This document shows, in pieces, positions 1 through 64,000 of a DNA stretch of 64,000 nucleotides (positions within the stretch are counted from its first letter, which is position 1; the number at the start of each line of letters is the position of its first letter). This stretch comes from an uncultured Bacillota bacterium (lineage in GTDB: Bacteria > Bacillota > Clostridia > Oscillospirales > Oscillospiraceae). Position numbers and translations under genes: made by a program. The notes beneath the pieces are model-generated. The model searched no databases, had not been told where the DNA came from, and saw nothing but the letters and a program-made list of their open reading frames with translations. The stretch lies in the NCBI GenBank assembly GCA_947645675.1, contig CANSDP010000001.1, forward strand, positions 186,001 to 250,000, read 5' to 3'.

Positions 1-594
1 TTCCCCCTGTTCCCCACAAGGGAGCTGTTTGAGGAAATTGCCGCAAAGCCCTTCCCGGCTCTTGACGATGCCTCCGGGATCCGGATGCAGGATGTGATCC
101 TGGCGGCGAAAAGCGCGCTGGACAGCGTGGGAGGCGTCATTGAGTGCGCCGCCATCGGCCTGCCCGCCGGGCTGGGTGACCCCATGTTTGACGGCGTGGA
201 GAACCGTCTTGCCGCCGCCCTGTTCGGAATTCCAGCCGTCAAGGGGGTGGAGTTCGGCGCGGGCTTTAACGCCGCGGCCCGCCGGGGCTCGGAGAACAAC
301 GACCCCTTTGCGGTGGAGAACGGCAGAATTGCTGCCGTCAGCAACAACGCCGGCGGCATTTTAGGCGGGATTACCACGGGAATGCCGCTGACCCTGCGGG
401 CGGCTGTCAAGCCCACCGCGTCCATTGCCAAGGAACAGCAGACCGTCAGCCTCTCGAAGCTGGAGGACGCCCAACTGCGAATCCACGGCCGCCACGACCC
501 CTGCATCGCCCACCGGGCGGTCCCGGTGGTGGAGGCGGTGACGGCCACTGTACTGTTAGACTTACTGTTGGAGGGAAATCATGGAACTTTCTGA
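1..594 (+). CDS. aroC: Chorismate synthase, C-terminal part (5' end outside window)
   Basis: C-terminal 197 residues of chorismate synthase, the flavin-dependent cytoplasmic enzyme that removes phosphate from EPSP to make chorismate, the last shikimate-pathway step. The frame is open from base 1, so the N-terminal half is missing only because the window starts here. Family motifs are visible in order: GLGDPMFDGVENRLA, GVEFGAGF, RRGSENND, NNAGGILGGITTG and, near the end, GRHDPCIAHRAVPVVEA. The stop codon overlaps the start of pheA by 14 bases, which implies translational coupling. With the next three genes it forms an aromatic amino acid operon. The assignment is secure. Confidence 0.97.
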   Translation, partial: FPLFPTRELFEEIAAKPFPALDDASGIRMQDVILAAKSALDSVGGVIECAAIGLPAGLGDPMFDGVENRLAAALFGIPAVKGVEFGAGFNAAARRGSENNDPFAVENGRIAAVSNNAGGILGGITTGMPLTLRAAVKPTASIAKEQQTVSLSKLEDAQLRIHGRHDPCIAHRAVPVVEAVTATVLLDLLLEGNHGTF

Positions 595-1717
595 AATTCG
601 TACCAAGATCGACGCGGTAGACGACCAGCTGCTGAAGCTCTTCCTGGAGCGCATGGAGCTCAGCGAGGCGGTCGCCGCCTACAAAAACGAGCACAAGCTG
701 CCCATCCTGAACAAGGCCCGGGAGCGGGAAATTCTGGCCAAGGTCACGGAGCGGGCCGGGGACAAGGAGCGGTACGCCTACCACCTGTACTCCACCCTCT
801 TCGAGCTGGCCCGGTCCCGCCAGGCGGAGCTCATCTCCGCTCCCACCAGGGTAGCGGCCCGGGTGGAAGCCGCCCTGGCCTCCAACAGCGAGGTCTTCCC
901 CCAGACGGGGATGGTGGCCTGCCAGGGGGTGGAGGGGGCCAACTCTCAGATGGCCTGCGACCGGCTGCTCCCCCGGGGAAATATCGTCTATGTAAAGAGC
1001 TTCGAGGCGGTGGTGGCCGCGGTGGAGTCCGGGCTGTGTAAATTTGGGGTGCTGCCCATTGAGAACAGCTCCAACGGTTCGGTCCGGGCGGTGTATCAGC
1101 TCCTCCAGGAGCACGACCTGAGCGTGGTCCGGTCCACCCGCCTGTGCATCCGCCATGAGCTGCTGGCCCTGCCCGGGACGAAGCTGGAGGATATTACCGA
1201 GATCTACTCCCATGAGCAGGCCATTGGCCAGTGCTCCAAATTCCTGGGCGGGCTGAAGGACGTGAAGGTGATCCCCTGCGGCAACACCGCCGCCGCCGCC
1301 AAGCTGGTGGCCGAGAGCGGGAACCCTCATGCCGCCGCCATCTCCTCCCACCCCTGCGCCGCCCTCTACGGCCTGGAGTGCGTCAACGGCAGCATTCAGG
1401 ACAGCGACAACAACTACACCCGCTTCATCTGCGTCACCAAGGACCCGGTCATCTACGCCGGGGCCAACAAGATCAGCCTGATTATCGCCCTGGACAACAA
1501 GCCGGGGGCTCTGTACGAGGTGCTGTCCAAGCTGGCGGCGCTGGACATCGACATGACCAAGCTGGAGTCCTGCCCCGTGGCGGGGAGCGATTTTGAGTTT
1601 GTCTTTTTCCTGGAGCTGGAGGCCAGCGTGAAGGACCCCAGCGTCCGGGCCTGCCTGGAGGAGCTGGAGCGCAGCTGCGCCCAGTTCCACTTCCTGGGCG
1701 GCTATGCGGAAGTGTGA
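581..1717 (+). CDS. pheA: Bifunctional chorismate mutase / prephenate dehydratase (P-protein)
   Basis: Converts chorismate to prephenate and then to phenylpyruvate, the committed route to phenylalanine. The 378 residues match the normal P-protein length. An AroQ-type chorismate mutase domain occupies about 1-85 (IRTKIDAVDDQLL, then PILNKAREREIL). The prephenate dehydratase domain follows at about 105-285, with CQGVEGANSQ, ENSSNGSV, NTAAAAKL and the catalytic TRF in NNYTRFICV. A C-terminal ACT domain at about 295-375 should bind Phe for feedback inhibition; its GAL part is present (KPGALYEVL), but the usual ESRP motif reads ESCP. GGAGGG lies just before the ATG. It overlaps aroC, and its end overlaps the longer start option of the next gene. 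Confidence 0.96.
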   Translation: MELSEIRTKIDAVDDQLLKLFLERMELSEAVAAYKNEHKLPILNKAREREILAKVTERAGDKERYAYHLYSTLFELARSRQAELISAPTRVAARVEAALASNSEVFPQTGMVACQGVEGANSQMACDRLLPRGNIVYVKSFEAVVAAVESGLCKFGVLPIENSSNGSVRAVYQLLQEHDLSVVRSTRLCIRHELLALPGTKLEDITEIYSHEQAIGQCSKFLGGLKDVKVIPCGNTAAAAKLVAESGNPHAAAISSHPCAALYGLECVNGSIQDSDNNYTRFICVTKDPVIYAGANKISLIIALDNKPGALYEVLSKLAALDIDMTKLESCPVAGSDFEFVFFLELEASVKDPSVRACLEELERSCAQFHFLGGYAEV

Positions 1718-1721
1718 CGCA

Positions 1722-2966
1722 ATGGGAGAGAAAATTTACGGCCTGCTGGGCCGCAGGCTGGGACACAGCTGGTCCGTCCCCATCCATCAGGCCCTGGGCT
1801 GTGAGGACTATCGCCTCATCGAGCTGGAGCCCGAGCAGCTGGGGGACTTCCTCCGCCGGGAGGCCATCGGCGGGCTGAACGTCACCATCCCCTACAAGCG
1901 GGATGTAATGGCCTTCTGCGACGTGATTGACGAGGGGGCGAAGGCCATCGGCAGTGTGAACACCATTGTCCGCCGGGAGGGCAAGCTGTATGGCTACAAC
2001 ACCGACATCGACGGTTTTTTGTACATGCTCCGCCGGGCGGATATCTCTCTGGCGGGGAAAAAAGTCCTGATTCTGGGCAGCGGAGGGGCGTCCCTCACCG
2101 CCCAGGCCGCCGCGAGGCGGGAGGGGGCCCGGGAGGTTGTGGTGGTCTCCCGCTCCGGCCCGGACAACTATGAAAATCTTCCCCAGCGCCATGGGGACGC
2201 CGAGGTCCTTGTCAACACTACCCCGGTGGGCATGTGGCCCGATATGGCCGGCCGGCCAGTGGACCTGCTCGCGTTCCCCGACATGGAAGCGGTGGCGGAT
2301 GTGATCTATAACCCGGGCCGGACCGGGCTGCTGCTCCAGGCGAAGAAGGGCGGCCTGCGCCGCACTGGCGGACTGCCCATGCTGGTGGCCCAGGCGAAGC
2401 GGGCGGAGGAGCTGTTTTTTGACAAAGCCATCCCTGACGGTGAGACAGAGAACATCATCGCTCAGCTCTGGCGGGACCGAACCAATCTGGTGCTGGTGGG
2501 GATGCCTGGCTGCGGAAAGACCACCGTGGGCCGGGCGCTGGCCCGGCTGTCCGGCAAGCCTTTTGTTGATTTGGATGAAAGAATCGTTGACTCTGCGGGC
2601 GCCTCTATCCCGGAGATTTTCGCCCAGGAGGGTGAGGAGACCTTCCGGCATTTGGAGAGCCTGGTATTAGACGATGTCTGTACCCAAGGCGGACAAGTGA
2701 TTGCTACCGGCGGCGGAGCCGTCCTCCAGGCGGAAAACCGGGCAGCCATGCGCCGCACCGGGCGGGTGTATTTCCTCCGGCGCGCGCTGGAGGAGCTGCC
2801 CACCGACGGCCGTCCCCTGTCACAGAAGGGCAGCCTGGAGGAGATGTACCGGGCGCGAAAGCCGCTGTACAGCGCCGCCGCCGACGTGGTGATCGACAAC
2901 AACGTGGCCCTGGAAGAAACTGCTGAGCTGATTTGGAGGGATTTCTGTGAACATTCTGGTGATTAA
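1722..2966 (+). CDS. aroE/aroK: Shikimate dehydrogenase - shikimate kinase fusion
   Basis: One polypeptide appears to carry two shikimate-pathway steps: NADPH reduction of 3-dehydroshikimate, then ATP phosphorylation of shikimate. The N-terminal part (about 1-245) has AroE features: GRRLGHSWSVPIHQ, catalytic Lys in NVTIPYK, NTDIDGF, a Rossmann GSGGAS and NTTPVGM. The C-terminal part (about 252-414) is an AroK kinase with Walker A GMPGCGKTT, DLDERI, ATGGGAV and GRPLSQ. I chose the ATG at 1722, which follows the pheA stop and starts at the conserved MGEKIYGLLG; an in-frame ATG at 1704 would overlap pheA. About 414 residues equals the sum of the two enzymes without a long linker. The end overlaps aroQ by 20 bases. 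Confidence 0.94.
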   Translation: MGEKIYGLLGRRLGHSWSVPIHQALGCEDYRLIELEPEQLGDFLRREAIGGLNVTIPYKRDVMAFCDVIDEGAKAIGSVNTIVRREGKLYGYNTDIDGFLYMLRRADISLAGKKVLILGSGGASLTAQAAARREGAREVVVVSRSGPDNYENLPQRHGDAEVLVNTTPVGMWPDMAGRPVDLLAFPDMEAVADVIYNPGRTGLLLQAKKGGLRRTGGLPMLVAQAKRAEELFFDKAIPDGETENIIAQLWRDRTNLVLVGMPGCGKTTVGRALARLSGKPFVDLDERIVDSAGASIPEIFAQEGEETFRHLESLVLDDVCTQGGQVIATGGGAVLQAENRAAMRRTGRVYFLRRALEELPTDGRPLSQKGSLEEMYRARKPLYSAAADVVIDNNVALEETAELIWRDFCEHSGD

Positions 2967-3390
2967 CGGCCCGAATATGAATATGCTGGGTATCCGTCAG
3001 CCTGAAATTTATGGCAGAGCCACCTATGAGGACCTGAAAGCCATGATCTCCGCCGAGGCGGAGCGGCTGGGGGTTCAGGTGAGCTTCTTCCAGTCCAACC
3101 ATGAGGGGGCCCTGGTGGACGCCATCCAGCAGGCCTACCTCGACAAGGTGGACGGCATCATCATCAACCCCGCCGCCTACACCCACACCAGCGTGGCCCT
3201 TTTGGACGCGGTAAAGGCGGTGGGCATCCCCACGGTGGAGGTCCACATCTCCGACCCGGACAGCCGGGAGGAGTTCCGGCATGTGTCATACGTCAGGCAG
3301 GCGTGTATCGCCACCGTCAAGGGCCGCGGCCTGGAGGGCTATCTGGAGGCCCTGCGGCTGTTGAGGGACAGGGCAAAAACCCAGTTGTAG
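2947..3390 (+). CDS. aroQ: Type II 3-dehydroquinate dehydratase
   Basis: Dehydrates 3-dehydroquinate to 3-dehydroshikimate; type II enzymes are cytoplasmic dodecamers. The 147 residues are the usual length. Motifs: NILVINGPNMNMLG at the N terminus with RQPEIYG (catalytic Tyr), FFQSNHEG, the catalytic region IINPAAYTHTS, and VEVHISDPDSREEFRHVSY (normally VEVHLSN, so Asn is Asp here). The start is GTG at 2947, preceded by GGAGGG inside the end of aroE/aroK, so translation is coupled. It is the last gene of the aromatic operon before a strong new promoter. Confidence 0.96.
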   Translation: MNILVINGPNMNMLGIRQPEIYGRATYEDLKAMISAEAERLGVQVSFFQSNHEGALVDAIQQAYLDKVDGIIINPAAYTHTSVALLDAVKAVGIPTVEVHISDPDSREEFRHVSYVRQACIATVKGRGLEGYLEALRLLRDRAKTQL

Positions 3391-3413
3391 TTTGGAGGGA
3401 ACCATGCTATAAT
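3385..3413 (+). promoter_or_regulatory. Extended -10 promoter for the PfkB kinase
   Basis: TTGTAG (3385-3390), 17-base spacer, TATAAT (3408-3413) preceded by TGC, an extended -10. It lies across the aroQ stop and 30 bases before the kinase start, so the kinase can be transcribed separately from the aromatic operon. Confidence 0.75.
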
Positions 3414-3444
3414 GGGATAAAAATCAAGGAAAGGAAATGATTCC

Positions 3445-4395
3445 ATGACAGATGTAATCGCCTTGGGTGAGCTGCTCATTGATTTCGCCCACAAGTCCTC
3501 TGACAGCGCCGGATACCCGACCCTCGCCGCCCAGCCGGGGGGCGCGCCCGGAAATTTCCTTGCCGCCCTCCAGCGGTACGGCTGCTCCACCGCCCTGCTG
3601 GGCAAGGTGGGGGACGACACCTTCGGGCATTTGCTCATAAACACCCTTCAGGAGCTGGGCATCGGGACGAAGGGCATTTTGCGCGATCCCGCCGTCTTTA
3701 CCACCCTGGCCTTTGTCACCCTGGACAGCACCGGGAATCGGGAATTCAGCTTTGCCCGCAAGCCCGGGGCCGACACCTGCCTGACCGCCGGCGAGGTGGA
3801 CTACAGCCTGATCGACGGGGCCCGGGTTTTTCACTTCGGCACCCTGAGCCTCACCGCTGAGCCGGCCCGTGCCGCCACCCGTGCGGCGGTGGCCTACGCC
3901 AGACGGGCGGGCAGGCTGGTGAGCTTTGACCCCAACCTCCGCAAGCCCCTCTGGGCCAGCGAGGCGGAGGCCAAGGAGCAGATGGAGTGGGGACTGGGGC
4001 AGTCGGACATTGTAAAGATCAGCGACGAGGAGGTGGACTTCCTGTGGGGGCTGTCCCCGGAGGAGGGCGCCCAGAGACTGTTGAAGGAGTATGGCGTCAA
4101 GCTGGTCTACGTCACGCTGGGGCCCAAGGGCTGCCACTTCGCCAACCGGAACGGCTGCGGGGAGGTGGCCTCCCCCTCGGGCATCCAGGTGGTGGACACC
4201 ACCGGCGCGGGGGACATCTTCGGAGGCAGCGCCATGAGCCGCTTCCTCAAGCTGAACAAGGCCCCGGACAGCCTGACGGTGGACGAGATGGAGGCCGTCA
4301 CCCGCTTTGCCTGCTGCGCCGCCAGCCTGTCCACCCAGACCCACGGCGGTATTTTCAGCGTCGTCCCCGAGGAGCGGGTGCTGTCCATCCTGTGA
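3445..4395 (+). CDS. PfkB-family carbohydrate kinase, fructokinase-like
   Basis: ATP-dependent ribokinase-family sugar kinase, most like fructokinases (fructose to fructose-6-phosphate) by overall pattern; substrate not proven. The 316 residues are typical. N-terminal ALGELLIDF and AQPGGAPGNFLAAL form the sugar-binding start, and the C-terminal signature DTTGAGDIFGG carries the catalytic Asp and anion hole. SD AAGGAAA lies upstream of the ATG. It has its own promoter at 3385-3413 and a strong terminator at 4434-4488, so it is probably monocistronic. No sugar transporter or hydrolase is adjacent to narrow the substrate. Confidence 0.88.
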   Translation: MTDVIALGELLIDFAHKSSDSAGYPTLAAQPGGAPGNFLAALQRYGCSTALLGKVGDDTFGHLLINTLQELGIGTKGILRDPAVFTTLAFVTLDSTGNREFSFARKPGADTCLTAGEVDYSLIDGARVFHFGTLSLTAEPARAATRAAVAYARRAGRLVSFDPNLRKPLWASEAEAKEQMEWGLGQSDIVKISDEEVDFLWGLSPEEGAQRLLKEYGVKLVYVTLGPKGCHFANRNGCGEVASPSGIQVVDTTGAGDIFGGSAMSRFLKLNKAPDSLTVDEMEAVTRFACCAASLSTQTHGGIFSVVPEERVLSIL

Positions 4396-4433
4396 CGGAG
4401 CCGCCCCCCCTTTTATTAAAGTAAACAGATAGG

Positions 4434-4488
4434 CACAGGCCGCGGACCCGCACAGTATTGGCGCAGGTCCGCGGCGCTGTGTTTTTTT
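4434..4488 (+). terminator. Rho-independent terminator after the sugar kinase
   Basis: Arm 4434-4448 (CACAGGCCGCGGACC) pairs with 4466-4481 with one bulged base, followed by seven T (4482-4488). A second AT-rich stretch up to about 4570 contains no convincing promoter. Confidence 0.9.
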
Positions 4489-4590
4489 GCGGCCAAGGGA
4501 GGGAGAAAAAATTTTTTAAAAAAAGAGAATTTTGAGAAGTATTTTCGTATAAGTAATCGTAACGAAAATAGTTGGGAGGGGGAGGCCGAT

Positions 4591-5595
4591 ATGACCCTGC
4601 GGGAGCAGATGCAGGAGCGGGAGGAGACGACGCTGTCCCCGCTGGCCTGCAAGTCGTCTCAGACCAGGGGCCGGACCCGGACGGAGGAGGAGTGCGGCTT
4701 CCGCACGCCCTTCCAGCGGGATACCGACCGGATTGTCTATTCCAAGGCCTTTCGGAGGCTGAAGCACAAGACCCAGGTCTTTCTCCAGCCGGAGGGGGAC
4801 CACTACCGCACCCGAATGACCCACACCCTGGAGGTCAGCCGCATTGCCCGCACCATGGCCCGGGCGCTGTTCCTCAACGAGGACCTTACCGAGGCCATCG
4901 CCCTGGGCCACGACCTGGGCCACACCCCCTTCGGCCACGCCGGGGAGCGGCTGCTGAACGAGGTCATGCCCGGCGGCTTTGCCCACTATAAGCAGTCGGT
5001 CCGGGTGGTGGAGCGGCTGGAGAAGGGAGGCCAGGGCCTGAACCTGACCTGGGAGGTGCGAAACGGCATCGCCTGTCATACCAAGGGGACCCCTGCCGCC
5101 ACCCTGGAGGGGCAGCTGGTCCGGCTGGCCGACCACATCGCCTACATCAACCACGATATTGAGGACGCCCTGCGGGGCAAGATCATCTATCCCATGGACC
5201 TGCCCCTGGAGACCTCCCGAGTGCTGGGCTTCACCCACAGCGCCCGGATCAACACCCTGGTGGCCGATGCCATCCAGGCCAGCCAGGGACAGGGGGAGAT
5301 CAGGCAGTCCCCCCAGGTGGGAGAGGCCATGCGGTCCCTGAAGGAATTTATGTTTGACAGCGTATACACCAACCCGATGGCAAAGGGGGAGGAGGGCAAG
5401 GCCCAGGACATGCTCCGCCGCCTCTTTGAATACTATCAGAAGAACCCCGACGAGCTGCCCGACGATTTCCAGAGCATCCGTCAGGAGGAGGGAGTGGAGC
5501 GGGCCGTGTGCGACTATATTGCCGGTATGACCGACCCCTTCGCCGTGGATCGTTTTAAGGAGCTGTTCCTCCCCAAGGGATGGACGGTGCTGTAA
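4591..5595 (+). CDS. dgt: dGTPase-like HD-domain triphosphohydrolase
   Basis: Predicted dNTP triphosphohydrolase that converts dGTP or related dNTPs to the nucleoside and triphosphate. The 334 residues carry the N-terminal FQRDTDRIVYSKAFRRLKHKTQV block of the family and HD-type metal ligands: His in RTRMTHTLEV, then His-Asp in LGHDLGHTPFGHAGE, plus a later Asp in LADHIAYINHD. The shorter form matches the Firmicute dGTPase-like group rather than the ~500-residue E. coli Dgt. GGGAGGGGGAGG precedes the ATG. It begins a dgt-dnaG-rpoD cluster, an order known from Firmicutes, linking nucleotide pools with replication and transcription initiation. Confidence 0.92.
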   Translation: MTLREQMQEREETTLSPLACKSSQTRGRTRTEEECGFRTPFQRDTDRIVYSKAFRRLKHKTQVFLQPEGDHYRTRMTHTLEVSRIARTMARALFLNEDLTEAIALGHDLGHTPFGHAGERLLNEVMPGGFAHYKQSVRVVERLEKGGQGLNLTWEVRNGIACHTKGTPAATLEGQLVRLADHIAYINHDIEDALRGKIIYPMDLPLETSRVLGFTHSARINTLVADAIQASQGQGEIRQSPQVGEAMRSLKEFMFDSVYTNPMAKGEEGKAQDMLRRLFEYYQKNPDELPDDFQSIRQEEGVERAVCDYIAGMTDPFAVDRFKELFLPKGWTVL

Positions 5596-5667
5596 TTGGG
5601 ATAATCTCCCCCAAAAACGGATACAAATAGGAGAGAAAATGAGTGTTTTACAAGAGGAGGGAGGACC

Positions 5668-7424
5668 TTGCCCCTGCCCGAGCGGTTTTTGGACGAGCTG
5701 CTGGCCCGGACGGACCTGGTGGATCTGGTGTCCGAGTCGGTGCGGCTGACAAAAAAGGGGAACAGCTGGTGGGGCTGCTGCCCATTCCACAGCGAAAAGA
5801 CCCCCTCCTTCCATGTGGTGCCCGACCGGCAGATGTACAAGTGCTTCGGCTGCGGCAAGGGGGGCGGCGCCGTCAATTATGTGATGGAGCTGGAAAACCT
5901 GCCCTTCAAGGATGCGGTGGCGGTGCTGGCCCAGCGGGCCGGGATGCAGATGCCCGAGATGGGCGGCAGTCCGGGCGCGCGGGAGCGCCGGGAGAGAATC
6001 CTTGCCATCAACAAGCAGGCCGCCCGGGCCTTTCACCGCTGGCTCAACAGCCCGGAGGGGGCGGAGGGGCTGGTCTACCTCCAGTGCCGGGGCCTGTCCA
6101 GGCGGACGCTGACCAACTTCGGTCTGGGCTTCGCCCCCGACGGCTGGGAGAGCCTGATCCGGGAGCTGTCCGGCCAGGGCTATGACAAGCGGGACCTTCT
6201 GGAGGCCGGGCTGGCCGTCAGCAATAAGGACGGCCGCATCTACGACCGCTTCCGCAACCGGGTGATGTTCCCCATCATCGACGTGCGGGGGGAGGTCATC
6301 GGCTTTGGGGGACGGGTGATGGACGACTCCACGCCAAAATATCTCAATTCCCCGGACACGCCGGTGTACAATAAGAGCCGGAACGTCTTTGCCCTGAACA
6401 TCGCCAAGCGGTCCAAGACGGGCCGGGTCATCCTGACGGAGGGATATATGGACACCATCGCCCTCCACCAGGCGGGCTTTGACAACGCGGTGGCCTCTCT
6501 GGGCACCGCCCTGACGGCGGAGCACGGCCAGCTGCTGGCCAAGTACTTCAAGGAGGCCATCATCTCCTACGACGGAGACGGGGCCGGAGTGAAAGCCGCC
6601 CAGCGGGCCATCCCCATCTTGGAGAAAGCGGGGCTGAAGGTAAAGGTCCTGCAAATGCGGGGGGCCAAGGACCCGGACGAGTTCATCAAGGCCTATGGCC
6701 GGGAGGCCTTCGCCAAGCTGTTGGATAGCAGCGAAAACCAGGTGGACTACCGCCTGGCTCAGCTGCAAAAACAATATAACCTGGAGGACGACGCCCAGCG
6801 CATCGCCTTTTTGCAGGAGGCGGCCCAGCTGGTGGCGGCCATCCCCAGCGCGGTGGAGCGGGAAATATACGGCGGCCATGCCGCCCGGACGGCGGGGGTC
6901 ACCCCCGAGGCCATGGGCCTGGAGGTGAATCGGGCCCTGAAAATCCGCGTCAGCAAGGCGAAAAAGCAGCGGGAGCGCCGGGACCTGGCTCCGGCGGCTC
7001 AGCTCCAGCCCAGAAGCCGGGGCCTGCGGTATGAGAATATCCGCTCCGCCCGGGCGGAGGAGGGGCTGATAGCCCTGCTGATGCTGGACCCGGGGGCGGT
7101 AAAGAAGATGGACGGCATCACGGGGGCGGATTTTTCCTCCCCGCTGCTGGGCCGGGCCTTCGACGGGCTGAGCCGCCGGGCCCGGGACGGCCTGTCCGTC
7201 CAGCTGGCCGCTCTGACCGAGGAGTTTACCGGTGAGGAGATGGACCATCTGGCCCAGATCGCCATTCAGCCCGTGGCGGCGGGAAACACCGCCCAGGCAA
7301 TAGAGGATTACATATCCGTGATCCGCGGCGAAAAGCTGCTGCGGGCCGGCGGGCCGGAGGACGAGCTCCTTCTGGCCGCGCAGAAAAAGTATCAACAGAA
7401 GAAAGCATATATGGAGGAAAAGAA

Positions 7425-7428
<4 letters not shown>
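5668..7428 (+). CDS. dnaG: DNA primase DnaG
   Basis: Makes RNA primers at the replication fork. The start is TTG at 5668, with GAGGAGGGAGG just upstream. 586 residues, normal length. N-terminal CHC2 zinc-binding domain: C38-P-F-H41 and C59-F-G-C62 ligands with SEKTPSF between. Central RNA-polymerase/TOPRIM core: RVMFPI, GFGGRV, the TOPRIM Glu in LTEGYMD (about 260) and the DGDGAG acidic motif. The C-terminal portion should bind DnaB helicase and is less conserved. Its last four bases overlap rpoD (ATGA), so the two are translationally coupled as in the classic macromolecular synthesis operon. Confidence 0.96.
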
Positions 7429-8729
<1,301 letters not shown>

Positions 8730-8781
8730 ACATCTCCCTCATGGAGGGGGTTCATAGAAAGATAGAAAGGAAGCGGCCCAA

Positions 8782-11700
8782 ATGGCAGACGAAAAAAATA
8801 AAAACCCTGAGTCCTATGACCAGGACTCTGTAATGATCTATATTGATCCCAAGGTAATGAGCAGCCTGAACGATATGGCGGAGCGGAAGAAGCAGGACCT
8901 GGAGGCCGTTCAGACGGCCGCTGAGGAAGGGGACCTGGACGCCCAGTACCGCCTGGGCCGCAGCTATTACTACGGCGACGAGGGCGCCCCCAAGGACGGT
9001 GAAAAGGCCTTCTACTGGTTCCAAAAGGCGGCGGAGGGGGACAACATCGCCGCCCAGTACTACCTGGGTTTGTGCTACGTCCGGGGCGTTGGCGTGGAGA
9101 AGGACGAGATCCGGGCGGTGGAGCTGTTCACCGGCGCGTCGGAGGAGGGCTACGCCCCCGCCACCACCGAGCTGGGCCTGTGCTATGAGCTGGGCCACGG
9201 GGTGGAGATGGACAAGGGCCGGGCGGCGGAGCTCTATCAGGAGGGGGCCGACCAGGACTATGCCCCCGCCCAGTGCAACCTGGGTTATTTCTACTACCAG
9301 GGCATCTATTTTGAGGAGAACAACGACGCCGCGGCGGAGCTGTTTGCCAAGGCCGCCCAGCAGGGCTATCCCCGGGCCCAGGTGCTGATGGGCGAGTGCT
9401 TTGAAAACGGGTACGGCGTGGAAAAGGACCCGTCCAAGGCCATTGAGCTGTACCGCGCCGCCCATGAGCAGCACTACCCCGACGGAACCTGCTCCCTGGG
9501 CCTGTGCTATGAGGCGGGCGTGGGCGTGGAGGAGGACAAGGCCCGGGCGGTGGAGCTGTACCGCCAGTCGGCGGAGCAGGACTTCCCCCCCGCCCAGTGC
9601 AACCTGGGCTTCTGCTACTACATCGGCATCGGCGTGGAGGAGAACCCTGAAAAGGCTGTGGAGTGGTTCACCAAGGCGGCGGAGCGGGAGTACCCCCGGG
9701 CCATGTTTTTCCTGGGCGAGTGCTACGACCGGGGCTGCGGCGTAGAACAGAACTACGACCGGGCCGCCAAGCTGTATCAGCAGGCGGCGGATAAGGAGTA
9801 CATATCCGCCATGTGCTCCCTGGGTCTGTGCTATGAGCTGGGCCAGGGGGTGGAGCAGAACCAGGCCAAGGCGGTGGAGCTGTACCGCCAGGCCGCGGAG
9901 CGGGGGATGCCCCGGGCCCAGTGCAACCTGGGCTTCTGCTACTATACCGGCATCGGCGTGGAGGAGGACAACGACGAGGCCTTCCGCTGGTTTACCAAAG
10001 CGGCGGAGCAGGACTATCCCCGGGCCATCCATCTGCTTGCCGAGAGCTATGAGAACGGCTACGGCGTGGAGAAGGACCAGGTGAAGGCGGTGGAGCTGTA
10101 CGCCAAGGCGTGGGAGCTGGGCTATCCTCCCTCCGCCTGTTCCCTGGGCCTGTGCTATGAGCTGGGCACCGGGGTGGAGGAGGACCCGGCCAAGGCGGTG
10201 GAGCTCTACCAGGCCGCCGCCGAGCGGGACGACGCCCGTGCCCAGTGCAACCTGGGCTTCTGCTACTATCAGGGCATCGGCGTGGAGGAGGACAACGACC
10301 TGGCCTTCCAGTGGTTCTCCCGGTCGGCCTCCGACGGCTACCCCCGGGGGCTGTTCATGCTGGGGGAGTGCTATGAGCGGGGCTTTGGCACGGAGGCGGA
10401 TATGGAAAAGGCCGTCTCTCTCTATCAGGAGGCCAGCGACAAGGGCCACATCCCGGCGGTCTGTTCCCTGGGCCTGTGCTATGAGCTGGGCACCGGCGTG
10501 GCGGAGGACAAGGACAAGGCCAGAGAGCTCTACCTCCGTGCCGCGGAGCGGGGCTACCCCCGGGCTCAGTGCAATTTGGGATTTTTCTACTACCAGGGCA
10601 TCAGCGTGGAGGAGGACAACGACGAGGCGGTGAAGTGGTTCTCCAAGGCCGCCGCCCAGGGCTATCCCCGTGCCCAGCAGCTTCTGGGAGAGTGCTATGA
10701 GAACGGCTACGGCGTGGAAGAGAACCTGGAAAAGGCGGCGGAGCTGTATACCCAGGCCAGCCAGGCGGGCTATCCCCCCGCAGCCTGCGCCCTGGGTGTG
10801 TGCTATGAGTATGGCGACGGCGTGGAAAAGGACCTGAAAAAGGCGGTGGAGCTGTACCGCCAGGCCGCCGAGGCCGGAGTGGTCCGGGCCCAGTGCAACC
10901 TGGGCTACTGCTACTATCGGGGCATCGGCGTGGAGGAGGACGACAGCCAGGCCTTCCAGTGGTTCTACAAGACCGCCCAGCGGGACTACCCCCGGGGCAT
11001 GTGCCTGCTTGCCGAGTGCTATGAGAACGGCTACGGCGTGGAGGCGGACATGAGCAAGGCGGTTCAGTGGTATCTCCGGGCCGCCAAGGAGGACTATCCC
11101 CCCGCTATGTGCTCCCTGGGACTGTGCTATGAGGTGGGCAATGGGGTGGCGCGGGACCCGGCCAAGGCGGTGGAGCTTTACCGCAAGGCGGCGGAGCGGG
11201 GCCATCCCCGGGCCCAGTGCAACCTGGGCTATTGCTACTACCAGGGCATCGGCGTGGAGGAGGACAACGACGCCGCTTTCCAGTGGTTCCAGAAGGCCGC
11301 CGATCAGGGCTATCCCCGGGCGCTGTATCTGCTTGGCGAGTGCTATGAGAACGGTTACGGCGTTGAGGAGGATATCCAGCGGGCGGTAGAGCTGTATCAG
11401 AGGGCCCACAAGGAGGGCAGCGTATCGGGCACCTGCTCTCTGGGTCTGTGCTATGAGCTGGGCCAGGGGGTGGTTAAGGATCAGGCCAAGGCGGTGGAGC
11501 TGTACCGTCAGGCGGCGGAGCGGGGGCTGTCCCGCGCCCAGTGCAACCTGGGCTACTGCTATTATGAGGCCATCGGCACGGAGAGAAACGACGACGAGGC
11601 CTTCCACTGGTTCCTCAAGGCGGCGGAGCAGGGCCACGCCAGAGCTCAGTGCATGCTGGGGCTGTGCTATGAGCTGGGCCGCGGCGCGGCGGAGGACAAG

Positions 11701-12108
11701 AAGAAGGCCACCGAGTATTACCGCCAGGCGGCGGATAACGGCAACGTTACCGCTATGTGCAACCTGGGCTATTGCTACTACACCGGCATCGGCGTGGCGG
11801 AGGACGAGGCGGAGGCGGTGATCTGGTTCCAAAAAGCGGCGGACCAGGGCCAGCCCCGGGCACTGTTCCTGTTGGGCGAGTGCTATGAGGAGGGCAATGG
11901 CGTCCAGGCCGATCTGGACAGGGCCAGAGCGCTGTATCAGCAGGCGGCGGACCGGGGCTATAAGAGCGCCCAGGAGGCCATCCAGCGGCTGAATGGCCAG
12001 CCCGCCGGCCCCTACGCCTACATCCCCCCCGCAAAGGAGGAGCCCGCGCCTCAGAAGGCGCCGGAGAAGAAAAAGAAAGGCGGTCTGTTCGGCTTCTTCA
12101 AAAAGTGA
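8782..12108 (+). CDS. Giant Sel1-repeat (TPR-like) protein, 28 repeats
   Basis: 1108 residues, almost wholly built from 28 consecutive Sel1-like repeats of 36 residues plus a partial 29th. These are helix-turn-helix modules that form superhelical protein-binding scaffolds. No signal peptide or membrane segment is visible, so it is probably cytoplasmic. It starts with about 55 non-repeat residues and ends in a Pro-rich, Lys-rich tail (EKKKKGGLFGFFKK). The repeats fall into three alternating types: A (CSLGLCYELGxGVE), B (CNLGFCYYxGIGVEED) and C (LLGECYENGYGVE). This gives a 108-residue super-unit. It lies 52 bases after rpoD in the same direction, with SD AAGGAAG, and may be cotranscribed. Unusually rich in Cys and Tyr. 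Partner and function unknown. Confidence 0.88.
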   Translation: MADEKNKNPESYDQDSVMIYIDPKVMSSLNDMAERKKQDLEAVQTAAEEGDLDAQYRLGRSYYYGDEGAPKDGEKAFYWFQKAAEGDNIAAQYYLGLCYVRGVGVEKDEIRAVELFTGASEEGYAPATTELGLCYELGHGVEMDKGRAAELYQEGADQDYAPAQCNLGYFYYQGIYFEENNDAAAELFAKAAQQGYPRAQVLMGECFENGYGVEKDPSKAIELYRAAHEQHYPDGTCSLGLCYEAGVGVEEDKARAVELYRQSAEQDFPPAQCNLGFCYYIGIGVEENPEKAVEWFTKAAEREYPRAMFFLGECYDRGCGVEQNYDRAAKLYQQAADKEYISAMCSLGLCYELGQGVEQNQAKAVELYRQAAERGMPRAQCNLGFCYYTGIGVEEDNDEAFRWFTKAAEQDYPRAIHLLAESYENGYGVEKDQVKAVELYAKAWELGYPPSACSLGLCYELGTGVEEDPAKAVELYQAAAERDDARAQCNLGFCYYQGIGVEEDNDLAFQWFSRSASDGYPRGLFMLGECYERGFGTEADMEKAVSLYQEASDKGHIPAVCSLGLCYELGTGVAEDKDKARELYLRAAERGYPRAQCNLGFFYYQGISVEEDNDEAVKWFSKAAAQGYPRAQQLLGECYENGYGVEENLEKAAELYTQASQAGYPPAACALGVCYEYGDGVEKDLKKAVELYRQAAEAGVVRAQCNLGYCYYRGIGVEEDDSQAFQWFYKTAQRDYPRGMCLLAECYENGYGVEADMSKAVQWYLRAAKEDYPPAMCSLGLCYEVGNGVARDPAKAVELYRKAAERGHPRAQCNLGYCYYQGIGVEEDNDAAFQWFQKAADQGYPRALYLLGECYENGYGVEEDIQRAVELYQRAHKEGSVSGTCSLGLCYELGQGVVKDQAKAVELYRQAAERGLSRAQCNLGYCYYEAIGTERNDDEAFHWFLKAAEQGHARAQCMLGLCYELGRGAAEDKKKATEYYRQAADNGNVTAMCNLGYCYYTGIGVAEDEAEAVIWFQKAADQGQPRALFLLGECYEEGNGVQADLDRARALYQQAADRGYKSAQEAIQRLNGQPAGPYAYIPPAKEEPAPQKAPEKKKKGGLFGFFKK

Positions 12109-12119
12109 ACATAAAAGCG

Positions 12120-12155
12120 CCGCCCGGAGAGTGTATCCTCTCCGGGCGGTGTTTT
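12120..12155. terminator. Bidirectional terminator between the Sel1 gene and rnc
   Basis: Perfect 12-bp stem CCGCCCGGAGAG (12120-12131) / 12138-12149 with a six-base loop. T-rich GTTTTGATT follows on the plus strand and an A-run precedes it, so it can act on both convergent transcripts. Confidence 0.88.
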
Positions 12156-12157
12156 GA

Positions 12158-12829
12158 TTATTTGGAAAGATTTTCGATTCCGGCGGCGGCGGCGGCCTGC
12201 TCGGCCTCCTTCTTGCTGCGGCCGGAGCCGGAGCCGATGGACTGGCCGTTGAGGGCCACCTCCACGAAAAAGCGCTTGTTGTGGTCGGGGCCCTCCTCGC
12301 CCACCAGGCGGTACTGGAGGACCTGGCCGCTCTCCCGCTGGACCAGCTCCTGAAGGGCGGTCTTGTGGTCCCGGGGCTTGACCAGCCCGGCGATCTCCCG
12401 GGTCAGGATAAACTTTTGGATAAATTTCCGGGCGGAGCCAATGCCGCCGTCCAGATAGATGGCGGCCAGCACAGCCTCCACCGCGTCGGCCTGAATGGAG
12501 GGGCGCTCCCGGCCTCCGCCGGAGCTCTCCCCCTTGCCCAGGCGGAGATACTCCCCCAGACCCAGCTCACGGGCCACCTCTACAAGGCTGTCCTCACAGA
12601 CCAGTGCCGCCCGGGTGCGGGTCAGGTCCCCCTCGGGCAGGTCGGGGTGGTTGCGGAACAGGTGGTCGGCCACCACCATGCCCAGAATGGAATCGCCCAG
12701 AAACTCCAGCCGCTCGTTGCTTTGCAGCTTGCCCCGGCTCTCGTTGGCCCGAGAGCTGTGGGTTAGGGCGTTGTCCAGCAGGTCGGGGTTTTGAAAGGTA
12801 TAGCCCAGTTTTTCTTCCAATGTCGTCAT
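12158..12829 (-). CDS. rnc: Ribonuclease III
   Basis: Double-strand-specific endoribonuclease for rRNA and mRNA processing. The 223 residues are normal. The N-terminal RIII domain has the signature NERLEFLGDSILG and the second acidic site ADAVEAVLAAIYLDGG. The C-terminal dsRNA-binding domain (about 155-222) shows DHKTALQELVQ, FFVEVALNGQ and SGRSKKEAEQAAA. It follows acpP on the minus strand, a common acpP-rnc order. A strong hairpin lies between the two genes (12878-12900). Confidence 0.96.
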   Translation of the reverse strand: MTTLEEKLGYTFQNPDLLDNALTHSSRANESRGKLQSNERLEFLGDSILGMVVADHLFRNHPDLPEGDLTRTRAALVCEDSLVEVARELGLGEYLRLGKGESSGGGRERPSIQADAVEAVLAAIYLDGGIGSARKFIQKFILTREIAGLVKPRDHKTALQELVQRESGQVLQYRLVGEEGPDHNKRFFVEVALNGQSIGSGSGRSKKEAEQAAAAAGIENLSK

Positions 12830-12877
12830 GGTATACTCCTAACCCCCGGGAAACCCCAGGCGGGTTCTGAAATAGTG

Positions 12878-12900
12878 GAACTCCGCCGTGGGCGGAGTTC
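12878..12900 (-). other. Perfect hairpin in the rnc leader
   Basis: 10-bp stem GAACTCCGCC (12878-12887) / GGCGGAGTTC (12891-12900) with loop GTG. No T-run follows on either strand, so it is not a standard terminator. It sits between acpP and rnc and could be an RNase III processing target or an mRNA stabiliser. Confidence 0.6.
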
Positions 12901-12914
12901 TGTAAGCACTTGGG

Positions 12915-13148
12915 TCAGTCGATTTTATTCTGGAGGAAGCGGACCAGGTCGCCCACAGTGGAGATGGAGGAAGCCTCTTCCTCGCCCAGCTCCTCGATGC
13001 CGAACTCCTCCTCCAAGGCCATGGACAGGTCCACAATGTCTACGGAATCGGCGTTCAGGTCGTCGGAAAAAGAAGTTTCCATCGTGACGGTGTCAACGTC
13101 TACATTGAATTGCTCGGCAATCAAGGCGGCCAGCTTTTCAAAGATCAT
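12915..13148 (-). CDS. acpP: Acyl carrier protein
   Basis: Small acidic carrier that holds acyl chains on a 4'-phosphopantetheine arm during fatty acid synthesis. 77 residues. The attachment Ser is S35 in LNADSVDIVDL (the family usually has DSLD). Helix-rich acidic pattern throughout, pI clearly low. SD AAGGAG (rc) precedes the ATG. Transcribed from a near-consensus promoter at 13198-13226, then into rnc. No other fatty acid synthesis gene is nearby. Confidence 0.95.
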   Translation of the reverse strand: MIFEKLAALIAEQFNVDVDTVTMETSFSDDLNADSVDIVDLSMALEEEFGIEELGEEEASSISTVGDLVRFLQNKID

Positions 13149-13197
13149 AATGAGTCGCTCCTTCTATGTGTTTGTGCCTGCGCACATTTCTGTCCCT

Positions 13198-13226
13198 ATG
13201 ATAGGCAAATTTCCCCGAACTGTCAA
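13198..13226 (-). promoter_or_regulatory. Promoter for acpP-rnc
   Basis: On the minus strand TTGACA (13226-13221), 17-base spacer, TATCAT (13203-13198). The -35 box overlaps the last codons of the upstream AGCS symporter gene. Confidence 0.8.
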
Positions 13227-14584
13227 TAGCTTTTTTTAAAATTCTTTTTCCGGGGAGAATTTATTTCCGGCGGGGTACGGGGCTCTGAAAGGACCTGGGG
13301 TATGAGGAAGATAAGCGCAGCAAGGTTTGGCAGGGCCATCAGGGCGTTGCACAGGTCCACCAGCTGCCAGATGGCCTGGGGGCTCCAGACCGCTCCCGCC
13401 ACAGTACACAGGAGGAAAGCCGCTCGGTAGACGGGCAGAAGCCGCCGGCCGGACAGGAACTCCAGGCACTGCTGGCCGTAGTAGCTCCAGCCCAGGATGG
13501 AGGAGAAGGCGAACAGCAGCAGGGATAGGGCCACGACCCCCTCGCCCGCCCGGCCCAGGGAGGAGGCGAAGGCGGCGGCGGTGAGGGGGGCTCCGGTGGG
13601 CGCTCCGGGGGAGAGGGGGAGCCCGCTGACCAGAATGACCAGGGCGGTGACGGTGCAGACCACCAGCGTGGACAGAAAGACCTCAAAGATGCCCCAAAGC
13701 CCCTGTTGGGCGGGACAGCTGGCCCGGGCGGCTCCGTGGGCAATGGCGGAGGTGCCCAGCCCCGCCTCGTTGGTAAACACCCCTCGGGCCACTCCGTACC
13801 GCAGGGCAACCATCCAGCCCGCCCCGCCGCCCAGGGCGGCGGCAGGGGAGAGGGCCTGAGAGAGGATCAGCCCCAGTGCCCCGGGAACCGCCCTCCAGCG
13901 GAGCAGGAGGACCAGCCCGCCGCTGCCCAGATAGAGCAGGGCCATTCCGGGCACCAGGGCGGAGGACACCGCCGCGATCCGGCCCAGTCCGCCCACCATC
14001 ACCAGTCCGGCCAGCAGGGCGGTAACCAGGCCCACGGACAGCCTGGAGAGTCCGAAGGCGGCCTCCAGACTGGAGGCGATGGAGGAGGACTGGACCAGGT
14101 TCCCCCCGGCCAGGGTGGCGGGAATACAGGCCAGACAGAAGCAGGCGGCCAGCAGGGGGGAGCCCAGGCCGTCCCGGATGTAGTACATGGGCCCCCCCCG
14201 GAGCCCGCCGTCCGGGCCGGGGCGCTGGTATTTCACCGCCAGCAGCTTTTCCCCATAGCCCGTCATCATGCCCAGCAGGGCGGAGACCCACATCCAGAAC
14301 ACTGCTCCCGGCCCGCCCAGCGTGAGGGCGGTGGCTACCCCGGCGATGGAGCCGGTGCCCATGGTGGAGGCCAGGGCGGTGGCCAGGGCCTGGAGGGGGG
14401 ACAGGCCGTCCCGCCCCGGCGCGCTCTTTCGGAGCAGCGACCCTGCCGTGGCCCGCCACCAGGTCCGGAATCCAAAAATTTGAAACCATCCGGAGCCCAC
14501 AGAGTAGATCAGCCCTGTCACTAAAAACAACCCCAGCAGCCAGGGGTTCCACAGAGCGTCCGCCAGTCGGGACAAAAAATCCAC
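13223..14584 (-). CDS. Sodium:alanine symporter family (AGCS) transporter 1
   Basis: Membrane Na+ (or H+)-coupled uptake of alanine or glycine is the family role. 453 residues with about ten hydrophobic helices. Family blocks: ATALASTMGTGSIAGVATAL and GGPGAVFWMWVSALLGM near 70-105, GGPMYYIRDGLG, and GVFTNEAGLGTSAIAHGAA. The start is GTG at 14584, with SD GAGGTGA seven bases upstream. The SD lies inside the 3' arm of a hairpin (14584-14614). It is downstream of a polar amino acid ABC transporter on the same strand. It is less close to the second AGCS protein (25556-27040) than recent duplicates would be. Confidence 0.92.
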   Translation of the reverse strand: MDFLSRLADALWNPWLLGLFLVTGLIYSVGSGWFQIFGFRTWWRATAGSLLRKSAPGRDGLSPLQALATALASTMGTGSIAGVATALTLGGPGAVFWMWVSALLGMMTGYGEKLLAVKYQRPGPDGGLRGGPMYYIRDGLGSPLLAACFCLACIPATLAGGNLVQSSSIASSLEAAFGLSRLSVGLVTALLAGLVMVGGLGRIAAVSSALVPGMALLYLGSGGLVLLLRWRAVPGALGLILSQALSPAAALGGGAGWMVALRYGVARGVFTNEAGLGTSAIAHGAARASCPAQQGLWGIFEVFLSTLVVCTVTALVILVSGLPLSPGAPTGAPLTAAAFASSLGRAGEGVVALSLLLFAFSSILGWSYYGQQCLEFLSGRRLLPVYRAAFLLCTVAGAVWSPQAIWQLVDLCNALMALPNLAALIFLIPQVLSEPRTPPEINSPRKKNFKKSY

Positions 14585-14614
14585 CGCATATCACCTCAGT
14601 GAAGTGATATGCGG
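14584..14614 (-). promoter_or_regulatory. Hairpin covering the AGCS1 ribosome-binding site
   Basis: Minus-strand arms CCGCATATCAC (14614-14604) and GTGATATGCGG (14594-14584), 11-bp perfect stem with a nine-base loop. The 3' arm contains part of the SD GAGGTGA and reaches the GTG start. It is followed by GGATTTTTTG, so it could terminate the upstream ABC operon, block translation of the symporter, or do both. Confidence 0.6.
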
Positions 14615-14675
14615 CAGCAGGAAGGAAAATTCCGCGGAGCGCGCGGCGGCCTGGATTGTTCCGCCCTTAGAGAAA

Positions 14676-15398
14676 TTATAAAACCTTGGACAAAAACAAC
14701 TGGGTCCGGGGGTTCTGGGGGTGGTCAAAGAACTCCTTGGGGGTGTTCTGCTCCAGGATATGGCCGCCGTCCATGAAGAGGACCCGGCTCCCCACCTCCC
14801 GGGCGAAGCCCATCTCATGGGTGACCACCACCATGGTCATGCCCTCCTGAGCCAGCTCCTTCATCACGTCCAGTACCTCGCCCACCATCTCGGGGTCCAG
14901 GGCGGAGGTGGGCTCGTCAAAGAGCATGACCTTGGGCTTCATAGCCAGAGCCCGGACGATGGCGATGCGCTGCTTCTGTCCGCCGGACAGCTGATTGGGG
15001 TAGGCGTCCGCCTTGTCGGACAGGTCCACCCGCTGGAGCAGCTGGGAGGCCAGCCCGTCGGCCTCGCTCTGCTTCATCAGGCCGGTGCGAACCGGAGCCA
15101 GGGTGATGTTCCGCCGGATGGTCATATTGGGAAAGAGGTTGAAGTGCTGAAACACCATGCCCATTTGCTGGCGGACCTTGTCGATCTTCACCTTGGGATC
15201 GGTGATCACCGTGCCCTCAAAGGTGATGGTACCAGCCGTGGGGGTCTCCAGCAGGTTGAGACAGCGCAGGAAGGTGGATTTGCCCGACCCGGAGGGACCG
15301 ATCACCACCACCTTTTCCCCCGGAGCGATGTGCTCGGAGATGTTGTCCAGAACCAGATGGTCCCCGAAGGACTTGGACAGGTTTTTAACGTCGATCAC
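14676..15398 (-). CDS. Polar amino acid ABC transporter ATPase
   Basis: GlnQ/HisP-type ATPase that powers amino acid import. 240 residues: Walker [14 protein letters not shown] (about 35-45), Q-loop [11 protein letters not shown], signature [15 protein letters not shown], Walker [15 protein letters not shown] and H-loop VVTHEMGFA. The start overlaps the end of the permease gene by 14 bases. Third gene of a binding protein - permease - ATPase operon; specificity (Gln, Cys, His, other) cannot be read from the ATPase. Confidence 0.95.
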
Positions 15399-16164
15399 TT
15401 TGACGAAGCCTCCTTTCCAGCTTGCCCTGGAGCCAGGTGAGCACCAGCACGGCGGCCAGATACATCACAGCGACGCCCAGATAGGGGAACATGGGCTCAT
15501 ACGTCCTGGCGCCGACGGCCTTGGCGTAGTAGATCAGCTCCGCGCCGCCGATGGCGGAGACCAGGGAGGTATCCTTAAACAGGGTAATAAATTCATTGCC
15601 CAAGGCGGGCAGGATATTCTTAAAGGCCTGGGGGATGACGATAAAGCGCATAGTGTCCAGGTAGTTCAGGCCCAGAGACCGGCCTGCCTCCGTCTGGCCG
15701 ATGTCCACACTCATCAGGCCGCCCCGGACGATCTCGGCCACATAGGCTCCGGAGTTGATACCGATGCCCAGCGCGCCCACCATGGTCTTGTTCCGGCTGG
15801 AGCTGAAAATGACAAAGCCCCAGATGAGCAGCTGGACCATCATAGGAGTGCCCCGGATCACGGTGGTATAGACCTTGCACAGACCGTTGCAGAAGCCTAA
15901 AAGCAGGCTCTTCTTCCCCGGCCGCTGCTGGTCGTGGGCGGTACGGACCACCGCCACCACCATCCCCAGCACGATGCCGATGCACAGGGCAATTATAGTG
16001 AGCTGAAAGGTCATGCCCATCCCCTTCAGATAGAGCCGCCACCGCTCCCCCTCAATAAAGGCCTGATAGAACAGGCGGAAAAAATCCTCAAAGAAGCCAA
16101 GCTCCTCCCCGCCCTTGGCCATTTCGGAGAGCTGGAGATAGTACTGCGCCCAGTCCATGGACAC
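15385..16164 (-). CDS. Polar amino acid ABC transporter permease
   Basis: Membrane subunit of a HisM/GlnP-type importer. 259 residues with about five transmembrane helices starting near residue 50. The EAA loop contact with the ATPase is seen as [22 protein letters not shown], near residue 165. The GTPMMVQLL block is typical of the His/Glu/Gln/Arg permease family. Only one permease gene is present, so a homodimer is expected. It has a somewhat long N-terminal stretch (about 45 residues) before the first helix. Confidence 0.93.
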
Positions 16165-16187
16165 GCCTCCCTTTCCTTATGGTGATA

Positions 16188-16210
16188 GGGGCGGCCCTGT
16201 GAGCCGCCCC
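16188..16210 (-). other. Intergenic hairpin between binding protein and permease genes
   Basis: GGGGCGGC (16188-16195) pairs perfectly with GCCGCCCC (16203-16210). No T-run follows on the minus strand. In many ABC operons such a hairpin stabilises or attenuates the message so that binding protein exceeds permease; this is inference here. Confidence 0.55.
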
Positions 16211-16225
16211 ATATGCGCTTCTGCC

Positions 16226-17113
16226 TCAGCTGGCAGTGATGTACTTGTCCACGATGGACTGGAAGGTGCCGTCGGCCTTGAGCTCGTTCAGCGCGCCGTT
16301 GACGGCGTTCAGAAGCTCCTCGTTGCCCTTCTTGACGCCGATGGCGTAGTTCTCTTCTACCCAGGTGCCCTCCAGGATGGTGAGCCCGGCGGCGGCGTTG
16401 GCCTCCACATAGCTCTGAGCGGGCAGATTGTCGATGATAACGGCGTCCACCTGGCCGGAAATCAGGGCCTGAACGGCCACAGCGCCGGTCTCATAGCCGA
16501 TGACGTGATCCTCGCCGTAGCCGCCATTCTCCGGGGTGTAGGAGGCGTAGATGTAGCCGGTGGTGCCCAGCTGAGTGCCGATGGTGAAGTCGCCCAGATT
16601 GTCCATGGTGACCTCGGACCCCTCCTTGACAATGACCACCTGCACGCCGGTGGCATAGGAGTCAGTGAAGTCCATGACGGCCAGACGCTCCTCGTTGACG
16701 GTGATGCCGGCCATGGCGATGTCACTCTGACCGTTCTGGACGGCCAGCAGGGCGGCGTCAAAGCCCATGTTGTCCACCTTCAGCTCCAGGCCCAGCTTCT
16801 TGGCGATGGCCTCGGCCACCTCCACGTCGATGCCGGTGGGATTGCCGGAGTCGTCCAGCATCTCATAGGGGGGAAACTCGGCGTTGGTGGACATGTGCAG
16901 GATGCCGGGCTCCAGGGTGGTGACAGCATCGGGGGTGCCGGCGGGAGTGCTGGAAGCGGCGGGGGTGCTGGAGGCGGCGGGAGTGCTGGAGGCGGCCGGG
17001 GGATTGCTGGCGGAGGTGCCGCCCTTGTTGGAGCTGGCGGCGCCGCCTCCTCCACAGGCGGCGAGGGACAGGGCCATGGCCGCGGCCATGGCAAATGCAA
17101 GCATCTTTTTCAT
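16226..17113 (-). CDS. Polar amino acid ABC transporter substrate-binding lipoprotein
   Basis: Extracellular solute-binding protein, family 3, anchored as a lipoprotein. 295 residues: signal peptide with lipobox LAAC (Cys at about 19), then a Gly/Ser/Pro/Ala linker containing three PAASST units encoded by an 18-bp repeat. The two-lobed domain begins with GILHMSTNAEFPPYEM and GIDVEVAEAIAKKLGLEL. DIAMAGITVNEER is the ligand-lobe signature. It is first in the operon with its own promoter (17172-17201). Specificity is undetermined; arginine, glutamine, cystine or histidine are all possible. Confidence 0.94.
   Translation of the reverse strand: MKKMLAFAMAAAMALSLAACGGGGAASSNKGGTSASNPPAASSTPAASSTPAASSTPAGTPDAVTTLEPGILHMSTNAEFPPYEMLDDSGNPTGIDVEVAEAIAKKLGLELKVDNMGFDAALLAVQNGQSDIAMAGITVNEERLAVMDFTDSYATGVQVVIVKEGSEVTMDNLGDFTIGTQLGTTGYIYASYTPENGGYGEDHVIGYETGAVAVQALISGQVDAVIIDNLPAQSYVEANAAAGLTILEGTWVEENYAIGVKKGNEELLNAVNGALNELKADGTFQSIVDKYITAS
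16940..16993 (-). repeat. Three 18-bp tandem repeats encoding the lipoprotein linker
   Basis: Units 16940-16957, 16958-16975 and 16976-16993 differ by one or two bases and encode PAASST. They lengthen the flexible spacer between lipid anchor and binding domain; copy number may vary by slippage. Confidence 0.85.
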
Positions 17114-17171
17114 TTTAAAAACTCCTTTTTAAATGCAGGTTGACCGGCCCGGTTTCCCGAGCCTTCATGTG

Positions 17172-17201
17172 ATTATACCCTGAAAAAATATTCATCGTCA
17201 A
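17172..17201 (-). promoter_or_regulatory. Promoter for the amino acid ABC operon
   Basis: Minus strand TTGACG (17201-17196), 18-base spacer, TATAAT (17177-17172), about 58 bases before the lipoprotein ATG. Confidence 0.8.
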
Positions 17202-17329
17202 GAGATAGATATTCAAAAATTGCAAAACCCCCAATATTTTTTTGTATAAAACGCAGGGAACCGGAGGGAGAATTCTGCGTCTATAGAGTGGAGCCTTATT
17301 AAAATTTGTTTAAAGATAAGAGAATCCTC

Positions 17330-17357
17330 TTGCATTTTTTCAGGAAACCGCTATGCT
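17330..17357 (+). promoter_or_regulatory. Probable promoter for the LTA-synthase-like gene
   Basis: TTGCAT (17330-17335), 16-base spacer, TATGCT (17352-17357). Weaker than other promoters here, but it is the best candidate in the gap before 17400. An inverted pair CGCAG/CTGCG lies near 17250-17280. Confidence 0.5.
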
Positions 17358-17399
17358 AGACATTGACTGTTCAGCCCATGAAAGGACGTGGAAAGAGCG

Positions 17400-19220
17400 A
17401 TGACCGCACTGAATAAGAGACTCCGCCGCCTGCCCCGGGAGATGGGGGAGAATCCGGAGAAGTGGGCCTCCCGGCTGGTGTTCCTGCTGGGACCCTGGGC
17501 GTGCCTGTGGATGGTGGAGATTTTAAACGAAAATGACATATTTCAGGACCTGGACAGCTGGCAGGTGGCCATGAATATGGTGTTTTATTACAGCATCTTC
17601 ATCGCCCTGCGGCTGATCCTGGGCCGGAACCGGCGTGCCGCCGCCCTGGGTACGGCGCTGTGCTTCCTCTTTGGCCTGGTGAACCACTACATCCTCCGCT
17701 TCCGGGGCCGCATCCTCTTCCCGGCGGATATCCCCGGCTGGCGCACCGCCGCCAATGTGGCCGACGGCTTTGATTACTCCATTGATGTGTATATCACCCA
17801 CGCGGCCATTCTTCTGGTGGCCTATCTGGCCCTGGTGCTCTTCTGCGTCCCTCAGAGAAGGCGGGCCAAAATTCCGCTGCCCGCGTCCCTGGTGCTGTGG
17901 GCGGTGATGGGGGGCTACTGCTACGCCTTTTTCTGCACCGGGATGCTCCCCGCCTTGGACATCTATACCCAGCAGTGGGTTACACAGCGCAACGGCTTCC
18001 TGCTCAACTTCTCCATCGCCCTGCGGTACTCCTCGGTAGATAAGCCCCGGAACTACAGCAAGGACGTGGTGCTGGAGCTGATGGAGGACTATCCCGGCGT
18101 ACCGGCGGACCCGGAAAAAAAGCCGGTGAATATCGTCGTTATCATGAATGAGTCCTTTGGCGACCTGACCATTTTCGACGGTCTGAACCCCTCGGAGGAC
18201 CCCACGCCCTTCCTCCATTCCATGGAGGAAAATACCATCAAGGGCTGGATGTACTCCTCCGTCACCGGCGGCGGCACGGCCACCATTGAGTTTGAGTACC
18301 TCACCGGCTTTACCAGCCTGTTTCAGCCCCCTCATACCGTGGCCTACCAGCTCTACGTGGAGGAGGGCATGCCCTCCCTGGCCGCCCTGGCTGGGAGCCA
18401 GGGCTATAAGACGACGGCCTTCCACCCCTATAAGTCCTCCGGCTGGAACCGGGTGATTGCCTATGACTACCTGGATTTCGACCGGCAGATGTATGAGGAG
18501 GATGTCCCAAACCCCTACATCATCCGCAGCTATATCTCCGACAAGTCGGACTATGAGATGATCTACCAGTCTACCGAGGCCGAGGACACCAGCTTTTTCT
18601 TCAACGTCACTATGCAGAACCACAGCGGCTACGCCCAGGGCTGGTACCACCTCCCCCGGCACATCCAGCTGCCCAACAACCTGAAGGCGGCTGACCAGAC
18701 GGCGGAGCAGTTCCTGGACCTGATGAAGGAGAGCGACCTGGCCCTGGAGGAGCTTATCACCTACTACAGCCAGTGCGAGGAGCCCACCCTGGTAGTCTTT
18801 TTCGGCGACCACCAGCCTCCGCTGACCAACGCCTTTTATGAGGAGCTGTACGGCAAGAAGCTGTCTGAGCGGACCACCGAGGAGGTTTTGCGGCAGTATG
18901 CCGTCCCCTTCTTTATCTGGGCCAACTACGACATTGAGGAGCGGCAGGACGTGGTCATCAGCCCCAACTTTTTAGGGGTGCTCACCGCCCAGACCGCCGG
19001 CCTGCCCCTCACCGGCTATATGGAGTTCCTGGCCGACCTGTATGAGGTCATGCCCGCGATTACCCCTGTGGGCTTCGTTACCCCCGGCGGGCAGTTCCTG
19101 GCCAAATCGGAGCTGAGCCGGGAGCAGCAGGAGTGGCTGTGGAAATATGAGGTGCTCAATTACTGCGGCATGGTGGACCTCTTTGATGAGGCAAGGCCTA
19201 TGTTCTGTATCGACGGTTAA
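17400..19220 (+). CDS. LTA synthase / phosphoglycerol transferase family sulfatase-fold membrane protein
   Basis: Predicted cell-envelope enzyme that transfers phosphoglycerol (or a related phospho-group) to a polymer or glycan. 606 residues from the ATG at 17400; a GTG at 17388 is possible but lacks room for an SD. About five transmembrane helices occupy the first 200 residues, then an extracellular alkaline-phosphatase-fold domain. Metal and nucleophile motifs of the LtaS family are visible: VVIMNESFGDL, the nucleophilic Thr region TGGGTATIEFEYLTG, FHPYKSSGWNR, and FFGDHQPPL with metal-binding Asp-His. No glycolipid synthase gene is adjacent. Whether it makes true lipoteichoic acid is not shown. 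Confidence 0.88.
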   Translation: MTALNKRLRRLPREMGENPEKWASRLVFLLGPWACLWMVEILNENDIFQDLDSWQVAMNMVFYYSIFIALRLILGRNRRAAALGTALCFLFGLVNHYILRFRGRILFPADIPGWRTAANVADGFDYSIDVYITHAAILLVAYLALVLFCVPQRRRAKIPLPASLVLWAVMGGYCYAFFCTGMLPALDIYTQQWVTQRNGFLLNFSIALRYSSVDKPRNYSKDVVLELMEDYPGVPADPEKKPVNIVVIMNESFGDLTIFDGLNPSEDPTPFLHSMEENTIKGWMYSSVTGGGTATIEFEYLTGFTSLFQPPHTVAYQLYVEEGMPSLAALAGSQGYKTTAFHPYKSSGWNRVIAYDYLDFDRQMYEEDVPNPYIIRSYISDKSDYEMIYQSTEAEDTSFFFNVTMQNHSGYAQGWYHLPRHIQLPNNLKAADQTAEQFLDLMKESDLALEELITYYSQCEEPTLVVFFGDHQPPLTNAFYEELYGKKLSERTTEEVLRQYAVPFFIWANYDIEERQDVVISPNFLGVLTAQTAGLPLTGYMEFLADLYEVMPAITPVGFVTPGGQFLAKSELSREQQEWLWKYEVLNYCGMVDLFDEARPMFCIDG

Positions 19221-19313
19221 GGGAGTGTCCCATTCGCGGATTGCATGCGGGGGCGGCCATAGACCGCCTCTGCAAACACAAAATTGATTTCTCTGCCCAC
19301 GGTTAAGCCGCCC

Positions 19314-19342
19314 TTGCAATTTTCTCCCGGTCCTGCTATAAT
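19314..19342 (+). promoter_or_regulatory. Promoter for proC
   Basis: TTGCAA (19314-19319), 17-base spacer, TATAAT (19337-19342) with TGC in front. The region 19221-19313 holds no other feature I can support. Confidence 0.85.
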
Positions 19343-19404
19343 AGCGGAACATCTGGCGGACCGCCGGGAGAAGCCGGACGGAACGTGATCGGAGGAGAAG
19401 CGAA

Positions 19405-20208
19405 ATGGATAAAAGGTTAGGTGTGATCGGCTATGGCAACATGGCCACCGGAATTTTAAACGCCATTGTAAAGTCGGAGGTGCTCTCCATTGATGAGATC
19501 GCCGTGTGTGAGATTGAGCCCCGGGCCCGCTCCCGGGCGGAGCAGGCCGGATTCCACGTAGCGCCCGGCCTGAGCCAGCTGTGCCGCAGCTGCGACCTGA
19601 TTCTGCTGGCGGTAAAGCCCAACATGGTGGCCTCCGTGCTGAAGGAGGCGGGGCCCGCCCTGGAGCGCAAGGCGCTGATGTCCATTGCCGCCGGCGTCTC
19701 CAGCCAGAAGCTGAAGGAGTTCGGAGGGACCTACTTCCTGCGGGTACTGCGCATCATGCCCAACTACCCCGCTATGCTGGGGGTGGGCACCATGGTGCTG
19801 TGCAGCGACACCGACTTCACCCAGGAGGAGCGGGCCGCCGCCGAACAGCTGATGGGGGCGGTGGGCCATGTGGAGTGGATCGAGGAGCGCCACATGGACG
19901 CGGTTACTGGCCTGAGCGGCAGCGGCCCGGCCTTTGTGGCCATGTTCATCGAGGCCCTGGCCGACGGCGGCGTGATGGAGGGCCTGTCCCGGTCTCAGGC
20001 GATGAATCTGGCTATGCAGACGGTGATGGGGACGGCCAAGCTGCTCCAGGAGGAGGGGAGCCTCCACCCCGGCGAGCTGAAGGACCGGGTCTGTTCCCCC
20101 GGCGGCACCGCCATCGAGGGAGTCAAGGCCCTGGAGGCGGGCCAGTTCCGCCACACGGTGATGAACGCGGTCATCGCCGCCGGGGAGAAGTCCAAGCGTC
20201 TGATTTAA
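19405..20208 (+). CDS. proC: Pyrroline-5-carboxylate reductase
   Basis: Reduces delta1-pyrroline-5-carboxylate to L-proline with NAD(P)H. 267 residues. N-terminal Rossmann motif GVIGYGNMATGI. The C-terminal signature reads SGSGPAFVAMFIEALADGGV and later SPGGTAIEGVKALE. Monocistronic: own promoter and a shared terminator at 20209-20250. It faces the hydroxyproline dehydratase genes across the LysR gene. Hydroxyproline dehydratase yields P5C, so this enzyme is the expected second step of hydroxyproline-to-proline conversion. Confidence 0.95.
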   Translation: MDKRLGVIGYGNMATGILNAIVKSEVLSIDEIAVCEIEPRARSRAEQAGFHVAPGLSQLCRSCDLILLAVKPNMVASVLKEAGPALERKALMSIAAGVSSQKLKEFGGTYFLRVLRIMPNYPAMLGVGTMVLCSDTDFTQEERAAAEQLMGAVGHVEWIEERHMDAVTGLSGSGPAFVAMFIEALADGGVMEGLSRSQAMNLAMQTVMGTAKLLQEEGSLHPGELKDRVCSPGGTAIEGVKALEAGQFRHTVMNAVIAAGEKSKRLI

Positions 20209-20250
20209 AAAACGGTGCTCCGGGGCGGGTCTGCCCTGGAGCACCGTTTT
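20209..20250. terminator. Bidirectional terminator between proC and the LysR gene
   Basis: Perfect 13-bp stem AAAACGGTGCTCC (20209-20221) / 20238-20250, with T-runs on both strands. It touches the stop codon of the LysR gene. Confidence 0.92.
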
Positions 20251-21179
20251 TAACATTCCCCGCAGCGGGTGGCGTATTCCAGCATACAGGGAGGGGGGAG
20301 CATGCCTTCAATCTGGTCCACCGTCTCCCGCAGGTACTGGAGAAACCGGCGGGCGGCGGGGGAGGCGTCCCGCACGCTGGGGATGAGGATACCCAGGCTG
20401 CGGTAGATGGGAGGCACCAGGGGAAGGAGCACGTTGTCCCCCTGATAGCCCCGCAGGACCAGCTCGGGCAGAATGGAAATGCCCAGATTTTGTGCCACAA
20501 GGGCCATCATGGTAAACTCGTTTCGGGCGGAAAAGACCTGTTTTGGCCGGATCTCCATGGGGTTCAGGGACTGATAGAGATCCGGGTCGGTGTGGTAGGG
20601 GAGGATGCAGACGGTCTCCTCCAGGCGGCGCAGCTGAAAGGCCAGCTCCTTGGCGAGGGGGGAGTTGGGGGCGCATACCGCCATATAGGGCTCGGTTTTG
20701 AGGGAAATCCACTCCATTTTTCTGCTTTGGGGCTGACTGGTGATACCGAAGTCGATGGAGCCGTCCTCCAGACCGGCCTCGATTTCGTCGGAACGCCACT
20801 CATTGATGGCCACCGTGATGTTGGGAAAGTCCCGGTGGAAACGGGCCAGGGCGGGGGGCAGCCAGTGGATGGCGGCGCTCTCATAGGCGCCGATAGAGAT
20901 GTGCCCCTCCAGCACGCCGGAAATGGCGGAGGTCTCCTCAATGAAAAGCTCGTTGGCCTGGATGATCCGCCGGACATGGGGGAGGACTCGCTGGCCGTTG
21001 GGCGTCAGCACCAGCCCCTTGCGGCCCCGGGTGAACAGGGCAAAGCCCATGGCCTTCTCCAGCCGCTTGATGATGTGGCTGGCCCCCGACTCGGTGTAGC
21101 CGATCTGCTTGGCGGCCTGGGTGATGCTCTCCATCTCCACCACCGCGAGGAAGAGCTGTAAATCCTTGATGTTATTCAT
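20250..21179 (-). CDS. LysR-family transcriptional regulator
   Basis: DNA-binding regulator of 309 residues. The N-terminal winged HTH reads LQLFLAVVEMESITQAAKQIGYTESGASHIIKRLEKAMG. The C-terminal effector-binding domain starts near 90 (GHISIGAYESA). It is downstream of hypD on the same strand with a 94-base gap containing a hairpin, so it is likely expressed at the tail of the hyp operon. By position it may sense hydroxyproline, proline or P5C; that is inference. The recognition helix TESGASHIIKRLE is slightly unusual in having no Pro. Confidence 0.92.
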   Translation of the reverse strand: MNNIKDLQLFLAVVEMESITQAAKQIGYTESGASHIIKRLEKAMGFALFTRGRKGLVLTPNGQRVLPHVRRIIQANELFIEETSAISGVLEGHISIGAYESAAIHWLPPALARFHRDFPNITVAINEWRSDEIEAGLEDGSIDFGITSQPQSRKMEWISLKTEPYMAVCAPNSPLAKELAFQLRRLEETVCILPYHTDPDLYQSLNPMEIRPKQVFSARNEFTMMALVAQNLGISILPELVLRGYQGDNVLLPLVPPIYRSLGILIPSVRDASPAARRFLQYLRETVDQIEGMLPPPCMLEYATRCGEC

Positions 21180-21214
21180 GGACAGACCCCCGTTATCTTC
21201 CGAATTTGAAAGGG

Positions 21215-21240
21215 GCGGAGAGCGCGTTTGCGCTCTCCGC
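21215..21240 (-). terminator. Hairpin between hypD and the LysR gene
   Basis: GCGGAGAGCGC (21215-21225) pairs perfectly with 21230-21240 around a GTTT loop. Downstream on the minus strand only CCCCTTTC follows, so termination is probably partial, giving lower LysR than HypD expression. Confidence 0.6.
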
Positions 21241-21273
21241 TCGATGGTTTTTTATACAGCCGTCGCTTGACAA

Positions 21274-23673
21274 TCAGCCGCAGCAGCTGCCGCCGAAGTC
21301 CTGCTCGGTACGGTCGATGATCTCGTCCTGGAGAGGCTTATCCAGGTTGCGGAAGTAGTCGCTGTAGCCGGCCACGCGGACGATCAGGTCCCGGTACTCC
21401 TCGGGGTTCTGCTGGGCCTGGAGCAGGGTCTCCCGGCCCACGACGTTGAACTGGATGTGGTGGCCGTCCATATCGAAGTAGGAGCGGATCAGGTCGGCCA
21501 TGTTGTCCAGGCCGTCCTCGCCGGCGACCACGTTGGGGGTGAACTTCTGGTTCAGCAGAGTACCGCCGGTGCGCAGGTGGTCCATCTTGGCGCAGGACTT
21601 GATCACGGCGGTGGGGCCGTTGATGTCGGCGCCCTTCTCCGGGGAGATGCCGTCAGACACAGGCTTGTGGGCCAGACGGCCGTTGGGGCTGGCGATCATC
21701 ACGTCGCCGAAGTAGACGTGGCAGGTGGTGGGAAGCATATCCACCCGGTAGCTGCCGCCCCGCATGTTGCCGCGGGAGCATACGTCGTCCAGGAAGTAGT
21801 TGAAGACCTTCTTCATCAGGTTGTCGGCGTAGTCGTCGTCGTTGCCGAACTTGGGGGTCTTGTTGCGCACCAGGTTGTGGATGCGCTCATAGCCCTCGAA
21901 GTTTGCCTTCATGGCCTCCAGCAGCTCCGCCATGGTGAAGTTCTGGTTGTCGTAGATGTTGAACTTCACGGCGGACAGGCAGTCGGTGATGGTGCCGGTG
22001 CCCACGCCCTGGATCACGCTGGTGTTGTACCGGGCGCCGCCGGCATTGTAGTCCTTGCCCCGGGCGATGCAGTCGTTGGTCAGGATGGACAGGAAGGGCA
22101 CGGGCATATAGCGGGCGTACAGGCCCTCGATCACGTTGGAGCCCTTCACCTTGATGTCCAGGAAGTAGTGGACCTGCTTGGTGTAGGCGTCCCACAGCTC
22201 GTCAAAGCTCTTGAACTGGGTGGGGTCGCCGGTCTTGAGGCCCAGCTGCTTGCCGGTCATGGGGTCCAGGCCGTTGAACAGGGTGATCTCAAAGATCTTG
22301 GGCAGATTGAAGTAGCCCTGGAGGATATAGGCCTCGTTGCCGAAGGCGCCGGTCTCCACGCAGCCGGAGCTGCCGCCCTTCCGGGCGTCCTCCAGGCTCT
22401 TGCCGGCGTTCATCAGCTCCTGGATGATGGCCTCGGTGTTGTAGAAGGCGGGCTGGCCCCAGCCCTTCCGGGCGATCTCGCAGGCGCGCTTCAGGAACTT
22501 GCGGGGGTTCTTGCGGCTGATCTGCACGTTGGAGTTGGGCTGAACCAGCTGCATCTCGTCCATGCAGTCCAGAATGATGTAGGACACCTCGTTGACGCCA
22601 TCCTCGCCCTCGGGGGTGACGCCGCCGGTGTTGATGTTGGCAAAGTCGGTATAGGTGGAGCTCTCCTTCAGGGTGATGCCCACCTTGGGGGGCGCGGGCT
22701 GGTTGTAGAACTTGACCCACAGGCACTCCATCAGCTCCAGGGCCTGGTCCCGGGTAATGGCGCCGTCCTCGATGTCCTTCTCATAGAAGGGGGTGAGGTG
22801 CTGGTCAAAGTGGCCGGGGGAGTAGGCGTCCCAGGGGTTGAGCTCGGTGGTGACGGCCAGGTGGGTGAACCAGTAGTGCTGGATGGCCTGATAGTAGGTC
22901 TGGGGCTTGTGAGCGGGCACCACGTCGCAGTTGGCGGCGATCTGGAGCAGCTCCTTCTTGCGCTGCTCGTCGGCGCAGGTCTCGGCCATCTCACGGGCCA
23001 GCTTGGCGTAGCGCTCGCCCAGAATGATAATGGCGTCGCAGCAGATGCTCATGGCGTTGAGCTGGTTGCGCTTGTCAATGGCCTCGGGGTCATTCATGTA
23101 GTCCAGCTTGGCCAGCGCCTCCTGGATGTCCTGCTTGTAATCCAGATAGCCCTTTTCAAAGATCTTCACGGAGCCGACGGTGTGGCCGGGGCCGCGCTGC
23201 TCCATGAACTCGGTGAATATGCCGGCGGCGTAGGCCTCCTTCCACTCGTCAGTCATGCTGTCCAGGATCTTTTCCCGCATGGAACGGCCCTGCCAGTAGG
23301 GAATGATCACTTCCTCCTGAACCTTCAGGTCGTTCTCGGTGACAGAGAAGTTGACCACCTTGCGGTCGTTCATGTTGTGCATGTCCTCTAGGGTGTGGCA
23401 ACACAGCTCGGGGAAGGTGGGGGCGGACTGGGGGTGGTCGCCCTTCTCGCCTACGATGAGCTCGCCCTCGCCGATGTACAGCTTCTTGTTGGAGAAGACG
23501 TGCTTCAGCACCAGGGCCCGCAGCTCAGGGATGGACACCTTGCCCTCATACATCTTATAGGCCTCCGTCTCAAGGACGGCGCGCTCCATGTAGATGTGGG
23601 GCTGAGTCTCCACGCTCAGCTTTCTCAGCTTCTTGATGCGGTCGTTCATACCGCGCTCCTGTACCTGTGCCAT
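21274..23673 (-). CDS. hypD: Glycyl radical enzyme, trans-4-hydroxy-L-proline dehydratase (HypD)
   Basis: Oxygen-sensitive radical enzyme predicted to dehydrate trans-4-hydroxy-L-proline to P5C. 799 residues. The thiyl-radical Cys is C438, with E440 two residues on (GGSSGCVETG). The glycyl radical is G769 in RVAGYSDYF. From memory, C. difficile HypD uses C434, E436 and G765, the same spacing with a +4 offset. The CVE motif separates it from pyruvate formate-lyase (CC) and from choline or diol lyases. KESSTYTDFANINTGG and HHIQFNV also fit. AGGAGGT lies in the last codons of hypE, five bases apart. proC (the next step) is nearby. Substrate assignment is inference from motif and context, but strong. 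Confidence 0.92.
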   Translation of the reverse strand: MAQVQERGMNDRIKKLRKLSVETQPHIYMERAVLETEAYKMYEGKVSIPELRALVLKHVFSNKKLYIGEGELIVGEKGDHPQSAPTFPELCCHTLEDMHNMNDRKVVNFSVTENDLKVQEEVIIPYWQGRSMREKILDSMTDEWKEAYAAGIFTEFMEQRGPGHTVGSVKIFEKGYLDYKQDIQEALAKLDYMNDPEAIDKRNQLNAMSICCDAIIILGERYAKLAREMAETCADEQRKKELLQIAANCDVVPAHKPQTYYQAIQHYWFTHLAVTTELNPWDAYSPGHFDQHLTPFYEKDIEDGAITRDQALELMECLWVKFYNQPAPPKVGITLKESSTYTDFANINTGGVTPEGEDGVNEVSYIILDCMDEMQLVQPNSNVQISRKNPRKFLKRACEIARKGWGQPAFYNTEAIIQELMNAGKSLEDARKGGSSGCVETGAFGNEAYILQGYFNLPKIFEITLFNGLDPMTGKQLGLKTGDPTQFKSFDELWDAYTKQVHYFLDIKVKGSNVIEGLYARYMPVPFLSILTNDCIARGKDYNAGGARYNTSVIQGVGTGTITDCLSAVKFNIYDNQNFTMAELLEAMKANFEGYERIHNLVRNKTPKFGNDDDYADNLMKKVFNYFLDDVCSRGNMRGGSYRVDMLPTTCHVYFGDVMIASPNGRLAHKPVSDGISPEKGADINGPTAVIKSCAKMDHLRTGGTLLNQKFTPNVVAGEDGLDNMADLIRSYFDMDGHHIQFNVVGRETLLQAQQNPEEYRDLIVRVAGYSDYFRNLDKPLQDEIIDRTEQDFGGSCCG

Positions 23674-23678
23674 AATAT

Positions 23679-24596
23679 TTAACCTCCTATATGAATATTT
23701 GGGAAACCATTTTGCTTAAAGGTCTCGACGACCTGGTTCAGCCAAGCGTCATCAGGGACGGCCATACACGCGCCGTCGTAGTCCCGGCCCAGCTTTTTGT
23801 ACTTGCTGGAGCCGGTGTTATGGTATTTCAGCAGGTTGACCTGCCAGACGCGGATATCATTTTCCTTCAGGAAGCGAATTATCTGGTCAATATGTTCGTC
23901 GGAGGCGTTGACGCCGTCAATGAGGGGGAGGCGGATGTTGATCTTGGCCCCGTCGGCGCTGAGCTTTTTCAGGTTTTCCAGAATCAGGTGGTTATCCACC
24001 CCGATGTACTCCCTGTGCTTCTCCGGGTCCATCAGCTTCAAATCATAGAGATATGTATCGGTATAGGGCAGGACCCGCTTGAGGCGCTCATAGGGGACGT
24101 GGCCGCAGGTGTCGATATCCACCGCGATGCCCTTGTCACAGAGCCGCCGGGTCAGCTCCTCCACATAGTCGATGTCCTGGGCCAGCACCTCGCCGCCGGA
24201 GAGGGTGACGCCGCCGTGGGACCGCTCATAGAACAGGATATCCCGCTCCAGCTTCTTGACCAGCTCCTTGAGCTCATACTCCTTGCCCACCAGCTCCCGG
24301 GCGTTTTGGAGGCAGTCGTCCACGCAGACCCCGCAGGCGGTGCATTTGGCGTAATCGACCTGGGCCTTGTGCTCCCCGTCCAGGGTGACGGCCTTCTGGG
24401 GGCAGGTATTGACGCAGGCCCCGCAGCCGGTGCAGCGCTCCAGATGGCAGAGCAGTTCATTCTGAAAGCGCTGGCTCTCCGGGTTGTGGCACCAGCGGCA
24501 GCTGATGGGGCAGCCTTTGAAAAATACCGTGGTGCGGATTCCCTCCCCGTCGTGGATGGAGTATTTTTGAATGTTAAAGATCAAAGGCTTCTCCAT
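23679..24596 (-). CDS. hypE: HypD activating enzyme, radical SAM (HypE)
   Basis: Generates the glycyl radical on HypD using S-adenosylmethionine. 305 residues from the ATG at 24596, preceded by GGAAGGAG; a longer TTG start at 24614 would place that SD inside the gene. Radical SAM cysteines C29-x3-C33-x2-C36 (GCPISCRWC). An inserted ferredoxin-like domain has two CxxCxxCxxxC clusters (C55/58/61/65 and C85/88/91/95), typical of glycyl-radical-enzyme activases other than PflA. HGGVTLSGGE is the family SAM-binding motif. It is placed before hypD, transcribed from the promoter at 24686-24714. Confidence 0.93.
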   Translation of the reverse strand: MEKPLIFNIQKYSIHDGEGIRTTVFFKGCPISCRWCHNPESQRFQNELLCHLERCTGCGACVNTCPQKAVTLDGEHKAQVDYAKCTACGVCVDDCLQNARELVGKEYELKELVKKLERDILFYERSHGGVTLSGGEVLAQDIDYVEELTRRLCDKGIAVDIDTCGHVPYERLKRVLPYTDTYLYDLKLMDPEKHREYIGVDNHLILENLKKLSADGAKINIRLPLIDGVNASDEHIDQIIRFLKENDIRVWQVNLLKYHNTGSSKYKKLGRDYDGACMAVPDDAWLNQVVETFKQNGFPNIHIGG

Positions 24597-24649
24597 GCTC
24601 TCCGCTCCTTCCAATCTATGCCGCCGCCGGACCTAAAGAGAACGGACGG

Positions 24650-24672
24650 TAGACCGTGTTTTAGACCGTGTT
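24650..24672 (-). promoter_or_regulatory. Direct-repeat operator candidate in the hypED leader
   Basis: The 11-mer TAGACCGTGTT occurs at 24650-24660 and 24662-24672 (period 12). It lies about +7 to +29 relative to the predicted hypE transcription start, where a bound repressor would block elongation. The divergent TetR protein is the obvious candidate ligand. Confidence 0.55.
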
Positions 24673-24685
24673 CTAGTTAATCTGT

Positions 24686-24714
24686 ATTATAGCGCAATGT
24701 CCACGAAAAAGCAA
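24686..24714 (-). promoter_or_regulatory. Promoter for hypE-hypD
   Basis: Minus strand TTGCTT (24714-24709), 17-base spacer, TATAAT (24691-24686). Confidence 0.8.
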
Positions 24715-24762
24715 GACCCAAAACGGGAATTTTAAGGATTTTTTCCAAAGAGAATTTTATTC

Positions 24763-24791
24763 TTTACGGGCTTGGAAATTCGTGCTATAGT
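24763..24791 (+). promoter_or_regulatory. Promoter for the TetR gene
   Basis: TTTACG (24763-24768), 17-base spacer, TATAGT (24786-24791) with TGC in front; 23 bases before the ATG. Confidence 0.65.
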
Positions 24792-24814
24792 GATAAAGCT
24801 ACTGGAGGGATATC

Positions 24815-25405
24815 ATGACCAAGCCACAGACCACAAAAAGCAAAATTGTTGACGCGGCCTGGAGCTTGTTCCGGGAGAAGGGCTATGACGAGACCACGAT
24901 TGAGGACATCATCTCTCTTTCCGGAACCAGCAAGGGGACGTTCTATCACTACTTCAACGGGAAAGACGCCCTGCTGGGCTCCCTGTCCGACATCTTTGAC
25001 TCCTACTATGAGGAGCTGGTGGAGCGGCTGGACCCGGGGATGAACAGTGTGGACAAGCTGATCTTTCTCAGCTGCGAGGCCCACAAAATGATCGGGGAGC
25101 GCATTCAGCCCGATCTGCTGGCTTCGCTCTATTCCTCCCAGGTGGTGACCCGGGGGGACAAGCATCTGCTCAACCAGAACCGTTTCTATCACCGGCTGGT
25201 CCACCAGCTGGTGGACGAGGGCCTGCGCCGGGGAGAGATCCGCCCGGACATGTCCATCATCGACGCGTCCCACTACTTTTCCATGAGTGAGCGGGCCATC
25301 GTCTATGACTACTGCATCAGCGGGGCCTCCTTCGACCTGGGGGCCTACACCGAGAAGCTGATTCCCATCCTGCTGGAGGGAATGCGCGCCCGGCCGGCAG
25401 GATAA
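24815..25405 (+). CDS. TetR/AcrR-family transcriptional regulator
   Basis: 196 residues. N-terminal HTH: IVDAAWSLFREKGYDETTIEDIISLSGTSKGTFYHYF, a clear TetR pattern with the SKGTFYHYF recognition helix. The C-terminal ligand domain (about 60-190) has no recognisable specificity. It is transcribed divergently from hypE, with a 218-base gap holding both promoters and a direct-repeat element, so it probably regulates hypED and itself. SD GGAGG precedes the ATG. Confidence 0.92.
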   Translation: MTKPQTTKSKIVDAAWSLFREKGYDETTIEDIISLSGTSKGTFYHYFNGKDALLGSLSDIFDSYYEELVERLDPGMNSVDKLIFLSCEAHKMIGERIQPDLLASLYSSQVVTRGDKHLLNQNRFYHRLVHQLVDEGLRRGEIRPDMSIIDASHYFSMSERAIVYDYCISGASFDLGAYTEKLIPILLEGMRARPAG

Positions 25406-25425
25406 AACAGCATCTTGAAAGAACA

Positions 25426-25456
25426 TTGACCGCTCCGCCTTTGGCGGGGCGGTCAA
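25426..25456. terminator. Hairpin after the TetR gene
   Basis: 14-bp stem 25426-25439 / 25443-25456 with one G-U pair and loop TTT. No good T-run, so its strength as a terminator is uncertain. Confidence 0.55.
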
Positions 25457-25465
25457 TCATGAAAA

Positions 25466-25512
25466 CTCCCCCTGGAGCAGACCGCTCTCGCGACGGTCCG
25501 CCCCAGGGGGAG
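25466..25512 (-). terminator. Long hairpin after AGCS2
   Basis: CTCCCCCTGG (25466-25475) pairs with 25503-25512, with an inner GACCG/CGGTC pairing. TTTTC follows on the minus strand, consistent with the 3' end of the symporter transcript. Confidence 0.7.
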
Positions 25513-25555
25513 AAATTTACGCTGTTATGATTCCGCGGCAAAGCAGAGAAGCTGC

Positions 25556-27040
25556 TTACTTGTCCTCAGCGATGCGCTTCTTGTTGATTTCCTTCCACAT
25601 AGCCACGTCAACGCCCTTCCAGGACAGCTTGTCGGGGTTGTAGTAGGGGTCCTTGCCGGCCTTCATCTGCTCGCGGTAATCCTTGTACAGAGCGAAAGCC
25701 TTGGGGGACAGAGCCAGAACGACCACCATGTTGATCCAGGTGATGGAGCCCAGAGCCAGGTCGGCCAAACCCCAGGCCAGATCGGGGGCGGCGACGCCGT
25801 AGTAGCAGATCAGAACGATCATGGCGATCCGGAGAATCCAGGTAGCGGTCTTGCGGATGCCCTCTTTGCCTTCGCCCTCAAAGACATAGATCATGGCGGT
25901 CTCAGCCTCATAGTAGTAGCTGATCAGGCAGGTGAAGGAGAACAGGGCCAGCATGATGGCGATGAAGGTGGGAGCGATGGAGCCCATCACAGTGGAGGCG
26001 GCCATCTGCACGTAGAACACGCCGCCCTCCTCGCCGGCCAGCTGCTCAGCGAAGCGCTGGCTGGCGTAGCCGAACTCGGTGTTGTAGGCGTCGGTGAGGA
26101 GAATCATCAGGCCGGAAGCGGTGCAGACGATGACGGTGTCCAGCCAAACGCCGGCGGCGTTGGCCATGCCCTGCTTCACGGGGTGGCTGGTCTCAGCGGC
26201 AGCTGCGGGGGGCATGGATTCGCCCATGCCGGAGGCGGAGGAGAAGGTGCCGCGCTTGACGCCCTGCTGAATGGCGATGCCGATGCCGCCGCCGATGAGG
26301 GACTTGGGCCCGAAGGCGGACTGAATCACAAGGCTGATCATGTTGGGAACCTCAGTGATGTTCACAATCAGAACGACCACAGCGGCCACCAGGTAGATGA
26401 TAACCATAGGAGGAACGATGTAGGAGGCCACAGTGCCGATGCGCTTCACGCCGCCGATGACGACCACGGCCATGATGGCGGCGATCACAACGGCAGTGGC
26501 GATCATGGGGATGCCCAGGGCGTTCTTAAAGCCGTCAGCGATGGTGTTGGTGGCGGCGGCGGGCATAAAGCAGCCGATGCCGATGAAGCTGACAAAGGCC
26601 AGGAAGATGCCGTAGGGCTTCCAGCCCAGGCCGCGCTCCGCACAGTAGGGGCCGCCGCCGCGGTACTCGCCGTCGATCTTGGTCTTATACAGCGAGGACA
26701 GCACGCACTCCACAAAACACACGGCGGAGTTAGTCATGCCGGCCAGGATCATCCAGAAGATGGCGCCAGGGCCGCCGGTATAGATGGCGACGGCCACGCC
26801 GGCCACGTTGCCGGTGCCCACGCGCATGGCCATGGTGGTACAGAAGGACGCGAAGGTGGAGATGCCGGATTCAGAATCGCCCTTGTCCAGGATGCGCTTC
26901 CACATGTCGCCGAAGTGGGCGAACTGGAAGAAGCCCAGACGGATGGTGAAGTACAGGCCGCTGCCCACGATCAGAACCAGCATACCCACGCCCCAGATAG
27001 GGCCGTTCAGCATACCGATAAAGTTGTTAAGAGCTTCCAT
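25556..27040 (-). CDS. Sodium:alanine symporter family (AGCS) transporter 2
   Basis: Predicted Na+-coupled importer of alanine, glycine or a related amino acid. 494 residues from ATG 27040, chosen because GGGAG lies just upstream; the reading frame continues 24 codons further without an SD. About ten transmembrane helices. Family blocks: TTMAMRVGTGNVAGVAVAIYTGGPGA, CFVECVLSSLYKTK, GTFSSASGMGESMP. The usual GVFSNEAGxGSAP block reads GTFSSASGMGESMPPAAA, so the Asn-Glu pair is Ser-Ala: substrate or coupling may differ from alanine. It is divergent from the glutamate dehydrogenases across a 448-base gap. Confidence 0.9.
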   Translation of the reverse strand: MEALNNFIGMLNGPIWGVGMLVLIVGSGLYFTIRLGFFQFAHFGDMWKRILDKGDSESGISTFASFCTTMAMRVGTGNVAGVAVAIYTGGPGAIFWMILAGMTNSAVCFVECVLSSLYKTKIDGEYRGGGPYCAERGLGWKPYGIFLAFVSFIGIGCFMPAAATNTIADGFKNALGIPMIATAVVIAAIMAVVVIGGVKRIGTVASYIVPPMVIIYLVAAVVVLIVNITEVPNMISLVIQSAFGPKSLIGGGIGIAIQQGVKRGTFSSASGMGESMPPAAAAETSHPVKQGMANAAGVWLDTVIVCTASGLMILLTDAYNTEFGYASQRFAEQLAGEEGGVFYVQMAASTVMGSIAPTFIAIMLALFSFTCLISYYYEAETAMIYVFEGEGKEGIRKTATWILRIAMIVLICYYGVAAPDLAWGLADLALGSITWINMVVVLALSPKAFALYKDYREQMKAGKDPYYNPDKLSWKGVDVAMWKEINKKRIAEDK

Positions 27041-27154
27041 AAAACTTTCTCCCTTTCTTTTTTGTTTGGTGCCGCGGAACACCAATAACAGTTGTCCTCC
27101 CGCTCTTGGCAAATTTTACAATTAAGAAGAGGGAAGAACGATAGCTATGCGGCA

Positions 27155-27183
27155 ATTATAGCCAATCACTGAACTAAAGTAAA
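27155..27183 (-). promoter_or_regulatory. Promoter for AGCS2
   Basis: Minus strand TTTACT (27183-27178), 17-base spacer, TATAAT (27160-27155), leaving a leader of about 107 bases. Confidence 0.7.
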
Positions 27184-27184
27184 G

Positions 27185-27197
27185 GTACACATTGTAC
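27185..27197. promoter_or_regulatory. Small palindrome upstream of the AGCS2 promoter
   Basis: GTACA-CAT-TGTAC, a perfect 5-3-5 inverted repeat two bases upstream of the -35 box. Possible regulator site in the 448-base AGCS2/gdh intergenic region. Between it and 27383 the DNA is AT-rich with no other feature I can support. Confidence 0.4.
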
Positions 27198-27382
27198 TAT
27201 ACTGCATTCTAATTTTTCATATTAGAGGTTTTTCATTTTGCCCCCTTCCGGCACAAATTTGGAGACATGAAACAGGAAAATCACTTTTGTCGGGAAAATG
27301 TGTGAAGCTGCACAATTTAAGGCACTGATTCAATAGTACTTTAACGAATTAAACAAAATAATATTTTGCAAGAGAATTATTG

Positions 27383-27411
27383 TTGACTTGCAAAAAGAAC
27401 TGTGTTACAGT
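27383..27411 (+). promoter_or_regulatory. Promoter for the glutamate dehydrogenase pair
   Basis: TTGACT (27383-27388), 17-base spacer, TACAGT (27406-27411). A TATAAT at 27415-27420 lacks a well-spaced -35. Leader of about 70 bases to the start at 27489. Confidence 0.6.
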
Positions 27412-27470
27412 GAATATAATCCATTTAGAGGGAGCCTGGGAAAGTCTTAAAGCAAGATTCTACAAAATAA

Positions 27471-28835
<1,365 letters not shown>

Positions 28836-28847
28836 GGAGGGGAGACT

Positions 28848-30191
28848 ATGAACAACTATGCCCACCGCGTATTGGAACGGCTCCGCCAGAAGTACCCCGG
28901 CGAGGGGGAGTACCTCCAGTCGGTCCAGACCTGGCTGGAGATGATCGACCCCGCCCTGGACGACCCCCGCTATGAAAAGCTGGACCTGCTCACCCGCATG
29001 GTGGAGCCCGAGCGGATGGTCACCTTCCTGGTGCCCTGGGTGGACGACCAAGGAAACGCCCACACCTGCCACGGCTACCGGGTGCAGTTTAACAGCGCCA
29101 TTGGCCCCTATAAGGGCGGCCTGCGGTTCCACCCCTCGGTGAATGAGAGCGTGGTGAAATTCCTGGGCTTTGAGCAGACCTATAAGAACGCCCTTACCGG
29201 CCTGCCCATCGGCGGAGCCTCCGGCGGGGCCGACTTCGACCCCAGAGGAAAGAGCGACCGGGAGATTATGCGCTTCTGCCAATCCTTTATGAACTCCCTC
29301 TACCGCTATATCGGCGCGGACACCGACATCCCCGCCGGCGACATCGGCGTGGGGGCCAAGGAGATCGGCTACCTCTACGGCCAGTACAAGCGCCTGCTTG
29401 GCAAGGCGGAGAGCTCCGCCCTCACCGGCAAGGGCCTCACCTATGGCGGCAGCAAGGTCCGCCTGGAGGCCGCAGGCTCGGGCACCGTCTACTTCCTGGA
29501 CCGGATGGCAGCCAGCCGAAACGACACCCTGGAGGGCAAGACCATCGCCGTGTCCGGCTTCGGCAACATGGCCTGGGGCGTGTGCCGCAAGGCGGCCCAG
29601 CTGGGGGCCAAGGTGGTCACCCTCTCCGGCCCCGACGGCTACGTCTATGACCCCGAGGGGGTCGCCGGTCAGGAGAAGCTGGATTTCCTTCTGGAGATGC
29701 GGGACAGCGGCAGGGACCGGGTGTCCGCCTATGCCGGGAAATTCGGCGTGGAGTTCTTCCCCGGCAGGAAGCCCTGGGAGGTCAAGACAGACATCGTCAT
29801 CCCCTGCGCCACCCAGAACGAGCTGGACGTGGAGGACGCCATCTGCATCCTGGCAAACGACGTGCGCTACTACGTGGAGGGGGCCAATATGCCCGCCACC
29901 GGAGAGGCCATGAAGCTGCTGCGCCTCAGCCCCAAGATTCTGGCGGCGGGGGCGAAGGCCTCCGGCTCCGGCGGCGTGGCGGTGTCCGCCCTGGAGATGG
30001 CCCAGAACTCCATCCGCTACAACTGGAAGCGGTCCGAGGTGGACGAGAAGCTGCGCCAGATCATGAGCGCCATCTACGATGCCTCCTCCTCCGCCGCCAA
30101 GGAGTACGGCCTGGGGGACGACCTCATCGCCGGCAACGATATCGCCGCCTTCAAGAAAATTTCCGAGGCTATGATCGCACAGGGTCTTTAA
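28848..30191 (+). CDS. Glutamate dehydrogenase paralogue lacking the catalytic lysine
   Basis: 447 residues, full length. It keeps K89 (GPYKGG), K113 (QTYKNAL) and D165 (PAGDIGVG) at exactly the C. symbiosum positions. The catalytic Lys125 motif [11 protein letters not shown] has become GGASGGADFDP, with Ser at 125. The KASNAGG substrate-site motif reads KASGSGG. The Rossmann region SGFGNMAWG and TLSGPDGYVYDPEG resembles the NAD-type C. symbiosum enzyme, so the pair are two clades rather than a recent duplication. Frame and length are intact, which argues against a pseudogene. It could be a regulatory partner in mixed hexamers, an enzyme of altered chemistry, or inactive. SD GGAGGGGAG precedes the ATG. 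Confidence 0.9.
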   Translation: MNNYAHRVLERLRQKYPGEGEYLQSVQTWLEMIDPALDDPRYEKLDLLTRMVEPERMVTFLVPWVDDQGNAHTCHGYRVQFNSAIGPYKGGLRFHPSVNESVVKFLGFEQTYKNALTGLPIGGASGGADFDPRGKSDREIMRFCQSFMNSLYRYIGADTDIPAGDIGVGAKEIGYLYGQYKRLLGKAESSALTGKGLTYGGSKVRLEAAGSGTVYFLDRMAASRNDTLEGKTIAVSGFGNMAWGVCRKAAQLGAKVVTLSGPDGYVYDPEGVAGQEKLDFLLEMRDSGRDRVSAYAGKFGVEFFPGRKPWEVKTDIVIPCATQNELDVEDAICILANDVRYYVEGANMPATGEAMKLLRLSPKILAAGAKASGSGGVAVSALEMAQNSIRYNWKRSEVDEKLRQIMSAIYDASSSAAKEYGLGDDLIAGNDIAAFKKISEAMIAQGL

Positions 30192-30201
30192 CAGTGTGCT
30201 T

Positions 30202-30240
30202 GGGACGCGCCGCAGGGCGCGTCCCTCCTTTTGTTGCTTT
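30202..30240 (+). terminator. Terminator after the gdh pair
   Basis: GGGACGCGCC (30202-30211) pairs with GGCGCGTCCC (30216-30225), followed by T-rich TCCTTTTGTTGCTTT. The tail overlaps the -35 box of the next promoter. Confidence 0.85.
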
Positions 30241-30262
30241 TTGGCCCGGGACCCTGTATAAT
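30234..30262 (+). promoter_or_regulatory. Promoter for the gamma-glutamyltransferase-like gene
   Basis: TTGCTT (30234-30239), 17-base spacer, TATAAT (30257-30262). Confidence 0.8.
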
Positions 30263-30296
30263 AGCATCATCGAAAAACAAGAAGGAGCTGACCATT

Positions 30297-31925
30297 ATGC
30301 CCCAGTACGACCCCGGCAAATATACATACCCCTCCCGCCGCAATGTGGTGTTCGCCAAAAACGGGATGGCCTGTACCTCGACGCCCCTGGGGGCTCAGGT
30401 GGGTCTGGAGGTGCTGAAGGCGGGCGGCAACGCCATGGACGCCGCCGTGGCTATGGCGGCAGGGATGCCCCTCTTTGAGCCCACCGGCAACGGACTGGGC
30501 TCCGACGCCTTCGCCCTGGTTTGGGTGGAGAAGGAAAAAAGACTCTACGGCCTCAACGCCAGCGGGGCGGCCCCCGCCGCGCTCAGCGCGGATATTGTAA
30601 AGGGATTGGGTTTCACGGCCATGCCAACCGAGGGCTGGATTCCCGCTATGGTCCCTGGAGCCCCCGCCGGGTGGGCCGAACTGAACCGCCGTTTCGGGAC
30701 GAAGCCCCTGACGGAGCTCTTCGCCCCCGCCATTGCCTACGCCCGGCAGGGGGTTCCTGTCCCGGTGAACGTGGCCCGCCAGTGGGTCAAGGACGCCCCT
30801 CGGATCAAAGCGGCGATGGAGCGGGACCCCGCGCCCCACGCCTTCTGGTGGTCCTCCTTCATGAAGGAGGACGGCTCCCCCTATCAGGCGGGGGACCTGT
30901 TCCGCTGGGAGGCCTGCGCCGCCACCCTGGAGGAGCTGGCGGCCACCAACTGCGAGAGCTTCTACCGGGGGCCTCTGATGGAAAAAATCGTCTCGTTCAG
31001 CCAGGTGACCGGGGGATACTTTACCGAGGACGATTTTCGCGGCTATCATCCGGAGTGGGTGGAGCCCATTTCCGTCGATTACCGGGGGTACACCGTCTGC
31101 GAGATACCCCCCAACGGCCACGGGATTACTGTACTCATGGCACTGAACATCCTGAATGGCCTGGAGCTCGCTCAGGAGCGGGAGAGCGCCGGTACCTACC
31201 ATAAGATCATGGAGGCCATCAAGCTGGCCTTTGCCGACACCAGGACCTATGTGGCCGATCCCCGATACATGAAAACCAGGGTGGCTGATCTGCTGTCCGA
31301 AAGCTACGCGGCGAAGCGGCGGGCCCTGGTGACCAGCAGAGCCCTCACCCCGGAGGCGGGGGACCCCTCCTGCGGCGGCACTGTCTATCTGTGCACCGCC
31401 GACGGGGAGGGAAACATGGTCTCCTGGATTCAGAGCAACTATACCACCTTCGGCGCGGGGGTGGCCGTGCCGGGGACGGGCATCTCTCTGCAAAACCGGG
31501 GGGCGAACTTCTCCCTGGACCCCGCCAGCGACAACTGCCTGGCCGGGGGGAAGAAGTCCTACCACACCATTATCCCCGGCTTCCTCATGAAGGACGGGGA
31601 GGCGGTGGGCCCCTTTGGGGTGATGGGGGCCTTTATGCAGCCCCAGGGCCATGTGGAGGTGCTGGTGAACACCATCGACTACCACATGAACCCCCAGGAG
31701 GCTCTGGACGCCCCCCGGGCGCAGTGGACCGGCGGAAGGCACATTCAGCTAGAGCGGGCAATTTCCCCGGAAATTGCCCAAACGCTGGCGGAGATGGGCC
31801 ATGAGGTAGAGGTCATCGACGACCCCATCGACATGGGCCGGGGGCAGATCATCTGGCGGACCGGAAGCGGCCTGCTGATTGGCGGCACCGAGCCCAGGTG
31901 CGATGGGACCATCGCGGCCTGGTAG
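30297..31925 (+). CDS. Gamma-glutamyltranspeptidase family protein, YwrD-like
   Basis: N-terminal-nucleophile hydrolase that self-cleaves to expose a Thr and then splits or transfers gamma-glutamyl groups (or, in some members, cephalosporin side chains). 542 residues from ATG 30297 with GAAGGAG upstream. N-terminal signature MACTSTPLGAQVGLEVLKAGGNAMDAAVA. The predicted nucleophile is T362 in SCGGTVYLC. Substrate-loop blocks QSNYTTFG and PGTGISLQNRG follow. No signal peptide, so it is cytoplasmic, unlike GGT of E. coli. Its position after glutamate dehydrogenase fits release of glutamate from gamma-glutamyl compounds, but the substrate is not shown. Confidence 0.88.
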   Translation: MPQYDPGKYTYPSRRNVVFAKNGMACTSTPLGAQVGLEVLKAGGNAMDAAVAMAAGMPLFEPTGNGLGSDAFALVWVEKEKRLYGLNASGAAPAALSADIVKGLGFTAMPTEGWIPAMVPGAPAGWAELNRRFGTKPLTELFAPAIAYARQGVPVPVNVARQWVKDAPRIKAAMERDPAPHAFWWSSFMKEDGSPYQAGDLFRWEACAATLEELAATNCESFYRGPLMEKIVSFSQVTGGYFTEDDFRGYHPEWVEPISVDYRGYTVCEIPPNGHGITVLMALNILNGLELAQERESAGTYHKIMEAIKLAFADTRTYVADPRYMKTRVADLLSESYAAKRRALVTSRALTPEAGDPSCGGTVYLCTADGEGNMVSWIQSNYTTFGAGVAVPGTGISLQNRGANFSLDPASDNCLAGGKKSYHTIIPGFLMKDGEAVGPFGVMGAFMQPQGHVEVLVNTIDYHMNPQEALDAPRAQWTGGRHIQLERAISPEIAQTLAEMGHEVEVIDDPIDMGRGQIIWRTGSGLLIGGTEPRCDGTIAAW

Positions 31926-31970
31926 TCCAAGGAACAGGAAGAGGCGGCGCACCTCTGCGGCCCGCATGAT

Positions 31971-32007
31971 AAAGACCGCCCTGCCTGAGTCAGGCAGGGC
32001 GGTCTTT
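31971..32007. terminator. Bidirectional terminator, GGT-like gene / XRE gene
   Basis: Perfect 16-bp stem AAAGACCGCCCTGCCT (31971-31986) / 31992-32007 with A and T flanks on both sides; overlaps the stop of the XRE gene. Confidence 0.92.
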
Positions 32008-32215
32008 ATTCGCGCTCTTCCATATACTCCAAGATGTCCCCGGGCTGGCAGTTCAGCACCCGACAGATTGCGTCCAGCGTGCTGAACCGGATGGCCTTTA
32101 CCTTGCCGGTTTTCAGATAGGAGAGGTTGACGTTGGAGATGCCCACCTGGGCGGCCAGGTCGTTGAGCCGCATTTTCCGGTCGGCCAAAACTCTGTCGAG
32201 ACGAATCACAATCAT
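32006..32215 (-). CDS. Small XRE-family HTH regulator
   Basis: 69 residues, essentially one Cro/CI-type helix-turn-helix: RLNDLAAQVGISNVNLSYLKTGKVKAIRFSTLDAICRVLNCQPGDILEY. This YozG/HTH_26 type typically accompanies a DUF2975 membrane protein. Its ATG overlaps the stop of that gene (ATGA at 32212-32215), so the two are coupled. Probably autoregulates the pair; signal unknown. Confidence 0.9.
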   Translation of the reverse strand: MIVIRLDRVLADRKMRLNDLAAQVGISNVNLSYLKTGKVKAIRFSTLDAICRVLNCQPGDILEYMEERE

Positions 32216-32838
32216 AATGTATGATCCACCTCGTCCTGTAGATGTATTCCGTAGTGGATGATGTACGCGGCCACCAGAAAGGCCACGCTGGGGATCAGGG
32301 TGCTGAACATCCCCTGCCCCGTGGCGATGGAGATTTGGCTGACAGAGAAGCGGTTGGCCAGATGGCAGATCAGAAGCTTGAGGAAGGGGGCCAGCAGGGC
32401 GGTGAAAAATTGGAGGAGGCCGTAGTAGAGGAGATAGACGGCGTTCTGTTCAATGAAGATTTGCCCCTTGTGGACGTTGGCGAACACCCGGCTTAAAAAC
32501 CAGTAGGCGAAAAACAGGGGGACTATGTTGACAACGAACATGAGGGAGAGCCCGATTTGGGTAGCCAGGCTGACCTGATCGCCGCCCATTGTTCGGACAT
32601 GTACCTCGTCGGGCATGGAGACGGTGAGACTGCGGGAGCGGGGGCTGTGGTCTTCCTCGGCGTAGATCGCGCGGTCGTAGGTCCCGGTGCTGGCGTGGAG
32701 GGTAAAGGTCTGCCGCCCCATACAGCTCAGTACCAGGCACAGGAGAAAGAAGGCCATGACGAAATAACAGATAATTTTCAGGAATTGCGCGGCGGAGCTT
32801 GCGAATCGTTCGCTGACGAGCTTTTGAATCAGCTTCAT
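32212..32838 (-). CDS. DUF2975-type membrane protein
   Basis: 208 residues from ATG 32838, preceded by GAGGTGA; a GTG start three codons earlier is possible. Four hydrophobic segments: about 22-42, 98-118, 140-160 and 178-200. A polar, probably external loop lies between the first two. This helix layout and the coupled small XRE gene match the DUF2975/XRE pairs common in Firmicutes, whose function is not established. Transcribed from a perfect consensus promoter at 32857-32885 with a leader of only about 12 bases. Confidence 0.8.
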   Translation of the reverse strand: MKLIQKLVSERFASSAAQFLKIICYFVMAFFLLCLVLSCMGRQTFTLHASTGTYDRAIYAEEDHSPRSRSLTVSMPDEVHVRTMGGDQVSLATQIGLSLMFVVNIVPLFFAYWFLSRVFANVHKGQIFIEQNAVYLLYYGLLQFFTALLAPFLKLLICHLANRFSVSQISIATGQGMFSTLIPSVAFLVAAYIIHYGIHLQDEVDHTL

Positions 32839-32856
32839 ATTGGTCACCTCGCGGTC

Positions 32857-32885
32857 ATTATAGCACGGTGATTTATTTTTGTCAA
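32857..32885 (-). promoter_or_regulatory. Perfect consensus promoter for the DUF2975-XRE pair
   Basis: Minus strand TTGACA (32885-32880), 17-base spacer, TATAAT (32862-32857) with TGC in front. Upstream DNA at 32886-32915 is AT-rich, UP-element-like. Confidence 0.9.
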
Positions 32886-32983
32886 TAATTAATTAATGAT
32901 TAAAATTAAAAAAATACCGATAAACTCGGGCGCGCAAGGGGCGGTACTCCATCCATAAATTGCGTGCAAACCAGCCGGTCCTG

Positions 32984-32992
32984 TGCTATAAT
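32984..32992 (+). promoter_or_regulatory. Extended -10 element for the 33024 gene
   Basis: TGC followed by TATAAT (32987-32992). The best-spaced -35 is only GTGCAA (32964-32969), so this is an extended -10 promoter. Confidence 0.7.
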
Positions 32993-33023
32993 AGAAAAAA
33001 AGCTATGAACGAGGGGGAGCACC

Positions 33024-33503
33024 ATGGAGCAGTACTGGAGAAGGTGGGAGCCGCGCTGTGAGGTTCCATTGGCGAATGAATATTTTATCAACAGCATTGT
33101 GGATAACCCGGATGGGATGTATCTGTTTCTCAGCGGTGTGGATGAGGACTCGCACATTACGATTCAATTTCCTGGAAGAGTGCTGTCCTATCGGACCTCT
33201 GACAGTCTGGCCTCCCTGAGAAGCAGAATGGCGTTTGTTGACAGGGAAGGGAAACCGATTTCGGTCAATGAACTGTTCTATGTGGTAGAAAACTCAGAGT
33301 ATGCGAAAGCCGTCGAGTGGGACAGTCAGGGTATTTACCAGTGTGATCGTATGGTCCATTTTGTACTGGAATCCCCGAATGGGATTTTTGAGGTGATCAC
33401 GGAGCTGGAGCCCCAAATTTGCGATGGATGGGTCTTTGAGACGGAAGAACAGATATGGGGTCCCTTTGCTGATGGACAAATGACGAGCAAAAAGCCTGAC
33501 TGA
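33024..33503 (+). CDS. Hypothetical protein, 159 residues
   Basis: I do not recognise the family. 159 residues, acidic, no signal peptide and no membrane helix, so probably cytoplasmic. Hydrophobic beta-like stretches alternate with charged ones (GMYLFLSGVDED, ITIQFPGRVLSY, MVHFVLESPNGIFEVITEL), suggesting a small alpha/beta fold. Codon usage is visibly less GC-rich than its neighbours, a hint of foreign origin. It has its own promoter, SD GAGGGGGAG and a strong terminator, and stands alone between two regulator genes of opposite orientation. The small size and lone position recall immunity-type proteins, but nothing here proves it. Confidence 0.65.
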   Translation: MEQYWRRWEPRCEVPLANEYFINSIVDNPDGMYLFLSGVDEDSHITIQFPGRVLSYRTSDSLASLRSRMAFVDREGKPISVNELFYVVENSEYAKAVEWDSQGIYQCDRMVHFVLESPNGIFEVITELEPQICDGWVFETEEQIWGPFADGQMTSKKPD

Positions 33504-33526
33504 AGGGAAAACCCTCATAAAAAGTG

Positions 33527-33565
33527 AAGGACAAGGCGGACCGAAATGGTCCGCCTTGTCCTTTT
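33527..33565. terminator. Bidirectional terminator after the 33024 gene
   Basis: Perfect 16-bp stem AAGGACAAGGCGGACC (33527-33542) / 33548-33563, loop GAAAT, then TTTTATAT. An A-run on the other side serves the convergent regulator gene. Confidence 0.9.
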
Positions 33566-33575
33566 ATATAACCCG

Positions 33576-34088
33576 CTATGACGCCTTCTTCCGTGTCAAA
33601 CAGGCCCCAACGATTGCCCCAATCAAGGCGAGCGGCGCTATTCTGACGAACGACCACTCAACCGCGTGAAGCACGACGCCAATTACCTCGGTTTCGGGCT
33701 GACTGTAGTCCCAGCCCAAATAAGGACTGTTCAGCGCCATCAGGACCGCGAAGGCGGCCGTTATACCCGCGCACATCAGGATAAAAAGCCAATGGATCGC
33801 TGCCTGTCTCGCCGCTTTTCTATGCGCGAGCTGTAGGTTTATGACCTCGAGCTTCTCGGAAATCGCCCTTAAATCATCCATCCTCGTCTCGACGATGGTT
33901 TCTCCAAGCAGTGTGCTCACAGGCGTTTCAAATACCTCTGAGATGGAGATCAGCATGTCGGCGTCTGGAACCGACAGACCCTGCTCCCATTTAGAGATGG
34001 TTTGCCTCACCACATTCAGCTTGACTGCCAGCTCCTCCTGGGAAAGTCCCTGGGATTTTCTGAGTGCTTTCATGTTTTCGTTCAGCAT
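33576..34088 (-). CDS. Membrane-anchored XRE-family regulator
   Basis: 170 residues. N-terminal Cro/CI HTH (about 5-60): MKALRKSQGLSQEELAVKLNVVRQTISKWEQG with SVPDADMLISISEVF. A short charged linker follows, then two hydrophobic helices at about 97-120 and 143-165 and a basic end (TRKKAS). This places the DNA-binding domain at the inner membrane face. Similar HTH-plus-membrane proteins are common in Firmicutes and often regulate neighbouring stress or transport genes. No clear partner is adjacent. SD AAGGAGGG precedes the ATG. The 34089-34234 gap shows no convincing element. Confidence 0.85.
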   Translation of the reverse strand: MLNENMKALRKSQGLSQEELAVKLNVVRQTISKWEQGLSVPDADMLISISEVFETPVSTLLGETIVETRMDDLRAISEKLEVINLQLAHRKAARQAAIHWLFILMCAGITAAFAVLMALNSPYLGWDYSQPETEVIGVVLHAVEWSFVRIAPLALIGAIVGACLTRKKAS

Positions 34089-34234
34089 CGGAGATGCCCT
34101 CCTTTCACTGCCATCATACTAGAAAAAAGCCCGTTGCGGCAAGCAACGCGGATTAACATTGCGGCGTTTCCTCCATAAATGGGCCTTTGACCGGACAAAT
34201 CAGCGTGAAGGAATGCCCGTCTGGATGAGCGGAC

Positions 34235-34948
34235 TCAAAGCCGATCATCCAGATAGCTCTTTAAAATGTCGATCTTGGGCACGACGATGTGGCCGCCCAC
34301 GTTGGTGATGATCTGGTTTTGCAACAGGTCGCTGAATACCTTGGAGACGGTGACCCGGTTGAGGTTAATCAGGTTGGACATCTCCTCATGGGTGAAGCGG
34401 ATGGAGATTCGAACCGAGCCGTCGGGCTGGACCGCGCCGTATCGGGCGCACAGGGCGATGAGGGTGGAGACAACGCGGACAGGGGCGCTTTTGGTGAAAT
34501 ATTCCATTTGAGAGCTGAGCAGACGGACCTTGTAGTTCAAGCTTTCAATGACCCGCAGGGACAGGGAGGGGTGCAGATTGATGAGGCGCATCAGGTCCTG
34601 AATGTGGATTTTAAACAGAGTGGCGTCGGTGATGGCGTAGGCGGAGGCGTAGTTGGGCGCCTGGTCAAAGGCGGAGGTCTCTCCCACCATGCCTCCTTGC
34701 TCCACGATGTAGATGCACTTCTCCATGCTGGACAGGTCGCTGTAGAAAATGCGCAGCCGCCCGGTGCGGACGATGTAGACGTTGTGATTTTCGTCGCCCT
34801 GGAGGAAGAGATAGCGCTTTTTCTTGATGGTGGTGATGGAGCAGGCACTGGCCAGGATGGGGTTCTGCGCCTGATTGGAGAGAATCCAGGGGGACACATA
34901 ATTTCGTTCGTTCAGGAAAGAATGCAGTTCTGCACAGAAATCGTTCAT
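34235..34948 (-). CDS. Crp/Fnr-family transcriptional regulator 1
   Basis: 237 residues. An N-terminal cyclic-nucleotide-binding-like beta barrel (about 30-130: FLQGDENHNVYIVRTGRLRIFY, GGMVGETSAF) is followed by a long dimerisation helix. The C-terminal HTH_Crp is RFTHEEMSNLINLNRVTVSKVFSDL. No Fnr-type Cys cluster is seen, so the ligand is unknown. Divergent from the 35235-45907 operon, with a Crp-like palindrome centred about -42 of that operon, so it is the likely activator. It shares its design with the second Crp/Fnr gene at 48058. Transcribed from TTGACA-17-TAGCAT at 35005-35033. Confidence 0.92.
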   Translation of the reverse strand: MNDFCAELHSFLNERNYVSPWILSNQAQNPILASACSITTIKKKRYLFLQGDENHNVYIVRTGRLRIFYSDLSSMEKCIYIVEQGGMVGETSAFDQAPNYASAYAITDATLFKIHIQDLMRLINLHPSLSLRVIESLNYKVRLLSSQMEYFTKSAPVRVVSTLIALCARYGAVQPDGSVRISIRFTHEEMSNLINLNRVTVSKVFSDLLQNQIITNVGGHIVVPKIDILKSYLDDRL

Positions 34949-35004
34949 ATGAAACTTCCTTTGCTCGGTGGGGCGGGAGGGCCGCAGGCTAATGGTTGAC
35001 CTAT

Positions 35005-35033
35005 ATGCTACGGAAAAAACAGGGATTTGTCAA
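35005..35033 (-). promoter_or_regulatory. Promoter for Crp/Fnr regulator 1
   Basis: Minus strand TTGACA (35033-35028), 17-base spacer, TAGCAT (35010-35005). Confidence 0.7.
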
Positions 35034-35110
35034 TGAGAAAATGCGGTTAGGTCCCCCTCATAAACGGAAACAGGTGGGGGAAATTAGTCAAAAGAGACAA
35101 AAGCTCTGAT

Positions 35111-35131
35111 TCTGTAGCCTGGATTACAAAC
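35111..35131. promoter_or_regulatory. Crp/Fnr-like operator upstream of the 35235 operon
   Basis: TTCTGTAGC-CTG-GATTACAAA, 9-3-9 inverted repeat with 7 of 9 positions paired; core TGTA-N8-TACA. Its centre (35121) is about 42 bases upstream of the start expected from the -10 at 35151-35156, the class II activator position. Confidence 0.6.
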
Positions 35132-35147
35132 AAAACAACGGGACTTT

Positions 35148-35156
35148 GCTATAATA
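35148..35156 (+). promoter_or_regulatory. Extended -10 promoter of the 35235-45907 operon
   Basis: TGC plus TATAAT (35151-35156). There is no good -35 at 17 bases (the place is taken by the palindrome), as expected for an activator-dependent promoter. Confidence 0.7.
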
Positions 35157-35234
35157 AAGAGCGTCAAGACCGTATGCCGCACGGGCGCGGCGCGTACCTG
35201 CCGACAGAGAATAATAAGGAGGAAGGAAAAGCAA

Positions 35235-36053
35235 ATGAGATTCTTGGAGTATGAGACCTGGAGACTGAAAAAGGACTGCCCCATGGACGCCTATGAGAAC
35301 ATGATCGAGACCTGGTTCCGCTATGTGGTGGAGAAGAAAAAGGAGCTGTTCGAGGAGTGGGTCAGCGCCAAGTATTATACCCGGTGCGACCATGAGGGAA
35401 ACCCCACAGGGGTATTCGTGATGCTCTTCGAGTATGAGTCTCTGGAGGGCCATCACGCCTATAAGAGCCGCAAGCTTCACAGCTATGAGGTGAACGACGG
35501 CGTTTACGCCCAGTACGCGGCCAACGACCCCTATCAGTTCTTCGACCTGGAGCATGTGGAGATTCTGTGTATGCAGCCGCTGAAAACCGGCTTCTGGTTC
35601 GACTACACAGAGGAAAAGCGGGCCATTGAGAAGGCCAACGGCGTGGAGCTGCGCCGCTTCCTGGAGTATGAGACCTGGAGAGTGGCTCCCGACGCGGTGT
35701 GGGAGGACTATGAGAAGATGATCGAGACCTGGTTTACCTATGTGGTGGAGCAGAAGAAGGCCCTGTTTGACGAGTGGGTCAGCGCCCGGTACTATCAGCA
35801 GTGCGACAAGGAGGGCAACCCCACCGGCGTCTATGTGATGCTGTTTGAATATGACTCCCTGGAGGGACACCACGCCTATAAGAGCCGCAAGCTCCACAGC
35901 TACGCCCTGAACGACGGGGTCTACGCTACCTACGCCTCCAACGATCCCTATCAGTTCTTCGATCTGGACCACGTCCACATCGACTGCATGCAGCCCCTGC
36001 GGACCGACCTGTGGTTCGACTACAGCGAGGAGAAGGAAGCCGAGGGAAAATAA
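35235..36053 (+). CDS. Unknown internally duplicated protein, first gene of the peptide-transport operon
   Basis: 272 residues consisting of two tandem copies (about 2-128 and 141-267) with an exact 139-residue period and no gap; by eye about three quarters of positions are identical. Each copy reads RFLEYETWR, then helix-like MIETWF-YVVE-KK-LF-EWVSA-YY, then GNPTGV-VMLFEY-SLEGHHAYKSRKLHSY, NDPYQFFDL and CMQPL-T--WFDY. The beta-alpha-beta pattern suggests a ferredoxin-like dimeric barrel, with the duplication replacing dimerisation; this is inference. Conserved His-His, Cys and many Trp/Tyr could form a ligand or metal site. No signal peptide. AGGAGGAAGG precedes the ATG. I do not recognise the family. 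Confidence 0.8.
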   Translation: MRFLEYETWRLKKDCPMDAYENMIETWFRYVVEKKKELFEEWVSAKYYTRCDHEGNPTGVFVMLFEYESLEGHHAYKSRKLHSYEVNDGVYAQYAANDPYQFFDLEHVEILCMQPLKTGFWFDYTEEKRAIEKANGVELRRFLEYETWRVAPDAVWEDYEKMIETWFTYVVEQKKALFDEWVSARYYQQCDKEGNPTGVYVMLFEYDSLEGHHAYKSRKLHSYALNDGVYATYASNDPYQFFDLDHVHIDCMQPLRTDLWFDYSEEKEAEGK

Positions 36054-36092
36054 GAGCATCAATAGCGACCGAATTATGAAGGAGGGACTCAT

Positions 36093-37643
36093 ATGAAGAT
36101 GAAAAAATGGCTGGCCCTGGCAGTGGGCGGCTCTCTGATCCTCTCCCTGGCGCTGGCCGGCTGCGGCACAAAGCCCGGAGGCGCCTCGTCCGGAAGTCCC
36201 AGCGGCGAGAAGCGGGATACCCTGATCCTCGGACACTGGAGCGATCCCCCCAGCCTGGATCCCAATAACGCGCTGAACGACTGCGCCATGCGGGTGACCA
36301 CCAACGTCTATGATACCCTGGTCCGGATGGACGGGAACTTTACCGCCCAGCCCTGTATCGCCGAGTCCTGGGATGTCTCCGCCGACGGCCTGGAGTACAC
36401 CTTTAAGATCCGGGACGGCGTAAAATTCCACAACGGAGACCTGCTGACGGTGGACGATGTGTGCTTCAGTCTCCAGCGGGGCATCGATACCCCCAAGGCC
36501 TCCCCCAGCTTTTCCCGGGTGGACAGCGTGGAGCGGGTGGACGACCACCATGTAAAGGTCATTCTGAAATCCCCCTACAACCAGATCCTGGCCAACCTGG
36601 CCCTGCCCTTCGGCCCTATTATGAGCAAGGCCTACGTGGAGTCGGTGGGGGACGAGGAGTTTGCCCGGAAGCCCATGGGTACCGGCCCCTTTAAGTTCGT
36701 GGACTGGGTGAAGGGCGAGAAGGTGATTCTGGAGGCCAACGAGGACTACTTCCTGGGGGCTCCCTCCATCAAGCGGGTGGAGCTGGTCACCATCGCCGAC
36801 ACCAGCGCGGCCCTGCTGAACCTGGAGGGCGGCGGAATCGACGCCTACTGCGACATCCAGACCTCGGACTACGCCCTGGCCCAGTCCAACGAGGACATCA
36901 AGATTGTGGAAGGAAACGCCTTGGGCTATGAGTTTTTGCAGTTCAACACGGCGAAGGCCCCCTTTGACAATGTGAAGGTACGTCAGGCGGTGGCCTATGC
37001 GCTGGATAAGGACGCCATGCTACAGGGCATCAACGACAACATCGGCACCAAGGTGGACACCGTAATCCTCAGCGGAGGCATCGGCTACACCGATAAAATC
37101 CAGGTCTATGACTATAATCTGGAGAAGGCCAAGGCTCTGCTCGACGAGGCGGGCTACGCCAACGGCTTCACCTGTGACATCCATGTCCCCAGCGATGTGT
37201 ATGGAAAATATGCCCAGGTGCTCCAGAACTCCCTGCGGGAGATTGGAATCACCGCCAACATCAAGCAGGAGGAGCTGTCCGCGTTTAAGGTCTCCACCAA
37301 CGGCGGAAACTATGATATGGCGATCAACGGATGCAGCTTTACGGTGATGGACGTCTTTGAGTCCTGCGGTGAGCTTGTGTATGGCCCCAGGATTGGAGAC
37401 ACAAACAACACCTTCTATAACAACCCCCGGGTCAACGCGCTGTTTGACGAGGCCCTGGTCACGGTGGACGAGGCCCGTCTGGCCGGGCTGTATGAGGAGG
37501 TTCTGGTCACCCTCAGCGAGGAGGTGCCTCTGGTGCCCTTTATCTGGCGGGTGAGAAACATCACCTGTAACAAGGACCTGAACATCCCCTATATGGACCC
37601 CTATGCGTTCCACTACCTCCATGAATGGAGCTGGAACAGCTGA
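36093..37643 (+). CDS. Peptide ABC transporter substrate-binding lipoprotein (family 5)
   Basis: Extracellular binding protein of Dpp/Opp type. 516 residues: signal peptide with lipobox LALAGC (Cys at about 25), then the family 5 pattern: DTLILGHWSDPPSLDPNNALND, YDTLVRMDG, AESWDVSADGLEYTFKIRDGVKFHNGD (a classic SBP_bac_5 block), and NVKVRQAVAYALDKDAM. It binds peptides or related compounds such as dipeptides, nickel chelates or glutathione; specificity is not readable. SD GAAGGAGG precedes the ATG. An attenuator-like terminator follows (37680-37740) before the permease genes, which usually gives excess binding protein. Confidence 0.93.
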   Translation: MKMKKWLALAVGGSLILSLALAGCGTKPGGASSGSPSGEKRDTLILGHWSDPPSLDPNNALNDCAMRVTTNVYDTLVRMDGNFTAQPCIAESWDVSADGLEYTFKIRDGVKFHNGDLLTVDDVCFSLQRGIDTPKASPSFSRVDSVERVDDHHVKVILKSPYNQILANLALPFGPIMSKAYVESVGDEEFARKPMGTGPFKFVDWVKGEKVILEANEDYFLGAPSIKRVELVTIADTSAALLNLEGGGIDAYCDIQTSDYALAQSNEDIKIVEGNALGYEFLQFNTAKAPFDNVKVRQAVAYALDKDAMLQGINDNIGTKVDTVILSGGIGYTDKIQVYDYNLEKAKALLDEAGYANGFTCDIHVPSDVYGKYAQVLQNSLREIGITANIKQEELSAFKVSTNGGNYDMAINGCSFTVMDVFESCGELVYGPRIGDTNNTFYNNPRVNALFDEALVTVDEARLAGLYEEVLVTLSEEVPLVPFIWRVRNITCNKDLNIPYMDPYAFHYLHEWSWNS

Positions 37644-37679
37644 ATAGGATAACGGCGGTATTCAGCCAACCGCCCCACT

Positions 37680-37740
37680 GCCCGGATATTGGAAAGACGG
37701 CCGTCGGTATCCGCCGTGCCCCCATATCCGGGCGCTTTTT
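37680..37740 (+). terminator. Attenuator-like terminator between binding protein and permease genes
   Basis: GCCCGGATAT (37680-37689) pairs with ATATCCGGGC (37724-37733) around an inner hairpin with GACGGCCGTC, then GCTTTTTATC. Genes downstream have no visible new promoter, so read-through is expected. Confidence 0.75.
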
Positions 37741-37811
37741 ATCATCAAGCGCCCCCGCTCCAGGCCGGCGGGCCCAGGAGCGGCAAATAGGGCGCAGTTA
37801 GGAGTGATACG

Positions 37812-38750
37812 ATGTATAAATATGTGATAAAGAGAGTCCTTCTCATGATTCCGGTGCTGCTGGGCATCTCCTTCGTCGTGTTTTTCCTGATGGACCTGAC
37901 CCCGGGGACCCCGGCGGATATCATCATGGGGGACCTGGCCACGTCCGAGGCCAAGGCGGCGCTGAATGAGTCTCTGGGCTGGAACCGGCCCTTTATCCAG
38001 CGCTTCCTGGACTACATTATGGGGGTGTTCCGCGGAGACTTCGGCAGCTCCTATGTCTCCGGACTGCCGGTGTTCGAGGAGCTCTTCTCCCGCTTCCCCA
38101 CCACCTTCCAGCTGGCGCTGTACAGCATGATCCTGGCATCCCTCATCGGCATTCCTCTGGGCATAGCCTGCGCTGTGAAGCAGTACTCCCTGATTGACAG
38201 CTGCAGCACCATTTTTGCCCTGATTTTCATCTCTATCCCCACATTTTGGCTGGGCCTGATGATGATCATTCTCTTCTCCGTACAGCTGCACTGGCTGCCC
38301 CCCAACGGCTCGGAGACGCTGGCCCACTTCATCATGCCTGCCATCACCTGCGCGGGCACCACGCTGGCAACCTTGATTCGGATGACCCGGTCCACCATGC
38401 TGGAGGTGATCCGGCAGGACTATATCCGCACAGCCTATGCCAAGGGAGCCACGAAGGGGCGGGTCATCGTGAACCACGCCCTGCAAAACGCCTTTATCCC
38501 CATTATTACCATCGTGGGCGTGAATTTTGGCTATATGCTGGGCGGAGCGGTCATCACGGAGAACGTGTTCGGCATGTCGGGCATCGGAAATCTGCTGCTG
38601 AGCTCCATCCGCAGCAAGGACATCCCCATGGTAATGGGCGGTGTGCTGATCGTGGCGGTGATGTTCAGCATTGTCAACCTGCTGCTGGATATCTGCTACG
38701 CCTATGTGGACCCGCGGGTGAAGGCGCAGTATAAGAAGGGAGGCGCCTGA
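37812..38750 (+). CDS. Peptide ABC transporter permease, DppB type
   Basis: First membrane subunit. 312 residues: N-terminal YKYVIKRVLLMIPVLLGISFVVFFLMDL, the DppB/OppB hallmark first helix, then a long external loop and five more helices. The EAA motif region is DYIRTAYAKGATKGRVIVNHALQNA, near 200-225. SD AGGAG is followed by ATACG before the ATG. The next permease starts two bases after its stop. Confidence 0.94.
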   Translation: MYKYVIKRVLLMIPVLLGISFVVFFLMDLTPGTPADIIMGDLATSEAKAALNESLGWNRPFIQRFLDYIMGVFRGDFGSSYVSGLPVFEELFSRFPTTFQLALYSMILASLIGIPLGIACAVKQYSLIDSCSTIFALIFISIPTFWLGLMMIILFSVQLHWLPPNGSETLAHFIMPAITCAGTTLATLIRMTRSTMLEVIRQDYIRTAYAKGATKGRVIVNHALQNAFIPIITIVGVNFGYMLGGAVITENVFGMSGIGNLLLSSIRSKDIPMVMGGVLIVAVMFSIVNLLLDICYAYVDPRVKAQYKKGGA

Positions 38751-38752
38751 CG

Positions 38753-39637
38753 GTGAAAAAGACGAAGCATGAAGCGCCCAGGACGGACAAAAAGCGGTCG
38801 CAGCTTCTGGAGGTATGGGGGCGGCTGAAAAAGAGCAAGGTGGCCATCGCCGGGCTGGTGATTCTGGCGCTGCTGATTCTTATGGCCGTGTTCGCCGACG
38901 TGCTGGTGGACTATGAGCTGGCCATTGCCCAGAATATGCCCGAGAAGCTTCAGGGGCCCTCGCCGGCCCACTGGCTGGGGACCGACGGCTTCGGCCGGGA
39001 TATCCTGGCCCGAATCATCCACGGAAGCCGCATCTCCCTGAGCATCGGTTTTGTGTCGGTGATCGTCTCTCTGGCGGTGGGAGGGGCCATCGGCTCCATC
39101 GCCGGCTACTATGGGGGGACGCTGGATATGATCGTCATGCGTTTTATCGACGTGCTTATGGCCATCCCCTCCATGCTGATGTGTATTTGTGTGGTGACGG
39201 TGCTGGGGCCTGGCATGTCCAACCTGCTGGTGGCCATCACCATCAGCTATGTGGCCACCTTCTGTGTGATCGTCCGGTCCTCCATCCTGACCATCAAGAA
39301 CTCGGACTACATTGAAGCGGCCAGAGCCACCGGCGTGGGCACCTTCCGCATCATCCTCAAGCACATTATCCCCAACACCATGGGGCCCATCATGGTACAG
39401 GCCACCCTGAGCATCGGCAGCGTGATCCTGTCCGCCGCCGGGCTGAGCTTTGTGGGCCTGGGCGTCATGCCGCCCACCCCGGAGTGGGGAGCCATTCTCA
39501 CCGAGGGCAAGGAGTTCATTCGAACCGCCCCCCATATCGTGCTCTTCCCGGGCATCGCGATCATGCTGGCGGTGATGTCGCTGAACTTCCTGGGCGACGG
39601 GCTGCGGGACGCCCTGGACCCCCGGCTGAAACAGTAA
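38753..39637 (+). CDS. Peptide ABC transporter permease, DppC type
   Basis: Second membrane subunit. 294 residues, GTG start at 38753 with GGGAGG in the end of the preceding gene. A basic N-terminal tail (about 1-35) precedes the first helix. The DppC/OppC hallmark LGTDGFGRDILARIIHGSRISL begins near 77. The EAA-type loop is DYIEAARATGVGTFRIILKHIIPN. Six helices in all. Confidence 0.94.
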   Translation: MKKTKHEAPRTDKKRSQLLEVWGRLKKSKVAIAGLVILALLILMAVFADVLVDYELAIAQNMPEKLQGPSPAHWLGTDGFGRDILARIIHGSRISLSIGFVSVIVSLAVGGAIGSIAGYYGGTLDMIVMRFIDVLMAIPSMLMCICVVTVLGPGMSNLLVAITISYVATFCVIVRSSILTIKNSDYIEAARATGVGTFRIILKHIIPNTMGPIMVQATLSIGSVILSAAGLSFVGLGVMPPTPEWGAILTEGKEFIRTAPHIVLFPGIAIMLAVMSLNFLGDGLRDALDPRLKQ

Positions 39638-39653
39638 AGGAGGGGGCAGAAGC

Positions 39654-40670
39654 ATGGAAGAGACAAGAAAAAGCAAGACCATCCTGGAGGTCCGGAACCT
39701 GAACGTGGTCTATGAGACCGACCTGGAGACGGTGTATGCCGTCAACGGCGTCAGCTTCACCGTGAAGGAGGGGGAGACCCTGGGCCTGGTGGGGGAGACG
39801 GGAGCGGGCAAGTCCACCACGGCCCTGAGCATTCTCCGCCTGCTGGCGGAGAACACCGGAAAAATACGGGAGGGCTCCATCCTCTTCGACGGGGAGGACA
39901 TCCTGGAGATGGACAATCTGGCCCTGCAAAAGCTGCGGGGGGAGGACATCTCCATGATCTTCCAGGACCCCATGACCAGCCTCAATCCGGTGCTGACGGT
40001 GGGCTATCAGATCGCGGAGGTGCTGGAGCTTCACAATCACGACCACCGGTCCGCCAAGGAGATTGACCAGAAGGTGGAGGAGATGCTCCGCCTGGTGGGC
40101 ATCCCGCCGGAGCGGAAGCACGAGTACCCCCACCAGTTTTCCGGCGGTATGAAGCAGCGGGTGGTGATTGCCATCGCCCTGGCCTGCGAGCCCCGCCTGC
40201 TCATCGCCGACGAGCCCACCACCGCCCTGGACGTGACCATTCAGGCCCAGGTGATCGACATGATGGAGAAGCTGAAGGACCGGCTGAACACCTCCATGAT
40301 CCTGATTACCCACGACCTGGGCATCGTGGCGGAAATCTGCGACCAGGTGGCTATCATGTACGCCGGGGAGATCATCGAGCGGGGGACCGTCTACGATATC
40401 TTCGAAAGCCAGCGGCACCACCCCTACACGGAGGGGCTGTTCGGCTCCATCCCCCGGCTGGACGATGAGACGGAGCGGCTCAAGCCCATCAAGGGCCTGA
40501 TGCCCGACCCCACCGACCTGCCCAAGGGGTGCAAATTCTCCCCCCGCTGTCCCCAGTGTATGGACATCTGCCGGGAGAAGCGGCCCCCGGTGTGCCGGTA
40601 TGGGAGTCATGAGATCAGCTGCCATCTCTTTGGACAGAGCCAGGAACATGAGGGGAGGGACGAGGCATGA
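39654..40670 (+). CDS. Peptide ABC transporter ATPase, DppD type
   Basis: 338 residues. Walker [10 protein letters not shown] (about 47), Q-loop [12 protein letters not shown], signature [15 protein letters not shown], Walker [15 protein letters not shown]-loop LITHDLGIV. The C-terminal oligopeptide-transporter extension (about 265-330) carries Cys residues ([15 protein letters not shown]) that in DppD-type ATPases bind an Fe-S cluster. SD GGAGGGGG. The last four bases overlap the next gene. Confidence 0.95.
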
Positions 40671-41650
40671 GTGAACAGACCCCGCTGATTGAGACCAGAG
40701 CGCTGAAAAAGTATTTCAAGACCAGCAAGGGCGTCCTCCACGCGGTGGACGACATCAACATGAAGATCGAGAAGGGGACCACCCTGGGGGTGGTGGGGGA
40801 GTCGGGCTGCGGCAAATCCACCCTGGGGCGGGTGGTGCTGGGCCTGATTGGAGCCACCAGCGGCGAAATCTATTACAAGGGCAGGGACACCGTTAAATTC
40901 AGCAAGCGGGAGATGAGGGGCCTGCGCAAGGAGATGCAGATTATCTTCCAGGACCCCTACGCCTCCCTGAACCCCCGGATGTCGGTAAGCGAAATTATCG
41001 CCGAGCCCCTGCGGGTGAACGGCATCCTCCGTAACCGGCGGGAGATCGACAAGCGGGTGAAGGAGCTGATGGACACGGTGGGTATCGCCAGCCGTCTGGC
41101 CTATGCCTATCCCCATGAGCTGGACGGCGGCCGCCGCCAGCGGGTGGGCATCGCCCGGGCCCTGTCGGTGAACCCGGAGTTCATCGTCTGTGACGAGCCG
41201 GTGTCCTCCCTGGACGTGTCGATTCAGGCCCAAATCCTCAACCTGATGATGGATTTTCAGAAAGAGATGGGACTGACTTATATGTTCATCACCCACGACC
41301 TGTCGGTGGTAAAGCACATCAGCGACGAGATCATGGTGATGTATCTGGGCCAGTGCGTGGAGCGGGCCCCCAGCAAGGAACTCTTCGCCCAGCCCAAGCA
41401 CCCCTATACCCAGGCGCTGCTGAAGGCCGTGCCCATTCCCAGTCTGAAAAACCGGGGGAAGCCCAGGGAAATCCTCCCCGGAGAGGTGACCAGCCCCATC
41501 GACCCCCAGCCGGGCTGCCGCTTTGCCCCCCGGTGTAAATACGCTGCGGAACGCTGCCGCGACCCGCTGGCGTTCCAGAAAATTTCTCAAAACCATTTTG
41601 TGGCCTGCAAGCTCTATGAGCAGGCGGGCAGGGAAGGAGAAGCGCAATGA
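40667..41650 (+). CDS. Peptide ABC transporter ATPase, DppF type
   Basis: 327 residues. Walker A GESGCGKST, Q-loop IFQDPYASLNPRM, Walker B EFIVCDEPVSSLDVS, H-loop FITHDLSVV. The signature reads LDGGRRQRVGIARAL instead of LSGGQ, a variant I have seen in clostridial OppF proteins, so probably functional. C-terminal extension with GCRFAPRCKYAAERC. ATGA overlaps join it to both neighbours, so translation is coupled across DppD, DppF and the DUF4438 gene. Confidence 0.94.
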   Translation: MSEQTPLIETRALKKYFKTSKGVLHAVDDINMKIEKGTTLGVVGESGCGKSTLGRVVLGLIGATSGEIYYKGRDTVKFSKREMRGLRKEMQIIFQDPYASLNPRMSVSEIIAEPLRVNGILRNRREIDKRVKELMDTVGIASRLAYAYPHELDGGRRQRVGIARALSVNPEFIVCDEPVSSLDVSIQAQILNLMMDFQKEMGLTYMFITHDLSVVKHISDEIMVMYLGQCVERAPSKELFAQPKHPYTQALLKAVPIPSLKNRGKPREILPGEVTSPIDPQPGCRFAPRCKYAAERCRDPLAFQKISQNHFVACKLYEQAGREGEAQ

Positions 41651-42540
41651 AAACAAACCGTGAAAGCCTGGTTGTCCTCTCAGTGCAGGGGCAGATCCAC
41701 CACCCCCTGGGCGGAAGCACCCGGGTGACCTCAGAGGGCAGAGTGGCAGCGGTGCCGGCCATTGGCGGTATCACCTACAACGTGAAGGTGGGGGACCCCG
41801 TTTTCGGACTGACGGGGGATCACATCGAGCCGGGCGTGTCCATCAAGAATATGAATACCTCAGAGAGCGACGCGCTGAACGTGTTCTCCTGCATCGGGAA
41901 CCGGGCCCGGGTGGTGTCGGGCAAGGCCGAGGGGGCGGTGGGCTATGTGACCGGCATCCACGGCGGCTGTGAGCATGTTATCATTCACTTTCCCCAGGAG
42001 GTGCTGTACCGGCTGAAAATCAACGACGAGATCCTGGTGGAGTCCCGGGGACAGGGGCTGAAAATTGAGGAGTGCCCGGACATCATCGTCCAGAGCCTGG
42101 ACCCGGACCTGCTGGAGCAAATGGGCATCGTCACCGACGGCGCGGGGGGACTGACCCTGCCGGTGGCGGCGGAGATCCCCTCCTATCTGATGGGCTCCGG
42201 CCTGGGGGCCGCCCACTCCTACTCCGGGGACTATGACCTGATGACCTCCGACTGGGAGGCCGTCAGGAGGCACCATCTGGAGAAGCTGCGCTTCGGCGAC
42301 ATCGTGCTGTTGAAGGACTGCGACAACACCTTTGGCCGGGGCTATCTGGAGGGGGCCAGGACGGTGGGTATCGTTATCCACGGCGACTGCATCGCCCACG
42401 GCCACGGCCCCGGAATCACCACCGTGCTGACCACCAAGCTGCCCATCATTCACGGACAGCCGGCGGGCAGCGCCAACATCGCGGACTTTATCCTCAGCCG
42501 GAGCTATGACTCCGGCGCGACGGAGCCAGAAAGGAGCTGA
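41647..42540 (+). CDS. DUF4438 family protein
   Basis: 297 residues, no signal peptide, predicted cytoplasmic. Overall pattern (PLGGSTRVTSEGRVAAVPAIGGITYNVKVGDPVFG at the start, then GSGLGAAHSYSGDYDLMTSD, FGDIVLLKDCDN and HGHGPGITTVLTTK) matches the DUF4438 group, whose function is not established as far as I know. Repeated Gly, His and Asp in the last third (IHGDCIAHGHGPG) look like an active or metal site. It sits between a peptide ATPase gene and a VOC gene with four-base overlap upstream, so it is likely part of the processing of the imported compound. Confidence 0.75.
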   Translation: MKTNRESLVVLSVQGQIHHPLGGSTRVTSEGRVAAVPAIGGITYNVKVGDPVFGLTGDHIEPGVSIKNMNTSESDALNVFSCIGNRARVVSGKAEGAVGYVTGIHGGCEHVIIHFPQEVLYRLKINDEILVESRGQGLKIEECPDIIVQSLDPDLLEQMGIVTDGAGGLTLPVAAEIPSYLMGSGLGAAHSYSGDYDLMTSDWEAVRRHHLEKLRFGDIVLLKDCDNTFGRGYLEGARTVGIVIHGDCIAHGHGPGITTVLTTKLPIIHGQPAGSANIADFILSRSYDSGATEPERS

Positions 42541-42548
42541 AGCAGAGC

Positions 42549-42941
42549 ATGAGCGTTATGGAACTATCCTCTCAGGTTACATTTTTATACTTTACCGACA
42601 TGAAGGGAGCGGCCCGCTTCTTTGACGAGGTTTTACAGCTGGAGAAGGCGTACGACCCGGGCTGGGCCTGCGTCTGGCGGACGGGGCCTGGGGCCTTCGT
42701 GGGGGCGGTGGACGTGGACGAGGGCTCCATCCAGGTGGAGCGCCGGGGCGGCGTGCTGGTCAGCCTCACCGTCCGCAACATTGAGGCGGTGCGGGAGCAC
42801 ATTCTGTCCGCCGGGCTGGAGCCCTCCCCCATCAAGCAGGTGAAGGAGTTGGACCTGAAATCGTTTTTCTTCACCGGCCCCGAGGGGTACGAATTTGAGA
42901 TCCAGCAGTTTACCTCGGGCGACCTGAGCCGGCTGTTCTGA
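42549..42941 (+). CDS. VOC-superfamily (glyoxalase/dioxygenase fold) protein 1
   Basis: 130 residues forming one vicinal-oxygen-chelate module with paired beta-alpha-beta units: VTFLYFTDMKGAARFFDEVLQLE and, near the end, LKSFFFTGPEGYEFEIQQF. The usual C-terminal Glu ligand is present in GYEFEIQQF; the N-terminal His ligand position is not obvious. VOC proteins include lyases, dioxygenases and binding or resistance proteins, so no reaction is assigned. Paralogue of the protein at 45512-45907, sharing FFDEVL, YDP-WACVWRTG and LKSF-F-GPEGY. The next gene starts three bases after its stop. Confidence 0.82.
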   Translation: MSVMELSSQVTFLYFTDMKGAARFFDEVLQLEKAYDPGWACVWRTGPGAFVGAVDVDEGSIQVERRGGVLVSLTVRNIEAVREHILSAGLEPSPIKQVKELDLKSFFFTGPEGYEFEIQQFTSGDLSRLF

Positions 42942-42944
42942 GCC

Positions 42945-44168
42945 ATGAGACAGGATATTTACCGGCGGTTCGCCCAGGTACTGGTGTCGGTGGGAGCGGA
43001 CCTGCGGCCGGGAGAGGCGGCGGTGATCCAGGCGGAGCCGGACCACCGGGAGCTGGTCCTGGAGCTGGCCGGGGCCTGCTATCAGGCCGGAGCCCGGTAT
43101 GTCTGGGTGGAGTATGAGGACCCGGCCCTGGAGCGTATCCGGGCCGGCCTCTCCCGGCGGGAGTATTTGAGCCAGACGCCGGACTGGGTCTATGAGCTCC
43201 GCCGGGCCTACGGGGCGGACAGGACCTGCGTGTTCTGCCTGCGTACCCCCAGACTGTCTCCGGAGGGGGACGGGCCCGAGCTGCGGGCGGTGCGGACCGG
43301 GGAGATGAGGAGCCGGGAGGGCTTCCAAAGCTCGGTGGCCGGCGGCGGGGTGAGCATCGTCAAAACGGTGGTCCCCGGCCCGGACTGGGCGGCGCTGGTA
43401 TTCCCCGAGCTGGACCGGGAGGCCGCCCTGGAGCGGCTCTGGGAGCGGTTCGTCTCCATCTGCCGTCTGGACCGGAAAAACCCTGTCGCCGCCTGGCGGG
43501 AGCACCAGCGGCTGCTGGGCCGGCGGCGGGAGCGGCTGACCGCCCTGAATCTGGATTCCCTGGAGCTGGAGGGCCCCGGCACAAGGCTGTCGGTGGGCCT
43601 GGTCCAGGGCGGGCGGTGGATCGGCGGCTGCGCGGAGAACACCCGGACGGGCGGGGCCTATGTGCCCAACATCCCCACCGAGGAGCTGTTCTGCGTCCCC
43701 GACCGGCGGCGGGTGGAGGGGGTGGTCTCCTCCACCATGCCCCTGAACCACGGCGGGAGCCTCATCGAGGGAATTCGCCTGGAGGTGCGGGAGGGGCGCG
43801 TATGCGGCTGCTCCGCCCGGAGGGGCGCTGGACTGCTGACCACCCTGCTGAACACCGACGAGGGGGCCCGCTACTTTGGCGAAATTGCCCTGGTCTCCGT
43901 CCAGTCCCCCATCTATCAGACGGGCCGTATCTTCTATGACACCCTGCTGGACGAGAACGCGGTGTGCCATATGGCCCTGGGCCGGGGGACCCCCGGCGTT
44001 CTGGAGGGAGGGTACCAGCTCTCCCCGGAGGCGCGGGCGCGGGCCGGAATCAACGACAGCGCCATCCATGTGGACTTTATGATCGGATCGGAGGAGCTGA
44101 ATGTGGACGGTGTGAGACGGACGGGGGAGCGGGTCGCCATTCTCAGGAAGGGCGACTGGGCGCTGTGA
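42945..44168 (+). CDS. M29-family metallo-aminopeptidase
   Basis: Cytoplasmic aminopeptidase of the thermophilic aminopeptidase/AmpS type that removes N-terminal residues with two metal ions. 407 residues, usual length. Probable metal and catalytic residues are in place: E246 (NIPTEELF), E313 (RYFGEIALV), H342 (NAVCHMALG), H375 and D377 (SAIHVDFMIG), with Y331/D332 nearby. It fits intracellular cleavage of peptides imported by the upstream ABC transporter. Start ATG at 42945, three bases after the VOC stop; weak SD. Its end overlaps the MATE gene if that starts at GTG 44165. Confidence 0.9.
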   Translation: MRQDIYRRFAQVLVSVGADLRPGEAAVIQAEPDHRELVLELAGACYQAGARYVWVEYEDPALERIRAGLSRREYLSQTPDWVYELRRAYGADRTCVFCLRTPRLSPEGDGPELRAVRTGEMRSREGFQSSVAGGGVSIVKTVVPGPDWAALVFPELDREAALERLWERFVSICRLDRKNPVAAWREHQRLLGRRRERLTALNLDSLELEGPGTRLSVGLVQGGRWIGGCAENTRTGGAYVPNIPTEELFCVPDRRRVEGVVSSTMPLNHGGSLIEGIRLEVREGRVCGCSARRGAGLLTTLLNTDEGARYFGEIALVSVQSPIYQTGRIFYDTLLDENAVCHMALGRGTPGVLEGGYQLSPEARARAGINDSAIHVDFMIGSEELNVDGVRRTGERVAILRKGDWAL

Positions 44169-45493
44169 GCGGCTGCGCGGGGGCGGTGGACCTGACCCGC
44201 GGGCCGGAGCTGCGGGCAATTCTACGTTTTACCGGACCTCTTTTTGTTGGAAACTTCTTTCAACAGCTGTATAATGTAGTAGACACCCTGATTGTGGGCA
44301 AGCACGTGGGTTACGAGGCTATGGCCGCGGTGGGGCTTTGCTTCCCGGTGATCTTCACCAGCCTGGCCCTGTTTATGGGCATCGGCGCTGGCGTCAACGT
44401 GGTGGTGGCCCGGCGGACCGGGGCCGGGGACCCGGCGGAGGTGGAGCGGGCCGTCCGCGCCGCATGGCTTCTGGTCCTTGCGGGCTGCGTCCCCGTAACC
44501 CTGTTCGGGACGCTGTGGGCCGAGCCCGTCCTGCGGCTGCTCCAGGTGCCGGAGCATATCCTGCCCGACGCGGCGGGCTATATGCGAATCTACTTTGCCG
44601 CCTCCTTCGCCAACCTGGGCTATGGCATCAACGACGGTATTCTCCGGGGGCTGGGGGACAGCGGGGCCACCCTGCGCTTTCTGCTGATCTCCTGTCTGAC
44701 CAACGTGGCACTGGACCTGCTTTTCGTCCTGGCCCTGGATTGGGCCGTGGCGGGGGTGGCCGCCGCCACGGCGGCGGCCCAGGTGCTGGCCTGGGCGCTG
44801 AGCGCGGTGTACATCCGCCGCCGCTGTCTGGGCCGGGGCGGACGGGGGCCGCTGCGGCCCTCCCTGGGAGAAATCTGCCGGATTGGACTGCCCGCGGGGA
44901 TACAGCACATGATCTTCTCCTTCGGCACCATTGTGATCCAGGTGGTCATCAATGGCTGCGGGGACGCCTTCATTGCCGGCTTCAACGCGGCCAGCAAGAT
45001 CGACATGTTCGCCTTTATGCCTATTCAGAGCTTTTCCTCCGCGGCCACCTCCTTTGTGGGTCAGAACCTGGGGGCGGGAAAGAGCGAGCGGGTGCGGACG
45101 GGGGTGGCCTCGGCGCTGAAGCTCTCCCTGGCGGTGGACGCAGCGGTGGTGTCGGCGGTGCTGTGCCTGGGGCCCTGGCTGCTGGGGCTGTTCAACTCGG
45201 AGGCGGCGGTGATCCAGGCCGGACTGGCCTATCTCTACCGCATCCTGCCCTTCTACCTGATTTACACCGTTACGTCTATGGCCCAGTCGGTGTTCCGGGG
45301 GATGGGGGATGTGGCGGTACCCACGGTGATTATGATCGCCGCGCTGTGGCTGGGGCGGGTGCCCGCCTCCTGGCTGCTCACCGCCCGGTTTGGACAGGAG
45401 AACCTGTTTTTCTGCTATGGCATCGGCTGGACCATCGAGCTGGCGCTGTTGGCGCTGTATTACCGCTCCGGCCACTGGCGGCGGAGGCTTTAA
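44165..45493 (+). CDS. MATE-family efflux transporter
   Basis: Na+ or H+-driven exporter of drugs or metabolites. About 442 residues from GTG 44165, overlapping the aminopeptidase stop (GTGA). A GTG at 44186 is the alternative; both lack a strong SD, so coupling is likely. The typical MATE opening DLTRGPELRAILRFTGPLF is followed by GNFFQQLYNVVDTLIVGKHVG. Twelve hydrophobic helices, and the second-half signature QSFSSAATSFVGQNLGAGKSERV. In this operon it may expel a toxic imported analogue or a product. Confidence 0.9.
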   Translation: MSGCAGAVDLTRGPELRAILRFTGPLFVGNFFQQLYNVVDTLIVGKHVGYEAMAAVGLCFPVIFTSLALFMGIGAGVNVVVARRTGAGDPAEVERAVRAAWLLVLAGCVPVTLFGTLWAEPVLRLLQVPEHILPDAAGYMRIYFAASFANLGYGINDGILRGLGDSGATLRFLLISCLTNVALDLLFVLALDWAVAGVAAATAAAQVLAWALSAVYIRRRCLGRGGRGPLRPSLGEICRIGLPAGIQHMIFSFGTIVIQVVINGCGDAFIAGFNAASKIDMFAFMPIQSFSSAATSFVGQNLGAGKSERVRTGVASALKLSLAVDAAVVSAVLCLGPWLLGLFNSEAAVIQAGLAYLYRILPFYLIYTVTSMAQSVFRGMGDVAVPTVIMIAALWLGRVPASWLLTARFGQENLFFCYGIGWTIELALLALYYRSGHWRRRL

Positions 45494-45511
45494 GGAAAGA
45501 AGGAGAACGGA

Positions 45512-45907
45512 ATGAGGCTGACATCTCAGACGACGTTTCTATATGTGGAGGACATGCCCGCCGCCCGGCGGTTTTTCGACGAGGTGCTGAAGCTGGAGGT
45601 GGTCTACGACCCCCTCTGGGCCTGCGTCTGGCGGACGGGGCGGGAGTCCTTCCTGGGCGTGGTGGACAACAAGAGCCGGAGAGGCGTGATCCAGGGGCTG
45701 GACAAGGGCGGCGTGCTGGTCAGCTTCACCACCCGGGACATCGAGCGGGCCTACGCCGAGCTGCTGGGCCGGGAGGGAGTCAGCCACATGACGCCCATCC
45801 GCTTCGTGGAGGATATCGGTCTGAAATCCTTTCTCTTCCAGGGTCCGGAGGGCTATCTGTTTGAGGTCCAGGAGTTTACCAACCAGGAGCTCCAGGACCT
45901 GTTCTGA
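45512..45907 (+). CDS. VOC-superfamily protein 2
   Basis: 131 residues, single VOC module: TTFLYVEDMPAARRFFDEVLKLEV then, near the end, LKSFLFQGPEGYLFEVQEF, carrying the Glu of the metal site. Clearly paralogous to the protein at 42549-42941, with the best agreement in the first 45 residues and the C-terminal 25. Two VOC proteins in one operon may form a heterodimer, since VOC domains normally pair; this is inference. SD AAAGAAGGAG. Last gene of the operon. Confidence 0.82.
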   Translation: MRLTSQTTFLYVEDMPAARRFFDEVLKLEVVYDPLWACVWRTGRESFLGVVDNKSRRGVIQGLDKGGVLVSFTTRDIERAYAELLGREGVSHMTPIRFVEDIGLKSFLFQGPEGYLFEVQEFTNQELQDLF

Positions 45908-45910
45908 AAA

Positions 45911-45950
45911 AAGCCGGCGCGCCCTGGCTCCGGTGGAGACAGGGCGCGCC
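45911..45950 (-). terminator. Terminator shared at the end of the operon and the racemase gene
   Basis: GGCGCGCCCTG (45916-45926) pairs perfectly with 45940-45950. On the minus strand GGCTTTTTTC follows, a good terminator for the racemase-like gene; the plus side lacks a T-run. Confidence 0.8.
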
Positions 45951-45966
45951 TCGGGCGTTGAGGTGT

Positions 45967-46662
45967 TCAGGGTCGGAAGCAGGTCTTGACCAGCCCCAGC
46001 CGGAGAAATTGGGCCGCCGTCCCGATGTCAAAGACGGGCAGGCGGAAAGCTTGGGAGAGCTCCCAGGCGTAGGTGCACAGGTTGCTGCACTCCAGAAGCA
46101 GTCCGCCCACCGGCCTGCCCCGGTCCAGAAGCTTTTCCGCGGCCCGGAGCACATCCCGCCGCATCAGGCTGTAGTCGTGACGGCCCTGGCCCTCGATGAC
46201 CACCTGACGGAAGTGGGGCTCCTCCTCCATCCCCTGGATGACCAGGCCGTCCAGACTGCTGGCCCCGGCGGCGATGAGGTGAGCGTAGCCCAGCAGCTGG
46301 GAGTGGCCGGTGAGGATGCCAACCGTCCGGTCCTGGCCGATGAGCTGACGCAGAAGGGGCAGGAGAATCAGGCTGGAGGCGGCTGCGGGCACCCCCGCCG
46401 CCTGAGCGATCTCCCGCTGGTACAGGACCATCAGGCCGCAGTCCCCCACGATGACGCCGGCCCCCTCCCGCGCCAGACGGCTTGCCGCCTGACACAGCTG
46501 GTCCCGGATGGCGGGGGAGCCCTGAATCAGCTCCCGGTAGCTGCCGGGGACATAGCCCAGGCGGACGGGGAAGGGGAGGGAGCCGGGCAGGCCCGGGTCC
46601 CCCCGCATCCGCTCCCCCGCCTGCTCAAAGAGAAGAACGCCGACGGGCTGTTCGCTTACCAT
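45967..46662 (-). CDS. Asp/Glu/hydantoin racemase superfamily protein
   Basis: 231 residues. The two-cysteine architecture of the aspartate/glutamate racemase superfamily is visible: C75 in VIVGDCGLM and C192 in LLLECSNL, each at the end of a hydrophobic beta strand, which allow two-base proton transfer. VGILTGHSQLL is the second-lobe start. Known members include Asp, Glu and hydantoin racemases, maleate isomerase and AroM-type proteins, so the substrate is not assigned. Its start overlaps the end of the PLP-enzyme gene by seven bases, so the two are translated together. Confidence 0.78.
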   Translation of the reverse strand: MVSEQPVGVLLFEQAGERMRGDPGLPGSLPFPVRLGYVPGSYRELIQGSPAIRDQLCQAASRLAREGAGVIVGDCGLMVLYQREIAQAAGVPAAASSLILLPLLRQLIGQDRTVGILTGHSQLLGYAHLIAAGASSLDGLVIQGMEEEPHFRQVVIEGQGRHDYSLMRRDVLRAAEKLLDRGRPVGGLLLECSNLCTYAWELSQAFRLPVFDIGTAAQFLRLGLVKTCFRP

Positions 46663-47903
46663 TTCTTCTGAAAGTCGGGCTTCCGGCCGGTTTTGGCGAT
46701 GAGGTCCTCCATGGCCTCGATCATGCGGTCGATGTCCTCCCGGTTGTTGAAATATTGACAGGAGATGCGGAAGCCGCCCACATAGTCGGTAAAGCGCTGG
46801 GCGATGAAGATCTTGCGGGCGTGGAGCTCCTTGAGAATCTGCCGCTCGGTCTCCAGGTCCTCATAGAGCCGGGCGATGACAATGCCCGAGCGGTGGTCCA
46901 GATCCCGGTGGGTGATGAGGGTGCTGCCAATGCGCTCCAGCTCGTCCATGCAGTAGGTGCTGATCTCCAGAATGCGGGCCTCGATGTTCTCCACGCCCAG
47001 CTCGTTGACCAGGCCCAGGGTCTCCCCCAGGGCGATGGCGCCGGGGTAGTTGGAGGTGCCGCCGATCTCAAACTTGCGGGCGGTCATGTCATACTGCCAG
47101 TCGTTGACCGAGGCGGCGGCGGGATTTTCCCAATAGGCTCCCCAGCCCCCCTCGGGCACCCGGGTGTTCAGATAGCCCAGATAGACAGGCTTCAGCTTGG
47201 GCAGGGTTTCCTTGTTGATGTAGAGCACGCCGGCTCCGAAGGGGGAGTTGAGCCACTTGTGCCCGCCGGCGGTGAGGATGTCCACATGGAAGCTCTTGGT
47301 GTCCAGCTTGGACACGCCCAGCTGCTGTACCGCGTCCACCACCAGGAAAATGCCCCGGGCCTTGCACATGTCCCCGATCTCCTTCAGGTCCATCCTCCAG
47401 CCGTTGCACCACTCCACCGAGGACAGGACCAGGACGCGGGTGCGCTTGTCGCACAGGGCCTCGAAATCCTTGGCGTAGAAGCGGCTGTCCTGGGTTTTCG
47501 CCACTCGGATGTCAATGTTTTTCCGCTCCCGGATGGCGCACCAGGGCAGGGCGACCTGAATGAATTCCAGGTTGGTGGTGATGATGTTGTCCCCGTCGTT
47601 GAGCTCGATGCCGGCGGCGGCGATGTTCAGTCCGTGGGAGGTGCTCTCCACAATGGCGATCTCCTCTGGGTCGGCATTGAGCAGCCGGGCGGCCTCCTCA
47701 TAGGCCTTGTGGCGCTTGGCGTCCATGGCGATGTGGTGGGCGCTGGAGTTGGCCTCGTCCTGACGGGCGGTGAAATCGGCGAAATCCTTCAGGGCCCGGA
47801 CCGTCCGCTGGGGGGCGAAGCTGACGCAGGCGGCGTCTAAAAAGGTCATAGTGGATAAGACCGGCCACTCCTCCTGGCGAAGCTGTTCCCAATTTACATT
47901 CAT
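46656..47903 (-). CDS. Class V aminotransferase / cysteine desulfurase-like PLP enzyme
   Basis: PLP-dependent fold-type I enzyme. 415 residues. The PLP Lys is K216 in TAGGHKWLNSPFG, with PLP-contacting D190 in LVVDAVQQLG and VESTSHGLNI as the phosphate loop. FEIGGTSNYPGAIALGETL matches the isopenicillin-epimerase/CsdA-like branch. The active-loop Cys of a true cysteine desulfurase is not apparent, so an epimerase, aminotransferase or lyase on an amino acid or peptide-like compound is more likely than Fe-S assembly. Coupled to a racemase-like gene, which favours D-amino acid or stereochemical chemistry. SD AGGAGG precedes the ATG. Confidence 0.86.
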   Translation of the reverse strand: MNVNWEQLRQEEWPVLSTMTFLDAACVSFAPQRTVRALKDFADFTARQDEANSSAHHIAMDAKRHKAYEEAARLLNADPEEIAIVESTSHGLNIAAAGIELNDGDNIITTNLEFIQVALPWCAIRERKNIDIRVAKTQDSRFYAKDFEALCDKRTRVLVLSSVEWCNGWRMDLKEIGDMCKARGIFLVVDAVQQLGVSKLDTKSFHVDILTAGGHKWLNSPFGAGVLYINKETLPKLKPVYLGYLNTRVPEGGWGAYWENPAAASVNDWQYDMTARKFEIGGTSNYPGAIALGETLGLVNELGVENIEARILEISTYCMDELERIGSTLITHRDLDHRSGIVIARLYEDLETERQILKELHARKIFIAQRFTDYVGGFRISCQYFNNREDIDRMIEAMEDLIAKTGRKPDFQKKW

Positions 47904-47999
47904 ACTGTATACCTCCTAATCAGCTGGCGCGAAGCTTGGGAGCCTTTCTCCGGCGCGCCTTCTGATTCACATGGTACGGGAAAAGGCCCGAAGGTTCTA

Positions 48000-48011
48000 T
48001 AAAGTACTTTA
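48000..48011. promoter_or_regulatory. Palindrome between the PLP enzyme and Crp/Fnr regulator 2
   Basis: TAAAGTACTTTA, a perfect 12-bp palindrome in the 154-base divergent gap. No well-spaced -35/-10 pair is clear on either strand here; it may be an operator. Confidence 0.4.
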
Positions 48012-48057
48012 CATCTTTTTGTTTTTTTCCAAGCCCGGGGAGAGAGGAGATGAGTCT

Positions 48058-48768
48058 ATGTTTATCCAGGAGCTGTCCCCCTGGATCGGGGAGGAGGCCG
48101 AACGCTGGGCGCGCCTACTGGATGGCAGGGCGGCCCGGCTGTGGCGGAAAAATCAGGTCCTGTTCCACCAGGGAGACGAGGCTCGGTATGTGTATGTGGT
48201 AAAATCCGGGCGGGTGTGCGTCACCTCCTTTCAACAGGACGGGACGGAGCGGCAGCTGATGATCGCGGAGCGGGGGGCCATGTTCGGCGAGGAATTCTGT
48301 CTGGCCCGGATGCCCTGTCTGACCAGCGCGGTGGCTATCGTGGACTCCAGGGTGTACGCCCTGCCCTTCCCCTGGGTGGAGGAGCGGATGGACCGGGACC
48401 CGGCCCTGTGCCGTCAGATCATGACGTCGGTCAGCCGAAAAAACCTGGTGCTGCTGCACCAGGTTATGGAGTACTCCTCCGCCGACGCCTTTCAGCGCAT
48501 CGCCCAGGTCCTGGTGAACCTGAGCCGGCGCTACGGCCAGGCGGGGGAGCTTGGGGAGCGGATCGGCATCCGGTTCACCCAACAGGATGTGGCCAACCTG
48601 ATTCACGTCAGCCGGGTCACGGTGAGCAACGTGATGAACGCCCTGACCAGGCAGGGCATTGTGGAGCGGAGGGACGGGGCGTTCTGGATCAGAAAGCCGG
48701 AGCTTCTGGCCGGTATCGCCCAGGGCTCGGCCCCCAATTTGCGGCGTCATTCCCACGCCTCCCTGTGA
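48058..48768 (+). CDS. Crp/Fnr-family transcriptional regulator 2
   Basis: 236 residues from ATG 48058, chosen because the conserved domain starts there and GAGAGAGGAGA lies upstream; the frame is open 29 codons further. N-terminal cNMP-like barrel (VLFHQGDEARYVYVVKSGRVCVT, ERGAMFGEEF) and C-terminal HTH RFTQQDVANLIHVSRVTVSNVMNALTRQGI. A few Cys residues in the barrel, but no Fnr cluster pattern. Divergent from the PLP enzyme and racemase genes and same-strand with ridA, so it likely controls both. Confidence 0.92.
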   Translation: MFIQELSPWIGEEAERWARLLDGRAARLWRKNQVLFHQGDEARYVYVVKSGRVCVTSFQQDGTERQLMIAERGAMFGEEFCLARMPCLTSAVAIVDSRVYALPFPWVEERMDRDPALCRQIMTSVSRKNLVLLHQVMEYSSADAFQRIAQVLVNLSRRYGQAGELGERIGIRFTQQDVANLIHVSRVTVSNVMNALTRQGIVERRDGAFWIRKPELLAGIAQGSAPNLRRHSHASL

Positions 48769-48833
48769 GGCGGCGGGGTGCGTATAGATGCCAGCGCGCT
48801 GGCGGCTAAATAAATGGAAAGAAGGAAAAAAGC

Positions 48834-49202
48834 ATGAACGTAATTGCCACAGAAAAGGCCCCCGCGGCCATCGGCCCCTACTCCCAGGGTTATGAGATCA
48901 ATGGACTGGTGTTCACCTCGGGGCAGATCCCCATCATCCCCGAGACGGGGGCGGCGCCGGAGGGTATCGAGGCCCAGGCCGGCCAGAGCTGCCGGAACGT
49001 AGGCGCTGTGCTGGCGGCTGCGGGCGTCGGGTTTGAGAACGTCGTCAAGACCACCTGCTTCCTGGCGGATATGGAGGACTTCGCCGCCTTTAACCAGGTC
49101 TATGCCAAGTACTTCGTCTCCAAGCCCGCCCGGAGCTGTGTGGCCGTCAAGGCCCTGCCCAAGGGCGTCCTGTGTGAGATCGAGGCAATCGCGGTGAAAT
49201 AA
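48834..49202 (+). CDS. ridA: RidA-family 2-iminobutanoate/2-iminopropanoate deaminase
   Basis: Hydrolyses reactive enamine/imine intermediates released by PLP enzymes and so prevents damage to other PLP enzymes. 122 residues. Motifs: APAAIGPYSQGYEINGLVFTSGQIP at the start and the C-terminal PARSCVAVKALPKGVLCEIEAIA, which includes the Arg that binds the carboxylate and the Glu near the end. SD AGAAGGA. Its nearness to a class V PLP enzyme and racemase suggests it handles their imine by-products. Confidence 0.94.
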   Translation: MNVIATEKAPAAIGPYSQGYEINGLVFTSGQIPIIPETGAAPEGIEAQAGQSCRNVGAVLAAAGVGFENVVKTTCFLADMEDFAAFNQVYAKYFVSKPARSCVAVKALPKGVLCEIEAIAVK

Positions 49203-49212
49203 CCGCCGGACC

Positions 49213-49251
49213 CGTCAAAAAACCTCGCCAGCGGCGAGGTTTTTTGACGGC
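49213..49251. terminator. Terminator after ridA
   Basis: Perfect 18-bp stem 49213-49230 / 49234-49251 containing A6 and T6 runs and GC-rich CCTCGCC, loop AGC. Works as a bidirectional terminator. Confidence 0.9.
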
Positions 49252-49285
49252 TGCGCCCCGCTTTAGGAAAAAGCCGCGCCAGGGC

Positions 49286-49314
49286 TTGCAAACCGGGGGA
49301 AATGGTGATATAAT
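49286..49314 (+). promoter_or_regulatory. Promoter for yebC
   Basis: TTGCAA (49286-49291), 17-base spacer, TATAAT (49309-49314). Confidence 0.85.
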
Positions 49315-49349
49315 TTCTCCGCTTATTATACTAAAAGGGGAAGATATTC

Positions 49350-50078
49350 ATGTCCGGACATTCCAAATGGCACAACATACAAAAAACCAAGGGCGCGGCG
49401 GACGCCAAGCGTTCCCAGATCTTTACCAAGATCGCCCGTGAGATGATCGTGGCGGTCAAGACGGGCGGCAGCGGCGACCCGGCCAATAACTCCCGTCTGG
49501 CTACCGTCATTGCCAAGGCCAAGGCGGCCAATATGCCCAACGACAATATCAAGCGCACCATCGACAAAGCCTTGGGCTCCGGCAATACCGACAGCTTTGA
49601 AAACGTGGTCTACGAGGGCTACGGCCCCAACGGCGTGGCCGTCATCGTGGAGGCCCTCACCGACAACCGCAACCGCACCGCCCCTGAGGTGCGCCATCTC
49701 CTGGACAAGTACGGCAAGGGCCTGGGGGCCACCGGCTGCGTGTCCTGGTCCTTTGATCGGAAGGGCGTTATTATTATTGAGGCTGAGGAGCTGGACGAGG
49801 ACACCGTCATGATGGATGCCCTGGAGGCCGGCGCCGACGACATGCAGGCCGACGACGAGGTTTTTCAGGTCTACACCGACCCGGACGCTTTCCCCGCCGT
49901 TACCGAGGCCCTGGAGGCCAAGGGCTACACCTTCCTGGAGGCAGGCGTGCAGATGGTCCCCCAGAACTATGTCACCCTAACCGACGAGACCGACATCAAA
50001 AACATGGAAAAGCTCATTGACTTCCTGGAGGAAAACGACGACGTGCAGAACGTCTACCACAACTGGGAGCAGGAGTAA
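49350..50078 (+). CDS. yebC: YebC/PmpR-family protein
   Basis: 242 residues. Opens with the family hallmark MSGHSKWHNIQKTKGAADAKR. Other blocks are ARLATVIAKAKA-like (NSRLATVIAKAKAANMP), YEGYGPNGVAVIVEALTDN and WSFDRKG. Family members act as DNA-binding regulators; some recent work on YebC-type proteins in Firmicutes supports a role in translation of proline-rich stretches. Own promoter and terminator, so monocistronic. SD AAAAGGGG. Confidence 0.94.
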   Translation: MSGHSKWHNIQKTKGAADAKRSQIFTKIAREMIVAVKTGGSGDPANNSRLATVIAKAKAANMPNDNIKRTIDKALGSGNTDSFENVVYEGYGPNGVAVIVEALTDNRNRTAPEVRHLLDKYGKGLGATGCVSWSFDRKGVIIIEAEELDEDTVMMDALEAGADDMQADDEVFQVYTDPDAFPAVTEALEAKGYTFLEAGVQMVPQNYVTLTDETDIKNMEKLIDFLEENDDVQNVYHNWEQE

Positions 50079-50083
50079 TAACG

Positions 50084-50137
50084 CGAGGCTGGCCCCACCC
50101 CCGAACAAGCGCGGGGCGCGGGCCAGCCTCGGTTTTT
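50084..50137 (+). terminator. Terminator after yebC
   Basis: CGAGGCTGGCCC (50084-50095) pairs perfectly with 50120-50131 around a 24-base loop, then TTTTT (50133-50137). Confidence 0.88.
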
Positions 50138-50186
50138 ATATCGCGGAGCCAAATATAAGGCGGCTGCAGATTAAGGAGGAAACACG

Positions 50187-51506
50187 ATGCTGTCAGAATA
50201 CAGAAGCAAGCTTGTCACAGCGGAGGAGGCCGCCAGAGCGGTGCGGTCCGGGGACTGGGTGGATTACGGCTTTGGCGGGGGCTTTCCCGAGCTGATGGAC
50301 CGGGCCCTGGCCGGACGCAAGGGTGAGCTGAAGGATGTGAAGATCCGGGGCGGCTTGGTGATCCGGCCCTGGATTGAGGTGGTGGAGCAGGACCCGGAGC
50401 GCAGCTCCTTCACATATTACAGCTGGCACATCGGGGACTATGAGCGTAAGCTCCAGAGCCGGGGGCTGGTCAAATTCCTGCCGGTGATGCTGCGCTCTCT
50501 GCCTGAGCTGTACCGGAATCACATCCGGGTGGATGTGGCGTTCGTTCCTGTGTCCGTCCCCGATGAAAAGGGCTTCTGCGGGCTGGGTATCTCCAACTAC
50601 GCATGGCGCGTCATTCTTGAGAACGCCAGGACGGTAGTCTTTGAGATTAATGAGCGTCTGCCCAGGCTCCAGGGCGTGGACGGGTCCCACCGGGTCCGCC
50701 TGTCCGAGGCCGACTACATCGTGGAGGGGGAGCATGAGCCCCTTCCGGTGCGCGGCTACAGGGAGGCCTCTGAAACCGACAGGAGGATCGCCCAGCTGGT
50801 GACGGCCGAGATCCCCGACGGCGCGGTGCTCGCTCTGGGGGTAGGGGGCGTGCCCTTTACCGTGGCCAATATGATCGCCCAGTCCGATTTAAAGGATATC
50901 GGCTGCCATACCGGCACCATCAGCGACGCCTTCATGGCTCTCTATCGGGCGGGAAAGCTGACCAACGCCCGCAAGGAGATCGACAGGGGGCTGTCTACCT
51001 GGAATCTGGCCATGGGTTCCCAGGAGCTGTACGACTGGCTGGACGCTGAGCCGGGCCTGTTCCGCCCCGGCAGCCTGGACTATGTCCACAACCCCTATCG
51101 CATGGCGGAGATGAGAAATTTCATCAGCATCAACGGAGGCGTGCAGCTGGACCTGATGGGCCAGGAGAACGGAGAATCCGCCGGAACCCGGCAGCTGTCG
51201 GGCATCGGCGGGCAGATGGACTTCCTGGAGGGGGCCTTCCGCTCCCAAGGAGGGAAGGGCTTTATCTGCATTAACTCCTCCCGTGTGGACAAGACCGGGA
51301 CGCGCAGATCGAATATTGTGCCGTTTATCCCCGGCGGGAGCACCGTCTCCGTCCCCCGGACGATGATCCAGTATGTGGCCACCGAGTACGGCGTGGTCAA
51401 GCTCTCCGGCCTGTCTCTATGGGAGCGGGCCCAGGCCATGATCTCTGTCGCTCACCCGGATTTCCGGGAGGAGCTGACCCAGTATGCCCAGGAAAGCCTT
51501 CGGTGA
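50187..51506 (+). CDS. Acetyl-CoA hydrolase/transferase family protein without the usual active-site Glu
   Basis: 439 residues, overall like butyryl-CoA:acetate or 4-hydroxybutyrate CoA-transferases, which move CoA between carboxylic acids through a glutamyl-CoA intermediate. Family features: ALGVGGVP (oxyanion loop, about 216-223), LTNARKEIDRG, ISINGGVQLDLMGQ, SGTRQ-like SAGTRQLSGIGGQMDF and IVPFIPGGSTVSVPRT. The active-site motif normally HTEM reads H241-T-G243-T (GCHTGTISDAF), so the nucleophilic Glu appears to be Gly. It may be a hydrolase-like, binding or altered enzyme. SD AAGGAGG. No other butyrate pathway gene is nearby. Confidence 0.82.
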   Translation: MLSEYRSKLVTAEEAARAVRSGDWVDYGFGGGFPELMDRALAGRKGELKDVKIRGGLVIRPWIEVVEQDPERSSFTYYSWHIGDYERKLQSRGLVKFLPVMLRSLPELYRNHIRVDVAFVPVSVPDEKGFCGLGISNYAWRVILENARTVVFEINERLPRLQGVDGSHRVRLSEADYIVEGEHEPLPVRGYREASETDRRIAQLVTAEIPDGAVLALGVGGVPFTVANMIAQSDLKDIGCHTGTISDAFMALYRAGKLTNARKEIDRGLSTWNLAMGSQELYDWLDAEPGLFRPGSLDYVHNPYRMAEMRNFISINGGVQLDLMGQENGESAGTRQLSGIGGQMDFLEGAFRSQGGKGFICINSSRVDKTGTRRSNIVPFIPGGSTVSVPRTMIQYVATEYGVVKLSGLSLWERAQAMISVAHPDFREELTQYAQESLR

Positions 51507-51532
51507 TCCCCGCGCAAAAGGGGGACTGTTGG

Positions 51533-52306
51533 CTAAAAATTGAAGCGCATCCGGGTCCTGTCGTAGTACAGCTCCAGGGGCAGGCTGAGAGTCTGCACAT
51601 TTTCTTCATTGTAAAGAAATTTCAGGCTTAACAGAAATTGCATTTCTCCCTCTGAAATATCCCCAAGCTCTGTTACTGTCATTAGATTGGCGTTGTAGTA
51701 GTACTCTAAAAACTGGACCCACATATCCACCTGGACGTAATAATTCTCTCTGTATACCACATGTTTTCCGTCAGTGCCCGCCGAGGAGATCACCATGTTA
51801 TTCATCTCTACAGGGCTGCCCACGTCTATTTGAACCGCCTTGCCGCTCACGTCATCCACTGCCATGGCGGCGGACCAGTTCCAGTCCTCATCAGCCCAGC
51901 GGCAGTCCCACACCAAAGCGGAGCTGCCATCCCCCGCCACCATGAGGCGGGGCTCCGCAGTCCGCTCCCCCTTGCTCAGCATGCTCCGCTCCCACTTGGA
52001 GACCATATTAAAGGAATACATCATATCCCACGCCTCTTCCGCCGCCTGGAGGGCCTCATCCTCTGTCAGGGCGGTCCCGCCCTCCCAGGGGATGGTGACA
52101 GGGCCTGACGAGGCGATCCGCAGAGTCTGCTCCAACCTGTTGTCCTGAAGCAGCGTCAGGCTGACCATGTTCAGCTCCAGGCTCTCCTGAGAATTTCCCA
52201 TCCGGGCATCCTGAAATGCGGAGGTCAGCCAGGGCATAGCCGCCCCCAGGGCAACGGGCAGAAGGGTAGACAATAGCGGCAGACAGCGCTTCCAATTCTG
52301 TTTCAT
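51533..52306 (-). CDS. Hypothetical secreted or membrane-anchored protein of a two-component operon
   Basis: 257 residues, family not recognised. A hydrophobic N-terminal segment (about 8-26, LPLLSTLLPVALGAAMPWL) after a basic start looks like a signal anchor. The rest is soluble, with EDEALQAAEEAW, ALVWDCRWADEDWNW and AVDDVSGKAVQIDVG, the last resembling PepSY-like or YycH/YycI-like extracytoplasmic regulators only in general shape. The start overlaps the histidine kinase stop by four bases, so it is co-translated and may modulate the kinase outside the membrane. That role is inference. Confidence 0.65.
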   Translation of the reverse strand: MKQNWKRCLPLLSTLLPVALGAAMPWLTSAFQDARMGNSQESLELNMVSLTLLQDNRLEQTLRIASSGPVTIPWEGGTALTEDEALQAAEEAWDMMYSFNMVSKWERSMLSKGERTAEPRLMVAGDGSSALVWDCRWADEDWNWSAAMAVDDVSGKAVQIDVGSPVEMNNMVISSAGTDGKHVVYRENYYVQVDMWVQFLEYYYNANLMTVTELGDISEGEMQFLLSLKFLYNEENVQTLSLPLELYYDRTRMRFNF

Positions 52307-53709
52307 TGCGGTCGGCCTCCTCTCAGCTCCACTGTGACGCAGGCTCCGCCCTCGGGGCGGTTTTCAAACCGGATACTTCCGTGATGGAGGGCGGCGATTT
52401 CCTGGCACAGCGCCAGCCCCAGCCCGAAGCCCCCCTGCTTTCGAGAACGGGCCTTGTCTGCCCGGTAGAAGGCCTCTGTCAGGTGGTTCAGCGCCTGTGG
52501 CGGGATGCCCCGGCCGCTGTCCAGCACCTGAATGAGACAGCCGTCCTCCAGCATCCGCTGCCTGAGCTGGAGCGTCCCGCCGCCCTCCATGGCCTTCTGG
52601 GCGTTGTCCGCCAGGTTCAGCAGCAGGGACCAGGTCAGGTCCGGTTCCAGAAGGCAGAGGCCGTCCTCACAGTCACAGGCAACGGAGATCCCTTTCGCTT
52701 GACAGGCCGGGACCAGCCGCCGGGCCAATTCCTCCACCAGGTCTCTGGGGCTGACCTCCGCAAGGGGCATATCCCGCCGCTGGACGACCAGCAGCTCCAG
52801 CAGCTTCCGGGACAGGCTCTCCAGACGCTTTCCCTCGGAGTAGAGATAGCCCGCCGCCTCGGTCTGCTCCTCCGCGGTCAGCATACCGCTGCGGATCAGC
52901 TCCGCGTAGCCGATGAGGGAGGTTATCGGGGTCTTTACCTCATGGGCAAAGCTTCCCACAAAGCGCTCCTGCCGCTCCACCGACTGGCGCAGCTCCAGAA
53001 TCTGCCGCTCCAGCTGGTCAGCCATGGTGTTGAAATCCTGAGACACCATCCCGATCTCGTCTGAGGACCGTACCTGGACCCGGCTGGCGTAGTTGCCCGA
53101 GGTGATGTCCCGGGAGGCTCGGGACAGTCCCTCCAGCGGAGCGGTAAGCACCCGGGACACCATATAGGACAGAATGGCGCACAGCAGGCACATCACCAGA
53201 AAGACCTGCAAATAGGTGCGCTGTTGGGTCTGGCGGGCGGTATAGAGGGCGGTGATATCGTGGCTTGCGGCCAGATACAGAATGTCGCCGTTGGTCTCTA
53301 CAGCCCCGGAAAAGGTTAGATAGCGCCGTCCGTCCGGCCCCTCCGCAATTCGGAACAGACAGCCGCCGGGCCCCGGCACCCCGTCGCCGGCAAGAAGAGA
53401 GGACCGGTCCTCCCCCGTCTCGCAGAGGATCTGTGTTTCGGTAGACAGCCGCAGACTGGCCCAGGCGGCGCTGTTTTGCTGATACAGCTGCTCCATGACC
53501 CGGGCGATGGCCTCACGGTCCAGGTAGGGGTCCCGGCTGTTGACGATCTGAAGCGTACCCCAGGCCATGCGGTAATCCCCAAAGGCGGCGACCTTCTCCC
53601 GCTCCAGAGAGTTTTGGAAGGAGCCGGAGATCAGCAGACTGCCACCGATCCCGAAGAGGAGGGACAGCAGAGCCAGCATGGACAGGGTCATTTTCAGATA
53701 AAATTTCAC
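52303..53709 (-). CDS. Sensor histidine kinase
   Basis: 468 residues. Two membrane helices (about 7-27 and 166-186) flank an extracellular sensor of about 140 residues. HAMP domain at about 187-240 (APLEGLSRASRDITSGNY, then DEIGMVSQDFNTMADQLE). HisKA phospho-acceptor H256 in SFAHEVKTPIT, then an ATPase domain with N box LLLNLADNAQKA, G1 DSGRGIP and G2 GGFGLGLAL. It overlaps the response regulator by four bases upstream and the unknown secreted gene by four bases downstream. Signal unknown. Confidence 0.95.
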   Translation of the reverse strand: MKFYLKMTLSMLALLSLLFGIGGSLLISGSFQNSLEREKVAAFGDYRMAWGTLQIVNSRDPYLDREAIARVMEQLYQQNSAAWASLRLSTETQILCETGEDRSSLLAGDGVPGPGGCLFRIAEGPDGRRYLTFSGAVETNGDILYLAASHDITALYTARQTQQRTYLQVFLVMCLLCAILSYMVSRVLTAPLEGLSRASRDITSGNYASRVQVRSSDEIGMVSQDFNTMADQLERQILELRQSVERQERFVGSFAHEVKTPITSLIGYAELIRSGMLTAEEQTEAAGYLYSEGKRLESLSRKLLELLVVQRRDMPLAEVSPRDLVEELARRLVPACQAKGISVACDCEDGLCLLEPDLTWSLLLNLADNAQKAMEGGGTLQLRQRMLEDGCLIQVLDSGRGIPPQALNHLTEAFYRADKARSRKQGGFGLGLALCQEIAALHHGSIRFENRPEGGACVTVELRGGRPQ

Positions 53710-54380
53710 CCCTCCACCTCCAGCCGGTAGCCCACCCTGTTGACAGCCTGAAGGCAGCGCTCCCAGCCCACCTTTTTCCGCAGGCGCTGGACGTGGAGGT
53801 CCACCGCCTTGCTGCCGAAGGGATACTCCTCACCCCAGACATGCTCATAGATGGTCTCCCGGTACATCGCGCGCCGGGGATTCCGGGCGAAGAGAAGCAG
53901 CAGCTCATACTCCGTCTTAGTCAGGCTGACCTCCTGTCCGGCCCGCCACACCCGCATAGAGGCCGTGTCAATTTTCAGCCCGTTGATTTCCAGCACCATA
54001 TCCGTTTTCCGGTACCGGCGGAGAACCACGTCAATGCGGGCCAGCAGCTCTACCACCTCGAAGGGCTTGACAATGTAGTCCTCCGCCCCCAGCCTCAGTC
54101 CCTTCACCCGGTCCTGGACCGCGGATTTCGCCGTCAGAAAAATCACGGGAATCTCCAATGGCTGAATATACTCCATCAGCTCAAAGCCGTCAATCTCTGG
54201 AAGCATCACATCCAGCAGGATCAGATCATACCGGTTCTTCTCCAGCAGATTGGCCGCCTCCGCGCCGTCAAACGCGCAGGTGCAGTGAAAGCTCGCTTTG
54301 GACAGACTGAGGCGAATCAAGTCGGAGATGGGCTTTTCATCCTCCACAACCAGAATATGTATCAAAGCGGATCCCTCCAT
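53706..54380 (-). CDS. OmpR/PhoB-family response regulator
   Basis: 224 residues. Receiver domain with acidic pocket VVEDE, phospho-acceptor D57 in LILLDVMLP, Thr/Lys in FLTAKSA and YIVKPF. C-terminal winged helix: VSLTKTEYELLLLFARNPRRAMYRE and AVDLHVQRLRKKVG, ending RVGYRLE. The ATG at 54380 contains the best SD (GGAGGGA) in its own first codons, so translation may really start at TTG 54365. Partner of the kinase downstream. No clear promoter is visible between 54381 and the Rrf2 promoter. Confidence 0.94.
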   Translation of the reverse strand: MEGSALIHILVVEDEKPISDLIRLSLSKASFHCTCAFDGAEAANLLEKNRYDLILLDVMLPEIDGFELMEYIQPLEIPVIFLTAKSAVQDRVKGLRLGAEDYIVKPFEVVELLARIDVVLRRYRKTDMVLEINGLKIDTASMRVWRAGQEVSLTKTEYELLLLFARNPRRAMYRETIYEHVWGEEYPFGSKAVDLHVQRLRKKVGWERCLQAVNRVGYRLEVEG

Positions 54381-54493
54381 AGTCTTTTATTTATGATACG
54401 CCCCTCTGGCATCAAAACGGCAACAGCCCAACGGGATGCTGAACAGGCGGGAAATGAAATTTACAATCAGCGCAAAGCAATTTTTAATCGGAC

Positions 54494-54522
54494 TTGATAT
54501 TTCTGTCCAAAGGTCGTATAAT
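54494..54522 (+). promoter_or_regulatory. Promoter for the Rrf2 regulator
   Basis: TTGATA (54494-54499), 17-base spacer, TATAAT (54517-54522). Confidence 0.8.
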
Positions 54523-54579
54523 GTCCAGGAGCAAGATATCCCGGTCTGTTCTGGGAGCAGGGTGTGGTTTGGGAGAGTG

Positions 54580-54596
54580 CTTGAATGGTATTCGAG
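54580..54596 (+). promoter_or_regulatory. Inverted repeat in the Rrf2 leader
   Basis: CTTGAAT-GGT-ATTCGAG, 6 of 7 pairs, located about 50 bases after the predicted transcription start. Candidate autoregulatory site. Confidence 0.4.
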
Positions 54597-54616
54597 AGGT
54601 AAAAGGGGCGTCTGTG

Positions 54617-55048
54617 ATGTTGATTTCCACAAAGGGCCGCTATGCGCTGCGGGTGATGATTGACCTGGCCGAGCACCAGAGCGACGGCTTCATCCCGCTG
54701 AAGGAGATCGCCCAGCGGCAGGATATTTCGGAAAAATATCTGGAGAGCATCATCAAGCTTCTGGTGCGGGCCGGGATGCTCAGCGGCCTGCGGGGCAAGG
54801 GGGGCGGCTACAAGCTGACCAGGGCTCCGGAGCAGTACACGGTGGACGCCGTCCTCCGGCTGACGGAAAATACCCTGGCTCCCGTCTCCTGTCTGGATGA
54901 GGCCTCCGGCACCTGCGCCAACGAGGCGGAGTGCCGCACAATCGCCCTTTGGCAGGGGCTGGACAGGCTCATCAGCGACTATCTCAGCGGCGTTACCGTG
55001 GGAGACCTGATGCGCCGGGAATCCCCGGGGGACAGCTACGTCATATAG
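54617..55048 (+). CDS. Rrf2-family transcriptional regulator, IscR-like
   Basis: 143 residues from ATG 54617, where the conserved MLISTKGRYALRVMIDLAEH begins; SD AAAGGGG. Winged HTH: IPLKEIAQRQDISEKYLESIIKLLVRAGMLSGLRGKGGGYKL. Three cysteines in SCLDEASGTCANEAEC match the Fe-S-binding loop of IscR or CymR-type sensors (spacing C-x7-C-x5-C). It may sense Fe-S or cysteine status. No isc/suf or cys genes are adjacent, so targets are unknown; it likely controls its own promoter too. Confidence 0.93.
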   Translation: MLISTKGRYALRVMIDLAEHQSDGFIPLKEIAQRQDISEKYLESIIKLLVRAGMLSGLRGKGGGYKLTRAPEQYTVDAVLRLTENTLAPVSCLDEASGTCANEAECRTIALWQGLDRLISDYLSGVTVGDLMRRESPGDSYVI

Positions 55049-55057
55049 CGGTAAATC

Positions 55058-55088
55058 AAGGGCCCGCCGTAAGCAACGGCGGGCCCTT
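55058..55088. terminator. Bidirectional terminator between the Rrf2 gene and purC
   Basis: Perfect 13-bp stem AAGGGCCCGCCGT (55058-55070) / 55076-55088, then TTTTG. Confidence 0.9.
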
Positions 55089-55095
55089 TTGTGTA

Positions 55096-55809
55096 TTAAA
55101 GGTGCTGAGTCAGGCGGCTCATGACCTGCTCATAGGCGGCCTCCACGCCGCCCATGTCCCGGCGGAAGCGGTCCTTGTCCAGCTTCTCATGGGTCTCGGA
55201 GTCCCAGAGACGGCAGGTGTCGGGGCTGATCTCGTCGGCCAGAACGATGGTCCCGTCGGCCAGACGGCCGAACTCCAGCTTGAAGTCTACCAGGGTAACG
55301 CCGCACTCGGCCCACACCTCCTGCATCAGCTTGTCCACCGTGAGGGCGTACCTGCGGATCAGAGCCAGCTCCCCGGCGGTGGCCAGCTTCAGAGCCAGGG
55401 CGTGGTCCTCGCTCATCAGTGGGTCGCCCAGGTCGTCGTTCTTATAGGACAGCTCAAAGGTGGGCTGCTCAAAGACAATGCCCTCCTCCACACCGTAGCG
55501 CTTGGCGAAGGAGCCGGCGGAGATGTTGCGCACGATGACCTCCAGGGGGACAATGGACACCTTCTTTACCAGCGTCTCCCGGTCGCTGAGCTCCTTGACC
55601 AGGTGGGTGGGGATGCCCTCCTTTTCCAGGCGGGCCATGAGCAGGTTGCTCATTTTGTTGTTGATGACTCCCTTGCCGGCGATGGTGCCCTTTTTCAGGC
55701 CATTGAAGGCGGTGGCGTCGTCCTTGTAAGAGACGATGAGCTGTTCCGGGTCGTCGGTGGTGTAGACCTTCTTGGCTTTGCCCTCATAGAGCAGTTCCTT
55801 TTTCTCCAT
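55096..55809 (-). CDS. purC: Phosphoribosylaminoimidazole-succinocarboxamide (SAICAR) synthase
   Basis: ATP-dependent ligase that joins CAIR and aspartate to SAICAR in purine synthesis. 237 residues from ATG 55809, with GAGGAGA upstream. Motifs: LLYEGKAKKVYTTDDP, FKDDATAFNG-like YKDDATAFNG, VEVIVRNISAGSFAKRYG-like region, and EFGRLADGTIVLADEISPDTCRLWD. Alone here; other pur genes are not in the window. Transcribed from a consensus promoter at 55858-55887. Confidence 0.96.
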   Translation of the reverse strand: MEKKELLYEGKAKKVYTTDDPEQLIVSYKDDATAFNGLKKGTIAGKGVINNKMSNLLMARLEKEGIPTHLVKELSDRETLVKKVSIVPLEVIVRNISAGSFAKRYGVEEGIVFEQPTFELSYKNDDLGDPLMSEDHALALKLATAGELALIRRYALTVDKLMQEVWAECGVTLVDFKLEFGRLADGTIVLADEISPDTCRLWDSETHEKLDKDRFRRDMGGVEAAYEQVMSRLTQHL

Positions 55810-55857
55810 AGTAATTCTCCTCTGTATCAATTCAGTAATTTTTTAGGGTTTGGGAGC

Positions 55858-55887
55858 ATTATAAGCCGGGGAGGAGAGGGTTGTCAA
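55858..55887 (-). promoter_or_regulatory. Consensus promoter for purC
   Basis: Minus strand TTGACA (55887-55882), 18-base spacer, TATAAT (55863-55858); leader about 40 bases. No purine riboswitch-like fold is seen. Confidence 0.88.
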
Positions 55888-55939
55888 GGGGTATTTGTCC
55901 CTTTGACGGCCGCGTCGGGGGATGGGAACAGGGGGAGGT

Positions 55940-57535
55940 TTACAGCTCCTTCTGAGCGGCCAGGTAGTCGTCATAGGTGGTCTTGCGGTCGATGAGCTTG
56001 CCGCCGGCGGTGAAGTCAAAGACCCGGTTGCACACCGTCTGAATGAGCTGGTGGTCGTGGGAGGCCACCAGCACGTTGCACTTCACAGCCTCAAGCCCTT
56101 TGTTCAGGGCGGCGATGGACTCCAGGTCCAGATGGTTGGTGGGCTGGTCCAGCATGAGGACGTTGGCCCCGGACAGCATCATCCGGGACAGCATGCAACG
56201 CACCTTCTCGCCGCCGGAGAGCACCTTTACCGGCTTGTGGACCTCGTCCCCGGAGAAGAGCATCCGGCCCAGGAAGCCCCGGAGATACTGCTCCTGGGGG
56301 TCGGGGGAGAACTGGCGCAGCCACTGGACCAGATCGTCGTCGTTGTCCTGGAAGTAGGGGGTGTTGTCCTTGGGGAAGTAGGAGAAGGTGGCGGTCTGGC
56401 CCCACTTCACGGTGCCCTCGTCGGGCTCCAGCTCGCCGGCCAGAATTTTGAAGAGGGCGGTGTGGGCGTTCTCGTTGTCCCCCACGAAGGCGATCTTCTC
56501 GTCGTGGCCCACGATGAAGCTCACCTTGTCCAGCACCTTCACCCCGTCGATGGTCTTGGACACGTCGGTGACAAAGAGGATATCCTTGCCCACCTCCCGG
56601 TCGGGGGTAAAGCCCACCCAGGGGTAGCGGCGGGAGGAGGCGGGCATCTCCTCCACGGTGAGCTTGTCCAGCAGCTTACGCCGGGCGGTGGCCTGCTTGC
56701 TCTTGGACTTGTTGGCGGAGAAGCGGGAGATAAAGTCCTGCAATTCCTTGATTTTCTCCTCGTTGCGCTTGTTCTGGCTCTTGATGAGCTGCTGGACCAG
56801 CTGGGAGGACTCATACCAGAAGTCGTAGTTGCCCACGTACATCTTAATCTTGCCGTAGTCGATGTCTACAATGTGGGTGCAGACGGTGTTGAGGAAGTGC
56901 CGGTCATGGGACACCACAATCACCGTGCCCTCGAAGTCCAGCAAAAAGTCCTCCAGCCAGTTCACCGCGTCGATGTCCAGGTTGTTGGTGGGCTCGTCCA
57001 TCATCAGCAGATCGGGATTGCCGAACAGCGCCTGGGCCAGCAGGACCTTCACCTTGAGCCGGGGGTCCAGGGTGGCCATGTCGTTATAGTGGTACTCGGT
57101 GCCGATGCCCAGGCCCTGGAGGATGCGGCTGGCGTCGGATTCCGCCTCCCAGCCCCCCAGCTCGGCGTACTCCTCCTCCAGCTGGCAGGCCAAGAGCCCG
57201 TCCTCGTCGGTCATCTCCTCCTTGGCGTAGAGGGCCTCCTTCTCCTTGCCAATGTCGTAGAGGCGCTGGTTGCCCATGATGACGGTATCCATCACGTGAT
57301 AGGCGTCGTAGGCGTTCTGGTCCTGTTTTAAGACCGACATGCGGATGTTGGGCAGAATGGACACCTGGCCGGAGGTGGAGTCCAGCTCGCCGGAGAGGAT
57401 TTTCAGAAAGGTGGACTTGCCAGCTCCGTTGGCGCCGATGATGCCGTAGCAGTTGCCTCGGAGGAATTGCAGATCCACATGGGAAAACAGCGGGGCGCCG
57501 CTGTAATTCAGGCTCAGGTCGGTGACAGTGATCAT
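55940..57535 (-). CDS. ABC-F ATPase, YbiT/YkpA-like, with a non-canonical second site
   Basis: Soluble twin-ATPase protein of the ABC-F family, which act on the ribosome. 531 residues from ATG 57535 (AAGGAG upstream). NBD1: Walker A GANGAGKST with K40, a degenerate signature (TLDPRLKVKVLLAQAL) and Walker B LLMMDEPTNNLD. A linker with KSKQATARRKLLDKL lies between. NBD2: the Walker A position reads GDNENAHTALF with H358 instead of Lys, the signature LSGGEKVRCML is intact, and Walker B is MLDQPTNHLD with Gln464 in place of the catalytic Glu. Thus site 2 probably binds but does not hydrolyse ATP. Similar DQPTN forms are, from memory, found in YkpA-type proteins. Confidence 0.9.
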   Translation of the reverse strand: MITVTDLSLNYSGAPLFSHVDLQFLRGNCYGIIGANGAGKSTFLKILSGELDSTSGQVSILPNIRMSVLKQDQNAYDAYHVMDTVIMGNQRLYDIGKEKEALYAKEEMTDEDGLLACQLEEEYAELGGWEAESDASRILQGLGIGTEYHYNDMATLDPRLKVKVLLAQALFGNPDLLMMDEPTNNLDIDAVNWLEDFLLDFEGTVIVVSHDRHFLNTVCTHIVDIDYGKIKMYVGNYDFWYESSQLVQQLIKSQNKRNEEKIKELQDFISRFSANKSKSKQATARRKLLDKLTVEEMPASSRRYPWVGFTPDREVGKDILFVTDVSKTIDGVKVLDKVSFIVGHDEKIAFVGDNENAHTALFKILAGELEPDEGTVKWGQTATFSYFPKDNTPYFQDNDDDLVQWLRQFSPDPQEQYLRGFLGRMLFSGDEVHKPVKVLSGGEKVRCMLSRMMLSGANVLMLDQPTNHLDLESIAALNKGLEAVKCNVLVASHDHQLIQTVCNRVFDFTAGGKLIDRKTTYDDYLAAQKEL

Positions 57536-57594
57536 AGATTGCCGCTCCTTTTCCGTGCTCAAAATATACGCAGCTCATCATACCACAAAAATGA

Positions 57595-57634
57595 AAAAAA
57601 AGACAGCGCTTTTTTGCAAAAGGCTGTCTTTTTT
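57595..57634 (-). terminator. Terminator after the 57667 gene
   Basis: AAAAAGACAGC (up to 57607) pairs with GCTGTCTTTTT (57623-57633). T/A-rich on both sides. It separates this small gene from the ABC-F gene. Confidence 0.8.
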
Positions 57635-57666
57635 CTGCCTTTTCTTTTGGAGAAAGTGACCGAAAT

Positions 57667-57945
57667 TCAGTCGGAGCCGCCCTGCCGCTCTATTTTGACG
57701 TTGAGCTCCCGGTCAAACAGCTGGACCAGCTTTTCCACCCGCTGGACGCACTCCGGGTCGGTCAGCCGGTCATTTTCCAGAATACATCGGATGGCCTCCA
57801 GTGTCTGGACCGCTTTGCTCTCCACAGCCTGGGAGATGACGGTGGGGTGTGTGCGTTCCATATGACTGATCATCAGCTTGCCCACCGCGGCATAGCAGAG
57901 TCCGTCTACAACATTATTTGCGCTATAATTTGTATCTTTATTCAT
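57667..57945 (-). CDS. Hypothetical small protein, 92 residues
   Basis: I do not recognise it. 92 residues, mostly helical by pattern, no signal peptide. Notable stretch: [47 protein letters not shown] reduced to alternating hydrophobic helices; the second half ([21 protein letters not shown]) is a likely amphipathic helix. Divergent from a 62-residue RHH protein with both starts about 95 bases apart. SD AGGAGA, promoter at 57976-58004. Its AT-rich upstream region contrasts with the rest of the window. Confidence 0.65.
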
Positions 57946-57975
57946 GTTCTTCTCCTCTACATTTTTTATAACTAT

Positions 57976-58004
57976 AGTATAACATATATTTTAATTATTT
58001 TCAA
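57976..58004 (-). promoter_or_regulatory. Promoter for the 57667 gene
   Basis: Minus strand TTGAAA (58004-57999), 17-base spacer, TATACT (57981-57976), in very AT-rich DNA. The repetitive TATAACTATAGTATAAC region could also carry an operator for the divergent RHH protein. Confidence 0.7.
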
Positions 58005-58040
58005 GGGTAAACTATGTTTAAATCAAAGGAGGAAAGGCCA

Positions 58041-58229
58041 ATGGAAAATGATCATCTTTTGATTCGGCCCAGAGGAGATGACGGTTATAAAGTCTTTTCT
58101 GTTCGTATAAAAGAGCAGACACTTCAGGGAGTTGAGGAAGTTGCGGCCCGCACCGGGCGCAGCCGGAACGAGCTGATCGGCCTGATGCTGGACTACGCGC
58201 TGCCACGTATAAAAATTGAGAATGAGTAA
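58041..58229 (+). CDS. Ribbon-helix-helix DNA-binding protein
   Basis: 62 residues from ATG 58041, preceded by AAAGGAGG; a longer start at 58014 lacks an SD. One RHH (CopG/Arc-type) domain: strand KVFSVRIKEQTLQG, helix VEEVAARTGRSRNELI, then helix GLMLDYALPRI. Such proteins dimerise and bind short DNA repeats, and often act as antitoxins or copy-number regulators. No toxin-like gene follows it, and the divergent 57667 gene is the only neighbour. Function beyond DNA binding is not assigned. Confidence 0.8.
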   Translation: MENDHLLIRPRGDDGYKVFSVRIKEQTLQGVEEVAARTGRSRNELIGLMLDYALPRIKIENE

Positions 58230-58299
58230 ATAATTATTCACAAAACAGCTTTTATCCCGGCGATTTTTGAAATTTTTTTCATTTTGGTTAAAATTTTTC

Positions 58300-58328
58300 T
58301 TGCAAATGCCCGGAGACTGTGATATACT
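58300..58328 (+). promoter_or_regulatory. Promoter for a candidate small RNA
   Basis: TTGCAA (58300-58305), 17-base spacer, TATACT (58323-58328), preceded by A/T-rich DNA. No coding start lies downstream on this strand. Confidence 0.7.
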
Positions 58329-58334
58329 TCTCCT

Positions 58335-58404
58335 CGGTCGAAAGACCGCCTGTGCATGTTCATCCCCTGTAATAACGGCCGAGTTCTCCCGGCCGTTATT
58401 ATTA
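58335..58404 (+). ncRNA. Candidate small regulatory RNA, about 70 bases
   Basis: Starts at the predicted +1 of the promoter at 58300-58328. Hairpin 1: CGGTC-GAAA-GACCG (58335-58348, GNRA tetraloop). A single-stranded C-rich stretch with CATCCCCTG follows. Hairpin 2: AATAACGGCCG (58371-58381) / 58390-58400, then ATTATG, a weak terminator tail. C-rich single-stranded segments often pair with ribosome sites in Firmicute small RNAs. It is not a family I can name. Confidence 0.45.
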
Positions 58405-58419
58405 TGTCCGGCAGCAATG

Positions 58420-58461
58420 AAATCCCCCCTGACACAGCGTATATTGTGTCAGGGGGGATTT
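58420..58461. terminator. Terminator after the thioredoxin-reductase-like gene
   Basis: Perfect 17-bp stem AAATCCCCCCTGACACA (58420-58436) / 58445-58461, loop GCGTATAT; A/T flanks allow action on both strands. Confidence 0.88.
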
Positions 58462-58480
58462 TACAGAGCGGGAAGGCGGC

Positions 58481-59323
58481 CTACCGGTCCAGATACTCAC
58501 AGGCGGACAGGGCGGCCACATGGCCCTCTCCTACCGCCTTGGACACCTGGAGGGGTCCGCCGGTGCAGTCCCCGGCGGCAAAGACCCCGGGGAGGTTGGT
58601 GGCCATGCGCCGGTCCACCTGAATGGCCCCATCCTCGGCGGCCAGACCGGGCAGAAGGTCGGTGGGAGCCACCGCCCGGCGGAGGATGAACACCCCGGAG
58701 CAGGGGAGAAGGGCTCCGTCGGCCTCCAGTCCGGTGACCGACTGCTCCCCCTGAACGGCCAGCCTCCTTGCCTTCACATAGGGGATGTCCTCTGCCAGCC
58801 CCTTTGGCGGCTGGGGGGAGACGTAGACCACCTGACAGCCCAGACTGCTGAGATAACCGGCCTCCTGGGGCGCGTCGGGGGCCAGGCCCACCACGACCAC
58901 CGGCTTGCCGCGATAGAGCATCCCGTCACAGGTGGCGCAGTAGCTCACCCCCCGGCCCAGATAGGTCTCCTCGCCGGGGTATTTGGCCTGACGGACCACG
59001 CCGGGGGCCAGGATCAAGGCCTTGCCCTGATAGACCTCGCTGCCCACGGTGATGGAGAAGCCGTCCCACTCCAGAAGGGACAGAGCCTTGCCCACCACAA
59101 ATTCCGTGCCCAGGGCGGCGGCGTGCTCATAGAGCTCCTCCAGAAGCTCCAGCCCCGTCCGGCCGGGGAGGCCGGGGTAGTTGTCCACCCGCTCCGCCTT
59201 GGCCAGGGGGCTGTCCCGCCAGGGGTTGCCGATGACCAGAACACTCTTGTCCCGCCCCCGGGCGGCGATGGCGGCGGCCAGTCCCGCCGGGCCGGAGCCC
59301 AGTATGATGATATCGTATGTCAT
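58481..59323 (-). CDS. Thioredoxin-reductase-like flavoprotein with degenerate NADPH site
   Basis: 280 residues from ATG 59323 (AGAAGGAG upstream); the frame is open 39 codons further without an SD. FAD motif ILGSGPAGLAAAI (9-20) and redox-active C129-A-T-C132 in the usual TrxB place, so thiol-disulfide chemistry is likely. The NADPH half is abnormal: GGGxSA reads GLAPDAPQEA and the HRRxxxR motif reads SPQPPKG. At 280 residues it is shorter than TrxB (about 310). From memory, clostridial ferredoxin-dependent flavin thioredoxin reductases lose exactly these motifs. No thioredoxin gene is adjacent. Confidence 0.88.
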   Translation of the reverse strand: MTYDIIILGSGPAGLAAAIAARGRDKSVLVIGNPWRDSPLAKAERVDNYPGLPGRTGLELLEELYEHAAALGTEFVVGKALSLLEWDGFSITVGSEVYQGKALILAPGVVRQAKYPGEETYLGRGVSYCATCDGMLYRGKPVVVVGLAPDAPQEAGYLSSLGCQVVYVSPQPPKGLAEDIPYVKARRLAVQGEQSVTGLEADGALLPCSGVFILRRAVAPTDLLPGLAAEDGAIQVDRRMATNLPGVFAAGDCTGGPLQVSKAVGEGHVAALSACEYLDR

Positions 59324-59411
59324 GCGATTCTCCTTCTGTAGGGACGCTTCATGAAGCGCCCGCTGTTTTCGCCAGCGATGCTTGGCATGCGGACGTGCCT
59401 CTACAGCCTCT

Positions 59412-59440
59412 ATTATATCCCCTTTTCCCGGCGGGAACAA
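59412..59440 (-). promoter_or_regulatory. Promoter for the flavoprotein gene
   Basis: Minus strand TTGTTC (59440-59435), 17-base spacer, TATAAT (59417-59412); leader about 80 bases. Confidence 0.75.
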
Positions 59441-59457
59441 GGCTTTTCAGGAAATAC

Positions 59458-59486
59458 TTGCAAGGAGGGGCGTTCTGGTGTAAAAT
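59458..59486 (+). promoter_or_regulatory. Promoter for glnS
   Basis: TTGCAA (59458-59463), 17-base spacer, TAAAAT (59481-59486). It is back-to-back with the flavoprotein promoter. Confidence 0.75.
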
Positions 59487-59516
59487 AGCACCATTGACAA
59501 AGGAGGAGAGAAGCCC

Positions 59517-61220
59517 ATGTCTGATGAAATCAAAATCGTCAACGCGGAAGAACAGGAGAGCCAGAACTTTATCCACCAGTTCATTACGGAGGACATCGCC
59601 GAGGGGGGGCGCTGTGCCGGGATGCAGGTCCACACCCGTTTTCCCCCCGAGCCCAACGGCTATCTGCATATCGGCCACTGCAAGGCCCTGACCATCGACT
59701 TCGGTACAGCTGAGAAGTTCGGCGGCATCTGCAATCTGCGCATGGATGACACCAACCCCACCAAGGAGGACGAGGAGTTTGTGGACGCCATCAAGGAGGA
59801 CATCCACTGGCTGGGCTTCGACTGGGGGGACCGGTTTTTCTACGGTTCTGACTACTTCGAGGAGGACTACCGCCAGGCGGAGCTGCTGATTCAGAAGGGG
59901 CTGGCCTATGTCTGCCAGCTGACCCCCGAGGAGTTTAAGGAGTATCGGGGCGGCGTGGGCGTTCCCGCCCGCTCTCCCTGGCGGGACCGGCCCATCGAGG
60001 AGAGCCTGGACCTGTTCCGCCGGATGCGGGCAGGGGAGTTTCCCGACGGAGCCATGACCCTCCGGGCCAAGATCGACTTGGTCAGCGGCAACTTCAACAT
60101 GCGGGACCCGGTGATCTATCGGATCAACCATCTGCCCCACCACCGCCACGGGAGCAAGTGGTGCATCTATCCCATGTACGACTTCGCCCACCCAATCCAG
60201 GACGCCCTGGAGGGCATCACCCACTCCCTTTGCTCCCTGGAGTTTGAGGCCCACCGGCCCCTGTACAACTGGGTCATTGAACACTGCGACCTGCCCAGCA
60301 AGCCCCGGCAGATTGAGTTCGCCCGGCTGGGCATCGACCACACCGTCATGTCCAAGCGGAAGCTGCGCCGCCTGGTGGAGGAGGGCCGGGTGGCCGGCTG
60401 GGACGACCCCCGCATGCCCACCCTGTGCGGCCTGCGCCGCCGGGGCTACACCCCCCGCTCCATCCGGAACTTCTGTGAGCGCATCGGCGTGGCCAAGTCG
60501 GCCAACGTGGTGGAGTACGCCTTCCTGGAGCACTGCCTGCGGGAGGACCTGAACGACCACGCCCAGCGGGCTATGGCGGTGCTGCGGCCCGTCAAGCTGG
60601 TCATCACCAACTACCCCGCCGGCCAGAGCGAGACCTTTGAGGTGGAGAACAACCCCAACGACCCTGGCGCCGGAACCCGGAGCGTCACCTTCTCCCGGGA
60701 ACTGTGGGTGGAGGCGGAGGACTTCCTCCCCGAGCCCATCCCCAAGTACAAGCGCCTCTATCCCGGCGGGCCCGAGTGCCGTTTGAAGGGGGCTTACCTC
60801 ATTAGGTGTGTGGGCTATGAGACCGACGAGGCGGGCAACGTCACCGAAATCGCCGCCGAGTACGACCCGGACTCCAAGGGGGGCAACCCCGCCGACGGCC
60901 GGAAGGTGAAGGGGGCCACCATCCACTGGGTGGACGCCGCCACCGCTGTGGACGCGGAGGTCCGGCTGTATGACAACCTCTTCGCCGACGAGAACCCCGA
61001 CAGCGGCGACAAGGACTTTTTGGAGTGCCTGAACCCCAACTCCCTGGAGGTGCTCACCGGCTGCAAGCTGGAGGCCTCTCTGGCCTCCGCCCAGCCCGCT
61101 GACCGCTTCCAGTTCCTCCGCCTGGGCTACTTCTGCGCCGACTCCAGGGACACAGCCCCCGGCGCCCTGGTCTTTAACCGGGCCGTCAGCTTGAAGGACG
61201 GCTTTAAGCCTGGAAAATAA
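59517..61220 (+). CDS. glnS: Glutaminyl-tRNA synthetase
   Basis: Charges tRNA-Gln directly. 567 residues. HIGH-type motif YLHIGHCKA (about 50) preceded by TRFPPEPNG, KMSKS-type motif as HTVMSKRKL, and the GlnRS-specific anticodon-binding beta-barrel half (NYPAGQSETFEVENNPND and, near the end, NRAVSLKDGF). The N-terminal FIHQFITEDIAEG matches bacterial GlnRS. Most Firmicutes make Gln-tRNA through GatCAB, so this is a minority trait of the phylum. SD AAAGGAGGAGAG. Confidence 0.96.
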   Translation: MSDEIKIVNAEEQESQNFIHQFITEDIAEGGRCAGMQVHTRFPPEPNGYLHIGHCKALTIDFGTAEKFGGICNLRMDDTNPTKEDEEFVDAIKEDIHWLGFDWGDRFFYGSDYFEEDYRQAELLIQKGLAYVCQLTPEEFKEYRGGVGVPARSPWRDRPIEESLDLFRRMRAGEFPDGAMTLRAKIDLVSGNFNMRDPVIYRINHLPHHRHGSKWCIYPMYDFAHPIQDALEGITHSLCSLEFEAHRPLYNWVIEHCDLPSKPRQIEFARLGIDHTVMSKRKLRRLVEEGRVAGWDDPRMPTLCGLRRRGYTPRSIRNFCERIGVAKSANVVEYAFLEHCLREDLNDHAQRAMAVLRPVKLVITNYPAGQSETFEVENNPNDPGAGTRSVTFSRELWVEAEDFLPEPIPKYKRLYPGGPECRLKGAYLIRCVGYETDEAGNVTEIAAEYDPDSKGGNPADGRKVKGATIHWVDAATAVDAEVRLYDNLFADENPDSGDKDFLECLNPNSLEVLTGCKLEASLASAQPADRFQFLRLGYFCADSRDTAPGALVFNRAVSLKDGFKPGK

Positions 61221-61260
61221 AAAATCACCCGTCTGCCTGGGCAGGCGGGTGATTTTTTAT
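61217..61260. terminator. Bidirectional terminator glnS / obgE
   Basis: ATAAAAAATCACCCG (from 61217) pairs with CGGGTGATTTTTTAT (to 61260), with inner TCTGCC/GGCAGG pairing. It overlaps the obgE stop region. Confidence 0.9.
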
Positions 61261-62537
61261 CTCTGATACTCAAATTCCAGGTCATACATGGACACGATGT
61301 CCCCGTCCTTGATGCCCATCTCCTCCAGCTTATCGAACAGGCCGGACTGACGCAGCTTCTGGTCGAACCAGTTCCGGGACTCATAGTCGCCGAAGTTGAC
61401 ATTGGCGATAAGCCGCTGGAGCCAGGGGGCGTCCACCACCCAGGTGCCGTCGAACTCCTGGATATCCACCGCCCCGCCGGTGTCCACCTCGGGGAGGCGC
61501 TCCACATAGGTGGGCTCATAGACGGTGACGGGGGGCAGCTCCTGGAGGAGCTGGGCGGCGCGCAGGACCAGCTCCCGGGTGCCCTGGTGGGCGGCGGCGG
61601 AGATGGTGTACAGCTCCAGCCCCAGGCCCTCCACATGGGCCCGGAGCTTGTCCAGCAGGGCGGGGTCCTCCATAATGTCCGCCTTGTTGGCGGCGACGAT
61701 CATTTTCCGTCCGGCCAGCTCGGGGGAGTACTGCTTCAGCTCCTCGTTGATGGCCTCAAAGTCGGCCACCGGGTCCCGGCCCTCGGAGCCGGACACGTCC
61801 ACCACATGGATGAGCAGGCGGCAACGGTCGATGTGCCGCAGGAAGTCGTGGCCCAGACCGGCCCCCTCGGCGGCTCCCTCAATGATGCCGGGGATGTCCG
61901 CCATGACGAAGGACACCCCCTCCTCCACATACACTACCCCCAGGTTGGGGAAGAGGGTGGTGAAGTGGTAGTTGGCGATCTTGGGCTGGGCCCGGCTGAC
62001 CACGCTGAGCAGGGTGGATTTGCCTACGTTGGGGAAGCCCACCAGCCCCACGTCGGCCAGCAGCTTCAGCTCCAGTACCACGTCCCGGCTCTGGCCGGGC
62101 AGGCCGGCCTTGGCGAACCGGGGCACCTGACGGGTGGGGGTGGCGAAGTGCTGGTTGCCCCAGCCCCCCCGGCCCCCCCGGCACAGGACGAACCGGCCGG
62201 TCTGGGACATGTCCTGAATGATCTCCCGGGTCTCGGCGTCCCGGATGATCGTGCCCCGGGGGACACGGATGACCAGGTCTTCCCCGTCCCGGCCGGTACA
62301 CCGCTTGCCCGCGCCGTCGGCCCCGTTTCCGGCGGTGTACTTGCGCTTGTAGCGAAAATCCATCAGGGTGGACATGTGGTCGTTGACCTCCACCACGATG
62401 TCGCCGCCCCGGCCGCCGTCGCCCCCGTCTGGGCCGCCGTTGGCCACATACTTCTCCCGGTGGAAGGACACCACGCCGTTGCCCCCGTTCCCGGAGCGGA
62501 CGGTGATCTTCGCCGTATCTACAAAGGGTGCTGCCAT
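61257..62537 (-). CDS. obgE: GTPase Obg/CgtA
   Basis: Essential GTPase in large-subunit ribosome assembly and stress control. 426 residues from ATG 62537, with AGGAGGT seven bases upstream; the longer start would use that SD as codons. Gly-rich Obg fold (about 1-158: GNGGNGVVSFHREKYVANGGPDGGDGGRGG). GTPase motifs: G1 GFPNVGKST, G3 DIPGIIEGA, G4 NKAD, G5 SAAA. The C-terminal OCT domain (about 345-425) is present. Confidence 0.96.
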   Translation of the reverse strand: MAAPFVDTAKITVRSGNGGNGVVSFHREKYVANGGPDGGDGGRGGDIVVEVNDHMSTLMDFRYKRKYTAGNGADGAGKRCTGRDGEDLVIRVPRGTIIRDAETREIIQDMSQTGRFVLCRGGRGGWGNQHFATPTRQVPRFAKAGLPGQSRDVVLELKLLADVGLVGFPNVGKSTLLSVVSRAQPKIANYHFTTLFPNLGVVYVEEGVSFVMADIPGIIEGAAEGAGLGHDFLRHIDRCRLLIHVVDVSGSEGRDPVADFEAINEELKQYSPELAGRKMIVAANKADIMEDPALLDKLRAHVEGLGLELYTISAAAHQGTRELVLRAAQLLQELPPVTVYEPTYVERLPEVDTGGAVDIQEFDGTWVVDAPWLQRLIANVNFGDYESRNWFDQKLRQSGLFDKLEEMGIKDGDIVSMYDLEFEYQR

Positions 62538-62596
62538 GTCGGGCACCTCCTAACTGTTATGATTTGTTATACCTGCCCCCATACAATGTCTCCGTG

Positions 62597-63031
62597 TTAA
62601 GAAAGTCCATCAAAGAAATGACAGGCGCTGTTCAGGTCGTTTTCATCCGGGCGGCCCTTGCAGATGCCGCCCACCAGCTTGAAGGGGCCGAAGGTGTCAT
62701 AGCCCTTGCAGCCAAACTGACCGACGACCTGGGCTGACCTGCCTTTGACCACCTCTTCAATGGCCTTGGTGTTGCTCCTGCCGCCGTAGGTGGACAGAAA
62801 AAACACCTTCCGGTCCTCGGGCAGGTTGTTTTTCGCAAATTCCAGAACATCTTCATGAAATTTCCCGAAGTAGATCCCGGAGGCGAAGCCGATGAGCTCA
62901 TAGCCGCTCAGGTCGGCGCTCTTGACGGCGGAGGTATCGACGAGGGTAACGTCCCTCCCCCGAGCGATGGCTTCCACCAGTTTTCTGGTGTTGCCGTGGT
63001 GGCTGGAGTGGTACACAATAACAGCTTTCAT
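62597..63031 (-). CDS. Flavodoxin-like protein
   Basis: FMN-binding electron carrier or related. 144 residues from ATG 63031 (AGGAG upstream). The phosphate-binding loop is HSSHHGNTRKLV near residues 8-19, at the end of the first strand (KAVIVY). IGFASGIYFGKFH and FLSTYGGR are the other FMN loops. Flavodoxins can replace ferredoxin; a link with the ferredoxin-type flavoprotein upstream is possible but not shown. Confidence 0.86.
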   Translation of the reverse strand: MKAVIVYHSSHHGNTRKLVEAIARGRDVTLVDTSAVKSADLSGYELIGFASGIYFGKFHEDVLEFAKNNLPEDRKVFFLSTYGGRSNTKAIEEVVKGRSAQVVGQFGCKGYDTFGPFKLVGGICKGRPDENDLNSACHFFDGLS

Positions 63032-63083
63032 AGCGCGCATCTCCTGTTTTTTGGCCCCTAAAGCAGTATTCCCGGAGCATTTA

Positions 63084-63395
63084 TCAATTTGCGCCCTTTG
63101 ACAGAAGCATCACATTCCACTGATACACGTCGCACCGGTAATAGCCTCTTTGAATGATCGGGTCGTCATTCGCAATTCTCTGCGCCTCCTCCAGGTCCTT
63201 CGCCTCAAAAAGCACCATGGCTCCATCCATGGTCCCCAGTTCCATATTGCCGAATACACCCGCTGCGAGGTAACGCTCCCGCGCGATTTTTTGCAGGTAT
63301 TCCATGGAGTCTATGGCGTCCTGCTCTGTCTCCTGGCTGTCTCCGATCTTGTAATCGATCCTCGCGAACAGTACGCTTCCCTCTTTTAAGCTCAT
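63084..63395 (-). CDS. YciI-like protein 1
   Basis: 103 residues with a ferredoxin-like alpha/beta pattern: LFARIDYKIG, DSMEYLQKIARERYLAAGVFGNMELGTMDGAMVLFEAKDLEEAQRIANDDPIIQRGYYRCDVYQWNV summarised as the YciI fold, with the conserved NDDPI-QRG--- motif (family NDPF---G). Function of the family is unsettled; some members have weak lyase or hydrolase activity. SD AAGGAG. Same strand as a second YciI-like protein just upstream. Confidence 0.8.
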   Translation of the reverse strand: MSLKEGSVLFARIDYKIGDSQETEQDAIDSMEYLQKIARERYLAAGVFGNMELGTMDGAMVLFEAKDLEEAQRIANDDPIIQRGYYRCDVYQWNVMLLSKGAN

Positions 63396-63410
63396 AGCCG
63401 TCTCCTTTCC

Positions 63411-63710
63411 TTACAGTAGGTAGTTGTTTTCCCTGTTCGCCGGCTGGAGGGCCTTCAGCTTATAGGTGGCGAAACCCTCCGCCACCAGAGGCTCCCGCTT
63501 GCACAGCTCCTCCGCCGCCTCAAGGCTCTCCGCCTTGAGGATATACATCCCCGCCACGCCGGGGTAGCCCTTGAACACCCCGGCCAGCTCAATGTGTCCC
63601 TCTTCGTCCAGCTGTCTCAGATTGGCCACGTGCCGCTCCACAGCGGCCTTGGTCAGCTTGTTGTAGGTCTTGGTCTTTTCAATGAACATCACATACAGCC
63701 ATTGCTCCAT
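63411..63710 (-). CDS. YciI-like protein 2
   Basis: 99 residues: WLYVMFIEKT, HVANLRQLDEEGHIELAGVF, GVAGMYILKAESLEAAEELCKREPLVAEGFATYKL. The pattern (strand, helix with H-x-x-x-L, strand, helix, DP-x-x-x-G at the end, here EPLVAEG) fits the YciI superfamily. The His in ERHVANL is the usual candidate active residue. SD AAGGAGG. Stands between an acetyltransferase gene and YciI-like protein 1, both on the minus strand, probably one operon. Confidence 0.8.
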   Translation of the reverse strand: MEQWLYVMFIEKTKTYNKLTKAAVERHVANLRQLDEEGHIELAGVFKGYPGVAGMYILKAESLEAAEELCKREPLVAEGFATYKLKALQPANRENNYLL

Positions 63711-63722
63711 AGGTACGCCTCC

Positions 63723-64000
63723 TTACAGCTTCGGGTCTATTTTACGGTCTCTGAAGTAGTATTCCCGGTCGTGGTCGTTTACCTCCCGCAGAATTTTGCA
63801 GGGGTTGCCCACGGCGATCACGTTGCCGGGCAGGTCATGGGTGACCACGCTGCCAGCCCCCACCACGACGGTGTCCCCAATGGTGACGCCGGGCACCACC
63901 ACCACGTTGGCCCCCAGCCAGCAGTTTCGGCCGATGCGGACAGGGGCCGTATACTGATAACCACGCTCCCGCAGCTCAGGGCAGATGGGGTGTCCCGTCC
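63723..64000 (-). CDS. Maltose/galactoside O-acetyltransferase-like protein, C-terminal part
   Basis: Open to the right edge of the window; the visible 91 residues are the C terminus of a left-handed beta-helix (hexapeptide repeat) acetyltransferase that uses acetyl-CoA. Frame reading gives TGHPICPELRERGYQYTAPV, then RIGRNCWLGANVVVVPGVTIG, then GAGSVVTHDLPGNVIAVGNPCKILRE, the classical Maa/LacA ending. Translation starts outside the window. The acceptor sugar is unknown. Confidence 0.9.
   Translation of the reverse strand, partial: TGHPICPELRERGYQYTAPVRIGRNCWLGANVVVVPGVTIGDTVVVGAGSVVTHDLPGNVIAVGNPCKILREVNDHDREYYFRDRKIDPKL

Follow-up and report, generated by a model that had tools for sequence, protein, structure and literature searches.

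In the window, which is the whole 64,000-nucleotide stretch of DNA analysed here, two glutamate dehydrogenase (GDH) homologues of an uncultured Oscillospiraceae bacterium are encoded in tandem: GDH1, an NADP-type enzyme with a complete active site, and GDH2, in which the catalytic Lys125 is replaced by serine. Judged from its residues, GDH2 is very probably inactive as a glutamate dehydrogenase, and the evidence favors a non-catalytic partner that would still bind glutamate/2-oxoglutarate. The chances appear slightly better than even that GDH2 is a conserved pseudoenzyme, which enters mixed hexamers with GDH1 and serves in them as a non-catalytic, glutamate/2-oxoglutarate-sensing subunit that tunes GDH1. 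This reading rests on the small residues that replace those for catalysis and nicotinamide, the kept substrate site, purifying selection, and the strict attachment to an active-type GDH. The features of the locus are collected in Table 1.

Table 1. Features of the GDH1-GDH2 locus, in window coordinates.
Feature	Position	Strand	Basis
GDH1, NADP-type hexameric glutamate dehydrogenase, complete active site	27483..28835	+	ORF, domains, alignment
GDH2, pseudo-glutamate dehydrogenase, S125 A209 G373 S374	28848..30191	+	ORF, domain, alignment, predicted model
TCC codon, Ser at the catalytic Lys125 position	29220..29222	+	sequence, alignment
GCA codon, residue 209, Ala (Thr in 140/140 other GDHs compared; nicotinamide pocket)	29472..29474	+	position counted on sequence
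KASGSGG, changed at 373 (N to G) and 374 (A to S), in the nicotinamide pocket	29955..29975	+	alignment
Perfect inverted repeat TTTTGCAAG-N14-CTTGCAAAA, putative operator that overlaps the -35 box of the pair's promoter	27364..27395	.	sequence
Sigma-70-like promoter TTGACT-17-TACAGT, TG before the -10 box	27383..27411	+	consensus match 9/12
Stem-loop resembling a terminator, 3' of GDH2 at the end of the two-gene unit	30202..30225	+	consensus match

The active site of GDH2

The GDH2 open reading frame runs from ATG to stop and encodes 447 amino acids, with internal stops absent. Both PF02812 and PF00208 are matched at full length (176.1 and 236.7 bits; cut-offs 25.3 and 23.4), and the predicted model has the GDH fold (pLDDT 90.4). 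GDH2 also passes NCBIfam NF006929 for NADP-specific GDH (605.3 bits vs. a cut-off of 536); a curated family model labels a protein that lacks K125 as an NADP-specific GDH.

The NAD-specific GDH of Clostridium symbiosum is an active homohexamer. Unlike GDH2, it has K125, T209, and N373, and in the alignment to its structure (PDB 1bgv) residue 125 of GDH2 is also its residue 125. The first-pass annotation of this DNA had reported a serine at Lys125 within the motif GGASGGADFDP, with K89, K113, and D165 kept, and all of this was confirmed by the alignment, in which S380 is retained as well. The annotation was also right that GDH2 reads KASGSGG where GDH1 reads KASNAGG. Its account of this as a change in a substrate motif is incomplete as a sole description, as position 373, together with position 209, belongs mainly to the nicotinamide pocket; the T209A change itself is a further altered site that had been missed. 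In the dinucleotide loop, the GDH2 sequence still has the GFGN part.

Residues were counted in 42 distinct GDH2 sequences, each from a different locus (that of L112 ends at residue 393, at the end of its contig), and in a comparison set of 140 other GDHs (41 GDH1 and 99 others), which are nearest relatives and a non-random sample. Lys125 is absent from 42/42 GDH2 sequences and is replaced by Ser (21), Ala (17), or Gly (4). The alignment that had been proposed as a check on S125 conservation upholds the loss of lysine throughout, but finds serine itself in only half of the sequences. Position 209 is Ala and position 373 is Gly in every GDH2, and position 374 is Ser in 40, Thr in 1, and Cys in 1. 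K125, T209, and N373 are invariant in the 140 other GDHs. K89, K113, D165, T193, N240, N347, and S380 are each present in all 42 GDH2 sequences, and A163 in 41. Across the whole protein, 127 positions are at least 97% uniform in the other GDHs, and GDH2 keeps 112 of them at 90% or above; 12 fall below half in GDH2 (27, 112, 125, 190, 209, 241, 368, 373, 374, 430, 431, and 434). Conserved GDH2-specific changes are also found at 187-191 and 430-438, distant in sequence from residue 125. The fixed new residues at 209 and 373 argue against simple decay. A sequencing error at residue 125 is ruled out, with 42/42 orthologues lacking Lys125 vs. 0/140 of the other GDHs.

A report on the structure of Arabidopsis GDH1 with NAD assigns Asn312, Asn337, Thr185, and Asn216 to the nicotinamide site, the priming of the catalytic water to Lys102, and the role of base to Asp142 (PMC7326016). 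By motif and a near-constant offset, these residues correspond to N347, N373, T209, N240, K125, and D165, respectively. Mapped in this way, the nicotinamide pocket has retained N240 and N347 and lost T209 and N373 in 42/42 GDH2 sequences. The glutamate-binding residues of GDH are presumably K89, K113, and S380. With K125, T209, and N373 lost and the substrate residues kept, substrate binding looks retained and hydride transfer lost, as far as sequence can indicate.

Linkage to GDH1 and expression signals

GDH1 lies directly upstream of GDH2, on the same strand, in 42/42 distinct GDH2 loci (the contigs of L091, L103, L121, and L122 hold only the 3' part of GDH1); the conservation of tandem order, also proposed for checking at the outset, is borne out. 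The intergenic gap is 10-16 nt in 38/42 loci and wider in L116 (24 nt), L115 (53 nt), L123 (170 nt), and L118 (302 nt); this count excludes the fragment L154, an artefact row, and the window's own row duplicates L085. In the 38 loci with the short gap, a GGAGG-like run resembling a ribosome site abuts the GDH1 stop codon. All residues checked in GDH1 are retained, in agreement with the earlier statement that the neighbour at 27489 keeps all of them. For its start, ATG at 27489 is better spaced from AGGAGG than the beginning of the program-listed ORF (Table 1), and most GDH1 orthologues start matching at residue 2 or 3; 27489 is the more likely start.

Two genomes of the same genus, G019 and G023 (85 and 65% complete), have GDH1 without GDH2, and their contigs continue for 1834 and 2936 bases beyond GDH1. 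Both fall inside the GDH1 clade, so GDH2 was probably lost there. GDH2 without GDH1 was not found among the loci examined. That GDH1 stands alone in two genomes indicates that it does not require GDH2, which counts against the preferred reading of a tuning subunit. The comparison of GDH1 for changes that accompany GDH2 gave 11 positions specific to GDH1, plus 7 at which the two GDH1-only genomes, a single lineage, both deviate; among those positions, no clear pattern of co-change of GDH1 residues with GDH2 was found. Residue 50 (C. symbiosum numbering) is Arg in 97/98 other GDHs and in 42/42 GDH2, while in GDH1 it is Cys in 97% of 39 paired sequences and Ser in both GDH1-only genomes.

The neighbourhood was compared in 16 further loci of GDH2 for which more flanking sequence was available, L005 and L173-L187 (some flanks are short, that of L185 most), using five other genes of the window, two of them named by eye. 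The pair persists in these 16 loci, and four of the five other genes were found in 0/16. Downstream of the pair lies a gamma-glutamyltranspeptidase gene (PF01019, 30231-31925), which occurs in one of the 16 loci (L174) and is therefore not a fixed part of the GDH1-GDH2 unit. A gene for a sodium:alanine symporter family protein (PF01235, 25556-27112), divergent from the operon, is beside the pair in none of them.

GDH1 and GDH2 are probably co-transcribed, as had been claimed, given the short gap in most loci and the promoter-like and terminator-like sites that flank the pair. The element TTGACTTGCA of the promoter region is common to 9/17 regions upstream of GDH1. For the terminator, the same scan gave 2 terminator-like matches vs. 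3.4 expected in shuffles, and thus no excess. No riboswitch or other known RNA was found in the window at the gathering threshold. The inverted repeat is likely the operator of some regulator: TGCARG-N14-CTTGCA occurs upstream of GDH1 in 9/17 loci, with 14 nt between the arms each time (mean in resampled sequences 0.011, for a pattern picked after viewing the upstream sequences). It is present in 9/10 loci of the same genus, one of them GDH1-only, and in 0/7 loci of other genera; the coupling of GDH2 to GDH1 thus extends wider than this operator-like repeat. In its own genome the pattern is found solely at the GDH operon and at G000:C6:29733-29758, and this second copy is followed, after about 40 bases, by an ORF (L192 2802-3759, G000:C6) that by eye looks to encode a regulator of the RpiR/MurR type.

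Distribution, origin, and selection

Clear GDH2 orthologues (70-100% identity) were detected in 29/61 genomes of the same genus, out of 99 genomes searched (own genome included), and in 0/38 genomes of other genera of the order, where the matches listed reach at most 60% identity. About half of the genomes of the genus are without both GDH1 and GDH2. When 64 genomes of this genus were scanned with GDH1, the outcome was one further complete pair (L156) and one pair that ends at the contig end with the first 40 GDH2 residues present (L154). With a profile built from the 29 orthologues, 14/400 genomes of a family sample (own included; six genus codes) score 891-978 bits, and the next GDH in that sample scores 719.5 bits. 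None was found beyond the family: an order sample gave 2/394 genomes, namely the own genome and G177, which both belong to that family, and a class sample 1/391, the own genome only (E 1e-222 in both). In the family, order, and class samples, scoring was limited to four candidates from each genome, so a few orthologues may have been missed. Among the best 80 loci of a collection of named genomes, from which records near the window may be omitted, every GDH ORF found in 79 has Lys125, and L005, from an uncultured Oscillospiraceae bacterium, is the only GDH1-GDH2 pair. One genome, G052, contains the whole pair twice (C18 and C27), by duplication or mixed assembly. Neither the GDH1-GDH2 pair nor a GDH subunit without K125 was found in the accessible text of the open-access literature, among the matches listed, which is weak evidence of absence.

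In a quick maximum-likelihood tree (107 rows from previously thinned sequences, SH-aLRT support), GDH2 is a single clade (support 100) with a stem of 0.56, nested in a set (support 99) that holds the C. symbiosum GDH and a third GDH of the same genome; GDH1 is a single clade (support 100) elsewhere. This third protein is encoded on another contig (L002), is of the full-length hexameric type, has K125, and is 69% identical to C. symbiosum GDH. With an estimated completeness of 82% over 75 contigs, the assembly could lack further GDHs. As all GDH2 rows of the tree form one clade, their residue pattern arose once and not repeatedly. The first-pass description of GDH2 as a tandem paralogue is accurate for gene order, but an origin as a duplicate of GDH1 is ruled out, as GDH2 branches with the clostridial NAD-GDHs. 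The coenzyme motif is of the SDS type in GDH1 and is SGPDG in GDH2, as in C. symbiosum GDH; the SDS motif is attributed to NADP-specific enzymes in PMC7326016. Tree and motifs together suggest that an old NAD-type paralogue came to sit behind an NADP-type gene. GDH1 and GDH2 are about 53% identical and belong to different subfamilies, which counts against their co-assembly.

GDH2 is under purifying selection, as is GDH1: for pairs with dS of 0.2-1.2, our own NG86 script gave a median pairwise dN/dS of 0.184 in GDH2 (812/861 pairs) and 0.168 in GDH1 (771/820 pairs). With its open frame, this agrees with the earlier view of GDH2 as an intact gene. The dN values of paired GDH1 and GDH2 are correlated (r = 0.899; 703 pairs, 38 loci), which largely reflects shared descent.

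Possible roles of GDH2

GDH2 appears to retain the GDH fold, the residues for glutamate/2-oxoglutarate, and the dinucleotide-binding loop, and to have lost the catalytic lysine together with two of the four residues that would hold the nicotinamide ring. Presumably made together with the NADP-type GDH1 from a single two-gene unit, it would most likely join GDH1 in mixed hexamers. There it would act as a sensor of glutamate or 2-oxoglutarate, with an adenine nucleotide as a possible further ligand, and tune domain closure and hence the activity of the GDH1 subunits. Alternatively, GDH2 may form homo-hexamers of its own that bind glutamate/2-oxoglutarate as a sensor or a sink, perhaps contact another protein, and share no more than their regulation with GDH1. 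The same combination of kept substrate residues and lost catalytic ones would suit such a protein, as would the GDH2-specific changes at 187-191 and 430-438, which lie away from residue 125 in sequence. However, the strict linkage to GDH1, with a gap of 10-16 nt in 38/42 loci, better fits joint assembly, and the five other window genes tested include no constant neighbour of the pair; we regard a separate sensor as rather unlikely. It is also quite improbable that GDH2 performs a different chemistry, in which the enlarged pocket (125, 209, and 373) would fit a bulkier ligand or an altered cofactor placement, with D165 as acid/base. Fixed replacements (A209 in 42/42, G373 in 42/42, and S374 in 40/42), the kept D165 and GFGN part of the dinucleotide loop, and purifying selection are in keeping with this. 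On the other hand, residue 125 varies between Ser, Ala, and Gly and so provides no new catalytic group, the losses of T209 and N373 argue against a bound redox ring, and the absence of a fixed gene beside the pair among the five tested applies here too.

A weak or conditional glutamate dehydrogenase, for which D165 and water would suffice, would be consistent with the kept D165 and with the passed NCBIfam cut-off for NADP-specific GDH (605 vs. 536 bits), but K125, T209, and N373 are invariant in the 140 other GDHs compared, and the genome already has two K125-bearing GDHs. In addition, Lys102 of Arabidopsis GDH1, the counterpart of K125 by offset, primes the catalytic water according to PMC7326016, and residual activity of this kind seems very unlikely. 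Least credible is a decaying pseudogene, which we hardly entertain: the catalytic residues are lost and the stem in the tree is 0.56, but GDH2 is full length in 41/42 loci (L112 ends with its contig), its dN/dS is 0.184, and 112/127 family-uniform positions are kept.

For the preferred reading of a non-catalytic subunit in mixed hexamers, the closest parallel is found in Thermus, where gdhA and gdhB are encoded together; in the same way, an active-type and an apparently inactive GDH homologue are encoded together at this locus. In T. thermophilus (GdhA/GdhB, PDB 3AOE), as here, the organism has two GDH homologues, one active and one apparently inactive, and in the Thermus heterohexamer the catalytically inactive GdhA regulates GdhB (PMC9570180; see also PMC12364357). 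The Thermus 3AOE chains are 29% identical to GDH2, vs. 56-57% for C. symbiosum GDH, which points to an origin of GDH2 separate from that of Thermus GdhA (the tree holds no Thermus sequence). Unlike the Thermus system, this locus pairs an NADP-type GDH with a putative pseudo-subunit that descends from the NAD type. In plants, hetero-hexamers of GDH paralogues are known; for the mixed isoenzymes of Arabidopsis GDH, the accessible part of the source describes differing kinetics and does not mention subunits without the catalytic lysine (PMC12364357). By analogy, the best reading is that the pair works like Thermus GdhA/GdhB, with a separate origin.

More tentatively, and with considerable doubt, the pair could represent a regulated GDH that evolved independently. 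The dead NAD-type site would then have become an allosteric sensor that binds glutamate/2-oxoglutarate and, in the space vacated by nicotinamide, a non-redox ligand such as ADP-ribose, AMP, or a larger derivative of glutamate, and that switches the NADP-type subunit in the same hexamer. If so, assimilation would be linked to glutamate or adenylate status. If GDH2 is a conserved dead partner, a group of gut bacteria would regulate its glutamate metabolism through a pseudo-subunit that evolved apart from that of Thermus.
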